Below, one piece after another: positions 1-64,000 of a stretch of DNA of 64,000 bases. Position numbers and translations under genes: made by a program. The DNA lies in contig JAEUWD010000063.1 of NCBI GenBank assembly GCA_016786485.1, positions 1 to 64,000 of the forward strand. Reading direction: 5' to 3'. The notes under the pieces are model-generated. The model had not been told where the DNA came from and did not search any database. It saw only the letters and a program-made list of their open reading frames with translations. Every line of letters begins with the position of its first letter. Position 1 is the stretch's first letter. This DNA is from Bacteriovoracaceae bacterium. Lineage in GTDB: Bacteria; Bdellovibrionota; Bacteriovoracia; Bacteriovoracales; Bacteriovoracaceae.

Positions 1-1
1 G

Positions 2-316
2 AGATGGGCCAGCAGCATTGATGACTATAAAAAGAATCTACGCTTTGAAGGCGAAGTGCTAAAAAAACGTTGCGCGAAGGTGATGTTTATTTCGACCACG
101 AGTTTTAGTCCTACTTATGAACATGCTTTTGATCATGAAGCAGTGGAACGTAATCAAGCGGCCAAGGAAGTTATGACTGAGTTAGGCATTAAATATTGCG
201 ATGTTTATGAGCTGAGTAAAAGTCTGGTGCGCCCTGATAATCTGCATTTTGACGAAGCATCATCGGTAAAACTAGCGCTACGAATTAAGCAATGTGAGCT
301 TCTTGAGTTCCAATAA
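2..316 (+). CDS. SGNH/GDSL-type hydrolase, C-terminal part (start lies before the window)
   Basis: The reading frame is open to the left edge, so this is the 3' part (about 104 codons) of a longer gene. The visible tail ends with an Asp-Asn-Leu-His stretch (PDNLHFD), which matches the C-terminal D-x-x-H block holding the catalytic Asp and His of SGNH esterases/lipases. It is preceded by a block (VMFISTTSF) resembling the central strand of that fold. The catalytic Ser block and any signal peptide would be upstream and cannot be seen. A GTG at 56 is a weak internal start candidate that I do not favour, because the frame continues through it with protein-like sequence. Family assignment rests mainly on the D-x-x-H block and is moderate. 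Confidence 0.55.
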   Translation, partial: RWASSIDDYKKNLRFEGEVLKKRCAKVMFISTTSFSPTYEHAFDHEAVERNQAAKEVMTELGIKYCDVYELSKSLVRPDNLHFDEASSVKLALRIKQCELLEFQ

Positions 317-331
317 AAAATTGCATATGAT
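303..331 (+). promoter_or_regulatory. sigma70-like promoter directly abutting the ATG of the exported glutathione peroxidase
   Basis: TTGAGT (303-308), a 17-base spacer and TATGAT (326-331) are followed by six bases and then ATG at 338. The expected transcription start falls on the A of the ATG, and there is no Shine-Dalgarno. Read as a leaderless-mRNA promoter. It also overlaps the end of the preceding gene. Confidence 0.5.
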
Positions 332-337
332 GTGCCC

Positions 338-991
338 ATGACTATCATAAAAAATCTTTCGCTTTTTATAATCATGACTTTTATTTCTCTAGCCGTTTTT
401 GCATCAACGACTCAATGTGAATCCTATGATGCTAACAGGAAGTGTATTATGACAAAAATTCAAACGATCTCTTTTACAAAGACCAATGGTGAACAAGGTT
501 CACTAAAAGAATTCGAAGGCAAGGTTCTCTTAGTGGTGAACGTAGCTTCGAAGTGTGGTTTAACTCCTCAATATGAAGGCCTTGAAAAAATTCAGCGCGA
601 ATATAGCAAAAAGGGTTTTACCGTTTTAGGTTTCCCAGCGAATAACTTTAAAGGTCAGGAACCAGGAACAAACGAAGAAATTCAGCAATTTTGTAAATTA
701 AAGTACGATGTCACTTTTCCAGTCTTTCAAAAAATTTCCGTAAAAGGTGCTGACACACATCCGTTGTATAAAGCTTTAATGGAAGCTCAACCAAAAGCCC
801 AAACAGAGAAAGGCAGTGGATTTGCGATGAAGCTTGCTTTAATCGGTGAGCGCCCTGATAGTGAATCAGGTATCCTTTGGAATTTTGAAAAATTTCTGAT
901 TGATAAAAAAGGTAATGTGGTGGCCCGTTTCGCACCAGACATGACTCCCGATTCAGAAACGGTTCGTAAAGAAATTGAAAAAAATCTATGA
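338..991 (+). CDS. Glutathione peroxidase-like thiol peroxidase with signal peptide
   Basis: Thioredoxin-fold peroxidase that would reduce hydroperoxides. Family blocks are clear: NVASKCGLTPQYEGL carries the peroxidatic Cys, FPANNFKGQEPG the Gln block, and WNFEKF the Trp/Asn block. The first about 22 residues (basic start, then FIIMTFISLAVFA) form a signal peptide, so the full product should be periplasmic. ATG 338 is chosen because a promoter places +1 on it; GTG 332 lies two codons upstream but has no ribosome site. Within the gene, AGGAAG (437-442) sits six bases before an in-frame ATG at 449, which would give a 180-residue cytoplasmic form of normal family length. A second, cytosolic paralogue lies at 33468-33953. 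Confidence 0.9.
   Translation: MTIIKNLSLFIIMTFISLAVFASTTQCESYDANRKCIMTKIQTISFTKTNGEQGSLKEFEGKVLLVVNVASKCGLTPQYEGLEKIQREYSKKGFTVLGFPANNFKGQEPGTNEEIQQFCKLKYDVTFPVFQKISVKGADTHPLYKALMEAQPKAQTEKGSGFAMKLALIGERPDSESGILWNFEKFLIDKKGNVVARFAPDMTPDSETVRKEIEKNL
437..451 (+). promoter_or_regulatory. Internal ribosome binding site and alternative start within the glutathione peroxidase gene
   Basis: AGGAAG at 437-442 is spaced six bases from the in-frame ATG at 449. The long form has no Shine-Dalgarno at all. Initiation here would remove the signal peptide and leave a complete peroxidase domain, so one gene could give exported and cytosolic enzymes. Confidence 0.45.
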
Positions 992-1098
992 TGTTTATGT
1001 TCTTTTCTATCCAGCTGAAACTAAGTAGAAAGAGCAAGTTTCAACTCAAGGCCGTTATCTAATTGATACATTCGTAAAGCGTTTTAAAAATAACGGAA

Positions 1099-1449
1099 TT
1101 AATTCAAAAGTAATCGAGTAGTAAAAAAACCAGCAGCAGTGAGTAGTAATCCTATCACTAATGTGGTGGCGATATAGAGAAAGGCTGAAGTATAAAGCTG
1201 TTCTTTTAGATGACCTAGTATTTCTCCAGAAAATGCTGAGTACGTTGTGAACCCACCTAGAAATCCCGGGATGAGAAGGTGATACCAGGTTGAACCCAGT
1301 CGAGATTGTCCGAAGGCCAATAAAATTCCTATAAAAAATGATCCAACCAGATTTACAATGACTGTTGGGTATGGAAGATAAAGACTTAGAGTATAACGAA
1401 GCATCGAACCGAGCGAACCACCCGCCCCAACTAATAAGACATTTATCAT
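1099..1449 (-). CDS. crcB: CrcB/Fluc-type fluoride ion channel
   Basis: A 116-residue, four-helix membrane protein. It has the Fluc hallmarks: an N-terminal GAGGSLGSMLRY block, NLVGSFFIG with the pore Asn, and GGFTTYSAFS with the Phe and Thr/Ser of the fluoride path. Fluc channels work as dual-topology homodimers that expel fluoride from the cytoplasm. AGAGG five to six bases before ATG supports the start. It lies 12 bases downstream of the lipoprotein gene at 1462-2757 and is probably co-transcribed with it. No fluoride riboswitch is evident upstream; the leader is simply the preceding gene. Confidence 0.93.
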   Translation of the reverse strand: MINVLLVGAGGSLGSMLRYTLSLYLPYPTVIVNLVGSFFIGILLAFGQSRLGSTWYHLLIPGFLGGFTTYSAFSGEILGHLKEQLYTSAFLYIATTLVIGLLLTAAGFFTTRLLLN

Positions 1450-1461
1450 AATAACCTCTTA

Positions 1462-2757
1462 TTAAATATCTGATTCCAGAACAATAACTTTACCTGGGCG
1501 TGACCAGTGTTCGGCGGCGGCTTTATTGCCTTTGACTGATAACGGATTTCCTACAAAAGCAAAAGCTCCATTTTCCCAAGCAATAACTCGTTTCACCAGT
1601 TGAGTCGCATCGTCTGGATCAAGTGCTAAGGCGGTAAATAAAATTCGCCCCTCATCTTGAGTGTATTCAAAACGTTGTGATAACCAAATGGTTTCTGATT
1701 CTCCGCCTACGCGAATCCAGTTTGTGCCATCATATTTTTTCACACGCATTCTAAATCGAATATTGTTGTAGCTTGGAGATGGTCCTGTTGTCGTTTGGTC
1801 TGGATACATAATATAGAGCTCGCCTTCGTGCGAGAAAAGATGTGGAGTCATCCCATCGCGTCCAGGTGTCTCAATAATAGCATCTGTATTAATATTCCAA
1901 GTCGTTCCGCCTTGGTGAAAGGCGACTTTAATTTTCGAAACTTGATCGTACCAACTAGCATCGTTGATATCACTCGAGTAAGCGATGACGGCTTGTCCGT
2001 TATGTATCACAAAGCTTGAGTAAAGCGTGTACTCATTGGCCGCCGGAATGATTTTTCCTAAATCCACAATCCCAGTTTCTAGAACTTCAAAAGCACGCGG
2101 TTGTGGTTGAGCATAATAAACATAATGTTTACCATCAGGACTGGCGTAATGTTCAGGATGGCGAAGCATGGCCGTTTCAGGAAGTGCGATACGAGTCCAA
2201 TTTCCATTTTCTTGGGTATATGAAAGATAACTTTTGTTTCCCATTTCGGCTGACCAAAAAGAATACACGCGATTAAAAGCGCTAAAATAAGTGGCGCCGA
2301 ATTGGCTATAAACTTCAATTGGCTTGCCCGAAGGAAGATTATAAATGATATTTTGATCGGTAAAATTACTCCAACCAGTGGTTTCATCAAACTTACGAAC
2401 TTTCATGATCGTTTCTTCGCCAAAGCCGGGGCATTCTTCATAACCCACGAGGATTTCTTGATTTTCGTTTAGGAAAAGTTCCGGGTATCCATAGTGTTTT
2501 ATCTTGCTTGGTCCGCATTCAGCACTTTCGTCAATCGGATTAGTATCTTCTACCCATGCATTGTCTTTTAAGCAGACAAGAGACATCGAAGGTGTCGTAG
2601 CACTGGCACGGAAATTCACCCAACTAGTGCAATACTTACCTGTAATAGGAGTTGGTGGAGTCGTTGGATCGCCACCGCTACCAAGCAGACTTTCAGATCC
2701 TTTGGAACAGCCAAAAACGATAAACAATAGAGCGAGAAAGTGAAGTGATTTAATCAT
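1462..2757 (-). CDS. Lipoprotein of unknown function, 431 aa
   Basis: Begins with a lipoprotein signal peptide (LALLFIVFGC, Cys at residue 17) followed by a Gly/Ser/Pro/Thr-rich linker. The rest is rich in Trp, Tyr and Gly with short repeated strand-like segments (for example YYAQPQ, YSSDINDASWYD, MYPDQTT), which suggests a beta-propeller-like ectodomain. I cannot name a family. Expected at the outer membrane. No Shine-Dalgarno precedes the ATG; instead a promoter sits immediately upstream (2763-2791), so the mRNA is probably leaderless. The crcB gene follows 12 bases after the stop. Confidence 0.8.
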   Translation of the reverse strand: MIKSLHFLALLFIVFGCSKGSESLLGSGGDPTTPPTPITGKYCTSWVNFRASATTPSMSLVCLKDNAWVEDTNPIDESAECGPSKIKHYGYPELFLNENQEILVGYEECPGFGEETIMKVRKFDETTGWSNFTDQNIIYNLPSGKPIEVYSQFGATYFSAFNRVYSFWSAEMGNKSYLSYTQENGNWTRIALPETAMLRHPEHYASPDGKHYVYYAQPQPRAFEVLETGIVDLGKIIPAANEYTLYSSFVIHNGQAVIAYSSDINDASWYDQVSKIKVAFHQGGTTWNINTDAIIETPGRDGMTPHLFSHEGELYIMYPDQTTTGPSPSYNNIRFRMRVKKYDGTNWIRVGGESETIWLSQRFEYTQDEGRILFTALALDPDDATQLVKRVIAWENGAFAFVGNPLSVKGNKAAAEHWSRPGKVIVLESDI

Positions 2758-2762
2758 ATCTG

Positions 2763-2791
2763 TTTATACCAAGCTCAGGATATTTAGGCAA
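2763..2791 (-). promoter_or_regulatory. Promoter abutting the ATG of the 431-aa lipoprotein
   Basis: On the minus strand TTGCCT (2791-2786), 17 bases, TATAAA (2768-2763), then five bases and the ATG at 2757. Predicted +1 coincides with the start codon and no Shine-Dalgarno is present. Confidence 0.5.
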
Positions 2792-2842
2792 AAAAAGTGC
2801 AAAATATGTAAAAAATAGAGTATAAACCACCCAAAGGAATTT

Positions 2843-3715
2843 ATGGGTATCGCCGATTTAATTCGCCTAGTTTCGCTTGCAGCGATCTGGGGTAGTTCAT
2901 TTATTTTTATGAAAATCCTCGCTCCTGTTTTAGGTCCGATCATGACGGCTTGTTTGCGCGTCACCATCGCGGGTTCGACACTGATTGCTTATTTTTATCT
3001 AACCAAACTCGAAGTGGATTGGAAGGCCAATTGGAAACACTATCTGGTCATCGCTATTCTTAATGGTTCGATACCATTTACTTTATTTGCTTATGCTGCT
3101 CTTCATATTCCGGCTGGGCTCTCTGCTATTCTGAATGCGACCGCTCCACACTTTGGTGCTTTATTAGCGGCTATTTTTCTGGCGGATAAATTAACTACAT
3201 TAAAAATGTTAGGACTTTTTCTAGGTCTGGTTGGGGTTTCGCTGATTGCACTTAAAGGTGGACTCGCGATGGATCAGTTTGGTTACCTTGGAATTCTGGC
3301 TTGTTTGTTCGCAGCTTTTTGTTACGGTCTGGTTGGAGTATATCTTAAAAAATATTGTGCCAATTTAAAACCGATGGCGATCGCCGGTTCCAGCCAGTTT
3401 TTGGCCGGAATGGTTTTACTACCACTTGCACTTACCACCACCACGATTAACGGTGTGATTGATCTCAAAATCATTATCACCATTCTGTGTTTCTCACTTT
3501 TATGTAGTGGTTTAGCTTTTGTGATTTATTATCGTCTAGTGGCCAATATCGGTCCGTCAAAAGCACTTACTGTAACTTTTTTAACTCCAGTTTTCGGATT
3601 GTTATGGGGTGTTCTCTTTTTAGGTGAAGTTCTCACCTTTAAAGTATTAATCGGATGCGTGATCATTATTATTGGAACGACTTTGGTTTTATATAAGAAA
3701 AAGGATAAGGTTTAA
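2843..3715 (+). CDS. EamA/DMT-family membrane transporter
   Basis: A 290-residue protein with about ten hydrophobic helices arranged as two EamA repeats. The first ends around residue 130 (LGLFLGLVGVSLIALKGG) and the second begins with LACLFAAFCYGLVGVYLKK and closes with VIIIIGTTLVLYKKK. The block ALHIPAGLSAILNATAPHFGAL is typical of this drug/metabolite exporter superfamily. Substrate cannot be told. AAAGGA is spaced five bases from the ATG. The thioesterase gene begins two bases after the stop, so transporter, thioesterase and pdxH probably form one transcript. Confidence 0.9.
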   Translation: MGIADLIRLVSLAAIWGSSFIFMKILAPVLGPIMTACLRVTIAGSTLIAYFYLTKLEVDWKANWKHYLVIAILNGSIPFTLFAYAALHIPAGLSAILNATAPHFGALLAAIFLADKLTTLKMLGLFLGLVGVSLIALKGGLAMDQFGYLGILACLFAAFCYGLVGVYLKKYCANLKPMAIAGSSQFLAGMVLLPLALTTTTINGVIDLKIIITILCFSLLCSGLAFVIYYRLVANIGPSKALTVTFLTPVFGLLWGVLFLGEVLTFKVLIGCVIIIIGTTLVLYKKKDKV

Positions 3716-3717
3716 TT

Positions 3718-4140
3718 ATGTCAGAAAAGAAATTTGAAATTTTTCGTTATCCACTCATGATCAAAGAAAGTCACTTAGATACCTTTGGACATATGAATAA
3801 TGCCGCCTACCTGCAAGTGTTAGAAGAAGCTCGTTGGGAATTTATCACATCGAAAGGTATGGGTGTTAAAACCATTCAAGAAACAGGAAAGGGTCCCACT
3901 ATTCTTGAAATCAATTTGCGTTTTGTAAAAGAATTAAGACTTCGTCAAAGCGTAGTGATTGAAACGGAAACATTGGCCGTGGAGCGAAAAATCACTTATC
4001 TTCGCCAAACAATTTTAAATGAAGAAAATCAAGTCTGTTTAGAAGCTAAGTTAACACTTGGTCTATTTGATATACGTGAAAGAAAACTAATTCAACCCAC
4101 ACCAGATTGGTTACGAGCGATTGGGCAGATCAATGGATGA
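3718..4140 (+). CDS. Acyl-CoA thioesterase, 4-hydroxybenzoyl-CoA thioesterase-like hotdog fold
   Basis: A 140-residue single hotdog domain. The block SHLDTFGHMNNAAYLQVLEEAR contains the Asp-x-x-Gly-His-x-Asn-Asn signature of the YbgC/FadM-type thioesterases, with the Asp expected to be catalytic; GPTILEINLRFVKEL follows as the second conserved strand. The likely role is hydrolysis of acyl-CoA thioesters in the cytoplasm. It begins two bases after the EamA transporter stop, and its last eight bases overlap the start of pdxH, so translation of the three genes is likely coupled. Confidence 0.85.
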   Translation: MSEKKFEIFRYPLMIKESHLDTFGHMNNAAYLQVLEEARWEFITSKGMGVKTIQETGKGPTILEINLRFVKELRLRQSVVIETETLAVERKITYLRQTILNEENQVCLEAKLTLGLFDIRERKLIQPTPDWLRAIGQING

Positions 4141-4732
4141 TTTTAAAAAATATTTTCTGGAAGCTGACGCCATTGACACTTTTTTGAAGTGGTATGAAGC
4201 TGCCAAGAAAGTCGAGGAAAACCCTGAGGCGATGACTTTATCGACGGCAGGTAAGAATGGTTTTCCGTCGGGAAGATTAATTCTCTATAAAGGTCTTATC
4301 GAAAAAAAATTCGCTATTTATACTAACTATCATTCTCGCAAAGCGATTGAGATGTCGGAAAATCCTAAGGCCAGTCTGACTTTTTATTGGCATAAGTTAG
4401 GTCGCCAAGTGCGAATAGAAGCTAACGTTGAAAAAATGCCGGAAGATTTATCGCGCAAATATTTTCATTCGCGCGGACGTGAGAGCCAAGTGGCTTCACT
4501 TATCTCGAAACAATCGAGTCCTATCGATAATCGTGAAAAACTAGAGAAGTTATTTAATGAAAAACTCAGCTCACTCCAAAATAAAGAGATTCCTTATCCA
4601 GAAAACTGGGGTGGTTTCTTATTAAAGCCTCTTCGCTTTGAATTCTTCCTGTACCGTGAGCACCGATTGAACGACCGATTTTTGTATGAAATCGGCCCAT
4701 TTAAAACGTCTATAACACGGCTTCAGCCCTAA
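4133..4732 (+). CDS. pdxH: Pyridoxamine/pyridoxine 5'-phosphate oxidase
   Basis: FMN enzyme that makes pyridoxal 5'-phosphate from PNP or PMP. The 199-residue product matches PdxH along its length: MTLSTAGKNGFPSGRLILYK, YTNYHSRKA, FYWHKLGRQVRIEA, the YFHSRGRESQ substrate block, SKQSSPI, and the C-terminal EHRLNDRFLYE stretch that belongs to the PdxH dimerisation region. ATG 4133 is chosen over the upstream TTG 4121 because conserved length is satisfied and GGGCAG lies just upstream. The gene overlaps the thioesterase stop by eight bases. Confidence 0.93.
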   Translation: MDDFKKYFLEADAIDTFLKWYEAAKKVEENPEAMTLSTAGKNGFPSGRLILYKGLIEKKFAIYTNYHSRKAIEMSENPKASLTFYWHKLGRQVRIEANVEKMPEDLSRKYFHSRGRESQVASLISKQSSPIDNREKLEKLFNEKLSSLQNKEIPYPENWGGFLLKPLRFEFFLYREHRLNDRFLYEIGPFKTSITRLQP

Positions 4733-4872
4733 AAGATTGGCAGTTTTCTTATCTCAACGAACCACGTTTATTCGAAATTTCAAATACTTAAATCATTTTT
4801 CTATTATTGCCGTAAAATTGACTACAGAAGACAGGTAATACTTCCGATAAGTCACTGTCCTAGGAGTTTTTT

Positions 4873-6432
4873 ATGCGACTAAGACATTTATATGAAAAGT
4901 TAAGACTGCTGGTTTCAAGCTATATCTTAGCTTTTATTATTGTTGGCTGCGGAGGCACAGGTGATAACACGCCGGTGAATGTGTTGAGTTTACAAAACTT
5001 GGCGAATAATAATTTTCCTTTGGGGCTTATGCTTTATGTTGAGAATATAGAAAACAAATCAATTCGTGCTGCGATTAACCTTATAAATGCACCTTCTGAA
5101 TTACCATTTCCAAATGGTAAATATCATATGGCACTCGTTGGAATTGTTGACGATGGTGCTGGTAATTATATTTCAAAATGTGGTCTAGCTAAAGTCGGTG
5201 GCTTGGAAGAGTTTGAATTGGCGGGCGGACTCGTTGATATAAGTGTCACCATGTCGCAAAATGGCTGTGCTGCTGGTCCTTTTAGTCATGAAGGTTGGGT
5301 TAATACAAGTGCAAATCCGGATGTCTTAAAAAATCTAAATATAAGTTTTTGTAATGGTAGTGCTACTGCCTGTTCTCCGGCGACCAGTGCGGTTGGTTCG
5401 GTACGCGTAAATTTACTGCCGTACAAAACCGGGCCATTTGCTAATTTACCAGACACACAACCACTCGGAGTTTGTGTCAGTGTGAGTGGTGGTTATGCGA
5501 ATAAGTATTTACGCTGGCCAGGAGCTGATCACACAGATATCGGAACAAATTTATTTAGAACTGGAATAGAAGCTTTTCCATTTGGTAACTCAAATTGTTC
5601 CTTAACACCTGTGCGATCTTTTGTGTGGAACGGGGGACTTGATTATACTATTCACGAGCAAATAGGTGAGCAGGTAAGCTTATTCGTTTCAACCGATGTT
5701 AGTTTAAAATTAAGTATGGCACCTGTGCAAGTAGGTTTTGCTGGTCCATCAATTTATGACTTTGGTTCAATCCCTGTTTATCAAGGTGAGAGTTTACACA
5801 AATTTAAACTGATTAATCCGAAATCGACGTCAGTTACAATCACGGATGCTCCAACAATTAGCGGAGGCTCGCAAATCCAATATGCCGGAGGTTGTAGTCC
5901 TGGGCAAATTCCTGCCGGTGGTTTTTGTATGATTGATGTAAAATATAAACCGACTTCGACTGGTTCAGCTTCCGGTTACACCTTAAGTATAGGGGTTGAT
6001 GGCATAAATCCATCAGTTAGTTTAACTGGTATGGGGGTTGGTGAAATGATTCTAACAGCTGCTGAAGCGGCCATACCGACGGGTTCAGCTTTTGATTTCA
6101 ATTCTGAGAATGTTGGAAGTGGTGTAACTCTTAAACTTGCCAACTGGACAGGTGTTCCAATTGATGATTATGAAGTGAGTTTACTAGATGATGTTTCAAA
6201 TCCCGGTTTAAATCTCATTCGTTGGACTGGAGTTGCTGGCTTTCCAGGTGCTATTATAACAGGCCCACCATGCAATGTTAATTTCTTGGATATGGGTAAT
6301 ATCTGTACATGTGAATTGCAAGTACCTGCGGCAGCCTCAGTCGATCAATATAGAACTATGCAAGTAAAATTTAATAAAGGTTTAGATATTGTAACAGTAA
6401 AAGTTTTATTACTAGGTACTGTTCCATTATAA
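4873..6432 (+). CDS. Lipoprotein with a choice-of-anchor-D/ASH-like domain
   Basis: A 519-residue exported protein. The N-terminus carries a lipobox (LAFIIVGCGG, Cys about residue 27). Around residues 290-390 there is an immunoglobulin-like module (FGSIPVYQGESLHKFKLIN, then CSPGQIPAGGFCMIDVKYKP and a closing SLTGMGVG) that resembles the ASH/choice-of-anchor D repeats of bacterial surface proteins. The rest is Gly/Asn-rich and unassigned. TAGGAG six bases before ATG gives a good start. It lies 12 bases upstream of the FecR-domain gene and is probably co-transcribed with it. Likely a surface-exposed structural or adhesive lipoprotein; function inferred. Confidence 0.8.
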   Translation: MRLRHLYEKLRLLVSSYILAFIIVGCGGTGDNTPVNVLSLQNLANNNFPLGLMLYVENIENKSIRAAINLINAPSELPFPNGKYHMALVGIVDDGAGNYISKCGLAKVGGLEEFELAGGLVDISVTMSQNGCAAGPFSHEGWVNTSANPDVLKNLNISFCNGSATACSPATSAVGSVRVNLLPYKTGPFANLPDTQPLGVCVSVSGGYANKYLRWPGADHTDIGTNLFRTGIEAFPFGNSNCSLTPVRSFVWNGGLDYTIHEQIGEQVSLFVSTDVSLKLSMAPVQVGFAGPSIYDFGSIPVYQGESLHKFKLINPKSTSVTITDAPTISGGSQIQYAGGCSPGQIPAGGFCMIDVKYKPTSTGSASGYTLSIGVDGINPSVSLTGMGVGEMILTAAEAAIPTGSAFDFNSENVGSGVTLKLANWTGVPIDDYEVSLLDDVSNPGLNLIRWTGVAGFPGAIITGPPCNVNFLDMGNICTCELQVPAAASVDQYRTMQVKFNKGLDIVTVKVLLLGTVPL

Positions 6433-6444
6433 AGAGAGAATTTT

Positions 6445-7734
6445 ATGAAAAATTTATTAGTTACTCTAATTTTTCTTTCTTCACTGGCCCAAGCAGCGCC
6501 TGAGAAAGTGGTTGCAACGGTCAAGATGATGAGAGGTAAAGTTGTCAAAATACTTCCAAATGGCGTGAAAGAAACCATGAAGGCAACAGGTGAGACGGTA
6601 GTGGAGGGAACAGTTATTACAACTGAGAACGCCAGCTTTGCTCAACTACGCTTCATTGATAACTCTGTGGTTAACGTTGGTCCAAATTCAGAAATGAAGA
6701 TCGAGCAGTTCTCAAAAGATAAGCCAGGTTTATTATCAGTTGTAAAAGGTGAAATTCGTTCACAAGTTACTAAAGACTATTTAGAAATTTCAAAAGATGA
6801 ACGTGATAAATTGTATGTAAAATCTAAAACTGCGGCCATGGGTATTCGTGGTACAGATTTTATCTATTCATTTAACCCAAATAACGATGCAACCACTGCC
6901 GTACTAATGGAAGGGGAAGTTGCGTTTGCGAAGTTGGATAATCCTAATGCGGGATATGATGATGTCAAACGTGCGATTATCAATGACTCTGTTACGATGT
7001 ATCCAGGTGAGTTCTCTGTCGCAAAACCGGAAATGAAGCAGCCAACTATTCCAGCTGTTTTGAATATTAAGCAAAGAGACCTTTTAACTAAGAATCACAA
7101 TAACGGTAAGGAAGACAAAGGCCGTGCTCCTGCGAGTGCGGATAAAGAAAAAGTTGCTCATAAGAGTACAGTACCAGCTGGTCTAAATGGTCAGGTGGTT
7201 GCTAACGATAACAAAGCACTTGATAAGAGTGTTAAGGATTTAGCAGGTGATGTGGCAAACGTAAAAGTTCGTGATAATGCTGAAGGCTTTGTCAAAGATG
7301 GAATTATAAAACCAGCTAACGGTTCGATGGTTCACTTAGAAACAGGAGTTATTATTCCTCCTGCTGAAGGAAGTCAGTTTGATAAAAATACCAATTCTTA
7401 TATTTCTGATGCTGACGGAAAAGTCTTAAAAGACTCAGGTGATTATCGACCGATGGATGATAGTGTTAAAATTAATGAAAATGGAAAAATATTAGTGAGT
7501 GAAAATGGTCGGGTGATTGCAAAAGAACCACCTCACCCAATTCTAGGTGCCGCTGATAAGCACTTTGGTGGTTTAGTTCCTCCTCCAGTACCAGATGCCC
7601 TTGATCCGCGCTTTGTCCAAGGTGGCTTGAATCAACTTCGAGACAATATTGATACGAGTGCCTCCGGAACATATGTTCCATCAACACATGAGCAGAATAG
7701 TACACTAGTTAGATTCAATATTGATGTGCAGTAA
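6445..7734 (+). CDS. FecR-domain periplasmic protein
   Basis: A signal peptide (LLVTLIFLSSLAQAA) is followed by a FecR-like domain over about residues 25-160: the MMRGKVVKILPNG strand, GTVITTENASFAQLRFIDNSVVNVGPNSEM, and the AAMGIRGTDF block near residue 132. In this setting, without a sigma factor or FecA partner, FecR domains are thought to bind envelope components rather than act as anti-sigma factors. The C-terminal 260 residues are low-complexity, rich in Asp, Asn, Gly, Lys and Pro. AGAGAGAA precedes the ATG. It lies between an ASH-type lipoprotein and a TPR/beta-barrel protein, which suggests a joint envelope role. Confidence 0.88.
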   Translation: MKNLLVTLIFLSSLAQAAPEKVVATVKMMRGKVVKILPNGVKETMKATGETVVEGTVITTENASFAQLRFIDNSVVNVGPNSEMKIEQFSKDKPGLLSVVKGEIRSQVTKDYLEISKDERDKLYVKSKTAAMGIRGTDFIYSFNPNNDATTAVLMEGEVAFAKLDNPNAGYDDVKRAIINDSVTMYPGEFSVAKPEMKQPTIPAVLNIKQRDLLTKNHNNGKEDKGRAPASADKEKVAHKSTVPAGLNGQVVANDNKALDKSVKDLAGDVANVKVRDNAEGFVKDGIIKPANGSMVHLETGVIIPPAEGSQFDKNTNSYISDADGKVLKDSGDYRPMDDSVKINENGKILVSENGRVIAKEPPHPILGAADKHFGGLVPPPVPDALDPRFVQGGLNQLRDNIDTSASGTYVPSTHEQNSTLVRFNIDVQ

Positions 7735-7746
7735 ATAAGTTTCGCC

Positions 7747-7799
7747 TTACTCTGAACGTTAAAGTTCGTTATAATAGGGTCATATATGTATATGACCCT
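7747..7799 (+). promoter_or_regulatory. Promoter with a 24-bp palindrome over the start codon of the TPR/beta-barrel gene
   Basis: TATAAT at 7770-7775 with a poor -35 (TTACTC, 7747-7752, 17-base spacing) predicts a start near 7782, four bases before ATG 7786. Bases 7776-7799 form a near-perfect inverted repeat with 11-bp arms (AGGGTCATATA and TATATGACCCT) around a two-base centre; it covers +1 and the start codon. A repressor or autoregulator site fits best. Confidence 0.5.
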
Positions 7800-9393
7800 T
7801 TTAATTTTATTCACTTCATTTTTGACTTTTGCAGCAGATAAGACCACCGAATTTGATGCTGTTACAAAAGAAAAAGTTCTGAAAATCCACACGCTCTTTA
7901 AGCAAGGGGATTACGCTGGTAGTTTAGAAAAGCTTAGTGAATTAGAACAAAACTATACCGGCCCGAAAAAAGACCTTTTAAACGCATTCCTAGCTTACTG
8001 GCGTGGTGTTGCCAATAATCGTATTCAAGATTACAGCGAAGCGATTAATAACTTTGCTAAGGCCGATGAAAATTTTTATCGCCCCGATGATTTTTATTAT
8101 GAATACGCACAAGCGCTCTATGCGATGGATAAGCTAAAAAAATCCCGTGACTATTTTATGCGTTCAGCGCTTCGGAAATACAAAGCTGCCGTTTCGCTTT
8201 ATTACGTCGCTTTTATCTCTCAAACATTGCGTGATTTTAAAGTGGCGGTGAAAGCTTATCGCCGAATTGAAACTTTAGATGATCCAGAAAAAGATTCAGT
8301 TATCCAAGCTTCTAAAATGCAGATTGCTGAAATTTATTTAAACGCCGTTGATAAAAAAGAAGACCAGGTTGGCTTTCTACAAAAGCGGGTCATCAGAGAA
8401 TTTGAAGAAGCTTTAAAGTTTGAACCTGATTCAAATCTTTCACGTGATATTCGTCGTAAAATGTTAGCGGTGCAAGACAAGTATGGTTTGTTGTTGTTAA
8501 AAATGCGCAACGGTCGTCCGACCATTTTCCCTCGTGCTTTTGTGAAGGTAGGTCAAGAAATTGCCTATGACAGTAACGTTATTTTCTCGCCCGATAACCT
8601 GCAATTAAGTGCTTCTGATACCGGCAGTTTTTTATCTCGTACTGACGTTTATATGCGTAATATTTTTTATTCAGGTAACTCGGTTAGTATTCAGCCAGAG
8701 TTTCGCTCAAATCTCGCGGTTCACGCCAATCGCTCGAATGAAACCATCTATGCTTCAGATAATTTGAATTCAACTGCTGCTGTTCGAACTGCTTTTGAAC
8801 ACTGGATGTGGGGTAAACCAGCTTCTGTGCTTTTTGATTATGAATTCAATTACGTTTTAAAAGATCTTAATGCGGAAAATTCACTTATTTATAACTCATC
8901 AGCGCATGTTTTTATGATTGGCGAGCGTTTTAATTGGTTTAATGCTGGTGAAACAATTATGCGTTTAAAGTATCGCGATACTACTAATACGACTGATACT
9001 TCAAGTTCAACTATTACCAGTGGGATTCTTGAACAGATGGTGAATTTTGAGTCCGGCCATATTCTTCTTTTTTACGGCGATATGAGTTTGACTCGAGTTG
9101 AAACGGATACCTTTGATACAAATTCGATGACATTTCGTTTGGATTGGATCGCTCCGAGAATTTTTGATTACGCCACACCAACTTTGGGCCTTGGTTATAC
9201 TTATAGTGATGTTATTAATGATGATTCACGTGGGACTGAGACACTCATTAACCCCACTTTCAAGCTCACTCGCGTCGTTAACGATAGCTTACGTGCTAAT
9301 TTGAAATTTGATTATATGAAGAATACTTCAGGAAGTGATAGTTTCGCTTACAATAAATTCACTGCTGCTTTTGGCTTGGAGTGGATTTTTTAA
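7786..9393 (+). CDS. TPR-repeat protein with C-terminal outer-membrane beta-barrel
   Basis: A signal peptide (MYMTLLILFTSFLTFAA) precedes a helical TPR-like half (residues about 25-230, with ISQTLRDFKVAVKAYRRIETL and similar units). From about residue 245 the sequence becomes amphipathic beta with alternating aromatics (FVKVGQEIAYDSNVIFSPD onwards) and ends in FGLEWIF, a terminal aromatic as BAM-inserted barrels have. The layout resembles outer-membrane proteins pairing a periplasmic TPR domain with a small barrel, such as surface-lipoprotein assembly modifiers or exopolysaccharide exporters. ATG 7792 is an alternative start. Its last 66 bases overlap the convergent histidine-kinase gene. Confidence 0.8.
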   Translation: MYMTLLILFTSFLTFAADKTTEFDAVTKEKVLKIHTLFKQGDYAGSLEKLSELEQNYTGPKKDLLNAFLAYWRGVANNRIQDYSEAINNFAKADENFYRPDDFYYEYAQALYAMDKLKKSRDYFMRSALRKYKAAVSLYYVAFISQTLRDFKVAVKAYRRIETLDDPEKDSVIQASKMQIAEIYLNAVDKKEDQVGFLQKRVIREFEEALKFEPDSNLSRDIRRKMLAVQDKYGLLLLKMRNGRPTIFPRAFVKVGQEIAYDSNVIFSPDNLQLSASDTGSFLSRTDVYMRNIFYSGNSVSIQPEFRSNLAVHANRSNETIYASDNLNSTAAVRTAFEHWMWGKPASVLFDYEFNYVLKDLNAENSLIYNSSAHVFMIGERFNWFNAGETIMRLKYRDTTNTTDTSSSTITSGILEQMVNFESGHILLFYGDMSLTRVETDTFDTNSMTFRLDWIAPRIFDYATPTLGLGYTYSDVINDDSRGTETLINPTFKLTRVVNDSLRANLKFDYMKNTSGSDSFAYNKFTAAFGLEWIF

Positions 9394-11073
9394 ACTTAGC
9401 TGATTCGGCAATGTAATAACAAAAATAGTTCCTTTATTAAGCTCACTTTCCACACGGATAGTACCGTGATGTTTTTTGATAATGTGCTTAACAATAGAAA
9501 GACCCAAACCTGCGCCACCGGTCGTACGCGCACGAGCATTATCCACACGATAAAAGCGTTCAAAGATGCGTTTATGGTGTTCATTTGAGATACCAGGACC
9601 TTGATCGGCAACAGTAATAATAATATTTTCATCTTCTTGAAAACTCGAAACTAAAATTCGCGTATTTTCATGGGTATATTTACAAGCATTATCTACCAGG
9701 TTGATAAGGGCTTGTTCAAAAAGCTTTTTATCCACGCTGATATTTTTTACTTGTAGATTATATTGAATATCGAGTTTTTTGTTTTGATAAATGGGTTGTA
9801 AGCTACCTTTGATCATGCCCATCATTTTTTCTAATTCAACATCTTCAAAAAGAATATCATTTTGAGATTCGATAACTGAAAGATTTAAAAGGTCATTAAA
9901 CAGACCTTGTAATCTTTCACTATTGAAAAGAATTTTTGCTAGATATTTGCGCATATCTTCTGGTAATTTTTGTTGTTCAGCTTCTAATAATTGCGCGAAA
10001 CCTTTAATTGATGTCAGTGGTGAACGAATTTCATGAGAAATATTTGCGATAAAATCCACACGCATTTTTTCTGTAAGTTTAGCTTGTGTGACGTCGTGGA
10101 GAATGGCAACAGCACCGATATTTTCTTGTTTTCGATTATGAAGAGTGTTGATCGAAATGTCCCAGAAAATTCCTGGTTGTAGTTCAATTCCGCTAAATTT
10201 ACGAGGCAAATCATCTCGAATTGATGCTTGGAACGCCTGAAGGATTTCTGGTTGTTTAAAAATTTTCCATAGCTTTGGTTTATCAGTTACGATCGATTTT
10301 TCGATAGAAAAAATCTTATTAAAATGGGTATTACTGAAAATAATATTTTCAAAAGTATCTACCGCCATAACCGCACCGTTGATGGATTCGAGTAGGGTGG
10401 CGGTCTTTTCGTTTTCGTCATTGATTTTATTTAGTGTATTTTCTAGATTCTCTTCGACCAGTTTAAGGGATTCATAAAACTGTGACCACTCATCATTTTT
10501 GTAGAAGAGTTTTAATTGAACATTAAATGGTAGATCTTTTTGCAATTTTTCAATTTGCGCTAGCACGCGAGCAATCGGGCGAAATTTATTAACTAATAAG
10601 ATGGTAAGGATAATGGCCAATGCAAAAATGAAAAAAGGCGCAATACTTAAAATCGATTTATCGATATCCTGGATATTATCATTGATCACTTTATGTGAAA
10701 CAGAACGTTTCAGGTAAACGGTTTGAAGATTGTTAACCTTAATTCGTTCATGAAAATATTTATGATTCGGAAGGACTTCGTGGCTGGTTGAACAGATAAT
10801 ATTGCCCTGTAAATCAAGAATCGAATAGGCAGTAGATTTAGAAGGTTTCATTTCATTGCACCAGTTTTGGAAATTAACTGGTGAAGTTTCAAGCGTTGCC
10901 TTTAGGGTTCTTAGAATAGCTTTTGATTCAGCTTGAATATGATTTTGTAACCCGTCTTTGAAGCTGGCCCGATAAACGAAAATGGTCGAAAAAATACTGA
11001 TGGTCAAGATAACGGCCTGAAATTTCATGGTGCTAAAAAAGAATTTCCAAGGAAAAATATTTTTAGTTTTCAT
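9328..11073 (-). CDS. PhoR-like membrane sensor histidine kinase
   Basis: A 581-residue two-helix sensor: first membrane helix about residues 18-36, periplasmic domain, second helix about 140-162 (FFIFALAIILTILLV), then linker, PAS-like domain (residues about 225-335), HisKA with the phospho-acceptor in FIANISHEIRSPLTSIKGF (about residue 345), and HATPase with INLVDNACKYT, DQGPGIS and GAGLGLSIVKH boxes. Organisation matches PhoR/PnpS kinases. Its ATG overlaps the response-regulator stop by 11 bases, indicating a coupled pair. The 3' end overlaps the convergent TPR/barrel gene by 66 bases. Signal sensed is unknown; phosphate is only a guess from the family. Confidence 0.9.
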   Translation of the reverse strand: MKTKNIFPWKFFFSTMKFQAVILTISIFSTIFVYRASFKDGLQNHIQAESKAILRTLKATLETSPVNFQNWCNEMKPSKSTAYSILDLQGNIICSTSHEVLPNHKYFHERIKVNNLQTVYLKRSVSHKVINDNIQDIDKSILSIAPFFIFALAIILTILLVNKFRPIARVLAQIEKLQKDLPFNVQLKLFYKNDEWSQFYESLKLVEENLENTLNKINDENEKTATLLESINGAVMAVDTFENIIFSNTHFNKIFSIEKSIVTDKPKLWKIFKQPEILQAFQASIRDDLPRKFSGIELQPGIFWDISINTLHNRKQENIGAVAILHDVTQAKLTEKMRVDFIANISHEIRSPLTSIKGFAQLLEAEQQKLPEDMRKYLAKILFNSERLQGLFNDLLNLSVIESQNDILFEDVELEKMMGMIKGSLQPIYQNKKLDIQYNLQVKNISVDKKLFEQALINLVDNACKYTHENTRILVSSFQEDENIIITVADQGPGISNEHHKRIFERFYRVDNARARTTGGAGLGLSIVKHIIKKHHGTIRVESELNKGTIFVITLPNQLSLKNPLQAKSSSEFIVSETITS

Positions 11074-11788
11074 TTTCTACCAGTCGGTAACCGATACCGC
11101 GAATGGTTTCGATGAGATCAGCACTTTCACCTAGCTTTTTTCGAAGGCCGGCCATATGTGTATCAATCGTTCGATTAGTGACATGAACATTCTCACCTTG
11201 AATTTGTGAAATGAGTTTTTCTCGTGTGAAAACGTGGCCTGGTAAACTCGCTAGTTGTGTTAAAATTTTGTATTCAGTGGTTGTCAGCTGAATGTTTTCA
11301 TTATTTTCTGTCACTTGGCATTTATCAAAATCAATTTTTAGATTTTTAAAGACGACTTCACGAATCGGCTTGTTTTCAATAACATTTCTTCGCAACTGAG
11401 CACGTACTCGAGCAGCAAGAATTTTAAGATCAAAAGGTTTCGTAATATAATCGTCAGCACCTGCATCCAGACCGCTGATAATATTCTCCGCTTGGGTGAG
11501 CGCTGTCACCATGAGAACGGCAGTGTTTTTGGTCTGCGGATTTTTTCTAATCAAACGACAAAGTTCGATCCCATTTTTTCCCGGTAGCATCCAATCGAGA
11601 ATAAAAAGATTAATATTTTTATCTTTTTCAATTTCTGAAAGTGCTTGTTCACCGTCTTCAACCGCCTTAACTTGAAAGCCTTGGTTCTTTAAATAAATGA
11701 ACATGAGATCACGAATATCTTGCTCGTCTTCGACAATTAAAATTTTACCAAGACTCGGCGCGCTGTTGCGAGGGGCTGTATCTAACAT
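11063..11788 (-). CDS. PhoB/OmpR-family response regulator
   Basis: Receiver domain with ILIVEDEQDIRDL acidic residues, the phospho-acceptor Asp in LFILDWMLPGKNG, the Thr in VTAL and the Lys in ITKPFD, followed by a winged-helix output domain (LTTTEYKILTQLASLPGHVFTREKLI and NVTNRTIDTHMAGLRKKL). ATG 11788 is chosen over a TTG at 11818 because AAGGAA lies eight bases upstream of the ATG. It is the first gene of a two-gene operon with the PhoR-like kinase. Expected to bind direct repeats in target promoters; no pho box could be recognised in the window. Confidence 0.92.
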   Translation of the reverse strand: MLDTAPRNSAPSLGKILIVEDEQDIRDLMFIYLKNQGFQVKAVEDGEQALSEIEKDKNINLFILDWMLPGKNGIELCRLIRKNPQTKNTAVLMVTALTQAENIISGLDAGADDYITKPFDLKILAARVRAQLRRNVIENKPIREVVFKNLKIDFDKCQVTENNENIQLTTTEYKILTQLASLPGHVFTREKLISQIQGENVHVTNRTIDTHMAGLRKKLGESADLIETIRGIGYRLVENEN

Positions 11789-11816
11789 ATTGGAATTCCT
11801 TATATATTCTCCACTC

Positions 11817-11825
11817 AATATAGCA
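11817..11825 (-). promoter_or_regulatory. Extended -10 promoter for the two-component operon
   Basis: On the minus strand TGC is followed directly by TATATT (11822-11817), an extended -10 motif, about 30 bases upstream of ATG 11788, which has its own Shine-Dalgarno. A TTGATA lies 21 bases further upstream, too far for a classical -35. Confidence 0.4.
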
Positions 11826-11974
11826 AAAATGACGCACTTTTTCTATCAAGATTGGGTTAAGAAGTTATTATTACACGGTGCATCAATTTTGAGCACAATT
11901 TTCTGTTTGGCGAGCTCGAGCTGTTGCCTTAGAATTGAGGAACTTAAAACGCTCTCTCTAAAATTGAGGTTCTT

Positions 11975-12955
11975 TTGACAAGATATGGTTTTTACATGGT
12001 TTTTGCCCTGATCAGCTCTTGTGCCGGCCTTAAAAATCAGCATCCAACTGAGATTGGAAAGAACCTGCCAGATTGGGTAACTTCCCCGATGGCGGCTTGC
12101 CGGGATCAATTCGAAATCTGTGCTTCTGGAGAGGGGAATAGCCTTTATCTAGCAGATCTCAACGCTAAAAAGGCCCTAGCTTCTATCTTTGAAACCGAAA
12201 TTTCTTCTGATGTGACCGCTTCTGCCAGCACTGAAGGCGTGGTCGGACAAGACGATCCAAGCGTGAAAGAAGAGATGGAAACGCAAATTCATGAAAAGGT
12301 CGATCAGGTTTTAGAAGGGGTCGAAATTAAGCAACGTTTTCAAACTGACGGTGTTTATTTTGCTCTCGCTTATTTAGATAAAATGAAAGCTTGGACTGCA
12401 CTTCAAAAAGAAATGGATGAAATGGACGCTAAACTAGTAGAGTATAAAAAATTAAAAAAGCGTTCGAGTTTAAAAAAAATGTACACACTTTTTGAAGTCA
12501 GAAATCAGATTAATGATCGTTATGCTTTCTTAAAAGGGAAGGCACTACCACAAGTTGTCACTCTCGCTGATATTAAACAAATTCAATACGGCTCAAGTCA
12601 GAAAGTTCAAAAAATTTATTTTAAAGTGATAAACGAAATTTCACCGAGTACGACTTCACATTTGGAATCATTACTGGTTGGTTTCGGTCACAACGTTGTC
12701 GACAAAGATCAGGATTACGATGTTGAAGTTTCTGGCACACTCACCAATAAACAAGAATACATGAATGTGAAGGGCTTCACTAAATATTCTTTTGTACTTT
12801 ATTTGGCGGTCAAAAAAAATAACGGTAAACAAATAGGCGGCATGACTTATAAAGAAGTGGCGGTTGGTCGCGACGAAAAAGATGCGTACTTAAAAGTAGA
12901 AGAAAAATTTAAAAATTATATCGAAGAACACATCGACGAACTCAATATTGATTAG
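11975..12955 (+). CDS. LPP20-like lipoprotein, 326 aa
   Basis: The leader MVFALISSC provides a lipobox (Cys at residue 16 of the TTG-initiated form). The following PDWVTSPMAAC...CASGEG...DLNAKKALASIFETEI stretch is the typical start of LPP20-type outer-membrane lipoproteins (a Trp near the mature N-terminus, a Gly-rich turn, then Ala-rich helix). C-terminal residues 200-326 form a second alpha/beta domain. TTG 11975 is favoured because GAGGT lies about five bases upstream, while the later ATG 11996 has none. First of four consecutive lipoprotein genes. Two copies of an AATTGAGG-centred 15-mer sit at 11931 and 11960. Confidence 0.75.
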   Translation: MTRYGFYMVFALISSCAGLKNQHPTEIGKNLPDWVTSPMAACRDQFEICASGEGNSLYLADLNAKKALASIFETEISSDVTASASTEGVVGQDDPSVKEEMETQIHEKVDQVLEGVEIKQRFQTDGVYFALAYLDKMKAWTALQKEMDEMDAKLVEYKKLKKRSSLKKMYTLFEVRNQINDRYAFLKGKALPQVVTLADIKQIQYGSSQKVQKIYFKVINEISPSTTSHLESLLVGFGHNVVDKDQDYDVEVSGTLTNKQEYMNVKGFTKYSFVLYLAVKKNNGKQIGGMTYKEVAVGRDEKDAYLKVEEKFKNYIEEHIDELNID

Positions 12956-12967
12956 GACTTGTCCTAA
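12952..12967 (+). promoter_or_regulatory. Inverted repeat abutting a strong ribosome binding site
   Basis: TTAGGAC-TT-GTCCTAA overlaps the stop of the first LPP20-like gene and runs into the AAGGAGG ribosome site (12966-12972) of the next. As RNA it could fold with a four-base loop and partly cover that site. Confidence 0.3.
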
Positions 12968-12976
12968 GGAGGAACT

Positions 12977-13654
12977 ATGAAAAGTATTATTGGATTACTA
13001 GCATTATTACTTGTAACTTCGTGTGCGAGTAAGAAGCTCAAAGAAACAGACAATTCTGAAACGATTAAGAAAGATTATGAAGTGAGAGACGCTTCTTCAA
13101 CGACAAGACCAGCTTGGATTGAAGATGCTAATCAGTGGGCAGAAGAAAATGACCAAGACACGAAAGGTTTCCGTCATTTTTCATATGAAACAGAACCAAA
13201 AGTAAATCGCAACTTTGCTTGTGATTTTGCTAAAGCGAACATTAAGTCAGATATCGCTGGTGAAATCTCAACTTACTTAGAAAAAAGTTTAGGATCTTCA
13301 CAGGAAGGTTCAGCCAGTATCGACGAAAACAATCCTGAGATTGTTGCGTTAAGAGAATTTGTTGAAAACACGTTAGCGGAAAAAATCCAAGGCCTCATCA
13401 TTGGCGCTGAAATCCGTAAAACATATTGGGAAAAACGTGCTTATATGAAGCGTTTAGGCGCAGCTAAAGACTTCATCGGTTTTACTTGTGCCGCACTTGT
13501 ACGTATTCCAAATGAAAGATTGCAAGCGGCTTTAGATCGCGCGAGCAAAATTGTTTCTGAAAAAGTTGATGATCCTGAAACAAAAGAAAACGTAGAAAAT
13601 GCGCTTAAGAAAGCTGAAGAAAACTTCCTAAAGACAAAACAAGGTTTATTATAA
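12977..13654 (+). CDS. LPP20-like lipoprotein, 225 aa
   Basis: Starts four bases after a consensus AAGGAGG. The signal peptide ends in a lipobox (LLVTSCASKK, Cys about residue 16). A Trp-containing motif (RPAWIEDANQW), a Cys-Ala helix (FACDFAKANIKSDIAGEIS) and an Ala/Arg-rich helix follow, resembling the upstream LPP20-like protein; the pair probably arose by divergence within the cluster. The C-terminus is a Glu/Lys-rich helix. It lies 21 bases after the first LPP20-like gene and nine before the LpoB-like gene. Likely anchored in the outer membrane, facing the periplasm. Confidence 0.75.
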   Translation: MKSIIGLLALLLVTSCASKKLKETDNSETIKKDYEVRDASSTTRPAWIEDANQWAEENDQDTKGFRHFSYETEPKVNRNFACDFAKANIKSDIAGEISTYLEKSLGSSQEGSASIDENNPEIVALREFVENTLAEKIQGLIIGAEIRKTYWEKRAYMKRLGAAKDFIGFTCAALVRIPNERLQAALDRASKIVSEKVDDPETKENVENALKKAEENFLKTKQGLL

Positions 13655-13663
13655 GGAGAATTT

Positions 13664-14269
13664 ATGTTGAAAATTTTAAGTTTGGCCGTAGTTCTAGGGC
13701 TAGTCGGTTGCGGCAGTTTCAAAGCGAAGCGTGTTGGAGCTGAAGAGTCTGACGAAAGAGGCTTAGAAATTACTGATAACTGGATGGCAAAAGATACATC
13801 TTTAGCAATCGAAGATGTTTTGAAGAAAATGCAAGAGCACCGTGGTTTTCAAAATTGGCTAAAGTCACATAAAGGTTCACCAACTTTATTTGTGGCCGAA
13901 GTTCAAAACCAAACTTCAGAAGCTTATTTTCCAATTGATGATATGAACGATGAATTTTTAAATGAATTATCTTCTTCAGGTGAATTCACATTAGTGGATG
14001 CAGCAGCAAGAGATTCATTATTAAAAGAAATCACTTATCAAAACGACGGAATGGTTGATCCAAAAACAGCTAAAACAGTTGGTAAGCAAGTCGGCGCTGA
14101 TCTCATGATTTTCGGTAACGTTTATATGAAACCTGAAAAGCGCGATGGCAAAACCATTAAGGAATACTCAGTTAACTTACGCATGACTGATATTGAAAAA
14201 GGGATTGAAGTTTTCCGCGTGAGAACAAAGATCTATAAGTATTCTGATCAGAAGGGATGGTCGATATAA
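13664..14269 (+). CDS. LpoB-like lipoprotein (putative penicillin-binding protein activator)
   Basis: A 201-residue lipoprotein with the lipobox LGLVGCGS. The body matches the LpoB/COG3417 family: PTLFVAEVQNQTSEAYFPIDDMNDEFLNELSSSGEF, an Ala-Ala-Arg-Asp-Ser helix (LVDAAARDSLLKEI), then VGKQVGADLMIFGNVY and a final strand pair (EYSVNLRMTDIEKGIEVFRVRTKIYK). In enterobacteria LpoB reaches through the peptidoglycan to activate PBP1b; here that role is inferred from the family. GGAGAA precedes the ATG. The last 13 bases overlap the next lipoprotein gene. Confidence 0.85.
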   Translation: MLKILSLAVVLGLVGCGSFKAKRVGAEESDERGLEITDNWMAKDTSLAIEDVLKKMQEHRGFQNWLKSHKGSPTLFVAEVQNQTSEAYFPIDDMNDEFLNELSSSGEFTLVDAAARDSLLKEITYQNDGMVDPKTAKTVGKQVGADLMIFGNVYMKPEKRDGKTIKEYSVNLRMTDIEKGIEVFRVRTKIYKYSDQKGWSI

Positions 14270-15984
14270 TTTCTTTGCTTAAATATATTTCTCTCTCTCT
14301 TTTTGTTATTCTACTCGGCTGTGCCAGTGGAAATCGGGAGGAGAGAGAGAAAATTCGTCATTTTGTTAGTGAAAATAAGCAGCAAGAAGCGCTTACCTTG
14401 CTTGAGCAAGGTGAAATCAAAAAAGATAAACATCAAAAACTTCTCTATCAATTAGAATTGGCCAAAATTTATCACAACCTGGGTGAATATAAAATTTCGG
14501 CCGACTACTTGGCCACTGCTTCTGAGTTATCTCAGTCTTATTACACCAAAAGCATCGCGCAGAAAGCGAGCTCTTACGTTTTGAATGATAATTACGAAAA
14601 TTATTACGGAGAAATTTTTGAACGTTCGCTGATGCACTTTTATCAAGCGCTCAACTTTTATATGATTTACCAAACGGGCATCGAAGCCGGTTTTACGCAA
14701 GACAAAGACAAAAAAACAATTATCGAAAGAAAAACTATCTCAGAACAAGCCCGTCGACAGTACCTCGGTCGTGCTCGAGCTGAAATTTTAGCTTGGGATA
14801 CTTTTTTTCAAGATATTCAACGTAGTTCTCGTTACGACACCATTTATAAAACAGATTTGATGGTAAAAATTTTTGGTGGAGTTATCCATGAAGCGATGGA
14901 AAAATCTTCGGACCAGCAAATTGCTTTGCAGCTCTATAAAGATGCTCTTAAAGTCCTCAAATACTTAGGTGCGACTTATCCAAGTTATAATCTAAAAGAC
15001 AAAGATTTTCTCGGAAAATTTGTGAAAGCCGAAAATAAGTTCGAATGGAAAATTCCAGAAAATATTTTTGTTAAAACTTCACAATTTAGTGATTTAAATG
15101 ATTTTCTCGTTTGGAAAATTTTAAAACTCACCAAAAATATTCGCTCAACCGATTATTCGAAAATGTTAAAAGAATTAAATCCATCAGACGCGGTAAAAGC
15201 TGAACTTAATTCGAATGCCACGCCGAACGTGACAATCGTTTTACAAGAAGGATTAGTGGCAGAGAAAAAACCAGATAAATTCAATTTCGGTTTACATGGT
15301 TTGCTTAACAATATCGAAGATCCACAAACGCGAGCTTCCGTTCATCGCATCGGGTCCGACGTACTGACAATTTTTATGGTTAATGTTTTAGGTTTGTTAC
15401 CCAAAAAAGGCCCCATTACTTACTCTCAATTTGCGGGAGCTGAAGTGATGGGCAGAATAAGTGCAGAATTAGTTTCTATTGAGTTTGAAATCCCAAAAGT
15501 TGATGCTAAAGCGGTTAATGATACGGTAACCGTAGAATTTAAAAATAAAGCGACTTCGCAAGTTTACAAAAAAAATTCACCACTCATGGCCCCGCTCTCA
15601 GATATTGCCAGCCAAGCCGTGGAAGAAAGAGTTTATTCTACACTTATGAAAACCGGTACACGGGTTGCGATTAAACATTTAGTGGCGATCTTAGCTGCTC
15701 ATAAAATTTATGAATCGAATAAACAAAATAATCCGCTGGCCGCGAAGTACTTTGCTCTCGCCAGTTACTTGGCCGCTAGTCGAGGGATTGCAGCCTCCGA
15801 AAAAGCTGACGTTCGTTATTGGAGTACGCTGCCAAATTCACTCCGTATCTCTCAGTTAGCTTTACCGGCAGGTGAGTACGAAGTGAGCGCAGAAATAAAA
15901 TCAGAGAAATCTAGTCAGGCAAAAACCTTGGGGACTGTGACGGTTACACCCAAAGGTCAGAACATTTTTTCCTACTCAATCTAA
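14257..15984 (+). CDS. Large lipoprotein, COG3014-like, partner of the LpoB-like gene
   Basis: A 575-residue protein with the leader LFVILLGCASG (lipobox Cys about residue 22). Residues about 30-130 are TPR-like (EALTLLEQGEIKK, AKIYHNLGEYKISADYLATAS), followed by a long helical region and a C-terminal domain ending in strand-rich sequence. From memory, COG3014-type lipoproteins sit next to LpoB-like and LPP20-like genes in many proteobacteria, which fits here, but I cannot confirm by search. The start ATG overlaps the LpoB-like gene by 13 bases; the AAGGG beside it is too close for an ideal ribosome site, so reinitiation is likely. Confidence 0.72.
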   Translation: MVDIISLLKYISLSLFVILLGCASGNREEREKIRHFVSENKQQEALTLLEQGEIKKDKHQKLLYQLELAKIYHNLGEYKISADYLATASELSQSYYTKSIAQKASSYVLNDNYENYYGEIFERSLMHFYQALNFYMIYQTGIEAGFTQDKDKKTIIERKTISEQARRQYLGRARAEILAWDTFFQDIQRSSRYDTIYKTDLMVKIFGGVIHEAMEKSSDQQIALQLYKDALKVLKYLGATYPSYNLKDKDFLGKFVKAENKFEWKIPENIFVKTSQFSDLNDFLVWKILKLTKNIRSTDYSKMLKELNPSDAVKAELNSNATPNVTIVLQEGLVAEKKPDKFNFGLHGLLNNIEDPQTRASVHRIGSDVLTIFMVNVLGLLPKKGPITYSQFAGAEVMGRISAELVSIEFEIPKVDAKAVNDTVTVEFKNKATSQVYKKNSPLMAPLSDIASQAVEERVYSTLMKTGTRVAIKHLVAILAAHKIYESNKQNNPLAAKYFALASYLAASRGIAASEKADVRYWSTLPNSLRISQLALPAGEYEVSAEIKSEKSSQAKTLGTVTVTPKGQNIFSYSI

Positions 15985-16015
15985 AAATAGAGCTTTCACT
16001 CGCTTTTTTCTACGC

Positions 16016-16032
16016 CTAGTCGAAACGACTAG
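16016..16032 (+). promoter_or_regulatory. Perfect hairpin just upstream of the HELTH-protein start
   Basis: CTAGTCG-AAA-CGACTAG has a seven-base-pair stem and three-base loop. It ends two bases before ATG 16035, exactly where a ribosome binding site would be, and no Shine-Dalgarno is visible. It could be an RNA control element or a DNA operator. Confidence 0.4.
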
Positions 16033-16034
16033 TG

Positions 16035-16967
16035 ATGAAAGTTTTGTTCTTACTCAGCCTATTTTTATTACTTAAAGCTCATGCCATGTCGCCTGGAAAA
16101 TGGAACGAATACTCTCGTCATCCAGAAGACAACATCAAGCACTTGATTGAATTATTAAGTCGCTCGAGCACGGGGAGGGAGCTGCTTGCTGAGGCCAAGA
16201 CCAAAGCTGAACAACACGGTAAAACCCTTTTAGATGTGATTAAACCCGGTCAAGTTTCTATCACCGATACGACGCTGACTCGCAGATTTTCAACTTCAGA
16301 ACCAGGCTCTATCACTTTCCATGAAGTTTCAGTGGTCTATATTGATAAAGATTTATCGACCTACGATGCGCTTTTGGATCTGGCCCATGAGTTAACTCAT
16401 TACATTTACCGTCAGCCATTTAACCCATACAAAAAAGATTTTTCGCTTCAGCCTTTTATCAGCTCAACTATTGAAGGAACTGGTGGTGAAGTCGATGCTT
16501 ACCTTATGGAGTGTCGAGTCATGCGTGAACTTTACAGTTCAGAAGTCAAACAACGTTACAATTGCCAAGAAATTGTTGATCCTAATACCTCAACTCTCTC
16601 GCGCGATCTTGCGATTAATAAATTTTATCGTGTCGGAGAGCATTATCAATCGTTTCATAACAAACTCAAGAGCCGAAATATCGAAGCTCCTCGCGATTTA
16701 AGCGGTGGAGAGCCTGTTTTTATTTCATCAGCGTACGGTTTGCCGTACCCTGTGGCAGCTTTTTATGAATTTGTGAGCATTCTTAATCGCGTTTGCGAAA
16801 ACGATAAAAATCGTTTGTCTTACATGAAAGAAAACCTTGGCCGAAGCCCTGCATCCAAAGGCAGCGACGAGGTCATCTTCCAAAACATAAAAATAAGTTA
16901 TGATCATCGGTGTGGATCGCTCGATTCTTATCTCGCACTCGTTGACGATTCTGCGGCCCAAAGGTAA
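16035..16967 (+). CDS. Exported putative zinc peptidase-like protein with HELTH motif
   Basis: Signal peptide (VLFLLSLFLLLKAHAM) then a 290-residue ectodomain. LDLAHELTHYIYRQ at about residue 118 is an HExxH zincin motif, and STIEGTGGEVDAYLMECRVMREL about 40 residues later offers Glu residues as third zinc ligand, as in gluzincins. Four Cys in the second half may form disulfides. Substrate unknown; its position after the LPP20/LpoB lipoproteins hints at an envelope role. ATG 16035 is preferred to the overlapping GTG 16032. A hairpin occupies the normal ribosome-site position. Confidence 0.75.
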   Translation: MKVLFLLSLFLLLKAHAMSPGKWNEYSRHPEDNIKHLIELLSRSSTGRELLAEAKTKAEQHGKTLLDVIKPGQVSITDTTLTRRFSTSEPGSITFHEVSVVYIDKDLSTYDALLDLAHELTHYIYRQPFNPYKKDFSLQPFISSTIEGTGGEVDAYLMECRVMRELYSSEVKQRYNCQEIVDPNTSTLSRDLAINKFYRVGEHYQSFHNKLKSRNIEAPRDLSGGEPVFISSAYGLPYPVAAFYEFVSILNRVCENDKNRLSYMKENLGRSPASKGSDEVIFQNIKISYDHRCGSLDSYLALVDDSAAQR

Positions 16968-17009
16968 ATTAGATAAGAAGTTTCATTAAATATATACTGA
17001 GGTGAGTCG

Positions 17010-17495
17010 ATGCAAGAAGGTGGCATTGTCCTAGCAAAATTGGACGATTTTTTTAATTGGGGCCGTAAAAATTCTCTTTGGCCAATGACGTTTGGTTTAG
17101 CTTGTTGTGCGATCGAAATGATGGCGACAGGTGCATCGAAATACGATCTTGAAAGATTCGGTTGTGGAGCTTTCATGGCGACACCACGAAGAGCTGATTT
17201 AATGATTGTAGCTGGAACCGTGACCATGAAAATGGCGACCAGAGTAAAATTACTTTACGAACAAATGGCCGAACCAAAATATGTTATCTCAATGGGATCA
17301 TGTTCAAACAAAGGTGGACCTTACTGGCAACACGGTTATCACGTTTTAAAAGGCGTTGATGAAGTCGTTCCTGTTGATGTTTATGTTCCTGGTTGTCCTC
17401 CACGTCCAGAAGCATTGATTGAAGGTTTACTAACTCTTCAAAAGAAAATGGCGAACGAAAGATTGTTAAGAGATAAGTGGGTGAAGCATGCTTAA
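17010..17495 (+). CDS. nuoB: NADH-quinone oxidoreductase subunit B
   Basis: Peripheral-arm complex I subunit holding the N2 4Fe-4S cluster next to the quinone site. The 161-residue product has the four cluster Cys in the expected blocks: [20 protein letters not shown] and [13 protein letters not shown], plus [23 protein letters not shown] precedes ATG. First of four nuo genes (B, C, D, I); its stop overlaps nuoC by eight bases. No nuoA lies upstream, where it usually does. Confidence 0.97.
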
Positions 17496-18066
17496 TCTTA
17501 ACGACCTGGCTCAATTTATTAATTCAAAAGTTCCCTCAGCTGCAGCGAAAGTTAATGCGGCTGCTGAAGCGGTTTGTGATAGCGCGATTGAAGTGGCGCC
17601 AGCGAGCATTCTTGATGTGGCAAAAAGTTTAAAGGATAATTCAAAATATCCTTTCAACGTCCTGCAAGTTATTTCAGGGGTCGATTACCCTGATCACATT
17701 GAAGTGAACTACATGTTTGCAAATTTCGATTTAAATAACGCTTATGAATTTACCTTAAAAACAAAAGTTAAAAATAAGAACGACGCGAAACTTGAATCAA
17801 TTAGCTCTGTTTACAAAGCAGCTGATTGGCAAGAGCGTGAATGTTACGACATGCTCGGAGTGACTTTTAATAATCACCCAGATCATCGACGCATTTTGTG
17901 TCCAGATGATTGGGAAGGATTTCCACTTCGAAAAGATTACGTTGTTCAGAAAGTTTATCGCGGAATGGAAGTCAATCCAGATGCAAAGATGAACTGGGGT
18001 GATCGCGAGTTTGCTAAGAGACAAGAAGAAATTACTAAGGCCCAAACTAAGGCCAGCAAGAAATAA
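17488..18066 (+). CDS. nuoC: NADH-quinone oxidoreductase subunit C
   Basis: The 192-residue product ends in the NuoC signature [20 protein letters not shown] and carries the central [14 protein letters not shown] block. NuoC packs on NuoD in the Q-module of the peripheral arm and holds no cluster. It is a separate gene, not the NuoCD fusion found in enterobacteria. Its start overlaps nuoB by eight bases and nuoD begins 21 bases after the stop. A Lys/Ala-rich tail of about 20 residues follows the conserved domain. Confidence 0.96.
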
Positions 18067-18087
18067 AACTTTTTCAGAGGATATAAG

Positions 18088-19263
18088 ATGCAAGGGTGGG
18101 ACGTACCTGGCGAGAAAATAGAGCCAACGCGAACGGTAGAAACCGAAAAACTTAAAACAGAATTGTTGACCCTTAACATGGGCCCTCAGCATCCTGCAAC
18201 TCACGGGGTTTTAAGAGTTGAAATAAAAACAGATTCAGAAGTCGTCGCTCACGCAATACCACACATTGGTTATTTACACCGTTGTATGGAAAAGCATTCT
18301 GAGAATTTAGATTATCGTGGTGTTATTCCGTTTGTTGATCGAATGGATTACCTCGGTGCTATGAACCAGGAATTAGGTTACGTACTAGCTGTTGAAAAAA
18401 TGTTAGGGACACAAGTTCCTCGTCGTGCAGAATTCATCCGTGTTCTCGTTTCCGAATTACAACGAATTGCTTCCCACTTAATGGCCTTCGGAACATATGC
18501 GCTCGACTTGGGTGCTTTCTCTCCGTTCTTATATGCTTTTGATGAAAGAGAAAAAATTCTTCGTTTATTTGAAGAATTATCCGGCGCTCGCCTTCTTTAT
18601 AATTATATTTGGGTTGGCGGTGTATGGAATGATATCACAGCAGACCAATTAGCTCGCGTGGCTGAATTCTGCGATAATTTTGAAGAAGAATTAAAAAAAT
18701 ACGACGTGCTTGTTTCGCAAAATAAAATTTTTATGGAAAGAACTCGTCATGTAGGCATCATGGATGCGGATATGTGTTACCGTTACGGTGCCACTGGTCC
18801 GGTTCTTCGCGGCGCTGGTGTGAAGTGGGACTTAAGAAAAGTTAAACCTTACAGCATTTACAATGAATTTGAATTTGATGTTCCAGTCGCTGATGGCGAT
18901 CGTGGAGCAACGATTGGCGATTGTTATAGTCGTTACATTGTTCGTATGAAAGAAATGAGCGAGTCAGTTCGTATTATTCGCCAAGTTCTTACAAAAATTG
19001 AAAGCGGTCCAATTATGGGCAAAGTTTCAAAAGTTATTAAATTACCAAAAGGTGAAGTTTTCGTTAGAACAGAATGTCCACGTGGTGAACTTGGTATTCA
19101 TTTAGTTTCTGACGGTGAAGCAAAACCATATCGTTTAAAAGTGAAGTCTCCATGTTTCACTCACGTTTCAATGTTGGGTGAAGTAGCTCCGGGACAATTG
19201 ATTGCAGATTTTGTAGCGACTATTGGAAGTATAGATATCGTATTAGGCGAGGTAGATCGATGA
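18088..19263 (+). CDS. nuoD: NADH-quinone oxidoreductase subunit D
   Basis: A 391-residue 49-kDa-type subunit that forms the quinone-binding cavity with NuoB. Recognisable blocks are LNMGPQHPATHGVLRV, HIGYLHRCMEKHSEN, FVDRMDYLGAMNQE, the LVSELQRIASHL helix, and the C-terminal CPRGELGIHLVSDG and SPCFTHVSML blocks. CAGAGGATA precedes the ATG. Its last four bases overlap nuoI (ATGA). Confidence 0.97.
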   Translation: MQGWDVPGEKIEPTRTVETEKLKTELLTLNMGPQHPATHGVLRVEIKTDSEVVAHAIPHIGYLHRCMEKHSENLDYRGVIPFVDRMDYLGAMNQELGYVLAVEKMLGTQVPRRAEFIRVLVSELQRIASHLMAFGTYALDLGAFSPFLYAFDEREKILRLFEELSGARLLYNYIWVGGVWNDITADQLARVAEFCDNFEEELKKYDVLVSQNKIFMERTRHVGIMDADMCYRYGATGPVLRGAGVKWDLRKVKPYSIYNEFEFDVPVADGDRGATIGDCYSRYIVRMKEMSESVRIIRQVLTKIESGPIMGKVSKVIKLPKGEVFVRTECPRGELGIHLVSDGEAKPYRLKVKSPCFTHVSMLGEVAPGQLIADFVATIGSIDIVLGEVDR

Positions 19264-19784
19264 GCACGAACGTAGAAACCGTTTCGGTAAAAGAATATTT
19301 TCATTCCTTATACGAAGGTGTCACATCGACTGTAAAAGGGATGTGGATTACTTTCAAATATGTTTGGGGACATAAGGCCGTTTCAATTGAGTATCCTGAA
19401 GTTCGCGAAGTTCTTCCAGCAAATGCTCGTATGAGACTTTTCAACGACGTCGACAATTGCATTTCATGCAATATGTGTGCGATTGCTTGTCCTGTCGATT
19501 GTATTTATATTTCTTCAGTTCCAAGACCGGCTGGTCAGGAAGTACCAAAAACAGATGATGGTACACCAATGAGACAAGTTCTTACTCAATATGTGATCGA
19601 TACAGCTCTTTGTTGTTACTGTGGATTGTGTACGACGGTATGTCCGACAGAATCGTTAACACATTCAAATGATTACGAATTTGCTCAATATACTCTGGGA
19701 GATATGAAATATGATTACCTCTCGCCAGAAGTAATTGCTTGGAAACCGAGAATTGTTGGTAAAGAACCAGTTTATCGCAAGTAA
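19260..19784 (+). CDS. nuoI: NADH-quinone oxidoreductase subunit I (2x 4Fe-4S ferredoxin)
   Basis: A 174-residue 8Fe ferredoxin-type subunit with two full motifs: CISCNMCAIACPVDC and CCYCGLCTTVCPTES, carrying clusters N6a and N6b. The N-terminal amphipathic segment (YEGVTSTVKGMWITFKYVW) fits the membrane-associating helix of NuoI. It follows nuoD with a four-base overlap. In most complex I operons nuoH lies between D/G and I; here it is absent and fadD follows instead. Confidence 0.96.
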   Translation: MSTNVETVSVKEYFHSLYEGVTSTVKGMWITFKYVWGHKAVSIEYPEVREVLPANARMRLFNDVDNCISCNMCAIACPVDCIYISSVPRPAGQEVPKTDDGTPMRQVLTQYVIDTALCCYCGLCTTVCPTESLTHSNDYEFAQYTLGDMKYDYLSPEVIAWKPRIVGKEPVYRK

Positions 19785-19840
19785 TCATGATATTTTTCTG
19801 TACCAAAGGTAATTCTACACACTAAACTATTTGGGTTTAT

Positions 19841-19846
19841 TATAAT
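19841..19846 (+). promoter_or_regulatory. Consensus -10 element upstream of fadD
   Basis: TATAAT lies 17 bases before ATG 19863, with AGGAG (19853-19857) between. No good -35 is seen at standard spacing. It suggests fadD has its own promoter separate from the nuo genes. Confidence 0.35.
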
Positions 19847-19862
19847 CATTTTAGGAGTGAAC

Positions 19863-21524
19863 ATGACTTATCCATGGGTTAAGAATTACGAAAAGGGTGT
19901 TAAAGCTGAGATTGATTTAAGCACATACAAAAATATTCCAGATCTTTTGGAACAAACTTTCAGCAAATACGGCAAACTTCCTTCTTTCACCAACATGGGT
20001 ACGACCATCAGTTATTCTGAACTCGATGTTCTCAGTCGTAAATTCGCTAGTTACCTACAAAATGTTTTAGGTCATAAAAAAGGTGATCGTGTTGCGATCA
20101 TGATGCCAAATATTCTGCAATATCCAATTGCACTCTTTGGTGTTTTACGTGCGGGTTTGATCGTAGTGAACGTAAATCCACTTTATACTGCTCGCGAATT
20201 AGAACATCAGTTAAAAGACTCTGGTTCAACGACTATTATTATTTTTGCGAACTCAGCTCATACGCTTGAAGCCGTTATTAAAAAGACTCCAATTAAAAAT
20301 GTTGTCGTAACTGAAATAGGCGATATGTTAAAGTTTCCAAAAAATTATGTGGTGAATTTTGCGATTAAATACATCAAAAAAATGGTTCCACCTTATTCGA
20401 TTGAGAAATTTCATTATTTTAAAGAAGCACTGAACTTAGGTGATGAATCAAAATTCAAAGCTGCTGACATTGCTCAAACTGATATTGCTTTTTTACAATA
20501 CACAGGTGGAACAACGGGTGTTTCTAAAGGTGCAGTTCTTACTCACAGAAATATTGTGGCCAACGTTCTACAAGCAAAAGAATGGATTAAGAATTTATTA
20601 AGCGAAGGCCAGGAGATTATTATTACTCCGCTACCGCTTTACCATATCTTCTCATTGACTGCGAATTGTTTCATTTTCAATTCAATTGGTGCGCTTAACG
20701 TTCTTATTACCAATCCACGTGATATTCCTGGTTTCGTAAAAGAATTATCAAAGTGGAAATTTACAGCATTCACTGCGGTTAACACACTTTTTAATTCACT
20801 AGCGAACAACCCAGAATTTTGTAAGTTAGATTTCTCATCTCTGAAAATTGCTTTGGGTGGTGGTATGGCCGTGCAACGTGCAGTTGCTGAGAAATGGAAA
20901 AACATCACAGGTGTTCCATTGATTGAAGCTTACGGTTTAACAGAAACTTCACCTGCGGCTTGTATTAACCCAATGACGCTACAAGATTATAACGGGTTTA
21001 TTGGTCTTCCGATTTCATCAACTGATGTTGTGATTAAAGACGATGATGGTAAAACTTTAAAGCAAGGTGAAACGGGCGAGATTTGCATTAAAGGTCCGCA
21101 AGTAATGCAAGGTTACTGGAATCGCCAAGATGAAACAGACAAGGTTATGACAACTGATGGTTATTTCCGCACTGGTGACGTGGCTTTTATGAATGCTGAT
21201 GGATATTTTAAAATTGTTGATCGTAAGAAAGATATGATTCTCGTTTCAGGCTTTAATGTTTATCCAAATGAAGTGGAAGATGTTATTGCAACTAACCCAA
21301 AAGTGTTAGAGGTCGCTGCTATAGGTGCTCCAGATGAAAAGTCTGGTGAAGTGGTGAAAGTTTTTGTGGTGAAAAAAGATCAATCGTTAACAGTTGAAGA
21401 ATTAAAATCATTCTGCAAAGAAAACTTAACGGCTTATAAAGTTCCTAAGTTCTACGAATTTAGAAAAGATCTTCCAAAGACTAACGTTGGTAAGATTTTA
21501 CGTCGTGAACTACGCGGACAATAA
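19863..21524 (+). CDS. fadD: Long-chain fatty-acid-CoA ligase
   Basis: AMP-forming ligase that activates fatty acids with ATP and CoA. The P-loop-like A3 motif is YTGGTTGVSKGAVLTHRN (about residue 218), A5 is EAYGLTETSPA, A7/A8 is YFRTGDVAFMNADGYFKIVDRKKDMI, and A10 holds the catalytic Lys in NVGKILRREL near the end. The 553-residue length and overall pattern match FadD. ATG 19863 is chosen because AGGAG is spaced five bases from it; the GTG at 19857 overlaps that site. It converges on the RlmI-like gene with a two-base gap. Confidence 0.93.
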   Translation: MTYPWVKNYEKGVKAEIDLSTYKNIPDLLEQTFSKYGKLPSFTNMGTTISYSELDVLSRKFASYLQNVLGHKKGDRVAIMMPNILQYPIALFGVLRAGLIVVNVNPLYTARELEHQLKDSGSTTIIIFANSAHTLEAVIKKTPIKNVVVTEIGDMLKFPKNYVVNFAIKYIKKMVPPYSIEKFHYFKEALNLGDESKFKAADIAQTDIAFLQYTGGTTGVSKGAVLTHRNIVANVLQAKEWIKNLLSEGQEIIITPLPLYHIFSLTANCFIFNSIGALNVLITNPRDIPGFVKELSKWKFTAFTAVNTLFNSLANNPEFCKLDFSSLKIALGGGMAVQRAVAEKWKNITGVPLIEAYGLTETSPAACINPMTLQDYNGFIGLPISSTDVVIKDDDGKTLKQGETGEICIKGPQVMQGYWNRQDETDKVMTTDGYFRTGDVAFMNADGYFKIVDRKKDMILVSGFNVYPNEVEDVIATNPKVLEVAAIGAPDEKSGEVVKVFVVKKDQSLTVEELKSFCKENLTAYKVPKFYEFRKDLPKTNVGKILRRELRGQ

Positions 21525-21526
21525 AA

Positions 21527-22714
21527 CTAATTTTTTTGGATACAAATCCCCTTAAGATAATTTCCTTCAGGGAAATTCTTAAGGGGCAGGCAATCTTCGC
21601 CTAGGCGATAGCTAGTTTTAATCTTGAACGGTTTTGAACCTAGAATTTTTTTGATGAGTTGAACGAAGTTATCCTCAGAAAAAGTATGGGTATTACAGAA
21701 AACGATTAGGTTTCCATTCTTGGCCGTAATATCAAAAAGTTCCATCAGCTTTTCCTGATAAAAATCTTTTACTGATTTACGTTTTTTCCCATCGTAAAAA
21801 GCACTCGGCGGATCGCAAATAATCGTATCAAAAATCGTTTTATTTTTTGCGTAATCGCGCAAAACCGCTTCTGCTTTTTTGCAAACACTTTGATGAGTGC
21901 TAATATCGGAAAAATTGGTGGCCAGATTTTTTTCAAGCACACTTAAAATCACTGAAGAAGAATCCACAGAAGCCACGTGCTTCGCCCCATACTTCATCGC
22001 TTGTAGCGTGAAGGCACCAGTATAAGAGAAAAGATTAAGGACACTTTTTTGTGCAAATAATTCGCGGCCCATTTGTTTACGAATGCTGGCCATATCAGTG
22101 TAGATACCAAAGTCGTAAGCATTGCCGATTTCAATATTGTATTTCAAGCCAAATTCTTCAATCAAAAAAATCGGTTCTTGTTTGCCTGAAATAAATTTCG
22201 GTGGTGTTTGCTTGGATTGGTTTTCGCTGCGATATTGAATCCAAAGTGAAGTGTGATTTGGCAATTCATTCTGAATCACTTTTACAATAATATCTTCGTA
22301 TTTCTTCCAGTAATAAGCATAAAAAGAAATGATCAAGTTTTTGTTTAGTGAAAGTAACTGTAGTCCCGGTAAAAAATCAGCTTCGCTAAAAATCCAAAAA
22401 AAGTTTTCTCTTTCATTATGAAAGGGCAACCCTTGTCTTTTTTTAAGTGCTACTACAATTCTTTTAACTAATTCAGCTTCGAAATTTTTAGCAACTTCTT
22501 GCTCAGATTGATTGGTTTTTTGCCACAAGCGTGCCTTGATCCGATTATGCTCAGGATCATTCAATAGGACAAACTCGGAACTGATAATAAAATCAGCTTC
22601 TGGATTAAATTTTTCCGTAAAAGTGTCTTTAATAATCCAGGGATGCCCCAAATTTAAATATTTAATAGAGTGAGGGTGTAGTTGATGTTTAGATGACTTA
22701 AGATTCGGTTTCAT
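21527..22714 (-). CDS. RlmI/RlmK-like class I rRNA methyltransferase
   Basis: A 395-residue SAM-dependent methyltransferase. The N-terminal third has PUA-like sequence (YLNLGHPWIIKDTF, then EFVLLNDPEHNRIKARLW). The catalytic domain shows YTDMASIRKQMG, LNLFSYTGAFTLQAM (motif I), VDSSSVILSVLEKNL, and TIICDPPSAF (motif IV). This is the arrangement of RlmI, which methylates a cytosine of 23S rRNA, but the exact target here is inferred. The small gene at 22727 ends 12 bases upstream, so the two are probably co-transcribed. The 3' coding end contains a strong hairpin. Confidence 0.85.
   Translation of the reverse strand: MKPNLKSSKHQLHPHSIKYLNLGHPWIIKDTFTEKFNPEADFIISSEFVLLNDPEHNRIKARLWQKTNQSEQEVAKNFEAELVKRIVVALKKRQGLPFHNERENFFWIFSEADFLPGLQLLSLNKNLIISFYAYYWKKYEDIIVKVIQNELPNHTSLWIQYRSENQSKQTPPKFISGKQEPIFLIEEFGLKYNIEIGNAYDFGIYTDMASIRKQMGRELFAQKSVLNLFSYTGAFTLQAMKYGAKHVASVDSSSVILSVLEKNLATNFSDISTHQSVCKKAEAVLRDYAKNKTIFDTIICDPPSAFYDGKKRKSVKDFYQEKLMELFDITAKNGNLIVFCNTHTFSEDNFVQLIKKILGSKPFKIKTSYRLGEDCLPLKNFPEGNYLKGICIQKN
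21548..21586. terminator. Long hairpin between convergent fadD and the rlmI-like gene
   Basis: CCCCTTAAGA and CTTAAGGGG-side arms continue as ATTTCC/GGAAAT past a two-base bulge, closing on a short loop. About 15-16 base pairs form. It lies in the last codons of the rlmI-like gene and just downstream of fadD, and has no clear T-run on either side, so it may be a factor-assisted or bidirectional terminator. Confidence 0.4.
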
Positions 22715-22726
22715 ATTTGAAATAGG

Positions 22727-22954
22727 CTACTCAGTAACCCTAGTTTTGTTGTCGTAACTATCCAGTAATTGCAATAATCGGTTGGTGAAACTGAAAGGAT
22801 TCTCAGTGAGTTGTGAAAGATTAAATTCTTTGAGGATATTTTCAATTTCATGATTGTAATACGGATTGTATGGATCGAAATTAAGCGCGAGATATTGCAA
22901 TTTCTTTAACTGCATTTCATCGTTAGGCTTCGTTTCATTCGTTTGTGTTTGCAT
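22727..22954 (-). CDS. Small hypothetical protein, 75 aa
   Basis: Short acidic, Asn/Tyr-rich protein (for example LNFDPYNPYYNHEIENIL and NPFSFTNRLLQLLDSYDN) with no membrane segment or signal peptide. AAAGGTG lies about ten bases upstream of ATG. It lies 12 bases before the RlmI-like gene and is divergent from the TadB/C-like gene, with 43 bases between the two starts. No family recognised; composition and spacing make it a plausible real gene. Confidence 0.6.
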   Translation of the reverse strand: MQTQTNETKPNDEMQLKKLQYLALNFDPYNPYYNHEIENILKEFNLSQLTENPFSFTNRLLQLLDSYDNKTRVTE

Positions 22955-22997
22955 AGCTTTTTTTCACCTTTATGACCGAGTATGTCAATTGGAATTT

Positions 22998-23849
22998 ATG
23001 CAACTCATGTATTATTTGCTCTCTCTTTTGATTCTAGCATACCTCATGCAAAGTGTGAGTGTTATAAGCATTTCTTTTGGCCCCAAGACCAAAATCCTGC
23101 AGATAGATGCTTTTGTCGAAGTGGTTAATGATTTAAGCCTTACCATGCATTTGGCACCGATGAAATTCCCTGAATTAGGCTTTTTTCCTGATCTGATTGA
23201 AATTACCGTTACCATGGCCCGCAAATATGGAAGTTTTCATCGCGAACTTTTAAAAGAAATAAAAAATGGTGCCGTTCTTTATTCACAATTATCGGATCAA
23301 ATAAAAGATCATCGGCAAAGTGCTAGTATGCAATTTGTGCTATTTGCGGTTATGACTTGGACCTTTATTTTGTTTACCGTTTTTATGTTAGAGCATGCTT
23401 TAAGTTTTGGTGTTGTCGCGGTCGTTTTAATTTTGCAGATATTCGGCGCGGCTTTTTATTTTCTTTTCTTAAATTATCGTATTAAAAAATTAAACAATTA
23501 TTACAAAAACCTAATCAAAAAAATTTATCTATTTAAAGTTTTTATTACCTCGAAAATCCCCCTTAAAACAGCCGTTTCTGAGTCGCAAATCCTTGAGGGA
23601 GAAGCCTATCACCAGGACCGTTTTAAACTCAAAATGGAAGGACTTATTAGCAGTCTACACACGAGTGGGCGAAGTATTGACGAAGAAATGAATATTCTTA
23701 CCGGGCAGCTTTGGGAGAAGTATCTGCGGGAATTTCAGAAGCTGAAAAAAGCCTCCTTGAATTTACGACTTCTCGTGCTCTTTATTTTCTATTTACCGGC
23801 CCATTTTTTCTATTTGATGCACTTTTTCTCGAAGGGAATGGCCTTATAG
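22998..23849 (+). CDS. Membrane protein resembling TadB/TadC (type II secretion F-like platform protein)
   Basis: A 283-residue inner-membrane protein with an N-terminal helix (YYLLSLLILAYLM), two adjacent central helices (about residues 117-160) and a C-terminal helix (LLVLFIFYLPAHFFYLMHFF). Cytoplasmic stretches before and after the central pair (LIEITVTMARKYGSFHRELLKEI; LISSLHTSGRSIDEEMNILTGQL) resemble the two helical half-domains of T2SF proteins, and the sequence ends soon after the last helix as TadB/TadC do. With the Tad ATPase and Flp genes 2-6 kb away it is the best candidate for their platform. ATG 22998 has GGA four bases upstream. Assignment tentative. Confidence 0.5.
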   Translation: MQLMYYLLSLLILAYLMQSVSVISISFGPKTKILQIDAFVEVVNDLSLTMHLAPMKFPELGFFPDLIEITVTMARKYGSFHRELLKEIKNGAVLYSQLSDQIKDHRQSASMQFVLFAVMTWTFILFTVFMLEHALSFGVVAVVLILQIFGAAFYFLFLNYRIKKLNNYYKNLIKKIYLFKVFITSKIPLKTAVSESQILEGEAYHQDRFKLKMEGLISSLHTSGRSIDEEMNILTGQLWEKYLREFQKLKKASLNLRLLVLFIFYLPAHFFYLMHFFSKGMAL

Positions 23850-23857
23850 GCCCTTTT
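23840..23857 (+). terminator. Short hairpin with T-run after the TadB/C-like gene
   Basis: GGCCT-TAT-AGGCC overlaps the stop codon and is followed by CTTTT. The stem is only five base pairs; weak terminator before ettA. Confidence 0.3.
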
Positions 23858-23893
23858 CAGCTATATTATGGCCTCAGCAAAAAGAGGTAAGGC

Positions 23894-25570
23894 ATGGATA
23901 AGAAAATCATTTTTTCGATACATAAATGTGGGAAAATCTACCCTGGTAAAAAACAGGTTTTGAAAGATATTTCTTTGTCATTTTACTACGGCGCTAAGAT
24001 CGGAATTTTAGGTCTTAACGGTTCTGGTAAATCGACTCTTTTGCGTATTATCGCTGGTGTCGATAAAGATTTTGAAGGTGAGTTGAATATCGCCAAAGGT
24101 TACGATGTTGGTTACTTAGAACAAGAACCACAACTTGATCCGAATAAAACTGTTAAAGAAATCGTGCAAGAAGGTTTACAAGAAACGGTGGATTTACTTA
24201 AACGTTTCGAAGATTTAAATGCCAAATTCGCTGAGCCCATGAGCGATGATGAAATGAATAAATTATTAGAAGAGCAAGGTAAGTTGCAAGACCAATTGGA
24301 TGCATCAAACGCTTGGGATTTAGATAGTCGTCTAGATTTAGCGATGGATTCACTTCGCTGTCCTCCAGCTGACCAAAAAATCGGAACATTATCAGGTGGT
24401 GAAAAACGCCGCGTGGCCATGTGCCGCCTTCTCTTAAAAGAACCAAAAATTTTATTATTAGACGAGCCTACCAACCACTTAGATGCTGAATCAGTTTTCT
24501 GGCTAGAGCGCCATCTTCAAAGTTATAAAGGGACTGTTATTGCCATCACCCACGACAGATACTTCTTGGATAATGTTGCAGGTTGGATTCTTGAGTTAGA
24601 TAGAGGTAAGGGTATTCCATGGGAAGGTAACTATTCTTCATGGTTGGAACAGAAACAAAAGCGTTTAGCGATTGAAGAAAAACAGGCTTCAAAAAACCAA
24701 AAGGCTATGGAGCGCGAACTTGAATTTATTCGTAGTTCTCAAAAAGCCCGTCAGTCTAAAGGTAAGATGAGAATTGCGAACTACGAAAGAATGTTAGAAG
24801 AATCGAAAACAGATAAACGTAATGAAACAAATACTATCTGGATTCCACCAGGTCCAAGACTTGGAAATAAAGTTATTGAGATCGAAGGTGTAAGTAAAAC
24901 TTTCGGTGATAAATTACTTTATGAAAATTTAACATTTAAATTACCTGCAGGTGGAATTGTTGGAATCATTGGACCTAACGGTGCTGGTAAAACAACACTA
25001 TTTAGAATGATCATGGGCCAGGAAAAAGCTGATAAAGGAACAATCACTATTGGTGAAACTGTTATCCCTGCTTACGTGGATCAAGGTCGTATCATGGATT
25101 CGGACAAAACCGTTCTGGAAGAAATTTCGGAAGGTCGTGATGTCATCAATATTGCAGGACGTGAAATCAATGCACGTGCTTATGTTTCAAAATTCAACTT
25201 CACTGGCGATGATCATCATAGCAAAGTTGGCGAGTTATCGGGTGGGGAACGTAACCGTGTCCACTTGGCAAAAATGCTAACGCAAGAATTTAACGTTCTC
25301 TTCTTAGATGAGCCGACAAACGATCTGGATGTTTATACTCTGCGTGCTTTGGAAGAAGCTCTTGAGGATTACGCTGGATGTGCGGTTATCATCTCCCATG
25401 ATAGATACTTTTTAGATCGTCTCGCGACTCACATCCTAGCTTTTGAAGGTAACAGTCAGGTGGTGTGGTACGAAGGTAACTTCCAGGATTATCTCGAAGA
25501 TAAGCGCCGACGTTTAGGTGATGATGCTGATATTCCACATCGTATTTCATATAAGAAGTTAACTCGTTAG
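23894..25570 (+). CDS. ettA: ABC-F translation factor EttA
   Basis: Soluble protein with two ABC cassettes: GLNGSGKST and LSGGEKRRVA plus LLLDEPTNHLD in the first, GPNGAGKTT, LSGGERNRVH and LFLDEPTNDLD in the second. The linker between them and the arm insertion in domain 1 (about residues 95-150) match EttA, which binds the ribosomal E site and gates elongation according to ATP/ADP. YVDQGR and KTVLEEISEGRD are typical of this subfamily. GAGGTAAGG precedes ATG. The 558-residue length is usual. It overlaps the convergent Tad ATPase gene by 12 bases. Confidence 0.95.
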   Translation: MDKKIIFSIHKCGKIYPGKKQVLKDISLSFYYGAKIGILGLNGSGKSTLLRIIAGVDKDFEGELNIAKGYDVGYLEQEPQLDPNKTVKEIVQEGLQETVDLLKRFEDLNAKFAEPMSDDEMNKLLEEQGKLQDQLDASNAWDLDSRLDLAMDSLRCPPADQKIGTLSGGEKRRVAMCRLLLKEPKILLLDEPTNHLDAESVFWLERHLQSYKGTVIAITHDRYFLDNVAGWILELDRGKGIPWEGNYSSWLEQKQKRLAIEEKQASKNQKAMERELEFIRSSQKARQSKGKMRIANYERMLEESKTDKRNETNTIWIPPGPRLGNKVIEIEGVSKTFGDKLLYENLTFKLPAGGIVGIIGPNGAGKTTLFRMIMGQEKADKGTITIGETVIPAYVDQGRIMDSDKTVLEEISEGRDVINIAGREINARAYVSKFNFTGDDHHSKVGELSGGERNRVHLAKMLTQEFNVLFLDEPTNDLDVYTLRALEEALEDYAGCAVIISHDRYFLDRLATHILAFEGNSQVVWYEGNFQDYLEDKRRRLGDDADIPHRISYKKLTR

Positions 25571-26530
25571 ATTGAGCTTTTCGAAATAACACTGATCTCG
25601 CTCACTTCCTAAAATCTGGATGATTTCTGTGATCTTTTTATTTTGAACATACACTACATAGTCAATATTGCTCGCTACTAACTTCAGAACGGTGGCGTAA
25701 TCAATATTTTTCTGATTGGAAAATAAGCAAAAGAGTAAGGCCGTGCGATAGATAGCATCAATCGCGGTGTCAGCATGAATGGTGCTGAGTAATCCACGAT
25801 GACCATGGTTCATCGCCATAATAAAGGGAATGACTTCTTTGGTACGCACTTCACCTAAAATAATCCGGTCAGGTGAAACGCGCATGCTATATGCAAAAAA
25901 ATCATTTAATTCATTTTTGGCGTTACTCAGAAAACTCGTGACGTTTTCACCTTCGAGAAAAATTTCATGAGCATCTTCCAGAATAACTAGATGCTCATTT
26001 TTAGGAATGAGTTTGGCGATTGATGTGAGTAGGGTTGTCTTTCCTGAGCCGGTTGCGCCGGCAATCAGGACATTTTTTTTACTCGAAATAAAATTAGCGA
26101 GTAATTCTTCTGCCCCAAAACTATCGAGAGAAATACTATTCGTGCGATGAACCCGAATAAAAATCTTCTTCTGATTAGCGGCACTTAAGGATTGGTGAAG
26201 CATAGTGATTCTGACAGGGATTTCTTTGATGTGGCCAGAAAAGCTACAAAAGGGATGATGAAAATTACATTCTTGATGATTATTAATCATTAAAATATCA
26301 AAAAGAATATCAAACTCTAAACTCGTGAGCGGTGGAGTAAGAATAATCTTATCGAGTGACTCTTTTCGTTCTAAAACTTGATAAGAATGAAAAATCATTT
26401 CTTCTGTTGTAGGTGTAATGAGGTCATAGAGAAAATGCAACTCGACTAATTTTTGATAAAGAATCGTATCCAGTTTTACTACTTGCCCTCGCTGACAACC
26501 GGCTTGCATTTCTTTTAAAACTTCGTTCAT
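25559..26530 (-). CDS. TadA/CpaF-type pilus assembly ATPase (short form)
   Basis: Secretion ATPase that would power Flp pilus assembly. Walker A is IAGATGSGKTTLL, the Walker B-like Asp/Glu box is LVILEDAHEIFLEG, and MRVSPDRIILGEVRTKEVIPFIMAMNHGHRGLLSTIHADT holds the Asp and His boxes. At 323 residues it lacks about 100-150 N-terminal residues of usual CpaF, so the N-terminal domain is reduced. ATG overlaps the CpaC-like stop by four bases (ATGA). Last gene of the minus-strand flp operon. Confidence 0.88.
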   Translation of the reverse strand: MNEVLKEMQAGCQRGQVVKLDTILYQKLVELHFLYDLITPTTEEMIFHSYQVLERKESLDKIILTPPLTSLEFDILFDILMINNHQECNFHHPFCSFSGHIKEIPVRITMLHQSLSAANQKKIFIRVHRTNSISLDSFGAEELLANFISSKKNVLIAGATGSGKTTLLTSIAKLIPKNEHLVILEDAHEIFLEGENVTSFLSNAKNELNDFFAYSMRVSPDRIILGEVRTKEVIPFIMAMNHGHRGLLSTIHADTAIDAIYRTALLFCLFSNQKNIDYATVLKLVASNIDYVVYVQNKKITEIIQILGSERDQCYFEKLNLTS

Positions 26531-27996
26531 AACTTTTCTACTTTTGCGAGACCAAAAAGATATTGGTAGTTTTTTGTTTTATCCTGGCTTTGAAAAATTC
26601 GTCCGAGGAGTGGAATGCTGCTAATGCCAGCAATGCCTTTTTTCTGAGTGCTCGTAGAGCGCACGCCAATTTTAAAAATATTTTCCGCTTTATTTAAGGA
26701 AATATTGAGACTAGAAGATTCTTTATTCCCATCAATGGTATTTTCACCCGGATGAGAAAGCTCGGTCATAAAATCTAAGCGATAGCGCTGATTTTGTTTC
26801 ACCAGCTTCATTTGAATTTTTAGGCCGGCAAATTTCCAATTAGACTGGTTAATAATATTATTACTTTCTAGATTCAAATTCTGAAACAAAATTTCCGAGC
26901 CAATTTGTAACTTTACATTTTTTTCGAGTGCTGCATAAGCTTCAGGTTCGGCCAGTGTTTCGATGTGTAATTCTTGTTGCCCGAGTTTAATCGTATTCTG
27001 CTCAATTAAGGCTTGTCCTCCGCGCTCAAATACACTACTCACTAGGGAATGAACTTGGTCCAGGCCTAAGGAAAAATTTTTGCCTTCCACGTCTTCAATT
27101 TTAATGAGCTTAAAAGAAATACGATAATTTTCTTCGTTTTTCATGCCAATGGTTGAGATAAAATGCACATAATATTTTTTTTCGAGATTCATTCGCTCTT
27201 TTTCGTAGCGATTAAATTCGTCATAAAAATAACAATTGATTTGCGTGTGATCGATATCGCAGGAGATATCATCAAAACCCAGTTCAAAAAACTCTTGATA
27301 GACCTTCCCGATAATCTCATTGCGTAGGCGAGGGGTAAGCTTGGACTGTAGTAGAAAGCTTTGAGGCTGTGATTGGGCCAAGAGGTGCAGAATCGAATAA
27401 TTGGCCAAGGAGTCGATCTCTCCTTTGGACACGACGATACCCCTACCATGGATATTGAATTCAATCTGATTGGTCTTGAGGACCTCAATAATTTGGTAGT
27501 TTTTTAGATAGGCCCGCTTATCCAGAACAAAAACGTTAATAGTCCGTGTGAGGTTCTTGTGGGTAAGGACAATATCGCTGAAACCAATGGAGCGGCCTTT
27601 AATTTTAAGCTGTTGGCCATTCGGGGCATGTAGATATTGAATGATTTCCTTATTGCCGACAGAGAAGCGCTCATGGGGCTTGAGAGGTATGCTATGCTGT
27701 TCGCCCTTGGCGATCACCACCGTTTCCGGTGTCGTTTGACTGGCCATGGCGGGTAGCGTAAAAAGGTAAGAACATAGTAATAATATTTTGACATTATTTG
27801 TCCAAAACGTTAAAAAACTACAGCTAAACGTATAGAAACATTTGAAATTAAAGGTGGATACAATGCCTTCACGTACACAGGTAACGACAATTAAAAGAAA
27901 GAACAAAGTTAAAGGAATGGGAAAACGCAGAAAAGCCCATAACAAAAACAAAGGTACTACACCTAAGTTTGCTGTCCACGAAAAATAAGAATTCAT
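26527..27996 (-). CDS. CpaC/RcpA-like secretin-type pilus protein (true start unresolved)
   Basis: Outer-membrane channel-type protein of Tad systems. After a signal peptide (ILLLCSYLFTLPAMASQ) comes the pilus-secretin N-terminal domain (VVIAKGEQHSIPLKP... DIVLTHKNLTRTINVFVLDK) and a C-terminal secretin core ending in GISSIPLLGRIFQSQDKTKN, which resembles the secretin end signature. The signal peptide begins near 27792, but no ATG, GTG or TTG opens it. The frame is open to ATG 27996, two bases after the upstream stop. The extra 68 residues are Phe/Leu/Cys-rich and lie opposite a Lys-rich gene on the plus strand, so they may be an antisense artefact or a real extension. Confidence 0.8.
   Translation of the reverse strand: MNSYFSWTANLGVVPLFLLWAFLRFPIPLTLFFLLIVVTCVREGIVSTFNFKCFYTFSCSFLTFWTNNVKILLLCSYLFTLPAMASQTTPETVVIAKGEQHSIPLKPHERFSVGNKEIIQYLHAPNGQQLKIKGRSIGFSDIVLTHKNLTRTINVFVLDKRAYLKNYQIIEVLKTNQIEFNIHGRGIVVSKGEIDSLANYSILHLLAQSQPQSFLLQSKLTPRLRNEIIGKVYQEFFELGFDDISCDIDHTQINCYFYDEFNRYEKERMNLEKKYYVHFISTIGMKNEENYRISFKLIKIEDVEGKNFSLGLDQVHSLVSSVFERGGQALIEQNTIKLGQQELHIETLAEPEAYAALEKNVKLQIGSEILFQNLNLESNNIINQSNWKFAGLKIQMKLVKQNQRYRLDFMTELSHPGENTIDGNKESSSLNISLNKAENIFKIGVRSTSTQKKGIAGISSIPLLGRIFQSQDKTKNYQYLFGLAKVEKL
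27788..27816 (+). promoter_or_regulatory. Promoter of the small antisense basic-protein gene
   Basis: TTGACA (27788-27793), 17 bases, TAAAAA (27811-27816). The predicted start near 27823 leaves a leader of about 40 bases containing AAGGTGG. It lies antisense inside the signal-sequence region of the CpaC-like gene. Confidence 0.5.
27863..27988 (+). CDS. Small Lys/Arg-rich basic protein, 41 aa, antisense to the CpaC-like gene start
   Basis: The 41 codons from ATG 27863 to TAA 27988 encode a highly basic peptide: MPSRTQVTTIKRKNK, then KGMGKRRKAHNKNKG and TTPKFAVHEK. About 14 of 41 residues are Lys or Arg, which suggests RNA or DNA binding, like small ribosome-associated proteins; I cannot name a family. 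AAGGTGG (27851-27857) is spaced five bases from the ATG, a promoter lies 50-75 bases upstream and a 13-bp hairpin follows the stop. These four features together support a real gene although it overlaps the opposite reading frame. Confidence 0.65.
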   Translation: MPSRTQVTTIKRKNKVKGMGKRRKAHNKNKGTTPKFAVHEK

Positions 27997-27998
27997 GA

Positions 27999-28292
27999 TT
28001 ATATAGATTCTGAGAAAATCGCAAATGACTTTCTCAGAATCTTCTCTTTAATGTTAAGAATCTTAAATCCTTCGTTCTGATCAACACAAAGATGCAATAC
28101 GCTTTGGTCTTCAGTTTTGTTACACACAAATACTTCTCTTTTCTGAATAAATTCTTTTGGTATTGAATATTGCTCTCGAAAAATATTTTCAATAATCGTC
28201 GCTTCGCTAGCATGAGCAGCGAGATGATCGATAAAAATTCGGTGGGCGAGGGCCGGTTCGGTTAAAAGCAAAAATCTAAAAAGTAAGATCAT
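27999..28292 (-). CDS. Small periplasmic protein of the Tad-like operon, 97 aa
   Basis: Signal peptide ILLFRFLLLTEPALA, then about 80 residues with two Cys (VFVCNKTEDQSVLHLCVDQ) that could form a disulfide. ATG 28292 is chosen because AAGGA lies six bases upstream; the ATG two codons earlier abuts that site, and a longer upstream frame would overlap the previous gene widely. The start overlaps the preceding gene by 17 bases and the next frame opens two bases after the stop. No family recognised; operon position suggests a periplasmic pilus accessory. Confidence 0.65.
   Translation of the reverse strand: MILLFRFLLLTEPALAHRIFIDHLAAHASEATIIENIFREQYSIPKEFIQKREVFVCNKTEDQSVLHLCVDQNEGFKILNIKEKILRKSFAIFSESI
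28005..28049 (+). terminator. 13-bp hairpin after the small basic-protein gene
   Basis: AGATTCTGAGAAA (28005-28017) pairs perfectly with TTTCTCAGAATCT (28030-28042) across a 12-base loop, followed by TCTCTTT. It starts 17 bases after the basic-protein stop and reads as its terminator. On the other strand it is the coding end of the 97-aa gene. Confidence 0.55.
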
Positions 28293-28677
28293 AAGCATTC
28301 CTTGTTTTTTGTTTGAAGTTCGGACTGTAGGGATAAATATGAAAATGTTGATGTTGGGTAATGAAATCGATTTGTTCCGCTGGGATTTCGACCACGAATT
28401 GTTGCGTCGGTGTTTCGGAGAAATTTTCTTCGCTGACAATTTCTTCAACCAGATAAGCTTCGTTGATGAATTGGCTTTCGGAAGAATTAGTTAGGATCAC
28501 TTTTTTCTGAGAGACGAAAGAGGTTTTAAGTTTGGCTTGAATTCGCACTTGAATAAAATTGGGACGATTATCTGCTGCTTCTGGCGTATCTTGAAAAATA
28601 AAAAGCGTGATGAGATTTGAAAGAAAAAGAATCATCAAATAAATAAGCATTTTGGGATATTGTTCTTTTTTAATCAT
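28276..28677 (-). CDS. Membrane-anchored periplasmic protein of the Tad-like operon, 133 aa
   Basis: One N-terminal hydrophobic helix (MLIYLMILFLSNLITLFIF) and a periplasmic remainder of mostly strand-like sequence (NFIQVRIQAKL, QFVVEIPAEQID). The layout and position between minor-pilin-like genes and the secretin-type gene recall CpaB/RcpC, which are anchored periplasmic Tad proteins, but it is only half their length and I see no clear SAF motif. It overlaps the TadE-like gene by eight bases upstream and the 97-aa gene by 17 bases downstream. Confidence 0.65.
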   Translation of the reverse strand: MIKKEQYPKMLIYLMILFLSNLITLFIFQDTPEAADNRPNFIQVRIQAKLKTSFVSQKKVILTNSSESQFINEAYLVEEIVSEENFSETPTQQFVVEIPAEQIDFITQHQHFHIYPYSPNFKQKTRNAYDLTF

Positions 28678-28912
28678 TTTTGTTCCAAGCTAAACTAAAA
28701 TCTCTAAAGACTCGCTCCCGAATTTGATAATGTTTTCGCAAGCTCAAAAAACAGGTTACTAATAAGAGAGAAATACACATGATCCAAAAAAGCCCCTCTA
28801 AAACAGCCAATCCTTGACGTGAGACTGGAGTTGTAATTTGGCGGTGGTAGCGTTGTTCATTTGATAAGCGATTTCGATTAGCATTTTGTCTTGATAATAT
28901 TGGCATTTCCAT
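28670..28912 (-). CDS. TadE-like minor pseudopilin, 80 aa
   Basis: A 34-residue basic leader ending in SRQG is followed by LAVLEGLFWIMCISLLLVTCF, a hydrophobic helix with Glu at mature position 5, as prepilin-peptidase substrates have. The C-terminal part is only about 25 residues. ATG 28912 has AAGGA six bases upstream, which decides the start even though it makes the gene overlap the TadG-like gene by 115 bases in another frame. Expected to be cleaved by a TadV-type peptidase, which is not encoded in the window. Confidence 0.65.
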   Translation of the reverse strand: MEMPILSRQNANRNRLSNEQRYHRQITTPVSRQGLAVLEGLFWIMCISLLLVTCFLSLRKHYQIRERVFRDFSLAWNKND

Positions 28913-29373
28913 TTTGGTTCCTTCAGTTTTACCGTTTCATTTTTCTCTCGCACAAAGAGAAGCGGATTACTCGTTACGTAAGGGGTTGTATAAAAACATA
29001 AAGATTTCGCCCATTTTTTTCGCTGCCACTCCAGCTGTTTTTTCTGAAATGAAATGAGAGCTACTTGTTGTAAGAGTTTCATCTGTTTTATCAGAATTTC
29101 ACTAGCGTTTTTGACACTGCTTAATTGAGGGAAGAATTGGCTTAACATTTTCACATTATGTGCGTTTTTAATAAAGTAGTTGGCCCTGTTAATTTTTTGC
29201 GTAAAGGCCCGTAGTTCAGTGACTTGTTTTTTGACCACAAGGTAAAGCTGGAAAGAGTTTTTCATCTTTTGATTTTTTAACCGAAAATAATATTCGCAAC
29301 TTAGCCAAGATAAGCTCAGAAAATACAAAATCAAAATACCCCAAATGGTAATGTTGCCTTTTTGTGCTGTCAT
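28798..29373 (-). CDS. TadG-like pseudopilin/periplasmic protein, 191 aa
   Basis: Begins MTAQKGNITIWGILILYFLSL: a short basic leader with a Gly, then a hydrophobic helix without Glu at position 5, as TadG proteins often show. The remaining 160 residues are helical with Lys/Gln-rich coiled-coil-like segments. ATG 29373 overlaps the upstream stop by four bases (ATGA), which fixes the start better than an ATG 32 codons upstream in the same frame. Its last 115 bases also encode the TadE-like leader in another frame. Confidence 0.65.
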   Translation of the reverse strand: MTAQKGNITIWGILILYFLSLSWLSCEYYFRLKNQKMKNSFQLYLVVKKQVTELRAFTQKINRANYFIKNAHNVKMLSQFFPQLSSVKNASEILIKQMKLLQQVALISFQKKQLEWQRKKWAKSLCFYTTPYVTSNPLLFVREKNETVKLKEPKWKCQYYQDKMLIEIAYQMNNATTAKLQLQSHVKDWLF

Positions 29374-29642
29374 AACATCGGAGGCACTTTGATTTTGAGT
29401 TGCTGGGAAGTGAGTTTGCTTTTTTGCTGAATCAGTAGGGATGCTTGTAATTGTGTGTAGACTCCACACTTACGATCATAATGTGTCGCTGTCTTGGCCC
29501 GCTCAAAAAGATACCTCGCCATCCGACGCACATTTTGCTGATTATTCTTCCAATGACAGGTTTCATCCCGGAAAATATTCTGGGTCTGAATCAGTAGTAG
29601 CAGCATTGCATTCATGAAAAGTAGGGTTATGAATATTTTCAT
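29370..29642 (-). CDS. Small exported protein of the Tad-like operon, 90 aa
   Basis: N-terminal hydrophobic segment (IFITLLFMNAMLLLLIQT) that could be a signal peptide or a membrane anchor, then a basic helical region with two Cys (DETCHWKNN and DRKCGVY). Start overlaps the flp stop by one base (TAATG) and its stop overlaps the TadG-like start by four. No family recognised. Could be a third minor pseudopilin without a recognisable cleavage site. Confidence 0.6.
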   Translation of the reverse strand: MKIFITLLFMNAMLLLLIQTQNIFRDETCHWKNNQQNVRRMARYLFERAKTATHYDRKCGVYTQLQASLLIQQKSKLTSQQLKIKVPPML

Positions 29643-29812
29643 TAAACAGAAATATTCCGAGTGATTTCACTTTTCATGTGTTCGATGCGTTTCTTTAAAA
29701 CTCCGCCAAATTGTTTGAGTACGACCAAACAAAAGATACCAATCAGGGAGGAAAGGATAATGTATTCCATGATGCCCTGACCTTTTTGTGTGAACCATTT
29801 GCAATTTTTCAT
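29642..29812 (-). CDS. Flp-family type IVb pilin
   Basis: A 56-residue Flp pilin. A short basic leader (MKNCKWFTQKG) is followed by QGIMEYIILSSLIGIFCLVV; cleavage after the Gly puts Glu at position 5 and Tyr at position 6, the Flp E-Y signature. A basic helical tail of about 25 residues follows. ATG 29812 is preferred over an upstream in-frame start at 29857 because AAGGAG is spaced five bases from it. That ribosome site lies in a hairpin (29818-29833). First gene of the minus-strand Tad-like operon. Confidence 0.85.
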   Translation of the reverse strand: MKNCKWFTQKGQGIMEYIILSSLIGIFCLVVLKQFGGVLKKRIEHMKSEITRNISV

Positions 29813-29817
29813 TTTTA

Positions 29818-29833
29818 CTCCTTTGATAAGGAG
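29818..29833 (-). promoter_or_regulatory. Hairpin sequestering the Shine-Dalgarno of the Flp pilin gene
   Basis: In the minus-strand mRNA, CUCCUU-AUCA-AAGGAG forms a six-base-pair hairpin in which the whole ribosome binding site AAGGAG pairs with an upstream anti-Shine-Dalgarno. ATG follows five bases later. Suggests thermosensor-like or factor-dependent translation control. Confidence 0.55.
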
Positions 29834-29900
29834 CTTTTTGTAGCAAAATAATGTCAAAATAGAGAAGAATTCCCGATTAAAATAAAAAGGTATTTCATTT

Positions 29901-30650
29901 TTGAAGCATCAAAGAAGAAAAATAATTTCTTCTATTGCAGCAAACTCGGAGCCACATTACAATAAGTTATATATGGAAGACAAAAGCGGCTTAGTAGTAT
30001 TTGATAGAAAAGAAGTCATACTGATTTTTTTGTTTATGGTGGTATTAACGATTACATCGTTCACCCTAGGTATTAAATTAGGTAAGAAGTTTGCTCTCGA
30101 AATGGGTGAATACACTGAAGAAGACGTTCAGAACATCGAACTTAAATCAAAAAAAGAAGAGTACGTAGATAAAATTGTAGAAGAAAATTCAAATGAAGCG
30201 ATCACAGATGAAACCAAAAATGAAAAAATAACAGCTGATACGTTTAATCGCTTAAAGGAAGAATTTCAACAATTAGATAGTGGAGAAACGGCTTCTGCAA
30301 CTCCAACTGAAACCAAAGACGAGCCAGATTTAGATGCGGATGACACAGTTGAAAGCTCTAGTGTTGTGGATGAGAATGCAACCCAAGCGACTTCGCCAAC
30401 AAATTTAGTAGGTAAGTTCACGATTCAATTAGGTTCTTATCAAACGATTGAAGATGCGCAGAAGTTTGCTGAAGGTTTTACTGCTCGTGGTTATAATCCC
30501 ATTATTAACGAAGTTAGTGTGAATACCAAAGGTGTTTGGTATCGTGTAAGTTTAGGTATTTTCGCGACGATGACCGAAGCCAAAGAATACATTAAGAAAG
30601 AAAAGTCTCTATTCCAGGGGCACGATTACATTATCACAAGCATCAAGTAA
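29901..30650 (+). CDS. SPOR-domain membrane protein
   Basis: Cytoplasmic N-terminus of about 35 residues, one membrane helix (VILIFLFMVVLTITSFTLGI), an acidic, low-complexity periplasmic linker, and a C-terminal SPOR domain (residues about 170-249: KFTIQLGSYQTIEDAQKFAEGF, WYRVSLGIFATMTEAKEYI). SPOR domains bind glycan strands lacking stem peptides, usually at division sites. TTG 29901 has AAGG ten bases upstream; an ATG at 29973 is possible but has no ribosome site. Divergent from the flp operon, 88 bases between starts. Confidence 0.88.
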   Translation: MKHQRRKIISSIAANSEPHYNKLYMEDKSGLVVFDRKEVILIFLFMVVLTITSFTLGIKLGKKFALEMGEYTEEDVQNIELKSKKEEYVDKIVEENSNEAITDETKNEKITADTFNRLKEEFQQLDSGETASATPTETKDEPDLDADDTVESSSVVDENATQATSPTNLVGKFTIQLGSYQTIEDAQKFAEGFTARGYNPIINEVSVNTKGVWYRVSLGIFATMTEAKEYIKKEKSLFQGHDYIITSIK

Positions 30651-30670
30651 AAATTCTTTTCACACTTCTT

Positions 30671-30698
30671 TTGAATTGAGATAAAATAGTCTTATATT
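30671..30698 (+). promoter_or_regulatory. Promoter of the fatty-acid desaturase gene
   Basis: TTGAAT (30671-30676), 16 bases, TATATT (30693-30698), followed by AAGGGG and ATG 30713. Standard leadered sigma70-like promoter. Confidence 0.5.
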
Positions 30699-30712
30699 CA
30701 AGGGGAACACAA

Positions 30713-31789
30713 ATGTTAAAGACACTCTTAGGGATGGCCCTCGCTTATATCTCAATTACATTCTTGGTTGAAGTTAGCTGGGGAGCAAACGGAATTTTTG
30801 CTCAAACTTGGGATAATTTCTTCTGGCTAAAGCTGATTGTTTACACTGTTTTAATGGCACATTTCACGATCACGGCCATGAGCGTGAGCTTTCACCGTTA
30901 TCACACTCATAAAGGCATTAAGATTAATAAATATCTGGATGGTTTTTTTCAGGTTTGGTTATGGATGGTAACGAGTATGTCAAAACTTGATTGGGTTTCG
31001 GTACATATTTATCATCACGCTACTTCCGATACTGAAAAAGATCCTCATAGCCCATATCAAAAAGGTTTTTGGAGAGTTTTTTTTCTTGGAGTTTTCGATT
31101 ACAGTCGCGCGAAAAATCAACCCGAAGTTTTAAGAATTAGAGCAAACATTAAACATACAAAATTTGAAGCTTTTATTGCGGATCATATGTTGCTGGGGCC
31201 ATTGCTTTTAACTGCGACTCTTATCATCGCTTTTGGAATGAAAATGGGAACTTTATTGGCAGTCATTAACTTTTTAATTTCTCCACTTTTTGCTGTTGGT
31301 GGTGTAAATGCTTTGGCCCACACGTGGGGTTATGTAAACCACGAGTCAAATGACAACAGTCGAAATATCGGCTTCCTATTTCCATTGAATTTCATTATCT
31401 GCGGTGAACTTGATCACAATAATCACCATGCACACCCGAAGTCATGCAGTTTCCGTCATCGTTGGTATGAGTTTGATATCGGTTTCTTTTATATCACTAT
31501 TCTTGCGAAACTTGGTTTAATTGAAATCGTGAACGCTTATTCACCAGCTAAATTGCGTGAAGAGCTTGGTTTAAAAATTGCTCAGTTGATGGAAAAAGAT
31601 TTCCGCTTCAGAAAACGTTTCGAAGAATTATCTCAGGAGCTCAATATGAGTTTTCAAGAAATGAAAGAGATGGTGTTTTTGTACGTCGCTGGTAAAAAAG
31701 TTAAACTAAATCGCGAAATGAAAATATTGGTTAACGAAATGAGAAGAACCGTTAAGGCCAATATGCTTTTAAATTTAAATTATACTTAA
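30713..31789 (+). CDS. Acyl-CoA/acyl-lipid fatty-acid desaturase
   Basis: Integral-membrane di-iron desaturase of the delta-9 type. Three His boxes are visible: FHRYHTH (about residue 62), HIYHHATSD (about 102) and DHNNHHAHP (about 237), with membrane helices around residues 5-45 and 155-195. It would introduce double bonds into saturated acyl chains to adjust membrane fluidity. The C-terminal 80 residues are a charged helical extension beyond the catalytic core. AAGGGG precedes ATG. Convergent with purB with no gap. Confidence 0.9.
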   Translation: MLKTLLGMALAYISITFLVEVSWGANGIFAQTWDNFFWLKLIVYTVLMAHFTITAMSVSFHRYHTHKGIKINKYLDGFFQVWLWMVTSMSKLDWVSVHIYHHATSDTEKDPHSPYQKGFWRVFFLGVFDYSRAKNQPEVLRIRANIKHTKFEAFIADHMLLGPLLLTATLIIAFGMKMGTLLAVINFLISPLFAVGGVNALAHTWGYVNHESNDNSRNIGFLFPLNFIICGELDHNNHHAHPKSCSFRHRWYEFDIGFFYITILAKLGLIEIVNAYSPAKLREELGLKIAQLMEKDFRFRKRFEELSQELNMSFQEMKEMVFLYVAGKKVKLNREMKILVNEMRRTVKANMLLNLNYT

Positions 31790-33103
31790 TTATTTAAGTG
31801 GATATTTTTTTTCAACTCTTTTAAAGACAGCTTCCGTTTGTGCCAAATAGATTTTTTGAATCTGTTTCTCATCCATGGCAGGTACGGCCTTAAGACCCAA
31901 GCCTTTTTCATTAGAGAGAGTCACGATGGCCTTGGTAAATTCTTTCGCCGACTTAGCTTCAAAAGCGGCTTTTTGGACAATTTCGTAAATGACTTCACGA
32001 TGGGCCGTCGTATTATCAATCAGGTAATGCAGATAAAAACTAGAAAGGTAACCAAAAGATTGCGTGACCTTGGCCTGAACTTTGTCTGTATGAACTTGTA
32101 GATTATTAACGGTCGAAGTTAAGCGCTTGAGTGAGTAATAAAGCAAATTTAAGTGATCGGGTAAGTACATTCTTTCAGTGCTTGAATGTGAAATATCACG
32201 TTCATGCCATAAAATAATATTTTCGTGAGCAATCAGAAGATGTGAACGCAACACTCGCGCCATCCCACATAGATTTTCCGCTGAGATAGGATTCTTCTTA
32301 TGGGGCATGGTGGATGAACCTTTCTGGCCCGAAGTAAATCCTTCGTGAAGTTCATCAATATCAGAGTGGTGAAGATGACGAATTTCCACCGCCATTCGTT
32401 CCATCGCACTTGCAATTAATGCATTGATTGAAATCAATTTAGCAATGCGATCACGCGGAATAACTTGGGTACTGACAGGTTCAACATTTAAATCAAGCTC
32501 ATCTAAAGCACTTTTCTCAATCGTTGGAGTGAGAATACAGTAATTTCCAACCGCGCCAGAAAGTTGGCCTGTCAGATCGTTCTCATAAAAAGCTTGAAGT
32601 TCAGCATAACGACGAGCGAACTCGGCATAGAATGAAAGAAATTTTTGACCAAAGCTCATAGGTTCGGCAAACATGCCGTGTGAACGACCAATTGAAATAA
32701 GTTTCTTATGTGTTTTCGCAAACTTTTTAAGACTCAAACAAAGTTTTTTAAGTTCCGGCAGAATAATTTTAATCGATTCTTTTAACTGCAAGGTAACCGC
32801 AGTATCGATAATATCAGAAGAGGTAACTCCGTAGTGAAAGTACTTGGCGACTTCGGCATCAAACTGCTCAGTGATACTCGTGCAGAAAGCAATAATATCG
32901 TGTTTCGTGGTTTTTTCGATTTCATCAATACGCGCAGGTTTGATAACCGCAGACTTTTCAATTCGTGCCGCAATTTTTTTTGGAACTTTTCCGGCCTTTT
33001 CGAGTGAACGTAAAAGTGCCAATTCCACTTTTAGAAAAGTTTTGTACTTGGCTTCTTCAGACCAAATTTGTTCAATCTCGGGACAGTTATAACGTGGAAT
33101 CAT
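31790..33103 (-). CDS. purB: Adenylosuccinate lyase
   Basis: Fumarase/aspartase-superfamily enzyme that splits SAICAR and adenylosuccinate in purine synthesis. GQKGSSTMPHKKNPISAENL is the family signature with the catalytic Ser loop; HDIIAFCTSITEQ and HYGVTSSDIIDTAV are the other substrate blocks. The 437-residue length fits the shorter PurB class. ATG 33103 has no Shine-Dalgarno, and a TTTACA/TAAGCT pair ends six bases before it, so translation may start at the 5' end of a leaderless mRNA. Confidence 0.95.
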   Translation of the reverse strand: MIPRYNCPEIEQIWSEEAKYKTFLKVELALLRSLEKAGKVPKKIAARIEKSAVIKPARIDEIEKTTKHDIIAFCTSITEQFDAEVAKYFHYGVTSSDIIDTAVTLQLKESIKIILPELKKLCLSLKKFAKTHKKLISIGRSHGMFAEPMSFGQKFLSFYAEFARRYAELQAFYENDLTGQLSGAVGNYCILTPTIEKSALDELDLNVEPVSTQVIPRDRIAKLISINALIASAMERMAVEIRHLHHSDIDELHEGFTSGQKGSSTMPHKKNPISAENLCGMARVLRSHLLIAHENIILWHERDISHSSTERMYLPDHLNLLYYSLKRLTSTVNNLQVHTDKVQAKVTQSFGYLSSFYLHYLIDNTTAHREVIYEIVQKAAFEAKSAKEFTKAIVTLSNEKGLGLKAVPAMDEKQIQKIYLAQTEAVFKRVEKKYPLK

Positions 33104-33109
33104 GCTGTC

Positions 33110-33138
33110 AGCTTAACAAATGAAACGGACGGTGTAAA
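33110..33138 (-). promoter_or_regulatory. Possible promoter abutting the purB ATG
   Basis: On the minus strand TTTACA (33138-33133), 17 bases, TAAGCT (33115-33110), six bases, ATG 33103. The -10 is weak (three of six), but spacing and lack of a ribosome site match the other leaderless candidates. Confidence 0.35.
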
Positions 33139-33139
33139 T

Positions 33140-33463
33140 TTAGAGGTTGATACCGGGGCAGCCACCGCGAACAATATTTTCTTCCATTTCACGGATGCGG
33201 ATAACGGTTGACTGTAAATCCATCTCAATCTGTTTTTGACTCAGATCAAGTTTCAGGGCGGCCAACTTTTTATTCGTTGGAGCAGCTTTGCGTAACTTTT
33301 GACTACGCTGTAGGAGTTCATTGAGTTTTTGTTTAACGGTAATTTTATCGTTTCTTTCCGCAATCATCTCTTTGCAGTAAAGGCTGACCATTGGGTCTTC
33401 CAAGATCTGTTCTTCCAGAGTTTGGGCCCAAGTGAGATTAATGAATAATAACCATAAGATCAT
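33140..33463 (-). CDS. Small exported protein, 107 aa
   Basis: Signal peptide (ILWLLFINLTWAQ) then a helical, Lys/Glu-rich periplasmic domain with a likely coiled coil (residues about 40-95) and two Cys (SLYCKEMI and GGCPG). No family recognised. It begins four bases after the glutathione peroxidase stop, so the two are co-transcribed. Confidence 0.65.
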   Translation of the reverse strand: MILWLLFINLTWAQTLEEQILEDPMVSLYCKEMIAERNDKITVKQKLNELLQRSQKLRKAAPTNKKLAALKLDLSQKQIEMDLQSTVIRIREMEENIVRGGCPGINL

Positions 33464-33467
33464 GGTC

Positions 33468-33953
33468 TTATTTTAGCATAAATTCGATTTCTTTTATAAT
33501 ATCCAGCGGCTTTGCCTGTGGAGCGTAGCGTTTGGTTGGTTTTCCGTTACTATCCACGATAAATTTAGTGAAATTCCACTTAATTTGTTTGCTTCCCAGC
33601 AGTCCCGGTAGTGAGTCCTTGAGAAATTGGTATAAAGGATGGGCGTTATCCCCATTTACCTCGATTTTTTCGAAAAGTGGGAAGGTGGCATTGAAGCGTA
33701 GGTTACAAAATTGAGCGATTTCCTCATTGGAACCCTTCTCTTGGTGACCAAACTGATTACAAGGGAAGGCCAGAATCTCGAGACCTTTCGGTCCGTATTC
33801 TTTATAAATTCGTTGAAGTTCTTCGTATTGAGGGGTGAAGCCACAAGCACTGGCGGTATTCACAATCATCAATGTTTTTCCTTTAAATTGCTCCAGGGAA
33901 ACCTCATTTCCCTTAATGTCTTTGGCCTTGAAATCGTAGACGGTTTTTTTCAT
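33468..33953 (-). CDS. Glutathione peroxidase-like thiol peroxidase (cytosolic)
   Basis: A 161-residue cytoplasmic paralogue of the exported enzyme at 338-991. It shows NTASACGFTPQYEEL with the peroxidatic Cys, FPCNQFGHQE with a second Cys that could act as resolving Cys, and KWNFTKF. Such bacterial enzymes often use thioredoxin rather than glutathione; that is family knowledge, not visible here. AGAGG precedes ATG. The 107-aa exported protein gene follows four bases after its stop. Divergent from kdsB, with a 13-base interrupted palindrome (33974-33986) between. Confidence 0.92.
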   Translation of the reverse strand: MKKTVYDFKAKDIKGNEVSLEQFKGKTLMIVNTASACGFTPQYEELQRIYKEYGPKGLEILAFPCNQFGHQEKGSNEEIAQFCNLRFNATFPLFEKIEVNGDNAHPLYQFLKDSLPGLLGSKQIKWNFTKFIVDSNGKPTKRYAPQAKPLDIIKEIEFMLK

Positions 33954-34065
33954 GTCTGCCTCTCTGCGTAACTAGGAATTGTTCCTTGTCGAATGAACGA
34001 GAGTTATCATAAGATGAACTGATAGGTCTTGGCCAGAAACACACACTACTAGGTTCGAGAAGCTC

Positions 34066-34809
34066 ATGTCAGAGGTATTGGTTCTTATTCCTGCTCGCTA
34101 CCAATCCAGCCGATTTCCCGGAAAGCCACTTGCCCCCATAAATGGTAAAAGTATGATCCAGCGAGTTTACGAGAACGTTAGTGAGAGTGGTTATGACACG
34201 TTTGTGGTGACGGATAGTGATGAAATCGCCAAGCATTTGGACACCATCAAAGCTAAATATCTTCGTGTGGATGATGATGTTCCAAGCGGTACGGAAAGAA
34301 TCGCTCTGGCCTATGAAAGAAATTTTTTAAAGAAAAAATATAAACTGATTATTAATATTCAAGGTGATGAGCCACTTCTGCATGCAGAAGAAGTGAAAAA
34401 ACTGGCAAAGTTTCATTTGGACAGTCAGTTTGATGTGGCGACTCTGGTTCGAAAAAGAAAACCAGAGGAGGCTGATTATAAAAATCCTAATGTGGTGAAA
34501 GTGGCGTACTCGGAAAAAACTGGTGCCTGTTTTTATTTTTCACGCGCTTCAATTCCGTTTGATCGCGATGATGAAAAAAACTTTTCATGGTTTCATCATG
34601 TGGGAGTTTATTCTTATAAAGCCGAGCCGCTGTTAGCTTTTTTAAAGCATCCGGCTTCAGTGCTCGAAAAAATTGAAAAGCTTGAGCAATTACGAGCTTT
34701 AGAAATGGGATTCACTCTCGGAGCAAGTGTAACAAAGTACGAATCAATTGGTGTTGATACGAAAGAAGATATAAAAAAAATCGAAGGGGTGTTAAGTGGG
34801 AAGAAATAA
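34066..34809 (+). CDS. kdsB: 3-deoxy-manno-octulosonate cytidylyltransferase
   Basis: Activates KDO to CMP-KDO with CTP for lipid A-core assembly. The nucleotide loop [20 protein letters not shown] is at residue 7, [10 protein letters not shown] and [15 protein letters not shown] follow, and [14 protein letters not shown] holds the metal Asp. The 247-residue length is normal. It is first in kdsB-pyrG-kdsA-kdsC, and its last 14 bases overlap pyrG, whose product makes the CTP it uses. Confidence 0.96.
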
Positions 34810-36406
34810 GAATACGAAGAAGTATATCTTTATTACTGGTGGGGTTTCGAGTTCTCTAGGGAAAGGACTCGCAGCTGCAAGCTTGGCGGCTCTACTCGAG
34901 CGTCGAGGTATTAAACTGAACATGCTTAAGATGGATCCATATATCAACGTCGATCCAGGAACAATGAGTCCCACTCAGCACGGGGAAGTTTTCGTGACGG
35001 ATGACGGAGCTGAAACTGATCTGGATCTTGGTCACTACGAGCGTTTTACTTCGCTGACACTTTCGAAAAAGAATAATTTCACCACCGGCCAAGTTTATTT
35101 AAAAGTTATTGAAAATGAGCGTGAAGGAAAATATTTAGGAAAAACGGTACAAGTTGTTCCACACATCACAGATGAAATTAAGCGCCGAATTCATCTCGCT
35201 GCAGAAGATACTGATCTTCTCTTGGGGGAAATTGGTGGAACGGTTGGTGACATTGAATCGTTACCATTTCTCGAGGCCATTCGTCAGTTTGCTCATGATG
35301 TAGGTCAGGAGAATGTTTGTTTTATTCACTTAGTTCTCATTCCTTATTTATCAGCAGCTGGAGAGTTAAAAACAAAACCAGCACAGCACTCGGTGAAGGA
35401 CTTAACTTCATTGGGGCTATTTCCAGATATGATTATTTGTCGTGCTGATCGTGAAATCGATCAAGATACACTCGATAAAATTTCTTCTTTCTGTAACGTC
35501 TCTCCACAAAATGTTTTCAAGTCGATCGACATGGACTCAATTTATAAAGTTCCACTCGAATTTCACAAGCAAGGTCTAGATGAGCGAGTGACTGAAATGT
35601 TAGGCATATGGGCCACTCGTCCAGATATCAAGGCCCTAGAAAAAGTGGTTTATAATCAAAGCCATCCACTCAAAACGGTAAGTATCGGAATCGTTGGTAA
35701 ATATACGGATTTAATTGAATCTTATAAGTCACTCGACGAAGCTCTTCGTCACGGAGCGATCGCCAATCAAGTGAAGCTCGATTTAGTTTACATCGATGCA
35801 GAAGATATCGAACAAGGCAAAACCAAACTCTTGGATAAAGTGCATGGCATTTTAGTGCCGGGTGGTTTTGGTGCACGCGGGACTGAAGGAAAAATTCAGG
35901 CGATTAAATATGCGCGTGAAAATAAAATTCCATTCTTTGGAATTTGTCTCGGATTACAAATGGCGGTGATTGAATTTGCTCGTCATATTGCTGGGATAAA
36001 AGATGCACAGTCGCAGGAATTTCAAGATAAAGGTGATTTTGTTATTCATTATATGCAAGGTCAATCGAAGGAAGGTCAGAAAGGTGCTACGATGCGTTTA
36101 GGAGCGTATGATTGTACGCTCGAGAAAGGCAGCTTAGCGAATAAGATTTACTCTGAATCAAAAATTTCAGAGCGCCACCGTCATCGTTTGGAAGTCAATA
36201 ACGATTATGTTAATATCCTAAAAAATCATGGTTTAACTTTCTCAGGTATAAATGAGAAATTGAATTTAGTCGAAGTGATCGAGCTTAAAGATCATCCATA
36301 CTTTATTGGATGCCAGTATCACCCTGAGTTTAAGTCTCGTCCTTTCACCCCACATCCGCTGTTTAAAACTTTCGTGGAAGCTTCAGCTGATATGGTAAAG
36401 GAATAG
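34796..36406 (+). CDS. pyrG: CTP synthase
   Basis: Makes CTP from UTP, ATP and glutamine. The synthase domain opens with [22 protein letters not shown] and [14 protein letters not shown]; the glutamine amidotransferase domain has [19 protein letters not shown] with the catalytic Cys, and YHPEFKSRP with the His-Glu pair. The 536-residue length is normal. GTG 34796 start with GAAGGGG upstream; it overlaps kdsB by 14 bases and kdsA begins two bases after its stop, so CTP and KDO synthesis are tied at the translational level. Confidence 0.97.
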
Positions 36407-36408
36407 TT

Positions 36409-37209
36409 ATGAAAATGGATTTCTTTATTGGCCCGTGTGTTCTCGAGAACGAAGCGCTTGCGATGAAAGTGGCTGAGACTCTAGTTAAAGATCTCGAACA
36501 TCTAAAAAACGATATTCAGCTTACTTTTAAAGGGAGTTTTGATAAGGCCAATCGTTCATCGATCAATTCTTATCGTGGACCAGGACTTGAGGAAGGTTTG
36601 AAAATTCTACAAAAAGTGAAAAGCACTTTTAAGATTCCTGTTATCACGGATTTTCACCATGTGGATCAGGCGATGGCGGTAGCGGAAGTTTGTGACACGC
36701 TTCAGATTCCAGCTTTTCTCTGCAGACAAACCGATTTAATCATCGCCGGTGGCGAAGCTTGCAAAAAATTTAAGCGCCAACTAAAAGTGAAAAAAGGCCA
36801 ATTTCTAAGTCCGGAAGAAACTAAAAATATTGTAGAGAAGGCCGAAAATTTCATTCCTAAGTCACAAATTTTGTTAACGGAACGTGGAACAACATTTGGT
36901 TATAATAATCTCGTGGTCGATATGGCCAGTTTTCAAATTATGAAAAGTTTTGGCGTACGTACCATTCACGATGCAACTCACTGTGTGCAACGTCCAGGCG
37001 GTCTAGGGACCTCGACTGGTGGAAAGCGTGAGCAGATTGAAGTTCTGGCCCGAGCGGCAGTAGCAGCAGGTGCGGACGGAATTTTTATGGAAGCACATCC
37101 TGATCCGGATAAAGCTAAATCAGATCCAACCACGCAAATGCCATTGCCTAAAGTTCGCGCTTTAGTTGAAAAATTATTAGAAATCAAAAGAGTTGTGAAT
37201 GCAAAATAG
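36409..37209 (+). CDS. kdsA: KDO-8-phosphate synthase
   Basis: Condenses arabinose 5-phosphate and phosphoenolpyruvate to KDO 8-phosphate. Recognised by FIGPCVLENEALAMK, FKGSFDKANRSSINSYRGPG, ITDFHHVDQA, QIPAFLCRQTDLIIA and DATHCVQRPGG, plus IFMEAHPDPDKAKSDP. No Asn-rich metal-independent loop change was noticed; the Cys in IGPCVLE fits the metal-dependent class. Its last 11 bases overlap kdsC. Confidence 0.96.
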   Translation: MKMDFFIGPCVLENEALAMKVAETLVKDLEHLKNDIQLTFKGSFDKANRSSINSYRGPGLEEGLKILQKVKSTFKIPVITDFHHVDQAMAVAEVCDTLQIPAFLCRQTDLIIAGGEACKKFKRQLKVKKGQFLSPEETKNIVEKAENFIPKSQILLTERGTTFGYNNLVVDMASFQIMKSFGVRTIHDATHCVQRPGGLGTSTGGKREQIEVLARAAVAAGADGIFMEAHPDPDKAKSDPTTQMPLPKVRALVEKLLEIKRVVNAK

Positions 37210-37750
37210 AGATTTGAATTTAAGAAAAATCGGTGAACCTTTTAAAGCGAAACTCGCTAAAATTAAGGTGGCACTTTTTGACGTTGATGGAATTTTAACC
37301 AACGGTCATATTTATTTTCAAGGTGGAGAGATTGGATTTAACCGATTTTTTCACGTGCAAGATGGTTATGGTTTGAAACTTCTCATGGACGCAGGAATTA
37401 AAGTCGGCATTATCACCGGTGGCGATAGCGTCGGTGTAAAAAAACGCTTCGAACTTTTAGATGTGGATTACCTCTACACAGGCAACGAAGATAAGCGTGC
37501 AGCTTTTAACGATATTGTGAAGCAAACTGGTGCTAAGGACGATGAGATTCTTTATATGGGTGATGAGTTTTTTGACCTCCCATTACTCAAGCGTTCGGGC
37601 TTTTCGGCCACGGTTCCTCATTCGAGTCTCGAGATCCGCGAACAGGTGGATTATGTGACCTATCGTGAGGGTGGAGAGGGTGCTGTTCGTGAAGTGATCG
37701 ATATGCTTCGATATGCTCAAAATATCGAGCCAAAAATCACCGGTTTCTAG
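37199..37750 (+). CDS. kdsC: KDO-8-phosphate phosphatase
   Basis: HAD-superfamily C0 phosphatase that releases KDO. The 183-residue product has FDVDGILTNGHIYF (nucleophile Asp), GIITGGDSVGVKKR (motif II) and YMGDEFFDLPLLKRSGF (motif IV). It lies at the end of the kdsB-pyrG-kdsA-kdsC operon with an 11-base overlap with kdsA. With kdsD absent here, arabinose 5-phosphate isomerase must be encoded elsewhere. Convergent with sua5, two bases between. Confidence 0.94.
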   Translation: MQNRDLNLRKIGEPFKAKLAKIKVALFDVDGILTNGHIYFQGGEIGFNRFFHVQDGYGLKLLMDAGIKVGIITGGDSVGVKKRFELLDVDYLYTGNEDKRAAFNDIVKQTGAKDDEILYMGDEFFDLPLLKRSGFSATVPHSSLEIREQVDYVTYREGGEGAVREVIDMLRYAQNIEPKITGF

Positions 37751-37752
37751 GT

Positions 37753-38640
37753 CTACTTGGTTGAAGCTTTAATTAATCTATCCATGATTGGATGCCACTG
37801 ATCATGTCTGTGAAGAGATTTACGTAGAAAATATATATTCTCATGTGAACCGATGGAAAGCTCATGCAATCTTTGGTAAAGCAGACGTGCGGCGAGTGTT
37901 GCCGATTCAGGTAAAATTAATTCTTTTGCGTTTTTTGGAATCTGAGTTTTCCCTTCGATGATATAAAGCGGCTTGCGTGGCATATAATGATCTTCGAGTT
38001 GTCCGGGAGCAGCTGGACTTTGAGTGATGTTAACCGATATTTTTCTTGGAAATTTTTTTACTGACGTTTTTAATATTTCTTCGGTGATCATGCCTAGGCG
38101 ATAGATATGAATCTCGTTTCCGATAGGAGCAAGTACTGTCGATTCAATTCCGACTTCACAAGCACCACCATCTAAAACAAATAAATCAGGGAAATCATTT
38201 TTTACGTGTGCAGGTAGTGTGGGTGAAGTTTTTTTAAACTTGTTAGCTGATGGGGCGGCCAGAGGTTTTCCATATTGCTTTAATAATTCCAGTGCCACCG
38301 GATGATTTGGACAACGAATGCCGACTGAATCAAGGCCCGCTGTAATCAATGGATTAAGTGCTTTTATCTTCGGCAAAACCATCGTCATGGGACCTGGCCA
38401 AAAATTTTTCGCCAAAAAATCGGCGAGCTCGCTCCATTCCGTCGTTAATGTTTTAGCTTGTTCAATATCTGCCACATGGACAATTAGCGGATCAAAAAAA
38501 GGTCGCTCTTTGGTTTCAAAGATTTTTCGTAAGGCCACTTCTTGGGTAATATCACCCGCCAAACCGTAAACGGTTTCAGTGGGCATACCAATGACATCGC
38601 CATTTTTAAGAATTTTCAGTGCGGTTTGAAGATGTGGCAT
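37753..38640 (-). CDS. Threonylcarbamoyl-AMP synthase, Sua5/TsaC family
   Basis: Makes threonylcarbamoyl-AMP for t6A37 of ANN-decoding tRNAs. The YrdC domain shows IGMPTETVYGLAGD, KERPFFDPLIVHV, FWPGPMTMVLPK, GIRCPNHPVALELL and PLAAPSANKFKKTSPT. A C-terminal extension (residues about 200-295, starting with SPAAPGQLEDHYMP) is the linker and start of the Sua5 domain, so this is the longer Sua5 form. It begins by a one-base overlap (TAATG) with the 699-aa exported-protein gene. Confidence 0.93.
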   Translation of the reverse strand: MPHLQTALKILKNGDVIGMPTETVYGLAGDITQEVALRKIFETKERPFFDPLIVHVADIEQAKTLTTEWSELADFLAKNFWPGPMTMVLPKIKALNPLITAGLDSVGIRCPNHPVALELLKQYGKPLAAPSANKFKKTSPTLPAHVKNDFPDLFVLDGGACEVGIESTVLAPIGNEIHIYRLGMITEEILKTSVKKFPRKISVNITQSPAAPGQLEDHYMPRKPLYIIEGKTQIPKNAKELILPESATLAARLLYQRLHELSIGSHENIYFLRKSLHRHDQWHPIMDRLIKASTK

Positions 38641-40739
38641 TAATTAACAATAGGAACTGGCTGGCTAATAACCGAAGTACTGCGACGGAAATTATCGATA
38701 ACTCCTAGTCCCTTAAATTCTCCTTGGTTGAAAAAGGTCTGGTAAGGCATACCATTTTCAGAGATGGCCTTCAAGCTGCCATGATAAAAAACACCTTCAC
38801 TACCAAAGAGTTCGACGATTAACGCCGAAGAGCTATTTTTCTTGAAGAATTTCTCTAGAAAATCTTTAAGCGCTCTTAAATTCATAATATTTCGCCCACG
38901 AACCTGGTCGATGTATTCGTGATAAAGCTGACCAGTACGTTTTACGCAAGATTGCTTACCTACGCGCCAGCCACGAATAAGGCGCTTTCTAGTTGATTCA
39001 TTTTTATATTCTTCCGGTGAATCATGACCACAGTTTTTAGCAATCACATAATAAACATGGCCATCATCTTTGCTGTGGAAGATTTTAAGTGATTCTGGCG
39101 TTACTCGAATGGTTGAATGAATTTCGATCGGGCCACGTAGTTGATCCTTATCGATCATTCGCTCATATTCTCTACCGAGGGTGGTTAAACCAGCGACAGC
39201 AGCTATGGCCTTCTTACGATAATAACGGTGATTTCCACCTTTATGTGTCTTGTCCACTTTAAATTGAGTGGTCATCACAACTGAGAATTTTTCTTCTTCT
39301 GTTACAACACCATCATTGATTTCATTTGGTGATTCGTATTCCATTTCTAGTTGTCGTGAAAGAAGAGCGGTATTTTTAACGGCCGTATCAAGGTCTAAGA
39401 TTTCATGAATCACAATACTAAAAATTTTACTTAAAATACTTTGCACAATTTTAGTACTTTCTGAATAAAACTTGAAAAAGGTCCGAGTTTCTTTCTCATT
39501 AATAACACGTACCATTTCTGTTTTCTTTTTCTTCATTTTACCAAAAATAAATGCACCATATTGAGAATTAAGTGTTTCATTGGTTCGCTCTTCGTGTTGA
39601 ACGATATGACCATGAAAAATATCAATCAGGATTTTACGTCCCTTAATTAATTTTTGAAATTCTTCACCTAAAGCTGAGTTGGAGCGAAGTTCTGGTTTTT
39701 CATTGTTAAAAAAGCGTAAGTCGTGACGAGTTCCTTCTTCTAATTCATACTCAAGATCGTAAGTAAAAAGGGTGAGTTTTAAGAGTTTAAAAAAATCTAA
39801 TTGTAGACTGGCAGAGACTCCGGCAGCTGCCGACTTAAAAGTTTCAACTGAAACGCGCAAGAATTCATCTTTTGCCTTCTGATCTTCAGCTGTTAATCGT
39901 TGAATACTAGTTTTTTGTGTTTTGTTAAATTCCACATGCGCTCCACCTGTAAAACTAAAACCATAAACCGGTGGTGTGGTGATCGCAGCTCCTGCTTGAA
40001 AACTTAAGTAGTCTTCACGCTTAAGGACTTCATCTCCATTAAGGTCGAGAATTTTATTTCGACTAAAACTTAAAAAAGGTAAGAAGAGTTTGCTAAAGTC
40101 AGAGGTTAGTCCCGCGATGTATGTTGGAGCAAAATGATAAATTTCATAAACGCGCTGGAAGCTGATACCAGCAAAGGCGCCAATTTGTGTCGAAGAAATA
40201 TTAATCAGATCGGCATCGCTTAGTTTCTTTAAAAAAGTCGAAGCATCGATTTGAATGACGAAAACGTCATGAACAATCCAACGTTCAGTATCAAATAAAT
40301 CCGGAGAAAGTTGACGATTGACTCCGATGGAAAAAGTTCCCATCGGTTTTTCCCAAGTGAAACCTGAAAAGTTTTGGCTTCCACCACCAAAATTTTGGTT
40401 ATGATGAAGGAGCGTTTGCACTTCTCGGCCCGCCACAGCTTGGTACTCAGTATTTAAGGCATTAAAAATTTTCTCAACAATTAATGAATCATCAAAATCA
40501 CCAACACTACCAACGACAGTCAGAGATTCTCTTTTGGTGTTCAGCTCAGGGAAAAGCACGTTTCTGATTTTGAGTTTATCTTTTGCCATTGAACTTGGAG
40601 TTGACTCAAAACTTTTATTACTACTGGCATTGGAGATATTTTTGAGGGTATTAGACAGAGTAAAATGCTTAAAATTGTGCTGACCGTGAGCAGTGGTGAT
40701 GGAGAAAAAGAAAATCAGGCCGCTGATAATTTGTTTCAT
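38640..40739 (-). CDS. Large exported protein of unknown function, 699 aa
   Basis: A signal peptide (IISGLIFFFSITTAHGQ) and a 675-residue ectodomain. There is no membrane helix after the leader. Several strand-rich stretches with small residues (for example YLSFQAGAAITTPPVYGFSFTGGAHVEF) alternate with Lys/Glu-rich helices. Two Cys lie near the C-terminal third (VIAKNCGHD, GKQSCVKRT). AAGGATG precedes ATG with good spacing. Its stop overlaps the sua5 start by one base, so both come from one transcript, although no functional link is obvious. I recognise no family. Confidence 0.7.
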   Translation of the reverse strand: MKQIISGLIFFFSITTAHGQHNFKHFTLSNTLKNISNASSNKSFESTPSSMAKDKLKIRNVLFPELNTKRESLTVVGSVGDFDDSLIVEKIFNALNTEYQAVAGREVQTLLHHNQNFGGGSQNFSGFTWEKPMGTFSIGVNRQLSPDLFDTERWIVHDVFVIQIDASTFLKKLSDADLINISSTQIGAFAGISFQRVYEIYHFAPTYIAGLTSDFSKLFLPFLSFSRNKILDLNGDEVLKREDYLSFQAGAAITTPPVYGFSFTGGAHVEFNKTQKTSIQRLTAEDQKAKDEFLRVSVETFKSAAAGVSASLQLDFFKLLKLTLFTYDLEYELEEGTRHDLRFFNNEKPELRSNSALGEEFQKLIKGRKILIDIFHGHIVQHEERTNETLNSQYGAFIFGKMKKKKTEMVRVINEKETRTFFKFYSESTKIVQSILSKIFSIVIHEILDLDTAVKNTALLSRQLEMEYESPNEINDGVVTEEEKFSVVMTTQFKVDKTHKGGNHRYYRKKAIAAVAGLTTLGREYERMIDKDQLRGPIEIHSTIRVTPESLKIFHSKDDGHVYYVIAKNCGHDSPEEYKNESTRKRLIRGWRVGKQSCVKRTGQLYHEYIDQVRGRNIMNLRALKDFLEKFFKKNSSSALIVELFGSEGVFYHGSLKAISENGMPYQTFFNQGEFKGLGVIDNFRRSTSVISQPVPIVN

Positions 40740-40889
40740 GTCATCCTTGGCAAATGCGTCTTTATTTCCTATAAAGTAGTCGTAAGTAATGTATCGGTGA
40801 TTCCTCGCGTCAATTTAGTTAATTCGGTGCGTCCGAACAACCGTGCTGTTATTATTATGGCAAATTTAAAAAATTAAAAAAGAGTGGGA

Positions 40890-41162
40890 ATGCCTTTCCA
40901 GAGCGACGATCAGCGATTGCGATTTATTGAAGTTCTCAACGAAGAGTACGATTGGCCCGACTATTACCTGTTTAAATTCATTATAAAGACCGCCAACAAG
41001 AGCGAGCTCCTGAAGCTTTTAGTCGGGTATAAGATCGAGGAAAAATTGTCTCGAAATGGGAACTATACTAGTATTAGCGCTAGAGCATTAGTTCAATCAG
41101 CTGAAGAAATTTGTGACATTTATGAGAAGGTCAAAGTTTGTGAAGGGATCATTAGTTTATGA
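40890..41162 (+). CDS. DUF493/YbeD-like small protein
   Basis: A 90-residue alpha/beta protein. The pattern (YLFKFIIKTANKSELLKLL, then NGNYTSISARALVQSAEEICDIYEKVK) matches the DUF493 family, an ACT-like fold of unknown function found beside lipoate or other metabolic genes. ATG 40890 is preferred to GTG 40884 since GAG lies about five bases upstream, but either is possible. Its stop overlaps the gpsA start by four bases (ATGA). Confidence 0.8.
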   Translation: MPFQSDDQRLRFIEVLNEEYDWPDYYLFKFIIKTANKSELLKLLVGYKIEEKLSRNGNYTSISARALVQSAEEICDIYEKVKVCEGIISL

Positions 41163-42187
41163 AATATGAATCGGCTTTAGTTATTGGGGCCGGAGCGTTT
41201 GGAACGGCTATTGCCCAAGTTCTTTCAAATAATTTTAAACACATTTTTGTTAAGGTACGTTCGCAAGATATTTACGATGGTCTTTTAAAAGATAAAGAAA
41301 ACAAAGTTTATCTGCCAGGGAAAAAACTAAACGCCAATATTATTCCAGTTCTAAGCTGGAAAGAATTTGATGAGAAGGCCAAGAATCATCAAATCCAAAT
41401 TATTATTTCCGGTTTGCCAACCGCTGCCATTCGTCCTTATCTTCAAGAAAACAAAGTTCAACTTTCAAAATATTTGAAAGCAGGAATTCCCGTGGTTAAT
41501 CTTGCCAAAGGGATTGATATCGAAACTTTGGAATTACCTTCGGATTTATTCTTTTCTGTTTTTCCAGATTATAAAGAAAATTTTTTATTTCTCTCAGGCC
41601 CTTCATTCGCTAACGAAATTCTGGATGAACAAGTGACTTTAGTTTCACTCGCGGGGCTTTCAACTGAGCATCTTGAGAATGTGATGAAGATGATGCAAAC
41701 CGATTATTTTAAAGCACTTGCAACATATGATGTCATGGGTCTGCAATTAGGCGGTGCGCTCAAAAATACTTTGGCGATAGCGAGCGGTATTATCGAAGGT
41801 CTTGGATACAACCATAATACTCGGGCCGCCATGATCACTCGTGGAATCGTGGAGATGCTACGCTTTGGTGAAGCATTCAATGCGAAACCAGAAACCTTCT
41901 ATGGTCTCAGTGGCATGGGCGATTTGATTCTTACGACTTCAGGTGGCATGTCTCGAAATAAATTATTTGGTTACGAAATTGCTAAAGGTCGAAAGCCGAT
42001 GGATATTATCAATTCTCAACGTTCTGTGGTTGAAGGTTATAAAACCACCGCTGCTGCCTATCAGTTGGCAAAGAAGTTTAATATCCGTTCTAGGATGATT
42101 TGTGGCCTTTACGAAGTGCTTTATGAAGACCGCGACCCGAAAGACGTTCTGGTCGAAATCATGCGCCAGCCAAGTAAATTTGAATAA
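41159..42187 (+). CDS. gpsA: NAD(P)H-dependent glycerol-3-phosphate dehydrogenase
   Basis: Reduces dihydroxyacetone phosphate to sn-glycerol 3-phosphate for phospholipid synthesis. The Rossmann motif is VIGAGAFGTAIAQVLS at residue 8; FLSGPSFANEIL, the catalytic Lys region GLQLGGALKNTLAIASGIIEGL, and FYGLSGMGDLILTTSGGMSRN follow. The 342-residue length is normal. It starts within the DUF493 stop and converges on dsbD with no gap. Confidence 0.95.
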   Translation: MKYESALVIGAGAFGTAIAQVLSNNFKHIFVKVRSQDIYDGLLKDKENKVYLPGKKLNANIIPVLSWKEFDEKAKNHQIQIIISGLPTAAIRPYLQENKVQLSKYLKAGIPVVNLAKGIDIETLELPSDLFFSVFPDYKENFLFLSGPSFANEILDEQVTLVSLAGLSTEHLENVMKMMQTDYFKALATYDVMGLQLGGALKNTLAIASGIIEGLGYNHNTRAAMITRGIVEMLRFGEAFNAKPETFYGLSGMGDLILTTSGGMSRNKLFGYEIAKGRKPMDIINSQRSVVEGYKTTAAAYQLAKKFNIRSRMICGLYEVLYEDRDPKDVLVEIMRQPSKFE

Positions 42188-44359
42188 TTAAAGTTTTTCC
42201 TGAATTTTTGCAATCGATATAGTTTCACCTAAGAAAAAAACGTTACCATCTGCTGTTTTTAAGAAGTAAGCCGGTACACCCGCAAGCTTATGTTTATTCA
42301 AAAACTGTGTAATATTATCATCACGTTTAGTCCAATCGGCTTGCATTAAAGTGATGCTTTCTTTTTGAGCAAATTCTAAAAACGCTTGGGTATCTAAAAC
42401 TAATTTCTTATTCACTTTGCAGGTCAAGCACCACTTCGCGGTGAAATCCACAAAAACATTCCCCGGTTGAGCAAGCATGGCCTGTTCACTCCAGTTTTGC
42501 CAATGGGCCTTTTGCTCCGTCGTCTTTTTATCTGATGTATTTCCTGTTTTAAAATAAGAAGAGAAAAAGAGCGTCGTGAGAACCAGTGGAATTAAAATCA
42601 GAATGATTCTTAGAATAGAATTCTTCTTAAAATATTTTGGAAAATAAAAAGCTGAGAAAACAAAAATAAACAAAACGTTAAGTTGTAAATTGAAAAACGG
42701 GGCATCGACGAGGCTAAGTAGAACATCGTAAAGCCAAGCTACAGTGATAAGCATGGTGAGGCCTAAAAACTTTTTGAGTGTGTCCATCCAAGCCCCAGGT
42801 CTTGGCAGGAACGAAATCAATTGCGGGAATGCCCCAGTGATTAAAAATGGTAAACTCAAACCAATACCCACAAAAGTAAAAATCAGAAAAATATTCGTAC
42901 TCGTTGTGGTGAAAGCAAAACCTAAGGCCGTGCCTAAAAAAGGTGCGCTACAAGGAGTCGAAAGAACCGTCGCTAGCACGCCTGCCATAAAATCACCGAT
43001 GAAACCTTCTTGTAGCTTGAGATTTCCGAGTGAATTTCCACCAGGTGTTTTAAATTCAAAAAGTCCAAAAAGATTGAGGCTTAAAATAAAAAGAAAAAGC
43101 ACCATCACAAAAACAAAAATCGGTGATTGCAGTTGAAAGCCCCAGCCAATTTCATCACCACTTGATTTAATAAGCATCACGATAATCGCCATTAACCAAA
43201 AGGTGGCGATTGTACCAAAGGTATAACTTAAATTATGTTTTAAAACTTTTGCCCGTGGCATTTGCTGATGCTTGATCAGCCCAAAAAGTTTTAATGAAAT
43301 AACCGGAAGCACACATGGCATGAGGTTTAAAATAAAACCGCCAAGCAGTGCGAATAATAAATAAGTCCAAATCGATTTAGCATCATTATTCTCAGCATGC
43401 GAACCGGGTATAACCTCGCTCAAAGTTTTTAAGAAATTATCCAAAGTCTCTTGGCCCACAAGCGAAAAGTCAGTGAAGCTGTGTTCGATGTAATTAACAT
43501 TTTTTGAACCAGGTAGATTGATAAGGAATTTGGCCATAATCGGTTTAGTGAAAACGCCATTTGCTGGAAATGGAATTTCTGGTTCTTGCAATTGACCATC
43601 CCAATCAACGTTAATCACCCCATACAACGTTTTTTCGTCAGCATCATAAAGCACTTTTTCATGCTTGTATCCGAACGGTACCGCCGGAAAAGGGGTGAGT
43701 AAATTCATGGAAGTGTCGTACTGACTGAGCGTTACATTTTTAAGGGTGTAATGAAGTAGTAAATTATTTCCTTCTAAACTTTTCATTAAATAAAGCTCGA
43801 AGTTAGCTGGTTTTTCAATCAGCTTAGGTATTTTATTAAAGGCAGAAACTAAATCTGAAGTAGACACTTCCAATTCGGTTTTTTGTTTTACTAGTAGTTC
43901 TTTGTCTACCAACTGAACTTTGATTTCGCCTTTACCTGGAACACAGATATCTTTGCAAACTAGCCACTGACCTTGCACCGTCATATTTTTGTTTTGATAT
44001 TTAGTTCTAATATCTTCGGTAATTTCAAAAAAGAAAGTGTGTAAGTCAGCATAACCGAAAGTGAGCAAGCCGCCTTCTTCCAGATATTTATGGGGCAGTG
44101 GCCATTCTAATTCTTTGATTAGAATAGGATTTTTTTGTTCATCGAAGAAAGTGATTTTAGTTGGTAATCCTGCGTCACCTGGATTTTTCCAGTAGGTATG
44201 CCAGCCAGCTTGATTTTTAAGTGAAACGGCCACATAACTTTTGCCTTCAATATTGAGGTTTTGTATTCCCATATCGACCAGTTCATCACCCTGAGAAGCA
44301 TAGGCAAAAGCGAAAAAAGTATTTAGAATAAAGAGCAAAGAAAATAAGCGGAGTTTCAT
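42188..44359 (-). CDS. dsbD: Thiol:disulfide interchange protein DsbD
   Basis: Passes electrons from cytoplasmic thioredoxin to periplasmic partners. Order: signal peptide (LLFILNTFFAFAYA), N-terminal periplasmic DsbD-alpha-like domain (WLVCKDICVPGKG near residue 133 holds its Cys pair), eight-helix CcdA-like core with LMPCVLPVISLKLFG and STPCSAPFLGTALG, and a C-terminal thioredoxin domain with VDFTAKWCLTCKVNK. AGGTGT precedes ATG. Its start lies only 18 bases from the divergent BtuF-like gene. Confidence 0.95.
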   Translation of the reverse strand: MKLRLFSLLFILNTFFAFAYASQGDELVDMGIQNLNIEGKSYVAVSLKNQAGWHTYWKNPGDAGLPTKITFFDEQKNPILIKELEWPLPHKYLEEGGLLTFGYADLHTFFFEITEDIRTKYQNKNMTVQGQWLVCKDICVPGKGEIKVQLVDKELLVKQKTELEVSTSDLVSAFNKIPKLIEKPANFELYLMKSLEGNNLLLHYTLKNVTLSQYDTSMNLLTPFPAVPFGYKHEKVLYDADEKTLYGVINVDWDGQLQEPEIPFPANGVFTKPIMAKFLINLPGSKNVNYIEHSFTDFSLVGQETLDNFLKTLSEVIPGSHAENNDAKSIWTYLLFALLGGFILNLMPCVLPVISLKLFGLIKHQQMPRAKVLKHNLSYTFGTIATFWLMAIIVMLIKSSGDEIGWGFQLQSPIFVFVMVLFLFILSLNLFGLFEFKTPGGNSLGNLKLQEGFIGDFMAGVLATVLSTPCSAPFLGTALGFAFTTTSTNIFLIFTFVGIGLSLPFLITGAFPQLISFLPRPGAWMDTLKKFLGLTMLITVAWLYDVLLSLVDAPFFNLQLNVLFIFVFSAFYFPKYFKKNSILRIILILIPLVLTTLFFSSYFKTGNTSDKKTTEQKAHWQNWSEQAMLAQPGNVFVDFTAKWCLTCKVNKKLVLDTQAFLEFAQKESITLMQADWTKRDDNITQFLNKHKLAGVPAYFLKTADGNVFFLGETISIAKIQEKL

Positions 44360-44360
44360 A

Positions 44361-44372
44361 TTACACCTGTAA
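44361..44372. promoter_or_regulatory. Palindrome filling the dsbD / BtuF-like divergent gap
   Basis: TTACA-CC-TGTAA lies within the 18 bases separating two divergent start codons and overlaps the dsbD ribosome site. It could be a shared operator. Confidence 0.3.
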
Positions 44373-44377
44373 ATAAA

Positions 44378-45175
44378 ATGGCCAAAAGATTACCTCATAA
44401 AATTATATGCCTGACTGAGGAGTCAGTCGAGACACTTTACCTCTTGGGAATGCAGGACAAAATTAGTGGGGTTTCTATCTATGTGGAAAGACCTGAAGCG
44501 GCTAAACTAAAACCCAAAGTCACCAGTTTCGTGAAGGCCAAATATTCCGAGATTCTGGCACTGAAACCGGATCTTATTTTAGGCTATTCCGATATCCAAA
44601 AAGATATCGCTAAAGACTTAATCGAAAAAGGTTTGAATGTTTTTATCGCCAATCATAGGACAGTCGATGGTATTTTGAATTACGTTTATACTTTGGCCAA
44701 TTTGGTGGGAAATGCGTCAGCAGGAGAAGAGTTGATTCAAATCCTAGAACAAAAAATAAATGTTATCGCTAAAAAATCAGCGCAACTTAAACGTCATCCT
44801 CGGGTTTATTTTGAAGAGTGGGATGGGCCGATGATCAGTGCTATCGAATGGGTGAGTGAGCTGATTGAAATGGCGGGTGGAGTAAATATTTTTAAAGATC
44901 GCGCACAAGGTGTTTTGGCCAAAGAAAGATTTACTACCCATGAAGAAGTCATTCAGGCCAATCCAGATATTATTTTTGCTTGCTGGTGTGGAAAAAAAGT
45001 TAATCTTTCCAGTATTTCCAAGCGCGATGGATATGAGGTCATTTCCGCCGTGAAAAATCAGCAAATTTTTGAGCTTGACCCAAGTATTTTCTTACAACCG
45101 GGACCCGCACCACTTTTAGAGGGGTTAGATATTCTTTATCATTATTTTTTTAAATGGGCTGAAACCGACTATTGA
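44378..45175 (+). CDS. BtuF/FepB-like helical-backbone binding protein without signal peptide
   Basis: The 265-residue protein matches class III substrate-binding proteins for cobalamin or siderophores: IICLTEESVETLYLLGMQDKISGVS, AKYSEILALKPDLILGYSDI, VYFEEWDGPMISAIEWVSELIEMAGG and QANPDIIFACWCGKK. Unlike BtuF it starts straight into the first strand (MAKRLPHKII) with no signal peptide, so it appears cytoplasmic. No btuC, btuD or TonB-receptor gene is nearby. The start has no Shine-Dalgarno and lies 18 bases from dsbD. Either a cytosolic corrinoid-binding protein or a misannotated start; upstream sequence offers no leader. Confidence 0.75.
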   Translation: MAKRLPHKIICLTEESVETLYLLGMQDKISGVSIYVERPEAAKLKPKVTSFVKAKYSEILALKPDLILGYSDIQKDIAKDLIEKGLNVFIANHRTVDGILNYVYTLANLVGNASAGEELIQILEQKINVIAKKSAQLKRHPRVYFEEWDGPMISAIEWVSELIEMAGGVNIFKDRAQGVLAKERFTTHEEVIQANPDIIFACWCGKKVNLSSISKRDGYEVISAVKNQQIFELDPSIFLQPGPAPLLEGLDILYHYFFKWAETDY

Positions 45176-45199
45176 CACGTATAAGATCATACTTATATT
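45172..45199 (+). promoter_or_regulatory. Near-consensus promoter placing +1 on the ATG of the Hsp20-like gene
   Basis: TTGACA (45172-45177), 16 bases, TATATT (45194-45199); ATG is at 45206, seven bases on. An inverted repeat TATAAG-N6-CTTATA (45180-45197) overlaps spacer and -10 and could be an operator. No Shine-Dalgarno is present. Confidence 0.6.
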
Positions 45200-45205
45200 T
45201 AAATT

Positions 45206-45742
45206 ATGAAGTTTATAACATTATTTATTATTATTTCATCGCTTGCGCACGCAGATACGTTCGAAGAACGCATGCAATTTATGCAGGAAGAGATGGAGCG
45301 TTTTCTACAAGAGCAAGAAGATAACTTTGCACGTTTTCATAACGATCCTTTTTTCAAGGATATGGGCTGGAACGTGAACGGTAATCAATTGCAAACCAGC
45401 ATTGAGCGAACAGCAGATGAAGTAAAAGTTATTATTCCTTTAAAAAACAAGGGCGATGAATACAAAATCATTGTCCGCAATAACATGATTACTGTGCAAG
45501 GCCAAACGGTGATTGAGAAGAAAAATGAATCAGAACAAGGAACTTCTTATTCAAAATCAGTCTCACACGTCAGCCAGGTGTTTCCTGTTCCGGAAGACGC
45601 AGGCCCGGAACCTAAGGACATTAAAAAGTACGATGATCGTTATGAAGTCATTTTTCCTAAGCAAAAAACTCAGTTAAAAAAAGAAACACCTTCAGAGCGT
45701 AGACCCTTATTAAAAGGGTTTGAAAGTGATAAGACGATTTAG
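45206..45742 (+). CDS. Exported Hsp20/alpha-crystallin-like protein
   Basis: Signal peptide (FITLFIIISSLAHA), a Met/Glu/Gln-rich helical segment (residues about 20-50), and an alpha-crystallin-like beta-sandwich (residues about 65-155: LQTSIERTADEVKVIIPLKN, NNMITVQGQTVIEKKNESEQ, VSQVFPVPEDAG, YEVIFPK). Small heat-shock proteins are normally cytosolic; the leader here predicts a periplasmic holdase. The IxI-type tail is not evident. The start has no ribosome site, and a strong promoter sets +1 on the ATG, so the mRNA is likely leaderless. Confidence 0.75.
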   Translation: MKFITLFIIISSLAHADTFEERMQFMQEEMERFLQEQEDNFARFHNDPFFKDMGWNVNGNQLQTSIERTADEVKVIIPLKNKGDEYKIIVRNNMITVQGQTVIEKKNESEQGTSYSKSVSHVSQVFPVPEDAGPEPKDIKKYDDRYEVIFPKQKTQLKKETPSERRPLLKGFESDKTI

Positions 45743-45824
45743 TTGGCAAGACTTTCCTACAACAAACTAAAGATTGGATTCTGACCTCAAATACCGAAAA
45801 GCCAGGTAATCAATGGAGGTCCAT

Positions 45825-45995
45825 ATGAAGTTATTTTTCTTATTGAGCTTTTTCGTTCTGGTTTCTTGTTCTTATTTTCAGACTAAAAATACACGTGGAA
45901 CCGCTACAGCGATCGATTGTACAAAAAAGATGAATAAACAATTAGAAGAATGTTCAGGCTCGAAAGTACCTGAGTATCGTGGAAACACTCGCTAA
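45825..45995 (+). CDS. Small lipoprotein, 56 aa
   Basis: Leader LFFLLSFFVLVSCS with lipobox Cys at about residue 15, then a short polar tail with two more Cys (AIDCTKKMN and LEECSGSK) that could pair. GGAGG lies five bases before ATG 45825, which is preferred over the ATG at 45813. No family recognised. Its last four bases overlap the convergent rsgA. Confidence 0.7.
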   Translation: MKLFFLLSFFVLVSCSYFQTKNTRGTATAIDCTKKMNKQLEECSGSKVPEYRGNTR

Positions 45996-46933
45996 TATTT
46001 TTTCTGCCAACTTGGTGTAAGCTCCAACTCTTCGCGAAAGCGCTTAAGAGAGTTTAGCCGACTTAAAAGATACTGATTTTCAACATTACCTGGATCAAGT
46101 GTCGTAAAGGCACAACCTTTGCTATTACTTTCATGCAGACAATTACTAAACTGACATTGAGAAATATAGGGAAAGATATCGGGGAAATAAGAATTTAAAG
46201 ATTCAATATCCATATCTTCAATCGCCATAGATCGCACTCCAGGCGAATCAATTAATTCAAAATGATGACAATCAATAATTTCGGCCCAAGTGGTGGTGTG
46301 AGCACCTTTTCCAACTTTCGCTAAGTCATTACTTAAAAGCTCGGCTTTGCCATCAGAGAGACAGGTGATCAAACGGCTTTTACCAACACCTGATTGACCT
46401 AAGAAAAGCGCCGTTTTCCCTTTGAGATATTCTTTTAATTCATTCAAGCCGTTACCCAGAAAACGTTTTTTATAATCCGGATTTTTGGCGGAGATTTCAA
46501 AGCAAGGAGCGATTTTTTTTAAACGCTCAGTTGCAAACTGAATATCGAAATCATCTGCGGCTTCATCCATTTTATTAAAAATAACGATGGCAGGCACATT
46601 CCATTGTTGTGAACGTAATAAATAACGATCGACTAAACCTTCTTTATATTCAGGTTTTGAAGCGGCCATCACAATCAGCAGGCAATCTACGTTGGAGGCA
46701 GTTACTTTCTTTTTTCTCTCACGAACAATAAAGCGAAAGATTTCATTTTGACGTTTTTGGCACTCCATAATGGTGCAGGCATTGGCTTCGATTTTAACCT
46801 CTACGTAGTCTCCGACCACCAATCCGTCTTCTTTTAAGAGATTACCGAGGGCCGTGGCTTGGACGATTTCCCCTGTTTTGAGGATTTTGCATGAAAACTC
46901 ACGTTTTGCAGATTTGATGATTCTGGCCTTAAT
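45992..46933 (-). CDS. rsgA: Ribosome small-subunit biogenesis GTPase RsgA, apparent ATT start
   Basis: Circularly permuted GTPase that checks 30S maturation. Motifs appear in the permuted order: FNKMD (G4), EISAKN (G5), FLGQSGVGKSRL (G1), GAHTTT (G2) and DSPGV (G3), then a zinc-binding tail with Cys/His (QCQFSNCLH). A TTG at 46822 would give 276 residues but removes half of the OB-fold. Upstream in frame lie RIIKSAKREFSCKIL and TGEIVQATALGNLLKEDG, which look like the true N-terminus, with no ATG, GTG or TTG. AAAGGA is spaced six bases from an ATT at 46933; I take this as the likely start (313 residues). Confidence 0.88.
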   Translation of the reverse strand: MKARIIKSAKREFSCKILKTGEIVQATALGNLLKEDGLVVGDYVEVKIEANACTIMECQKRQNEIFRFIVRERKKKVTASNVDCLLIVMAASKPEYKEGLVDRYLLRSQQWNVPAIVIFNKMDEAADDFDIQFATERLKKIAPCFEISAKNPDYKKRFLGNGLNELKEYLKGKTALFLGQSGVGKSRLITCLSDGKAELLSNDLAKVGKGAHTTTWAEIIDCHHFELIDSPGVRSMAIEDMDIESLNSYFPDIFPYISQCQFSNCLHESNSKGCAFTTLDPGNVENQYLLSRLNSLKRFREELELTPSWQKKY

Positions 46934-46973
46934 AAATATTCCTTTTTTTCACCTATAATCTTATGGGCAGTGA

Positions 46974-47002
46974 TTGACAAGGTGTTCCTATCAAAGTAAT
47001 TT
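46974..47002 (+). promoter_or_regulatory. Probable tRNA-Arg promoter
   Basis: TTGACA (46974-46979), 17 bases, TAATTT (46997-47002); the tRNA begins 24 bases later. The -35 is perfect, the -10 weak. The rest of the 46934-47272 gap outside the tRNA holds only a short palindrome at 47165. Confidence 0.4.
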
Positions 47003-47025
47003 TTTCAACTATCTCATCATTCAGC

Positions 47026-47102
47026 GCAGCCGTAGCTCAGTTGGATAGAGCAAGCGCCTTCTAAGCGCTAGGTCACACGTTCGAATCGTGTCGGTTGCGC
47101 CA
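47026..47102 (+). tRNA. tRNA-Arg(TCT)
   Basis: A full cloverleaf of 77 bases with encoded CCA. Acceptor GCAGCCG pairs with CGGTTGC (one G-T), D stem GCTC/GAGC, anticodon stem AGCGC/GCGCT with loop CTTCTAA and anticodon TCT at 47060-47062, T arm ACACG-TTCGAAT-CGTGT, discriminator G. It reads AGA and possibly AGG codons. A T-run follows three bases after CCA. Confidence 0.96.
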
Positions 47103-47164
47103 CTTTTTAACTCTTTCAAGTAAATAATCCTTGTTTTGGGGCGAAGCCTTAAGTACCGAATATC

Positions 47165-47177
47165 TGTAAAGTTTACA
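47165..47177. promoter_or_regulatory. Palindrome upstream of the 1113-aa metalloprotease gene
   Basis: TGTAAA-G-TTTACA, about 95 bases before ATG 47273. A 13-base symmetric site of the kind bound by dimeric regulators; no link proven. Confidence 0.3.
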
Positions 47178-47272
47178 ATTCATTTCGTTAAAATCGCGCA
47201 CTGTGTTAATATGCACCTATTATTTATGACACGATGTTTATAACCCATTTTCTTCGCTTAATGTGAGGTTCT

Positions 47273-50200
47273 ATGAAAATTTTCTTAAATCTTGGTCTAG
47301 TCCTAGTCTCTGCGCTCGCATCAGATATTTGTTATTCAGCTGCGAGTTTTAAGGCCCCAAAGATGGTTGCTTCATCTTTTATCGTTAATGAAATTAAGAA
47401 CGATAAAAATGGACCGGTTGAAAAATCCATTAAGCTGGAAAAAGAAGGGGATAAGTATCTGATTTCGATCGTGAAATCTTCTTTGGAAAAAGAATTCTTA
47501 TTACAGGCCAGTTTAGTTCTTCAGCTAAAAGTACCAAGCTTTCATGGTCTTCGTAGTCGTATCGTTTATTTCAAGCAACGTAACGGTAAGGTCTATATGT
47601 TACAGGCCAACGAAGGTCAGACTTATGTCAAAGACTTTCAACAAAGCCAAGTTATCGCAGAATATCCTATTATTCGCCAAACTGATGAAGCTATCACAAT
47701 CGATTTTAGTGCTGGCACTCAGAGTCTTTATCTCTATGGAGAGATTGCAGCCGAAGGTATGGTTTATGGTCATGATGACAATATTTATAAAGTTGATACT
47801 CAGTTTAATTATATTGAAGAAGCTAATATCAATGAACATAACCAACTTTATATTCGTCAGATTAGTCAGGTTGATTTAACTGATGTCGCGATTCCGGTAG
47901 AAATGAGATATTACCTTTCGCCTTATGAAGCCAACCCTTCATATCAAAAAATTTCATTCAACCCTGATAGCTATAGCAAAGTAAAATTCTTTGAAGCTAA
48001 CGCTTTAATTAATGAAAATGGAACAACTCAAGCCAATGCTATGAGATTTGATCTTTCGAATGGAAAGAAAATCCGTTTCGCTATTTCGGCCAATACTCCA
48101 GCTGAGTATAAGCCAGGTATTAGGGCCGGTATCCTTTATTGGAACGCAGTAGCTGGTCGAGAAATTATCGAAGTGGTTGATGCTCCAGCAGGCATTACTG
48201 CTCCAGATATCAACTATAATATTATTCAATGGGTAAAAAATGATAATGCTGGCTACGCTTATGCAGATATGCAAGCTGACCCAAAAACCGGTGAAACACT
48301 TCATGCTCAAGTTTATTTAACTAGCGTTTTTGCGGTTAAATCAAAAGAGCGTGTCATGCAATTACTATCGCAAATGTATGCTGAAGAAGAGCCTGTTAAA
48401 GAAGGTAATCCCGAGGACGATGCGGAAGAAGGCGATGCTGGAAATCATCAGCTATACACAAAAGAAACATTGATTGCTGGTCAAAACATGTCAGTCAATT
48501 ACACTAACATGACAAAAATGATTGATATTGCGGATTTAATTAAAAACTCTGAAACATCAATAACTGATAATGCGTTTAATCCATTTCCAAATATTGATCC
48601 AAACAACTGGAGTTTAGGATTAAATAATTTATTTTCTAAAGAATCTCAACGCAAGATGCGTTCGTTGTTAAGCAATGCCCATAAAAAGAATCGCGTTGAT
48701 GCAAAGAGTGTTGGTTCACAGCTAGTGTTTAATCAAATGCATGATGCTCGTGTCAATTTAGTTACGGCTGAGTACTTAAATGAACTTTCAACGCTACCAG
48801 AAGCTCAGTTATTGGAAGTCTCAAATAATTATTTAACTGAAGTTGTGGCCCATGAAGTTGGTCACGTTCTAGGTTTAATGCATAACTTCGCGGGTTCGAT
48901 GGGTTCTGATTACGATATTATGAATCGTGAGAAAACGATGAAGGAATTTTTAAAGAATACCAAAGTTGATGTGAATGCGAATTATTCATCATCAGTTATG
49001 GACTACAATCAATGGATTGAATCAACTTTGATGGGTGCACAAATTAAGGAAGGAAAAGTTTTTGATTATGATAAGAAAGCCTTTGCCGTGCTTTACTCTG
49101 GCCAAGACTACAAGAAGGCCGAATTACCATATTACTGTGATGATATCGATGCAGAAAAAGGTCTCGTTGGTTGCGATCGTTTCGATTATGGTAATTCACA
49201 CGTTAAATATGTTTTCAAAGAAGAATTTGAACAGATTGCCCAACTTCCTAATAAGATTCTTAATTATTATATTGGTATAAAAACGCCAAGAAAAGGTGAC
49301 GCGCCGATTGCAGTTGAAGATGCACGTTTTCCAGTTGAGAGATATGCGATAGAACTGGCTTGGACTCGTTATTTAGCGTACCACGCGATGACAAACAATT
49401 CGAAGTTTTTAAAAATCGAAAGAAAGCATAATCGAATCGATCGCTACAACAAAAAAGAAGTGGCCAAGGAAGAGCAAGCTTTAATTGCGAATGAACTTGC
49501 TGATCTTGGAGTGGCAGCTATTTGTCCTCGAATTCAAGGTATTCTTGAGATGTTTTATGGCTTAAAAGTCTGCGATATGAAAACCGTTGTTCAGTATATG
49601 AAAGACAACACTCCAGAAGATAAAGAACTTACAGATGCAGATGCTACGGCCGAATTATCCACTTTAGGTCTAAGTTTAGTTTATGAAGTCTATGGAAAGG
49701 AACTTAAAGATAAGCTAAAACAAGCGACCCAAGAACTTTTAGGTGAAAAATCGAAGAGCTTAAAAGGTATTTCTCCTAACGGTCAAGAATATGCTTTTAG
49801 TACAAATGAAGTCGAATATTTGAAAAAGCATACGAACGAAATTTATGATGAATTATTTAAAGACTTAGTTGAAAGACAAGTCTTAGTTATGAATGGTTAT
49901 CCTATAGGTAGCTATTCAGACTTGATAAACATCATTTATCATCCACCATCAACTGGATGGGGTATTATTCGTAAAGACTTAATGAAATTATTATTTGAAG
50001 GGAAAGTAAAAACTCGTGATGGTATTGCGACTTTAGGTTTGGCACGTATTTATGAACATTATTTTGAGCAAGTCACATTAGCTAAAGATAAGAAACCTGA
50101 ACAAGTAAATCTTGAAGGGCAAGAAATCAGTAAGTATTCTTCAACCAAGTTCAATTTGCCAAAGTACTCATATACTTGGCGTGCTCGTTTGTTTGCAGCA

Positions 50201-50614
50201 GTTCCTTACTTAACAACTGAATCTGAATACTATGCTTTAAAAGAAAAACGTGCGGTGCCGTTGTATACCAACTTTTATAATTTCCTATATGACATATTAC
50301 CATTTGTTGTTAATTATATGAGTTATCACGTAACAACCCACCTGTCGTATATTCCATCAAAGGAAATTGCGGAGTGGTACAGAGATAATGTTATTATTTA
50401 TTTCTTACTACGCGAGCAGTTGCCTTACTTAGATTCAAGTCGTGAATCTGTTGTGAGAAAGCGTTGGACGAAAAAAGCAGAAGCTAAGAAAGAAAAAGAA
50501 GACGGAGGAGAGTCAACTGATGACGGCGAAACTCCGAAGGATGACAATCATTCTCGATCTCAACGTTCAGTTACAGAAAGTTGGATTGAACGAAACGGAC
50601 TTAAGGTAAATTAG
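47273..50614 (+). CDS. Large exported zinc metalloprotease (DUF5117/DUF4953-like metzincin)
   Basis: Signal peptide (FLNLGLVLVSALASDICYSA) and a 1,090-residue mature protein. EVVAHEVGHVLGLMHNF near residue 525 is the HExxHxxGxxH zinc motif of metzincins, and SSVMDY about 45 residues later is the Met-turn. The N-terminal half has strand-rich segments as in DUF5117 proteins; the C-terminal half is helical and ends in a charged, low-complexity tail. Likely secreted or periplasmic, cleaving proteins; a role in attacking other cells is only a guess. GAGG precedes ATG. A clean terminator follows. Confidence 0.85.
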   Translation: MKIFLNLGLVLVSALASDICYSAASFKAPKMVASSFIVNEIKNDKNGPVEKSIKLEKEGDKYLISIVKSSLEKEFLLQASLVLQLKVPSFHGLRSRIVYFKQRNGKVYMLQANEGQTYVKDFQQSQVIAEYPIIRQTDEAITIDFSAGTQSLYLYGEIAAEGMVYGHDDNIYKVDTQFNYIEEANINEHNQLYIRQISQVDLTDVAIPVEMRYYLSPYEANPSYQKISFNPDSYSKVKFFEANALINENGTTQANAMRFDLSNGKKIRFAISANTPAEYKPGIRAGILYWNAVAGREIIEVVDAPAGITAPDINYNIIQWVKNDNAGYAYADMQADPKTGETLHAQVYLTSVFAVKSKERVMQLLSQMYAEEEPVKEGNPEDDAEEGDAGNHQLYTKETLIAGQNMSVNYTNMTKMIDIADLIKNSETSITDNAFNPFPNIDPNNWSLGLNNLFSKESQRKMRSLLSNAHKKNRVDAKSVGSQLVFNQMHDARVNLVTAEYLNELSTLPEAQLLEVSNNYLTEVVAHEVGHVLGLMHNFAGSMGSDYDIMNREKTMKEFLKNTKVDVNANYSSSVMDYNQWIESTLMGAQIKEGKVFDYDKKAFAVLYSGQDYKKAELPYYCDDIDAEKGLVGCDRFDYGNSHVKYVFKEEFEQIAQLPNKILNYYIGIKTPRKGDAPIAVEDARFPVERYAIELAWTRYLAYHAMTNNSKFLKIERKHNRIDRYNKKEVAKEEQALIANELADLGVAAICPRIQGILEMFYGLKVCDMKTVVQYMKDNTPEDKELTDADATAELSTLGLSLVYEVYGKELKDKLKQATQELLGEKSKSLKGISPNGQEYAFSTNEVEYLKKHTNEIYDELFKDLVERQVLVMNGYPIGSYSDLINIIYHPPSTGWGIIRKDLMKLLFEGKVKTRDGIATLGLARIYEHYFEQVTLAKDKKPEQVNLEGQEISKYSSTKFNLPKYSYTWRARLFAAVPYLTTESEYYALKEKRAVPLYTNFYNFLYDILPFVVNYMSYHVTTHLSYIPSKEIAEWYRDNVIIYFLLREQLPYLDSSRESVVRKRWTKKAEAKKEKEDGGESTDDGETPKDDNHSRSQRSVTESWIERNGLKVN

Positions 50615-50642
50615 TCTCTAAGAAAAAACACACACATAGAAG

Positions 50643-50668
50643 GGCCAGTCTTAGGACTGGTCTTTTTT
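50643..50668 (+). terminator. Rho-independent terminator after the metalloprotease gene
   Basis: GGCCAGTC-TTAG-GACTGGTC forms eight pairs (one G-T) with a four-base loop, followed by six T. It ends inside the stop region of the convergent 1095-aa gene. Confidence 0.85.
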
Positions 50669-53600
50669 ATTCTAAATATTTATTGCACTGAACATTAGTT
50701 GAAATTAAGGATGTTTTGCCACTATTTAATAAAAAATTATATATTTTTTGTTGAGTAATTTCTGAACGAGGAGTTTCAGGCTGTATATTATAGAGTAACG
50801 CCAAAGCAGAGTACTGCTGAAAATGGATGAGCTCATCAATCATTTTGTTGGTTATTAATTCAGAATGTTTTTTATGCGTAAACGCATCCAGCAAAAGGTT
50901 TGTGTACATTTTTGAAATAATATTTTTATGCATGTTATGTTTGTATGAAGCAGCTAGAATATTTATAAGGCTTTGTATGTCCTCATCTAAAGTAAAGTAA
51001 CCTTCATTACGACTAATATTGAGTATATCTTGAAAAAGTTCAGTAGTTTTAGCGTAATTATCTTTGTCGCCTGTTTTTATTAGAGTTATCAAGTTTTCAA
51101 ATGATTCTAGTTCCGGTGTAAACTTTTTTAACTTATGTAGATATATTCTAGCATGAAAAGATGACTTATAAATCTCGTATATAAATTCATCGGTTTTTTT
51201 GTCTTTTAGGATTTTCTGGAAATAACTATTAAATATTTCACGTTCATTTTTACTTACAGTTTTATTAAAGCGTGCTTGAAAGTAGCCTGTAATAGTAGCT
51301 TTGATTAGCTCAGAATTATCGAGTTTTATGATTTTATCAAGTAAGGTTTTTAGGATTTCACCATTTTCAGCGTCAAACCAATTGTATCCCCAAGCAAAAT
51401 AATCAAAATAAGCTACATCTTTTTCAGATTTGATGAGTTGGTTGAGCATTTTTTTTAATAGCGAAATATTTTCTTTGTTTGGCCGAGCATTGATTAGAAA
51501 AGTACGGTATGTCATTCTGCGTTCGTTTTTATATCCCTCTCGCTTTAAATCTGCATACTTAGTAAACATTAACTCCGCCTGTATTGCGATTTGTGTCGGG
51601 TCATAGGCAAAATGAAGATTTTTTATATTGCCCTTACTAAGCTTATGCTCAAATAAATTATGAAAAAGTGTTGTTTGTTTCTTAAAATAAGCTTTGGTTA
51701 AGAATGTATCGTAAAGTTTTTTTTCCAAGTGCTCAACTGGAGCCTCGGTCGTAGTGACATAACTTATAATCGTTTCTAATACTTTCGTGAGGTCAGGTAA
51801 AGTATTATATTTTAAAAGTTGATTGAGAATTGTTATTTGAAATTGCTCAGGATTAGCATTTTTTTCTATACTTCGTTTTATCGCTTCGATTAAATAATTT
51901 TGAAAAGTGGGTGTATTTCTATAGTTAAAAAGTGGGATGATATATTCAGTGAAGTCACCACCCTCAAGTAAATCAATTTTTTTGAAAATAGCACTCATAA
52001 TATCTGGGTCTATTTCTTCCTTGATTGAGACAAGTCCCATAAATTTAAGAAAATGAAGTAATGATTGTCTTTTTGCAGTTTTTAGAAAAATTAAAGCATA
52101 AGTTTTAAATTCAATAGCATCAGCTATTTTAGATACAAAGCTATTTTTTTGCCTGTGCCACATGTTATAATTCGCTATTTCTGCTGATGTCATTCCGTCA
52201 AAATTGGGTTCTTCATCATTCATATCTATTTCAAGTGTAGATGATTTTAAATATGTAAATAAATCCTTAATAGTAGTAGCTTTGTTTTGCTCTGAAAAAT
52301 TATCTGGTGAGAAGATAATGGCCGGATAAAAAAGATCGATCTTTTTTAAATAATAACTTCGATTATAATTTATTCCTTCTTTCGCAAAAAATTCTTTCAT
52401 CTCTCGATGATATTCATCTACATTAAGGCAAGTGTCATTCGGAAGAACATTTTTGACGAACTGATAATAAAGGTCATTTTCTAAAATCCGACTACCAAAT
52501 GATTTATAAATACGAATTTTTGCAAGAGCATCAAGTGGTCTTGCGGGGATTTTTTCAAACATCTCTGTCTGGAGTGCTATTTCTAGTAAGTGAGGGGTTA
52601 ATACGATGTAAGCTTTTTTATTATTAGCCATCGAATCGTAAATACTTGGTGTGATTTTTTCAAAAAGACTGCGAAGCTCAGGGTTAGTATGTTTAACGGA
52701 GATGGCATTCTCACGATCAAGCATGGATTTTAGAGCGGAAGTGATCGTAGAATAGTTGATGTTACTGGCAAGATTTGTTTCCGACGGAAGGAGGAGTTTT
52801 GCTTCTGCCTGTTGCTCCTTCACCCATTTTTCGATACCTGAAGCAATTAAATAAGTCTGAGCTGTCGTTAGTGTAGTTCCATTCACGGTGTGAAGATAAA
52901 AATGCTTTTGCCCCTCACTCTCGAGCCAAGTTCCAGTCGCATGCCCTAAAGGTTCAGGTATTTCATTAAGATTTTTAAAATGTGGATAGATATAAAAAGT
53001 CATTTCGTTGGGGTCATAAGCAAAAGAGAATGAATTGCTAGTTGAGCAGTCCTTTCCGACACAACCACGAAGAGCAGCTAGACGTGCTGGCACGTGCAAT
53101 AAACTGAGATGAGAATTTTCGTGGTCGATGGTCATGGTCGTCGTTTCATAAAAAGCCTGCATTTGTTTCAGCAGTTTTTTTCGAGCGTAGGCTAAGGTTT
53201 TTTCGGATAATTCTAGTGATTTGGTGTGCTTCTTATAAATATGTAGATCGCGAATGGTGTCTAGGTCTTCTTCAATCAAGGCCCTGTTATGAGGTGTTCT
53301 CTCTGCATGTATGGCCTCTGTTCTAATCGTACCGATTAAGCGAATTTCGTATGAAGCTTGGATTTGCAATTGTTTGATGAAATCGTCTTTATTTATTTGA
53401 GGCGGAAGTGAATAGAGTTCAAAGTTAAAGCCTGTTTCTTGAAAGTTAACTAAAGCTGGCAAAAAATAGTTTAATTGACTTATTCTTTCGTTGATATCAG
53501 CTTCTAAAATTTGTTTTTGTTTATCATTCGGAATAAAAGTTAAGATAAGGCCAGTGGTAAGGCCTTCAATAATAAATTCTTTCGTTTTTATATCAGAAAA

Positions 53601-53954
53601 CTGGGTATTCCAAGCATCATGCAGTCGTTGCATAATGAGGACTTTTTGTTCGATTGTTTTTTTCTCATGAGTACCTGTCGTTCGAATGTCGATTTTATCA
53701 AATGCAATTCCTGGAGCAATTTCCATAAAATTTCGTTTATCAGAAAACTCAGTTGTTAATTGCTCCTCAAGTTGAAACATTTTTTGTAGTTTTAAAAAAA
53801 TATCACCGCCATAGCGTTCTGTACTGTTAAGTCCTTGTGGTACTAGTGTCAGATAGGTATTTAAGAATTCAAGCTCAGGCTGATGGGTATTTTGAGCAGA
53901 CGAAGCAAAGCTTAGTAGACCGAGAGTTAGGGTGAAAAGCAATCGAATGACCAT
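50667..53954 (-). CDS. Very large exported protein of unknown function, 1095 aa
   Basis: Signal peptide (LLFTLTLGLLSFASSAQ), helical N-terminal third, then a distinct central block around residues 290-390 (LRGCVGKDCSTSNSFSFAY, MTFYIYPHFKNL, FYLHTVNGTTLTTAQ) and a long helical, repeat-like C-terminal half that looks solenoid-like. The Cys pair GC-x4-C of the central block is the only striking motif. Asn/Lys/Ile-rich composition makes it more AT-rich than its neighbours. No family recognised. A promoter abuts the ATG (53961-53989) and there is no Shine-Dalgarno. Confidence 0.75.
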   Translation of the reverse strand: MVIRLLFTLTLGLLSFASSAQNTHQPELEFLNTYLTLVPQGLNSTERYGGDIFLKLQKMFQLEEQLTTEFSDKRNFMEIAPGIAFDKIDIRTTGTHEKKTIEQKVLIMQRLHDAWNTQFSDIKTKEFIIEGLTTGLILTFIPNDKQKQILEADINERISQLNYFLPALVNFQETGFNFELYSLPPQINKDDFIKQLQIQASYEIRLIGTIRTEAIHAERTPHNRALIEEDLDTIRDLHIYKKHTKSLELSEKTLAYARKKLLKQMQAFYETTTMTIDHENSHLSLLHVPARLAALRGCVGKDCSTSNSFSFAYDPNEMTFYIYPHFKNLNEIPEPLGHATGTWLESEGQKHFYLHTVNGTTLTTAQTYLIASGIEKWVKEQQAEAKLLLPSETNLASNINYSTITSALKSMLDRENAISVKHTNPELRSLFEKITPSIYDSMANNKKAYIVLTPHLLEIALQTEMFEKIPARPLDALAKIRIYKSFGSRILENDLYYQFVKNVLPNDTCLNVDEYHREMKEFFAKEGINYNRSYYLKKIDLFYPAIIFSPDNFSEQNKATTIKDLFTYLKSSTLEIDMNDEEPNFDGMTSAEIANYNMWHRQKNSFVSKIADAIEFKTYALIFLKTAKRQSLLHFLKFMGLVSIKEEIDPDIMSAIFKKIDLLEGGDFTEYIIPLFNYRNTPTFQNYLIEAIKRSIEKNANPEQFQITILNQLLKYNTLPDLTKVLETIISYVTTTEAPVEHLEKKLYDTFLTKAYFKKQTTLFHNLFEHKLSKGNIKNLHFAYDPTQIAIQAELMFTKYADLKREGYKNERRMTYRTFLINARPNKENISLLKKMLNQLIKSEKDVAYFDYFAWGYNWFDAENGEILKTLLDKIIKLDNSELIKATITGYFQARFNKTVSKNEREIFNSYFQKILKDKKTDEFIYEIYKSSFHARIYLHKLKKFTPELESFENLITLIKTGDKDNYAKTTELFQDILNISRNEGYFTLDEDIQSLINILAASYKHNMHKNIISKMYTNLLLDAFTHKKHSELITNKMIDELIHFQQYSALALLYNIQPETPRSEITQQKIYNFLLNSGKTSLISTNVQCNKYLE

Positions 53955-53960
53955 TCGCGA

Positions 53961-53989
53961 AATTTAGTTTTTTTGACAGCAAGAGTCAA
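53961..53989 (-). promoter_or_regulatory. Promoter abutting the ATG of the 1095-aa exported protein
   Basis: On the minus strand TTGACT (53989-53984), 17 bases, TAAATT (53966-53961), six bases, ATG 53954. Predicted +1 falls on the start codon. On the plus strand the same stretch carries TTGACA (53973-53978) towards the divergent gene, and TTGAC/GTCAA arms form a palindrome. Confidence 0.5.
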
Positions 53990-54041
53990 CACGGGTAGGC
54001 TTTTTTACATAGTGATATAGCGTAAAAAAGGTAGTCTTTTC

Positions 54042-56870
54042 ATGAACTTAGTTTGTTTGGTGCTGGCCCTACTTTCGACCCAACTCATGGCCCAGGTGAC
54101 TGAGCAGAACGAATTTAATATTTATCAATCTCCCGCTGGTGAAAACTGGAAAAGTATTGAAAATAGCGAATTTAAAATCATCTATTTGGACGGTCAAAAG
54201 TCTCAAGCCGATCGAGTGCTTTCAACCTTAAATAAAATTCAAACGCCGGATCGAGAAAATCTCTCGGCCCCTCATAAAAAAATCGACATTCTTCTTCGCC
54301 CACACACAGTTATCTCAAATGGTTTTGTGACACTTGCTCCTCGCCGAAGTGAGTGGATGTTAACTCCGATGATGGATACTGATGTTGGTGCTGGTTACTG
54401 GACTGATCTTTTAGCGATTCACGAGTATCGTCATGTGGTTCAATTTGATTATCTCTTCCGTGGTTTTAATAAAGGGATGTATTACTTCCTAGGAGAAACG
54501 GGTTGGTCATTCGCTTCCGTTTGGAATACACCGAATTGGTTTTTTGAAGGAGATGCTGTCACGATGGAAACGGCGCTGACTTCTTTCGGTCGTGGTCGCT
54601 CACCAGAATTTATTTCACGTATGAAAGCTTTCGTAATGGAAGCAGAAAGTGTGAATTTAGATCAAGCCATTTTGCAATCCTATAAGCGATATGTGCCTAA
54701 TCATTACGAGTTAGGTTATTTTTACGTGAGTTTCTTAAAGCAAAAATTCGGAGCGAAAATTTTTGAACAAATTTTAAATGAAACGACTATGCGTGGTTAT
54801 AATCCTTACGCTTTTTACAATGCAATAAAAACCATCACGGGTGTGGGGGCGGAAGATCTTTATTCAGAAATGATAAAAACACTAAAAGCTGGATGGCAAG
54901 CTGAGCTTGATAAAATAACAGTCAGAGAGGATGATGCTATTGTTACGCCCAACTCACCAACTTGGACCAATTACCAATTTCTTTATCCTTACGAAGATAA
55001 GAAGATTGCTTATAAAACCGGTTTTAATAGTGTCGGTGAATTGGTCGGACTTGATGCTGACGGAGATGAAAGTCATCTAATGACGACAGGGACGATAACC
55101 GCTGGTGGCCCTCGTTACTGCCAAGACAAAGTGGTGTGGTCTGAGCTGGATTTTCATTATCGCTGGGGTCTTAAAGATTACTCCGTTTTAAGACTTTATG
55201 ATCTGAAAAGAAATAAAAGTACTTATTTAACTTCACGTTCACGTTATTTTTCACCGAATTTCTCACCTGATTGTCAGAAAGTGATCGCGGTAGAATTTTC
55301 TGAAGACCAAAAGTTCTCGCTAGCGATTATTGATTTAAAAACAGAGGAAGTGATAAAAAAAATCCCTAGTGAAAATAATGAACTAATCATGCATCCAGTT
55401 TGGGTCAATAATAAAATCATTGCAGTTAAAAAAGATAATCAGCTCGGTCAATTACGCTTAAGTAGTATTGATACTGAAAGTGGTAGTGAAGAATTATTAA
55501 TTAAACCAGGCTTCGAACTTATTTCACATCCATTCTATGCCGAAGGAAAAGTTTATTATCGTTCTTCGATTTCAGGTGTGGATAATATTTTTTCTTTGGA
55601 TTTAAATTCGCAAAAAATTTCTCAACTCACGCAAAGCCCATACGGTGCTCATATTCCAAGCGTCGTAGGACAAAAACTTTACTATAGCGATTATCATGCA
55701 GGTGGATTTAAACCAGTCAGTGTCGATTTAGATAAAATGACTCCAATTACGACTAATCCCCAAGCAACTTTATGGTCAAAAGAAGTGGTAGCGACAGAAG
55801 GGCAGAGTGATATTTTAAGCCAGCCGACACCAACTCTGGTAGAAACACTGGAAGAGAATTATTCTCTTGCTAAGCAATCGCTTAATCCACATTCGTGGTT
55901 TATTTTTGCCTGGCCTTTTGATCCGGTTATCGTAACGCAAATCCAATCCACGGACCTCTTTAATACTTTCAATGTTTATGGTGGTCTGACTTATAGTTAT
56001 GTCGAAAAAACCAATTCACAGTTTATGGGAGTGAACTGGACTTATTGGTATCCCATTTTCTTTGTGAATGTCGAAAATGCTCAACGTTCTATCAATCAGG
56101 GAACTGACGAGAATCCTATTTATGTTCCTTGGAAAGAATTGCAATTAGAAACGGGTTTTACTTTGCCTTTAAATCTTTCTTCGGGTGCTTATGATAGAAA
56201 AATGACTTTAACCCCGTCGTTTGAATTAATTCGTGTTGATGATCGTCCTGTGCCTTTCACGAATGATCTGAACGACAATACTTTGCATGGTTATAATTTA
56301 AGCTTTCATTTTGATACTTTACGTAAGCTCGCGACCAGAGATATTAATCCACGCTGGGGAATTTCCTTCGATGCTTTAAGCAAACGTGGAAAAGTTCCAC
56401 GAACAGCCGCGCATACTTTTGGGGCTGAGTTATTTTCAACTCAGGTACAATTATATTTGCCGGGCCTATTCAATCATCACAGCTTGAGCTTTTTCGCGGC
56501 TTATGAAAAGCAGGATAATTACAATTATCAGTATGCTTCCGAGTTCACTTTCACCCGTGGTTATGATGCGGTTTATTTCCCGGAATACAATAAATATTCA
56601 GCGGATTATCTTCTCCCTGTAGTGTATCCTGATTTTCGCATCTGGGATTATGTTTATTTTCGCCGAATCGCGCTGGATTTTTTCTACGATTATCTTCTGG
56701 CACGAAGTGCGACCGACCGTCAGTTATTTAATTCTTATGGTGTCGAAGTTTTATTTGAAACGAGTCTGCTTAGAAATATGAATTTTACCTTTAATTGGGG
56801 CGTTCGTTACTCGCAACGTGTACGAGATGATCAAGGCGACGTAGGATTATTTTTAAGAACCAATTTTTGA
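54042..56870 (+). CDS. Exported peptidase-propeller-barrel fusion protein, 942 aa
   Basis: Signal peptide (LVCLVLALLSTQLMAQ). Residues about 25-290 contain LAIHEYRHVVQFD (HExxH at residue 127) and NTPNWFFEGDAVTMET about 40 residues on, whose Glu is the expected third ligand of a gluzincin of the peptidase MA type. Residues about 300-580 show repeated WD/TolB-like propeller blades (PRYCQDKVVWSELDF, FSPDCQKVIAVEFS, ISHPFYAEGKVYYRSSISG). From about 620 to the end the sequence is barrel-like with alternating aromatics and ends in LFLRTNF. Likely anchored in the outer membrane with its protease and propeller in the periplasm or outside. Confidence 0.78.
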   Translation: MNLVCLVLALLSTQLMAQVTEQNEFNIYQSPAGENWKSIENSEFKIIYLDGQKSQADRVLSTLNKIQTPDRENLSAPHKKIDILLRPHTVISNGFVTLAPRRSEWMLTPMMDTDVGAGYWTDLLAIHEYRHVVQFDYLFRGFNKGMYYFLGETGWSFASVWNTPNWFFEGDAVTMETALTSFGRGRSPEFISRMKAFVMEAESVNLDQAILQSYKRYVPNHYELGYFYVSFLKQKFGAKIFEQILNETTMRGYNPYAFYNAIKTITGVGAEDLYSEMIKTLKAGWQAELDKITVREDDAIVTPNSPTWTNYQFLYPYEDKKIAYKTGFNSVGELVGLDADGDESHLMTTGTITAGGPRYCQDKVVWSELDFHYRWGLKDYSVLRLYDLKRNKSTYLTSRSRYFSPNFSPDCQKVIAVEFSEDQKFSLAIIDLKTEEVIKKIPSENNELIMHPVWVNNKIIAVKKDNQLGQLRLSSIDTESGSEELLIKPGFELISHPFYAEGKVYYRSSISGVDNIFSLDLNSQKISQLTQSPYGAHIPSVVGQKLYYSDYHAGGFKPVSVDLDKMTPITTNPQATLWSKEVVATEGQSDILSQPTPTLVETLEENYSLAKQSLNPHSWFIFAWPFDPVIVTQIQSTDLFNTFNVYGGLTYSYVEKTNSQFMGVNWTYWYPIFFVNVENAQRSINQGTDENPIYVPWKELQLETGFTLPLNLSSGAYDRKMTLTPSFELIRVDDRPVPFTNDLNDNTLHGYNLSFHFDTLRKLATRDINPRWGISFDALSKRGKVPRTAAHTFGAELFSTQVQLYLPGLFNHHSLSFFAAYEKQDNYNYQYASEFTFTRGYDAVYFPEYNKYSADYLLPVVYPDFRIWDYVYFRRIALDFFYDYLLARSATDRQLFNSYGVEVLFETSLLRNMNFTFNWGVRYSQRVRDDQGDVGLFLRTNF

Positions 56871-57766
56871 TAATATTTTTTTCCTAAAGACACCACCGTG
56901 ATGGCACCGAGAATTACCAAAAAAGCCCCTAAATAACCGCGCCACGAAATATCCTCGGGATTAATCCAACCGACATTAAAAAATGCTAAGATCTCCATAA
57001 TGATAATGGTTAAAATCGGATTAACGGTAATGATAATACTGATTTCATTCGATGGTGCGCGCTTGAGGGCCTCGGCCAAAGCTCCATAAGCAATGAGCGT
57101 ATTTAAACCTAAAAAGATAATAAGTGGCCAAACGTCGAGCGGAACGGTAGTTAAACTTTGGTAATCGGCCAAAAAACAAAAGATACTTCCTGCTACGATA
57201 TAAATAATAAAGTTAATTTCTTGGGGCGAAACAGTTTTGATAGCATTCTTTTGAAAAAGAGCGTAAATCGTCCAACTTACTGCAGCTACCGCGGTCCAAG
57301 TAATTCCGGTCTGATAGTCAGGCCCCAACGAAACGGAATCCAGTCCGTCCGAGTAGAAGAGAAAGAAACCAACAAGGGCGATAACAAACCCAAAAATTTG
57401 TATTGGATTGAGTTTCTCGTTATAAAGAGCAAGCCCGGCCAGGGCCAAAAGGAGCGGGCCAATTTGAATAATAATTTGTGCCACGCTTGGTGAAGTGTAT
57501 TCAATGCCTTTCATAAAGCCGTAATAATTCAGACCAAGAAATAAACCGGCCAGTACCGAGTCAGTGGGAAATTTTTTAAAAGATAACCATGTATGTTTTT
57601 TCCAAATAAAATAAATCAGTAAGGCCGAAGCCGAAAAAATAAAACGGAACCAGACAATCGTCATGGCATTTAGCGTTTTAAGTGAAACTTTTAAAGCAAT
57701 CGCGAGGATCGCCCAAAACACGGCCGTGATAACAGCGTAAATAAGTCCCAAGTTTTTTTCTTGCAT
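56831..57766 (-). CDS. EamA/DMT-family membrane transporter
   Basis: A 311-residue protein with ten predicted helices in two EamA repeats (VITAVFWAILAIALKVSL..., and GITWTAVAAVSWTIYALFQKNAIKTV...). YTSPSVAQIIIQIGPLLLALAGLALYNEKLNPIQ is typical of the family. Substrate unknown. Only remotely similar to the transporter at 2843. It begins one base after the stop of the alpha/beta-hydrolase-like gene, and its last 40 bases overlap the convergent 942-aa gene. Confidence 0.9.
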   Translation of the reverse strand: MQEKNLGLIYAVITAVFWAILAIALKVSLKTLNAMTIVWFRFIFSASALLIYFIWKKHTWLSFKKFPTDSVLAGLFLGLNYYGFMKGIEYTSPSVAQIIIQIGPLLLALAGLALYNEKLNPIQIFGFVIALVGFFLFYSDGLDSVSLGPDYQTGITWTAVAAVSWTIYALFQKNAIKTVSPQEINFIIYIVAGSIFCFLADYQSLTTVPLDVWPLIIFLGLNTLIAYGALAEALKRAPSNEISIIITVNPILTIIIMEILAFFNVGWINPEDISWRGYLGAFLVILGAITVVSLGKKYYQKLVLKNNPTSP

Positions 57767-57767
57767 G

Positions 57768-58550
57768 TTAGATATTGTGCTCTAAGAAATCCAAAAAGTC
57801 TTTGCGGTATTTTCCATCTTGAATAAAATACGCATCGAGGTGTTTGCCTTGGTCCACACTCCAAAACCACTTAGGGTTACTCGCATTTTCATACATCTGA
57901 ACCGCGGCTTCATAAGAAACTTCTTGATCGCGGGTTCCATGAATTATCAGTTTTGGCATATTGAAGTTTTTTAAAATATCTTTCGTTCCCATTTTATTCG
58001 ATTGAAAGTAGCTAACGGTACTATAGGAGTCGTAACTCGATTCCAATACCAGAAGTGAAATTTCGTTTTGTCGTTTAAAATCAAAGAGTGAACGAGTTGC
58101 CACAATCCCACCCAGTCCCTGGCCATAAACAATAATTTTTTTACTGCCACGTTTGATACCCCATTGAACACCTTCATTTAAAGCCGCGAGGCCGTCGAGA
58201 TAAGTGCCTTCTGGATCTGGTTTGCCTTCCGATTTTCCATAACCACGATAATCAAAAATAAAAATATCGTGAGCATACAAAGTGAGCCAAGCCAGATTAT
58301 CTAAGTGGGTTCCAATATTGCCATTACTATCGTGAAAAAAAATGATTGTTGTTTTTGGATCTTCATTGCGCTGATTTTGCACTTTCCAAGAATGAAGAAG
58401 CACACCATCTTTGGTTTTAAAAAAATAATCTTGGTAGATGAGATGTAATTTTCCAGGGTTAAAAGTAGTGTTTTGCTCAGGTTTATAGAGACCATAACTA
58501 CATCCAAGTAGGATAAAAAGAAAAAAAGAGCTAATTCTTGTTTTGAGCAT
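57768..58550 (-). CDS. Alpha/beta-hydrolase-fold lipoprotein lacking the nucleophilic Ser
   Basis: Lipobox (FLFILLGCS, Cys at residue 17) then an alpha/beta-hydrolase domain of the YqiA/FrsA-like type: IIFFHDSNGN oxyanion strand, FIFDYRGYGKSEG, LIIHGTRDQEV with the acid, and QGKH with the His. The nucleophile elbow reads VYGQGLGG: residue 145, normally Ser, is Gly (codon GGA). The other two triad members remain. It may be a non-catalytic relative, or use another residue. ATG is followed upstream by TAAAAT at five bases, another possible leaderless start. The DMT transporter gene begins one base after its stop. Confidence 0.82.
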   Translation of the reverse strand: MLKTRISSFFLFILLGCSYGLYKPEQNTTFNPGKLHLIYQDYFFKTKDGVLLHSWKVQNQRNEDPKTTIIFFHDSNGNIGTHLDNLAWLTLYAHDIFIFDYRGYGKSEGKPDPEGTYLDGLAALNEGVQWGIKRGSKKIIVYGQGLGGIVATRSLFDFKRQNEISLLVLESSYDSYSTVSYFQSNKMGTKDILKNFNMPKLIIHGTRDQEVSYEAAVQMYENASNPKWFWSVDQGKHLDAYFIQDGKYRKDFLDFLEHNI

Positions 58551-58611
58551 GTTTTATTTTAAGGTATTTTTTGTTTAAATATAAGAAAAACTTAATCAAA
58601 GGATCGAACTC

Positions 58612-59070
58612 ATGAGAACTTTAGAGCAATGGATGAGTGAATACAGCGAAAGTCATCAAAATCGTACCAATCAAATTATTCATAAATTTTGTGTACCGCT
58701 TATTGTGTTTTCAGTGCTTGGTTATTTCTATGTGATTCCCGTTCCATCAGCTTTTGAATCAACCGCACATCTTAATTGGTGTACGCTTGCGATGTTTGGT
58801 GCACTGATTTTTTATGCACTTTTAAGCTTAAAAATGTTTGCTGCGATGTTAGTTGAAACGGTTATTATGTACTTGATGATTGCACATCTCCATCAAACCA
58901 TTGGTCATTTAAATTTTATCTATTTTAATTCTGCTATTTTTGTTCTTTCTTGGGTGGTGCAATTAGTGGGCCACAAAATTGAAGGCAAGAAACCAAGCTT
59001 CGCGAAAGATTTAGCTTTCCTGTTGATTGGTCCACTTTGGGTTTTACGTAGTTTAGGAATTAAAAATTAA
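58612..59070 (+). CDS. Mpo1-like (DUF962) membrane protein
   Basis: A 152-residue protein with EQWMSEYSESHQNRTNQIIHKFCVPLIVFSVLGYF at the N-terminus and four hydrophobic helices; the HQNRTNQIIH stretch and a later HLHQTIGHL hold the conserved His residues. Yeast Mpo1 is an iron-dependent dioxygenase in phytosphingosine breakdown; bacterial relatives are uncharacterised. AAAGGA precedes ATG. Divergent from the alpha/beta-hydrolase-like gene, 61 bases between starts. Confidence 0.85.
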   Translation: MRTLEQWMSEYSESHQNRTNQIIHKFCVPLIVFSVLGYFYVIPVPSAFESTAHLNWCTLAMFGALIFYALLSLKMFAAMLVETVIMYLMIAHLHQTIGHLNFIYFNSAIFVLSWVVQLVGHKIEGKKPSFAKDLAFLLIGPLWVLRSLGIKN

Positions 59071-59699
59071 GCTCGAATAACTTTGGTATTTGTCAGCTCA
59101 TCTTGCATACGACCGAGTGTTAAAATCGAAACAATGGTACGTACACAACTATGAGCGATGGATAGAGGCAATCCTAATTGGGTTGTCGTTCGGATGCCCA
59201 TGGTATTTTTTCCGATAGTTGAAAAAGGACGTGATTCAAGAAAGCTAAAGTATCCAATGTAAGTCAGAGCGAAAGTCCAAATAATAATCTCAGCTAAGCT
59301 ATTTGAGTAAATCGCCGCATTTAATTGCGGTAGTGATGTTTTAAATGAAAGTAGGATGATACTAACGGCACTGAAAGTAAGCGTGCAGATAGAAACTAAG
59401 TCGATAATATAAGCACTAAAAATCGACAGGTCAGTCGCCAGTGGATTGATATAATCAGTGTAGTCTTGTTGACGAACTAAAGTGGCCACTTCTGGAGCAG
59501 TTAGTTTTTCACGGAAGATATCTTCATTCCAATGAATATCACTTTCACTCTCAATTTCGACCCCAATATCTTTAAGATCTTTTAGGATCTCAGAAGCGAT
59601 TTCAGGGTTAAATTTCTGCTCTAGGTTCTGGTTAATTTGTTTTTCCATACGGTATATCAATACAAGATTGATGCCAAAATAAGCGGTATTTAAAGCCAT
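59067..59699 (-). CDS. RDD-family membrane protein
   Basis: A 210-residue protein. An acidic N-terminal region of about 90 residues precedes an RDD domain with three helices; the closing block FSTIGKNTMGIRTTTQLGLPLS matches the Gly-Lys-x-x-x-Gly-x-Arg end of RDD domains. The first Asp in FSAYIIDLVSI fits the family, though the usual Arg-Asp-Asp order is incomplete. Neither ATG 59699 nor ATG 59648 has a clear ribosome site; the latter would remove a hydrophobic 17-residue start. Convergent with the Mpo1-like gene by four bases. Confidence 0.75.
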   Translation of the reverse strand: MALNTAYFGINLVLIYRMEKQINQNLEQKFNPEIASEILKDLKDIGVEIESESDIHWNEDIFREKLTAPEVATLVRQQDYTDYINPLATDLSIFSAYIIDLVSICTLTFSAVSIILLSFKTSLPQLNAAIYSNSLAEIIIWTFALTYIGYFSFLESRPFSTIGKNTMGIRTTTQLGLPLSIAHSCVRTIVSILTLGRMQDELTNTKVIRA

Positions 59700-59745
59700 T
59701 TTAAGGGGTATTAAAGCTAATAAAATCGACTACCTGTCGAGTTTA

Positions 59746-59774
59746 TTGACGGCCATTCGGGGTGGCCCTAAGAT
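59746..59774 (+). promoter_or_regulatory. Promoter abutting the ATG of the acyltransferase gene
   Basis: TTGACG (59746-59751), 17 bases, TAAGAT (59769-59774), then AGGGTC and ATG 59781. The 10-mer ATAGGGTCAT spanning the -10 end and ATG also occurs at the same place in the promoter at 7774-7783. Confidence 0.5.
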
Positions 59775-59780
59775 AGGGTC

Positions 59781-60353
59781 ATGCTTTGGTTGTTAAAAAA
59801 GTCGCTGCATTTGTTCTTCTGGTTGCGAGGCTGGAAATTCGTTGAAAATTCCATTAAGGATGTGGACAAGGCCGTGGTCATAGTTGCTGGTCACACCAGT
59901 AATTGGGACTTTTTAAATGGTGTAGCTTGTTTAGATATTATGAATAAACCGGCCCGTTTCACCATAAAAAAAGAATGGATGTTTTTCCCGTTTAATCTTT
60001 TCTTTGGGACGCTTGGAGCTTTCCCAATTGATCGTTCAAAGAAAACTAGCGCGGTTGAGCAGATGGTGAGTTACGTCAACTCACGGTCTCAAGTGATTTT
60101 AGTTGTGACGCCGGAAGGAACTCGTAGTCGTCAGGATAAATGGAAAACCGGTTTTTATCATGTCGCCGCTGCCGCGAAAATTCCAATTGGTTTAGGTTAT
60201 ATTGATTACGCCACCAAAACTTGTGGTGTTTCACAATTGATTTATCCTTCAGGTGATTACCAAAAAGATCTCACCAATATTTGCCGTTTTTATCAAAAAG
60301 TTCATCCGAAAAATCCTGAAAAATTCGCACTCGATAGTAGTGTTAAATTATAA
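59781..60353 (+). CDS. PlsC-type 1-acylglycerol-phosphate acyltransferase-like protein
   Basis: A 190-residue acyltransferase. The catalytic HxxxxD box is GHTSNWDF (about residue 38), the second block is FPIDRSKK and the third VTPEGTRSRQDKWKTGFYHVA with the Glu-Gly-Thr-Arg motif that binds glycerol phosphate. The protein is short and lacks a clear membrane helix beyond the N-terminal LLKKSLHLFFWLRG amphipathic segment. It could be a PlsC paralogue for a non-standard lipid. A promoter sets +1 on the ATG with no Shine-Dalgarno. Confidence 0.85.
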   Translation: MLWLLKKSLHLFFWLRGWKFVENSIKDVDKAVVIVAGHTSNWDFLNGVACLDIMNKPARFTIKKEWMFFPFNLFFGTLGAFPIDRSKKTSAVEQMVSYVNSRSQVILVVTPEGTRSRQDKWKTGFYHVAAAAKIPIGLGYIDYATKTCGVSQLIYPSGDYQKDLTNICRFYQKVHPKNPEKFALDSSVKL

Positions 60354-61043
60354 AGATTTTACTTCGCCATCAATTAATTGAATTTTAATCGGGTAAGCGT
60401 TGGCCGCTTTGGATGAGAGAAAATTTCCATTTTGCACAGAAAGCGGATAGATATCAAAATTATAATTTAATTCAGGCTTCACCTGCAGTGAGATTTTTCC
60501 AATTTGAGCATTGATATCGAGTGGATAATTCATCTGATGGAACTTTCCATTCAGGTTTACTCCCGTGATCGCGATTTGCAAATGAAGTGGCACTTCTAAA
60601 CGACACTGACTAAAAGGACTTTTTTGTAAGTTTATAATGAGTTGTTTCGCGTTTTTATCATCCACGAGTGATTCATCAGTACGAATACCAATCGAGCAAG
60701 TCCAGTGAAGAGAAGCATCGCTTGATGGGAAAACTTCCACTTGAGCATCACTAAAATGAACGGTTAAAAGACCAATATTTTTTTCTGCCGTATCATAACG
60801 ACCATTAAATTTTTCCTGGCTCGAATTCATAAAAATAGTCTCATCTCCAATCTTAAAAAAGCCATGCTTACCATTGAGCTGAATATAATTATTGAATAAA
60901 CTGAAGCGTTCTTCGTCTTCATTGACCTCATAGAGTGGCATTAGAAAGGTGTAAAAGGCACCACTGGCCACGAAAAGTAAGACCAGAGTAGTCAGGCATC
61001 CCCATTGTAGAAATTTCCAGAGCGGACGTTTAGGTTTACCCAA
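60348..61043 (-). CDS. Membrane-anchored protein of unknown function, 231 aa
   Basis: One N-terminal helix (LTTLVLLFVASGAFYTFLM, residues about 18-36) and a periplasmic strand-rich domain containing motifs such as IQLNGKHGFFKIGDETIF and LQIAITGVNLNGKF. The arrangement recalls envelope sensors with a single anchor and a right-handed beta domain, but no family can be named. TTG 61043 is the start, with AAAGGA five bases upstream. Convergent with the acyltransferase by six bases and divergent from the PilZ gene. Confidence 0.7.
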   Translation of the reverse strand: MGKPKRPLWKFLQWGCLTTLVLLFVASGAFYTFLMPLYEVNEDEERFSLFNNYIQLNGKHGFFKIGDETIFMNSSQEKFNGRYDTAEKNIGLLTVHFSDAQVEVFPSSDASLHWTCSIGIRTDESLVDDKNAKQLIINLQKSPFSQCRLEVPLHLQIAITGVNLNGKFHQMNYPLDINAQIGKISLQVKPELNYNFDIYPLSVQNGNFLSSKAANAYPIKIQLIDGEVKSL

Positions 61044-61087
61044 ATGTTTCCTTTATTGCAGCGGTTGAATTTTCCTATTCTGGCGTA

Positions 61088-61128
61088 ATTCTTAGCAAGA
61101 ATCAAGAATTCTCGGTTCATATCCGAGA
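61088..61128 (+). promoter_or_regulatory. Repeat-and-hairpin region upstream of the PilZ gene
   Basis: ATTCTT-AGC-AAGAAT (61088-61102) is a palindrome, followed by a second CAAGAAT copy, and TCTCGG-N7-CCGAGA (61110-61128) is a hairpin, all within 55 bases of the ATG. Likely operator and/or leader structure. Confidence 0.35.
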
Positions 61129-61143
61129 GGTTCTAGAGGTGTT

Positions 61144-61602
61144 ATGGCAAAGAAAGTTATCGATTTTAATGAAGAGAGAAAACGCAAAGTTGAACAGAAA
61201 CGACGGAATATTGAACGCGTGGTTCTGAACGATATTATGGGCTGTTATTCTGTGGTCGATAAAGCCGGCACCAACTATCCCTTAAAACTTATTGATATTT
61301 CTCATAACGGTTGTTTGGTCGAAATCCCGGCCAGTGATAATAAGAATCATTTTTTTGAAGTCGATAAAGAAATAACGTTACGCTTTTACTTCACGGAATC
61401 AACCTTTCTATCAGTCATTGCAGATATTAAGCACATGGCGCCTACACAAGAGCTAGGCCAGCAAAAGGCCTTACGTATTGGCTGTGAATTCGATAAAACT
61501 CAGCCGAGCTTCGTGGCGATGGAAAAATTTATCGAATTTCTTTATAAATTCGCTGAATTCTCGAGTAATGACACAGGTGACAGTAAAGTCTATTTCCTCT
61601 AA
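61144..61602 (+). CDS. PilZ-domain protein (probable c-di-GMP binder)
   Basis: A 152-residue single-domain protein. The c-di-GMP-binding pieces are visible: RRNIER (RxxxR) at about residue 19 and LIDISHNGCLVEI (DxSxxG) about 35 residues later, with the closing barrel strand ALRIGCEFD. No other domain, so it would act as a c-di-GMP adaptor, possibly for motility, pili or invasion signalling. AGAGG lies upstream of ATG. Confidence 0.85.
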   Translation: MAKKVIDFNEERKRKVEQKRRNIERVVLNDIMGCYSVVDKAGTNYPLKLIDISHNGCLVEIPASDNKNHFFEVDKEITLRFYFTESTFLSVIADIKHMAPTQELGQQKALRIGCEFDKTQPSFVAMEKFIEFLYKFAEFSSNDTGDSKVYFL

Positions 61603-61626
61603 GTGAAATTCATTGTATAAGAAGCT

Positions 61627-62898
61627 ATGAAAGTAGCTCTTATTGGTCTTACACCACACAGTCTTGAAACCGCTTTATTGCTCCATGAACAAGAAGCTAA
61701 TTTAGTTCTTTTTAATTCAAAACCAGCCTGGGGCCGCGGGGTAGAAGAGTTATCACTGAATGCCACTTGGGAAGAACTCACATCTCAGCGCGGACGTGAG
61801 ATTTTAAAAGCAGGTTTTGATCTTAAGCGTTCGCCATGTGTTGGGGAATATCTCGAAAATTATTTTTATCCTCTGAAAGAATATTTAAGCAACGCGATTC
61901 AAAATATTTCTCATGAGATAGTACGAGTTTCGAAACGTTCAATTGCTTTGGATGAGGAAATTGAAAATCACACGCGCTTGCATGATCTGTTTCGAATTGT
62001 GTTCAAAGTGATTCCAAGTCCAGAAACGATTGCGCTTTTAGCAGGTCAGGAAAAAGAATTAATTTCATCGCTTGAAACAAGTTATGAAAGTTTTCTGGAT
62101 TTTGACGTCGTTATTGATAGTGATTTTAAAGCAGGATATTTAGGCAACAACACGCTTGCTATTGGCGAAGCTCAGATGGCTTCCGAAGCTCCACTTTATT
62201 ATGGGGCGAATGCTGTTACACAATTGGAGCAAAGTGAAACGGAAGTTGCGTTAGTTGGTTCAGGTTTACTCGCAGCTCAGTTTATTATTAAAAATGAAAA
62301 TTGGTTAAATGCTGGTGGACAACTTTATTTGGTTTCACACGAAGCAGTGCCGTTTCAAGCTTTGTTGAAAAATCATTCAGAAACAAATACAAAATTAAAA
62401 AAGATTCTCGAGAAAAATGAACAAGAATACTTAGCAGCGCAAAATACTTATCTCCAAAAATTAAATGAGTGGCGCGAGCTTGATGATTTTGTTCAGGCCA
62501 AAATTTCTGAGCCTTCACAGCCAGTTCCAAAAATTGTCATTTTTGCTGGTCACAATGTAATGGCGATTAACCAGCTTAGTGATCGAAAAGGGAAGGTTTT
62601 CTTAACGCTTGAACTGCCAGAATTTCGTAAGGTTCTCGTGCAGAAAGAGAATGGTGAAAGATCTCTCAAAACCATCAGTGTTGATAAGGTTTTTGCCCTG
62701 ACCGGCAACCAAAGAAATTTGGACAAATATCAGGGTTTGAGGCTAGAATCATATAATAGACAATTATGTCAGACGGAACTTGGCCTGTATTTTTTAGGTA
62801 GCAAACAATTTCATGAAAATCACTACGATTGCAAAAATATTCACCAAGAAATCGAAGTTCTTCTTCAGTCTTTGCTTCAGTATTTTTATCGTTCTTGA
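61627..62898 (+). CDS. Flavin/NAD(P)-binding oxidoreductase-like protein, 423 aa
   Basis: Two Rossmann-like segments: an N-terminal strand-helix (VALIGLTPHSLETALLLHE) that lacks the canonical GxGxxG, and a central VALVGSGLLAAQFII with GxGxxA at about residue 205. The C-terminal LTGNQRNLDKY...GLYFLG stretch resembles the end of FAD-dependent disulfide or lysine-hydroxylase-type oxidoreductases. I cannot name the substrate or even confirm a bound cofactor. It starts 24 bases after the PilZ gene, and its last 86 bases overlap the downstream lipoprotein gene in a different frame. Confidence 0.6.
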   Translation: MKVALIGLTPHSLETALLLHEQEANLVLFNSKPAWGRGVEELSLNATWEELTSQRGREILKAGFDLKRSPCVGEYLENYFYPLKEYLSNAIQNISHEIVRVSKRSIALDEEIENHTRLHDLFRIVFKVIPSPETIALLAGQEKELISSLETSYESFLDFDVVIDSDFKAGYLGNNTLAIGEAQMASEAPLYYGANAVTQLEQSETEVALVGSGLLAAQFIIKNENWLNAGGQLYLVSHEAVPFQALLKNHSETNTKLKKILEKNEQEYLAAQNTYLQKLNEWRELDDFVQAKISEPSQPVPKIVIFAGHNVMAINQLSDRKGKVFLTLELPEFRKVLVQKENGERSLKTISVDKVFALTGNQRNLDKYQGLRLESYNRQLCQTELGLYFLGSKQFHENHYDCKNIHQEIEVLLQSLLQYFYRS

Positions 62899-63592
62899 AT
62901 TCCAATCATGTTCAAACGGATTTCGTAAACGTAACCTAGATAATTATTATATTGGTGATGGAATTGAAAAATTCTTTTTACCGGATGTTCCGGATTGGAT
63001 TAATTTTTCTCAGACTGCACAATGTAATTTTGCTAAACGAACTCGTTACTTAAATTTTCAATCACTTGCTAATGCCTACAATCTGACTTACGACAAAATG
63101 ATTCAGTTGCAACTTATGATCAACAAAGAACTTAATCAGCGCGAGTATTTGAGTCTACAAGATGAAGCTTACCTTTTTTATAATGTATACGATAAGGCCC
63201 AAGCTGGTACGAAAGAATTTATTCCACCGACTTTTAAACGCATCAACTTGATTTGGGTTGATGACTTCGTAACGGAAGTTCGCCCGCTTGCAGAGCTTCA
63301 GAAGCTCATGAGTAGCAAGGCGATGGAAGAAGGGCATCCTGTTTTTGTGTCGCTATGTTTAGCACAAACAGAACTCGATAGTTATATTAATAAATTTGGT
63401 TTTAATAATTCATCGGTGATTGGTTTATCACGTGAGATGTTTACACCCTATGATGCCACATTCAAGCGTCTACCAAAAATGAGTTTGTCATTCGGGCAAG
63501 TGTTCAATGCAGATCAGGTATTATATTTCTATTCTCCAAGAACATACCTACCAAGTGAATTTACGGGAAAATTTCAAGTCGTTAATTTTTAG
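62813..63592 (+). CDS. Lipoprotein of unknown function, 259 aa
   Basis: Leader with basic start (IFTKKSKFFF) and lipobox (IFIVLEFQSCSN, Cys about residue 33), then a mixed alpha/beta domain (CNFAKRTRYLNFQSLANAY; FKRINLIWVDDFVTEVRPL; VSLCLAQTELDSYI). No family recognised. The leader is coded inside the last 86 bases of the upstream oxidoreductase-like gene in another frame. No later start preserves the signal peptide, so the overlap appears real. Convergent by four bases with recJ. Confidence 0.7.
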   Translation: MKITTIAKIFTKKSKFFFSLCFSIFIVLEFQSCSNGFRKRNLDNYYIGDGIEKFFLPDVPDWINFSQTAQCNFAKRTRYLNFQSLANAYNLTYDKMIQLQLMINKELNQREYLSLQDEAYLFYNVYDKAQAGTKEFIPPTFKRINLIWVDDFVTEVRPLAELQKLMSSKAMEEGHPVFVSLCLAQTELDSYINKFGFNNSSVIGLSREMFTPYDATFKRLPKMSLSFGQVFNADQVLYFYSPRTYLPSEFTGKFQVVNF

Positions 63593-64000
63593 TGAACTAA
63601 GCCAATAAAAATTTTATCCACCATGAGTTGGATATACTCTTTACCGTTAAAGCGATTGATGCCTAAGCTGAATTGAATAGTGATATCTTCGTTTTCTTGA
63701 CGTGAAAAAATATCTTCCGGCGTCGGTTGATTCCATTTCCCGACATAAAAGAAGCTAATGCCTTGCAAACGTTTTTGATCATTGTTCTTTTGCACAATGT
63801 CCCAACGTACGTGCTGGTCTTTCATGATTCGGAATGAATGGATTTTAACATTCTTCATACGAAAGACAGGGCGAGTGTTGTAATTACCAAATGGCTCAAG
63901 CAGTTCTATTTGTTTGACGAGTTCTGCACTGACTTCATTAAAATCCAATTCAATATCGAAATGATCTTGCACCGTACGAGCAATTTCGGGAACATTTTTC
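63589..64000 (-). CDS. recJ: Single-stranded-DNA exonuclease RecJ, C-terminal part (start outside the window)
   Basis: The frame is open to the right edge. The visible 136 residues match the C-terminal OB-fold part of RecJ: ELDFNEVSAELVKQIELLEPFGNYNTRPVF is the conserved block linking the DHHA1 and OB domains, followed by the strand set ending in KIFIGLVH. RecJ degrades ssDNA 5' to 3' in repair and recombination. The DHH catalytic motifs lie outside the window. A GTG at 63972 is internal. Confidence 0.88.
   Translation of the reverse strand, partial: KNVPEIARTVQDHFDIELDFNEVSAELVKQIELLEPFGNYNTRPVFRMKNVKIHSFRIMKDQHVRWDIVQKNNDQKRLQGISFFYVGKWNQPTPEDIFSRQENEDITIQFSLGINRFNGKEYIQLMVDKIFIGLVH

What the first reader, a model, noticed from the sequence alone, without database searches (positions are those of the whole stretch)
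45172..45208. A recurring leaderless-mRNA promoter layout across the window
At 45172 a TTGACA-N16-TATATT promoter ends seven bases before an ATG with no Shine-Dalgarno. The same -35/-10/ATG geometry (spacing 16-17, gap 5-7) occurs at 303-338, 2791-2755, 53989-53952, 59746-59783, more weakly at 33138-33101 (purB), and with a four-base leader at 7770-7788. Products include exported GPx, a lipoprotein, an Hsp20-like protein, a 1095-aa exported protein and an acyltransferase. If confirmed, this lineage makes heavy use of leaderless mRNAs.
Basis: partly seen in the sequence, partly recalled or inferred. Interest (0 to 1): 0.65.

Follow-up and report, generated by a model that had tools for sequence, protein, structure and literature searches.

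The report
Leaderless-mRNA promoters in a Bdellovibrio relative
In this relative of the bacterial predator Bdellovibrio, a minority of genes (roughly 5-10% of those with their own promoter) appear to start transcription exactly on the first letter of the coding sequence, so the ribosome must begin without the usual binding site; the trick is known from other bacteria but had not, in the papers I could search, been shown for this lineage.

Summary
The layout is real and the leaderless reading is well supported, but "heavy use" is too strong. All seven sites exist. Five have the gap from -10 box to ATG of exactly 6, which puts +1 on the A of ATG (45206, 338, 53954-, 59781, purB 33103-). The other two have gaps 5 and 10 and are weak. 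Window: 5 genes with the full geometry versus 0.29 in dinucleotide shuffles. In 1.06 Mb of the same genome, three family members and one same-phylum genome, TANNNT peaks only at gap 6 before ATG: 91 of 1014 promoter-proximal genes versus about 26 at neighbouring gaps, absent in E. coli. ATG and GTG show the peak, TTG does not, matching mycobacterial leaderless rules. Selected only on TANNNT, the sites also show TTG at -35, T at -17 and G at -14. The focal promoter is footprinted: four distant orthologues keep TTGACA/TTGATG-N16/17-TANNNT-N6-ATG, while many others use Shine-Dalgarno. Host: Bacteriovoracaceae. Leaderless genes of this kind are known, including in delta-Proteobacteria (PMC3160421). 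Share here is about 5-10% of promoter-proximal genes. RNA 5' ends remain unmapped.

The parts
45172..45177 (+). -35 element TTGACA of the focal promoter; overlaps the TGA stop (45173-45175) of the upstream gene 44378-45175
   Evidence: conserved in L262, L258, L252 as TTGACA, in L259 as TTGATG
45194..45199 (+). -10 element TATATT, exactly 6 nt before ATG
   Evidence: TANNNT at the same distance in L262, L258, L252, L259
45206..45742 (+). gene with predicted leaderless mRNA: exported Hsp20/alpha-crystallin-like protein (178 aa), start ATG = predicted +1
   Evidence: weak Pfam HSP20 in the window copy (E=0.0086, below cut-off); orthologue L258 passes the PF00011 cut-off
303..308 (+). -35 TTGAGT
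326..331 (+). -10 TATGAT, 6 nt before ATG 338
338..991 (+). exported glutathione peroxidase; predicted leaderless start ATG 338 (not GTG 332)
   Evidence: PF00255; geometry
53984..53989 (-). -35 TTGACT
53961..53966 (-). -10 TAAATT, 6 nt before ATG 53954
50667..53954 (-). 1095-aa exported protein, predicted leaderless
   Evidence: a 35%-identical paralogue in the same genome, otherwise nearly absent from the family
59746..59751 (+). -35 TTGACG
59769..59774 (+). -10 TAAGAT, 6 nt before ATG 59781
59781..60353 (+). acyltransferase (PF01553), predicted leaderless
33133..33138 (-). -35 TTTACA of purB
33110..33115 (-). -10 TAAGCT, 6 nt before the purB ATG 33103; no SD here although 18 of 22 orthologues have an SD-like sequence
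31790..33103 (-). purB, possible leaderless start
2763..2768 (-). TATAAA, gap 5 before ATG 2757 (putative lipoprotein); not of the enriched class
7770..7775 (+). TATAAT, gap 10 before ATG 7786 (4-nt leader claimed); no -35, overlaps an inverted repeat

Best explanation
These are ordinary sigma70-family promoters placed so that transcription starts on the A (or G) of the start codon. The -10 hexamer occupies -12 to -7 relative to the start codon and the -35, when present, lies 16-18 nt further up. RNA polymerase starts 7 nt after the -10 box, so the mRNA begins 5'-AUG with no leader and no Shine-Dalgarno site. Translation would begin by direct binding of a ribosome (probably a 70S) with initiator tRNA to the 5'-terminal AUG/GUG. 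Shown here: the geometry, its enrichment at exactly one distance, its -35 and extended -10 signature, the ATG/GTG-only pattern, and footprint conservation at the focal gene. Inferred: the RNA 5' end and the 70S route. The class is a minority, roughly 5-10% of promoter-proximal genes, and is present across the Bdellovibrionota genomes sampled. Individual genes switch between leaderless and SD-led starts over genus-level time.
For: Sharp peak at gap 6 in five genomes: G000 44/649 versus a background mean of 19.7 (P=1.6e-6), and G002, G010, G012, G017 each P<=0.0017. Dinucleotide shuffles: z 3.4-5.8 in every Bdellovibrionota set, -0.4 in E. coli. Pooled 91 versus 26.2, Poisson P about 5e-23; GTG 14 versus 4.3; TTG 5 versus 5.3. 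Leave-one-genome-out matrix scan peaks at gap 6 in all five genomes and gives 0 in E. coli. Another 18 Bacteriovoracaceae purB loci: 13 at gap 6 versus about 2 at other gaps (partly orthologous loci). Not used in the selection: T at -35 and -34, more G at -33 and C at -31, T at -17, G at -14; -35 >=4/6 at spacer 16-18 in 12/29 and 21/62 versus 13-14% at other spacers, P about 5e-4 and 4e-4. Focal gene: L262, L258, L252, L259 keep -35/-10/6-nt/ATG. In L244, L262 and L258 the upstream gene is the same, yet the promoter keeps its distance to the ATG and not to the upstream stop (stop 1, 1 and 11 nt from the TTGACA start). Anti-SD intact and 16S present, so SD-led starts coexist.
Against: No 5' ends are mapped. 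Leaderless state is rarely shared by orthologues between genera: 3 pairs have a gap-6 site on both sides, 47 on one side only, many of the latter chance matches. SD depletion at gap-6 sites is not independent evidence, because the -10 box occupies the SD region (neighbouring gaps look SD-poor too). About 26 of the 91 gap-6 matches are expected by chance, so no single gene without a good -35 or a footprint is secure. Start codons were called mechanically.
Confidence: 0.88

Rival explanations
1. The motifs are chance: in a 38% GC genome TA-rich hexamers near ATGs are common and the reader picked the best looking ones.
For: About 26 of 91 pooled gap-6 hexamers are expected by chance; the window is richer than the rest of the genome in strong -35 versions, a sign of selection of this extract.
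Against: Peak at one exact distance in five genomes, z 3.4-5.8 against dinucleotide shuffles, absent in E. coli; -35 signature not used in selection; footprint in distant orthologues.
Confidence: 0.03
2. The AT-rich box 7-12 nt before the ATG is a translation signal (S1-binding or low-structure element, as in Bacteroidetes) and not a promoter.
For: Such AT-rich non-SD signals exist in other phyla and can mimic a -10 box (PMC5397173).
Against: A translation signal would not bring TTG at -35, T at -17 and G at -14, would not need a gap fixed to the base, and would not keep TTGACA at 16-17 nt in L262, L258 and L252. The class is at or below background in operon-internal genes of G002 and G010 (0/94 and 2/85).
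Confidence: 0.05
3. The promoters are real but the true start codon lies further downstream in a leadered mRNA (mis-called starts).
For: Start choice was mechanical; several genes have further in-frame ATGs nearby.
Against: At 45206 and 53954 the encoded signal peptide begins at the called ATG (MKFITLFIIISSLAHA, MVIRLLFTLTLGLLSFASSA), as in the Hsp20-like orthologues. A promoter unrelated to the start codon would not sit at one exact distance from ATG and GTG but not TTG.
Confidence: 0.04

Closest known systems
TA-led (TANNNT) leaderless genes of bacteria, Zheng et al. 2011 (PMC3160421)
   Same: TANNNT about 12 bp before the start codon, read as the -10 box of a leaderless promoter; that survey found them in 8 of 33 delta-Proteobacteria genomes (mean 15.8%)
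   Different: Its main text does not name Bdellovibrio; here the share is lower, the lineage is Bdellovibrionota, and the class is tested with shuffles, a held-out matrix and a footprint
-10-motif adjacent to ORFs in Deinococcus-Thermus (PMC12340547)
   Same: -10 box next to the ORF giving leaderless mRNA; -35 optional but enhancing
   Different: About 30% of ORFs there, proven by reporters; here a minority and only predicted
Mycobacterial leaderless transcripts (PMC4633059)
   Same: ATG or GTG at +1 works, TTG does not; the same start-codon bias is seen here
   Different: Nearly one quarter of transcripts there, mapped by RNA-seq and ribosome profiling
Bdellovibrio bacteriovorus attack-phase promoter map (PMC3627812)
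   Same: Same phylum, TSS mapping exists
   Different: 140 attack-phase promoters, two thirds FliA-type; the passages found there do not discuss leaderless mRNAs

Membership tests
Leaderless (TA-led) bacterial genes | -10 hexamer at a distance that puts +1 on the first base of the start codon | tested here: met
   Gap 6 exactly, enriched in five genomes
Leaderless (TA-led) bacterial genes | No Shine-Dalgarno before the start codon | tested here: inconclusive
   True of the window sites, but the -10 box occupies that region, so it is not independent
Leaderless (TA-led) bacterial genes | Start codon AUG or GUG, not UUG | tested here: met
   ATG 91 vs 26, GTG 14 vs 4, TTG 5 vs 5
Leaderless (TA-led) bacterial genes | Primary RNA 5' end at the start codon | not testable with these tools
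   No RNA data
sigma70-type promoter | -35 TTGACA-like element 16-18 nt upstream of the -10 | tested here: met
   Enriched at that spacer and visible as T, T at -35, -34 and T at -17, G at -14; only a minority of sites have a good -35
Lineage with dominant leaderless expression (Deinococcus-like) | About 20% or more of genes leaderless | tested here: not met
   Excess 4-9% of promoter-proximal ATG genes, about 11% with relaxed motif

The most novel reading that the evidence does not exclude
Leaderless transcription is an ancestral, phylum-wide second mode of gene start in Bdellovibrionota, with genes switching back and forth between SD-led and leaderless starts, perhaps serving the predatory life cycle (for example translation that persists in attack-phase or stressed cells).
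Probability: 0.25. Interest if true: 0.6.

Novelty: new member of a known kind. Interest (0 to 1): 0.42.

Why it matters
If confirmed by RNA mapping, gene finders that rely on Shine-Dalgarno sites will misplace starts for something like a hundred genes per genome in this phylum. Expression tools for predatory bacteria could use leader-free promoters. The lineage would also add a Gram-negative, low-GC case outside the classical Actinobacteria and Deinococcus examples, where SD-led and leaderless starts of the same orthologue can be compared directly, as at the Hsp20-like gene.

Tried and rejected
SD depletion as evidence: rejected, because the -10 box itself occupies the SD region. Export enrichment: tested, not found. 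Reciprocal best hits between five genome samples: few overlapping genes and rapid turnover; only 3 of 50 informative pairs have a gap-6 site on both sides. The repeat at 7776-7797 was sought in all fetched loci and not found elsewhere. My first view that purB is merely operon-internal was softened: its TTTACA-17-TAAGCT-6 geometry and lack of SD fit a switch. Pelagibacter loci were looked at as a second control but are redundant orthologues with spikes at several other gaps, so not used.

Full report
The observation. All seven sites are in the sequence. Five have the -10 hexamer exactly 6 nt before the ATG and a -35-like hexamer 16 or 17 nt further up: 45206 TTGACA-16-TATATT, 338 TTGAGT-17-TATGAT, 53954(-) TTGACT-17-TAAATT, 59781 TTGACG-17-TAAGAT, and purB 33103(-) TTTACA-17-TAAGCT. 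The lipoprotein site has TATAAA with gap 5, and 7786 has TATAAT with gap 10 and no -35. Against dinucleotide shuffles of the same upstream regions, the full geometry at gap 6 occurs before 5 of 56 window genes versus a mean of 0.29 and a maximum of 2 in 200 shuffles; with -35 at least 5/6 it is 4 versus 0.04. In the rest of the sampled genome the same test gives 12 versus 3.8, and 1 versus 0.4 at the stricter level, so this window is an unusually favourable extract.

The host. PurB places the genome in Bacteriovoracaceae of the Bdellovibrionota: the nearest named hits, at 56-63%, are nearly all Bacteriovoracaceae or Bacteriovoracia, including Halobacteriovorax marinus. The genome has 2.98 Mb in 67 contigs. 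The 16S 3' end with an intact anti-Shine-Dalgarno is present, and 43% of ATG-start genes have an SD core in the last 20 nt, so SD-led starts are the main mode.

The class is genome-wide and lineage-wide. I sampled 1.06 Mb of this genome in stretches, plus 0.4 Mb each of three other family members and one same-phylum genome, called genes mechanically, and counted TANNNT by its distance to the first ATG. There is one clear peak, at gap 6: G000 44/649 (background 19.7, P=1.6e-6); among promoter-proximal genes G002 20/150 (6.3), G010 14/170 (4.9), G012 15/160 (5.8), G017 13/148 (4.2). Shuffles give z from 3.4 to 5.8 in each of these sets and about zero in E. coli K-12 treated the same way. Pooled over promoter-proximal genes: 91 of 1014 at gap 6 versus 26 at neighbouring gaps. 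A matrix learned without the tested genome peaks at gap 6 in all five and gives 0 in E. coli. Eighteen further Bacteriovoracaceae-type loci show 13 at gap 6 versus about 2 elsewhere.

These boxes are promoters. The 91 sites were chosen only by TANNNT. They also show T, T at -35 and -34, more G at -33 and C at -31, T at -17, G at -14 and A at -9 and -8, which is a sigma70 logo with a 17-nt spacer and an extended -10. -35 hexamers with at least 4/6 matches are about three times commoner at spacers 16-18 than elsewhere. With the -10 at -12 to -7, transcription is expected to start on the first base of the start codon (established knowledge of sigma70 promoters). The peak is seen before ATG and GTG but not TTG, which is what leaderless translation in mycobacteria demands (PMC4633059).

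The focal gene. 45206 encodes an exported Hsp20-like protein; the window copy is below the Pfam cut-off, but the orthologue in L258 passes it. Twenty-three of 59 family genomes have a match. L262, L258 and L252 carry TTGACA, and L259 TTGATG, at spacer 16 or 17, then TANNNT, then exactly 6 nt, then ATG; protein identity is only about 22-38%, so neutral upstream DNA should have lost all resemblance. L264 is similar but with TTAAAT and spacer 18. Others (for example L247, L248, L251, L253, L260) have a clear SD instead. Five loci share the upstream Peripla_BP_2 gene (L244, L262, L258, L248, L257). The first three are leaderless-type, the last two SD-type. In L258 the upstream stop lies 10 nt later relative to TTGACA than in L244 and L262, yet the distance to the ATG is kept.

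How much. The strict excess is 4-5% of ATG-start genes and 4-9% of promoter-proximal ones; allowing one wrong base in the -10 adds perhaps 4-5%. Extrapolated, that is of the order of 75-130 genes in this genome. This is well below Deinococcus (about 30%, PMC12340547) or mycobacteria (about a quarter, PMC4633059), so "heavy use" is not supported. Exported products are not over-represented (36% versus 32%, P=0.48). Between genera the leaderless state of a given gene is seldom shared, and purB looks like a switch: 18 of 22 orthologues have an SD-like sequence, this one has none and has the promoter geometry.

Known or new. Zheng et al. 2011 (PMC3160421) defined this TANNNT class about 12 bp before starts, took it as leaderless, and found it in 8 of 33 delta-Proteobacteria genomes, the class in which Bdellovibrio was then placed (the placement is my own knowledge). 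I found no paper in the held library that reports leaderless mRNAs for Bdellovibrio, Bacteriovorax or Halobacteriovorax; the B. bacteriovorus TSS study (PMC3627812) does not discuss them in the passages found. So this is a new lineage for a known kind of system.

What is inferred. The RNA 5' ends, and the direct binding of ribosomes to the 5'-terminal AUG, are inferences from geometry and from other bacteria. No RNA data were available. Roughly a quarter of the gap-6 matches must be chance, so individual genes without a good -35 or a footprint are not secure.

Noticed in passing
window 7776-7797: Inverted repeat GGGTCATATA-TG-TATATGACCC straddling the ATG of gene 7786, followed by TTTTAATTTT; it may be the terminator of gene 6445-7734 or an operator over the start. 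Not found in any other fetched locus.
   Followed up: partly
window 50667-53954 (-): 1095-aa exported protein without Pfam match; a 35%-identical paralogue at G000 contig 20 and only weak matches in one other family genome.
   Followed up: partly
window 45172-45177 and 44378-45175: The -35 TTGACA overlaps the TGA stop of the upstream Peripla_BP_2 gene; the same overlap occurs in L262, whereas in L258 the TTGACA lies inside the upstream gene's last codons.
   Followed up: yes
window 338-991 (+) and 33468-33953 (-): Two glutathione peroxidase genes in one window, one with a signal peptide and one without.
   Followed up: no
L196:17344-17769 (-) and L236:18319-18741 (-): Orthologous small genes (54% identity) share a TTGACTCCGTA...TATATTATG promoter with a symmetrical spacer that looks MerR-like and runs straight into the start codon.
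   Followed up: no
window 52327-52348: Perfect 22-bp palindrome TAAAAAAGATCGATCTTTTTTA inside the 1095-aa coding sequence.
   Followed up: no
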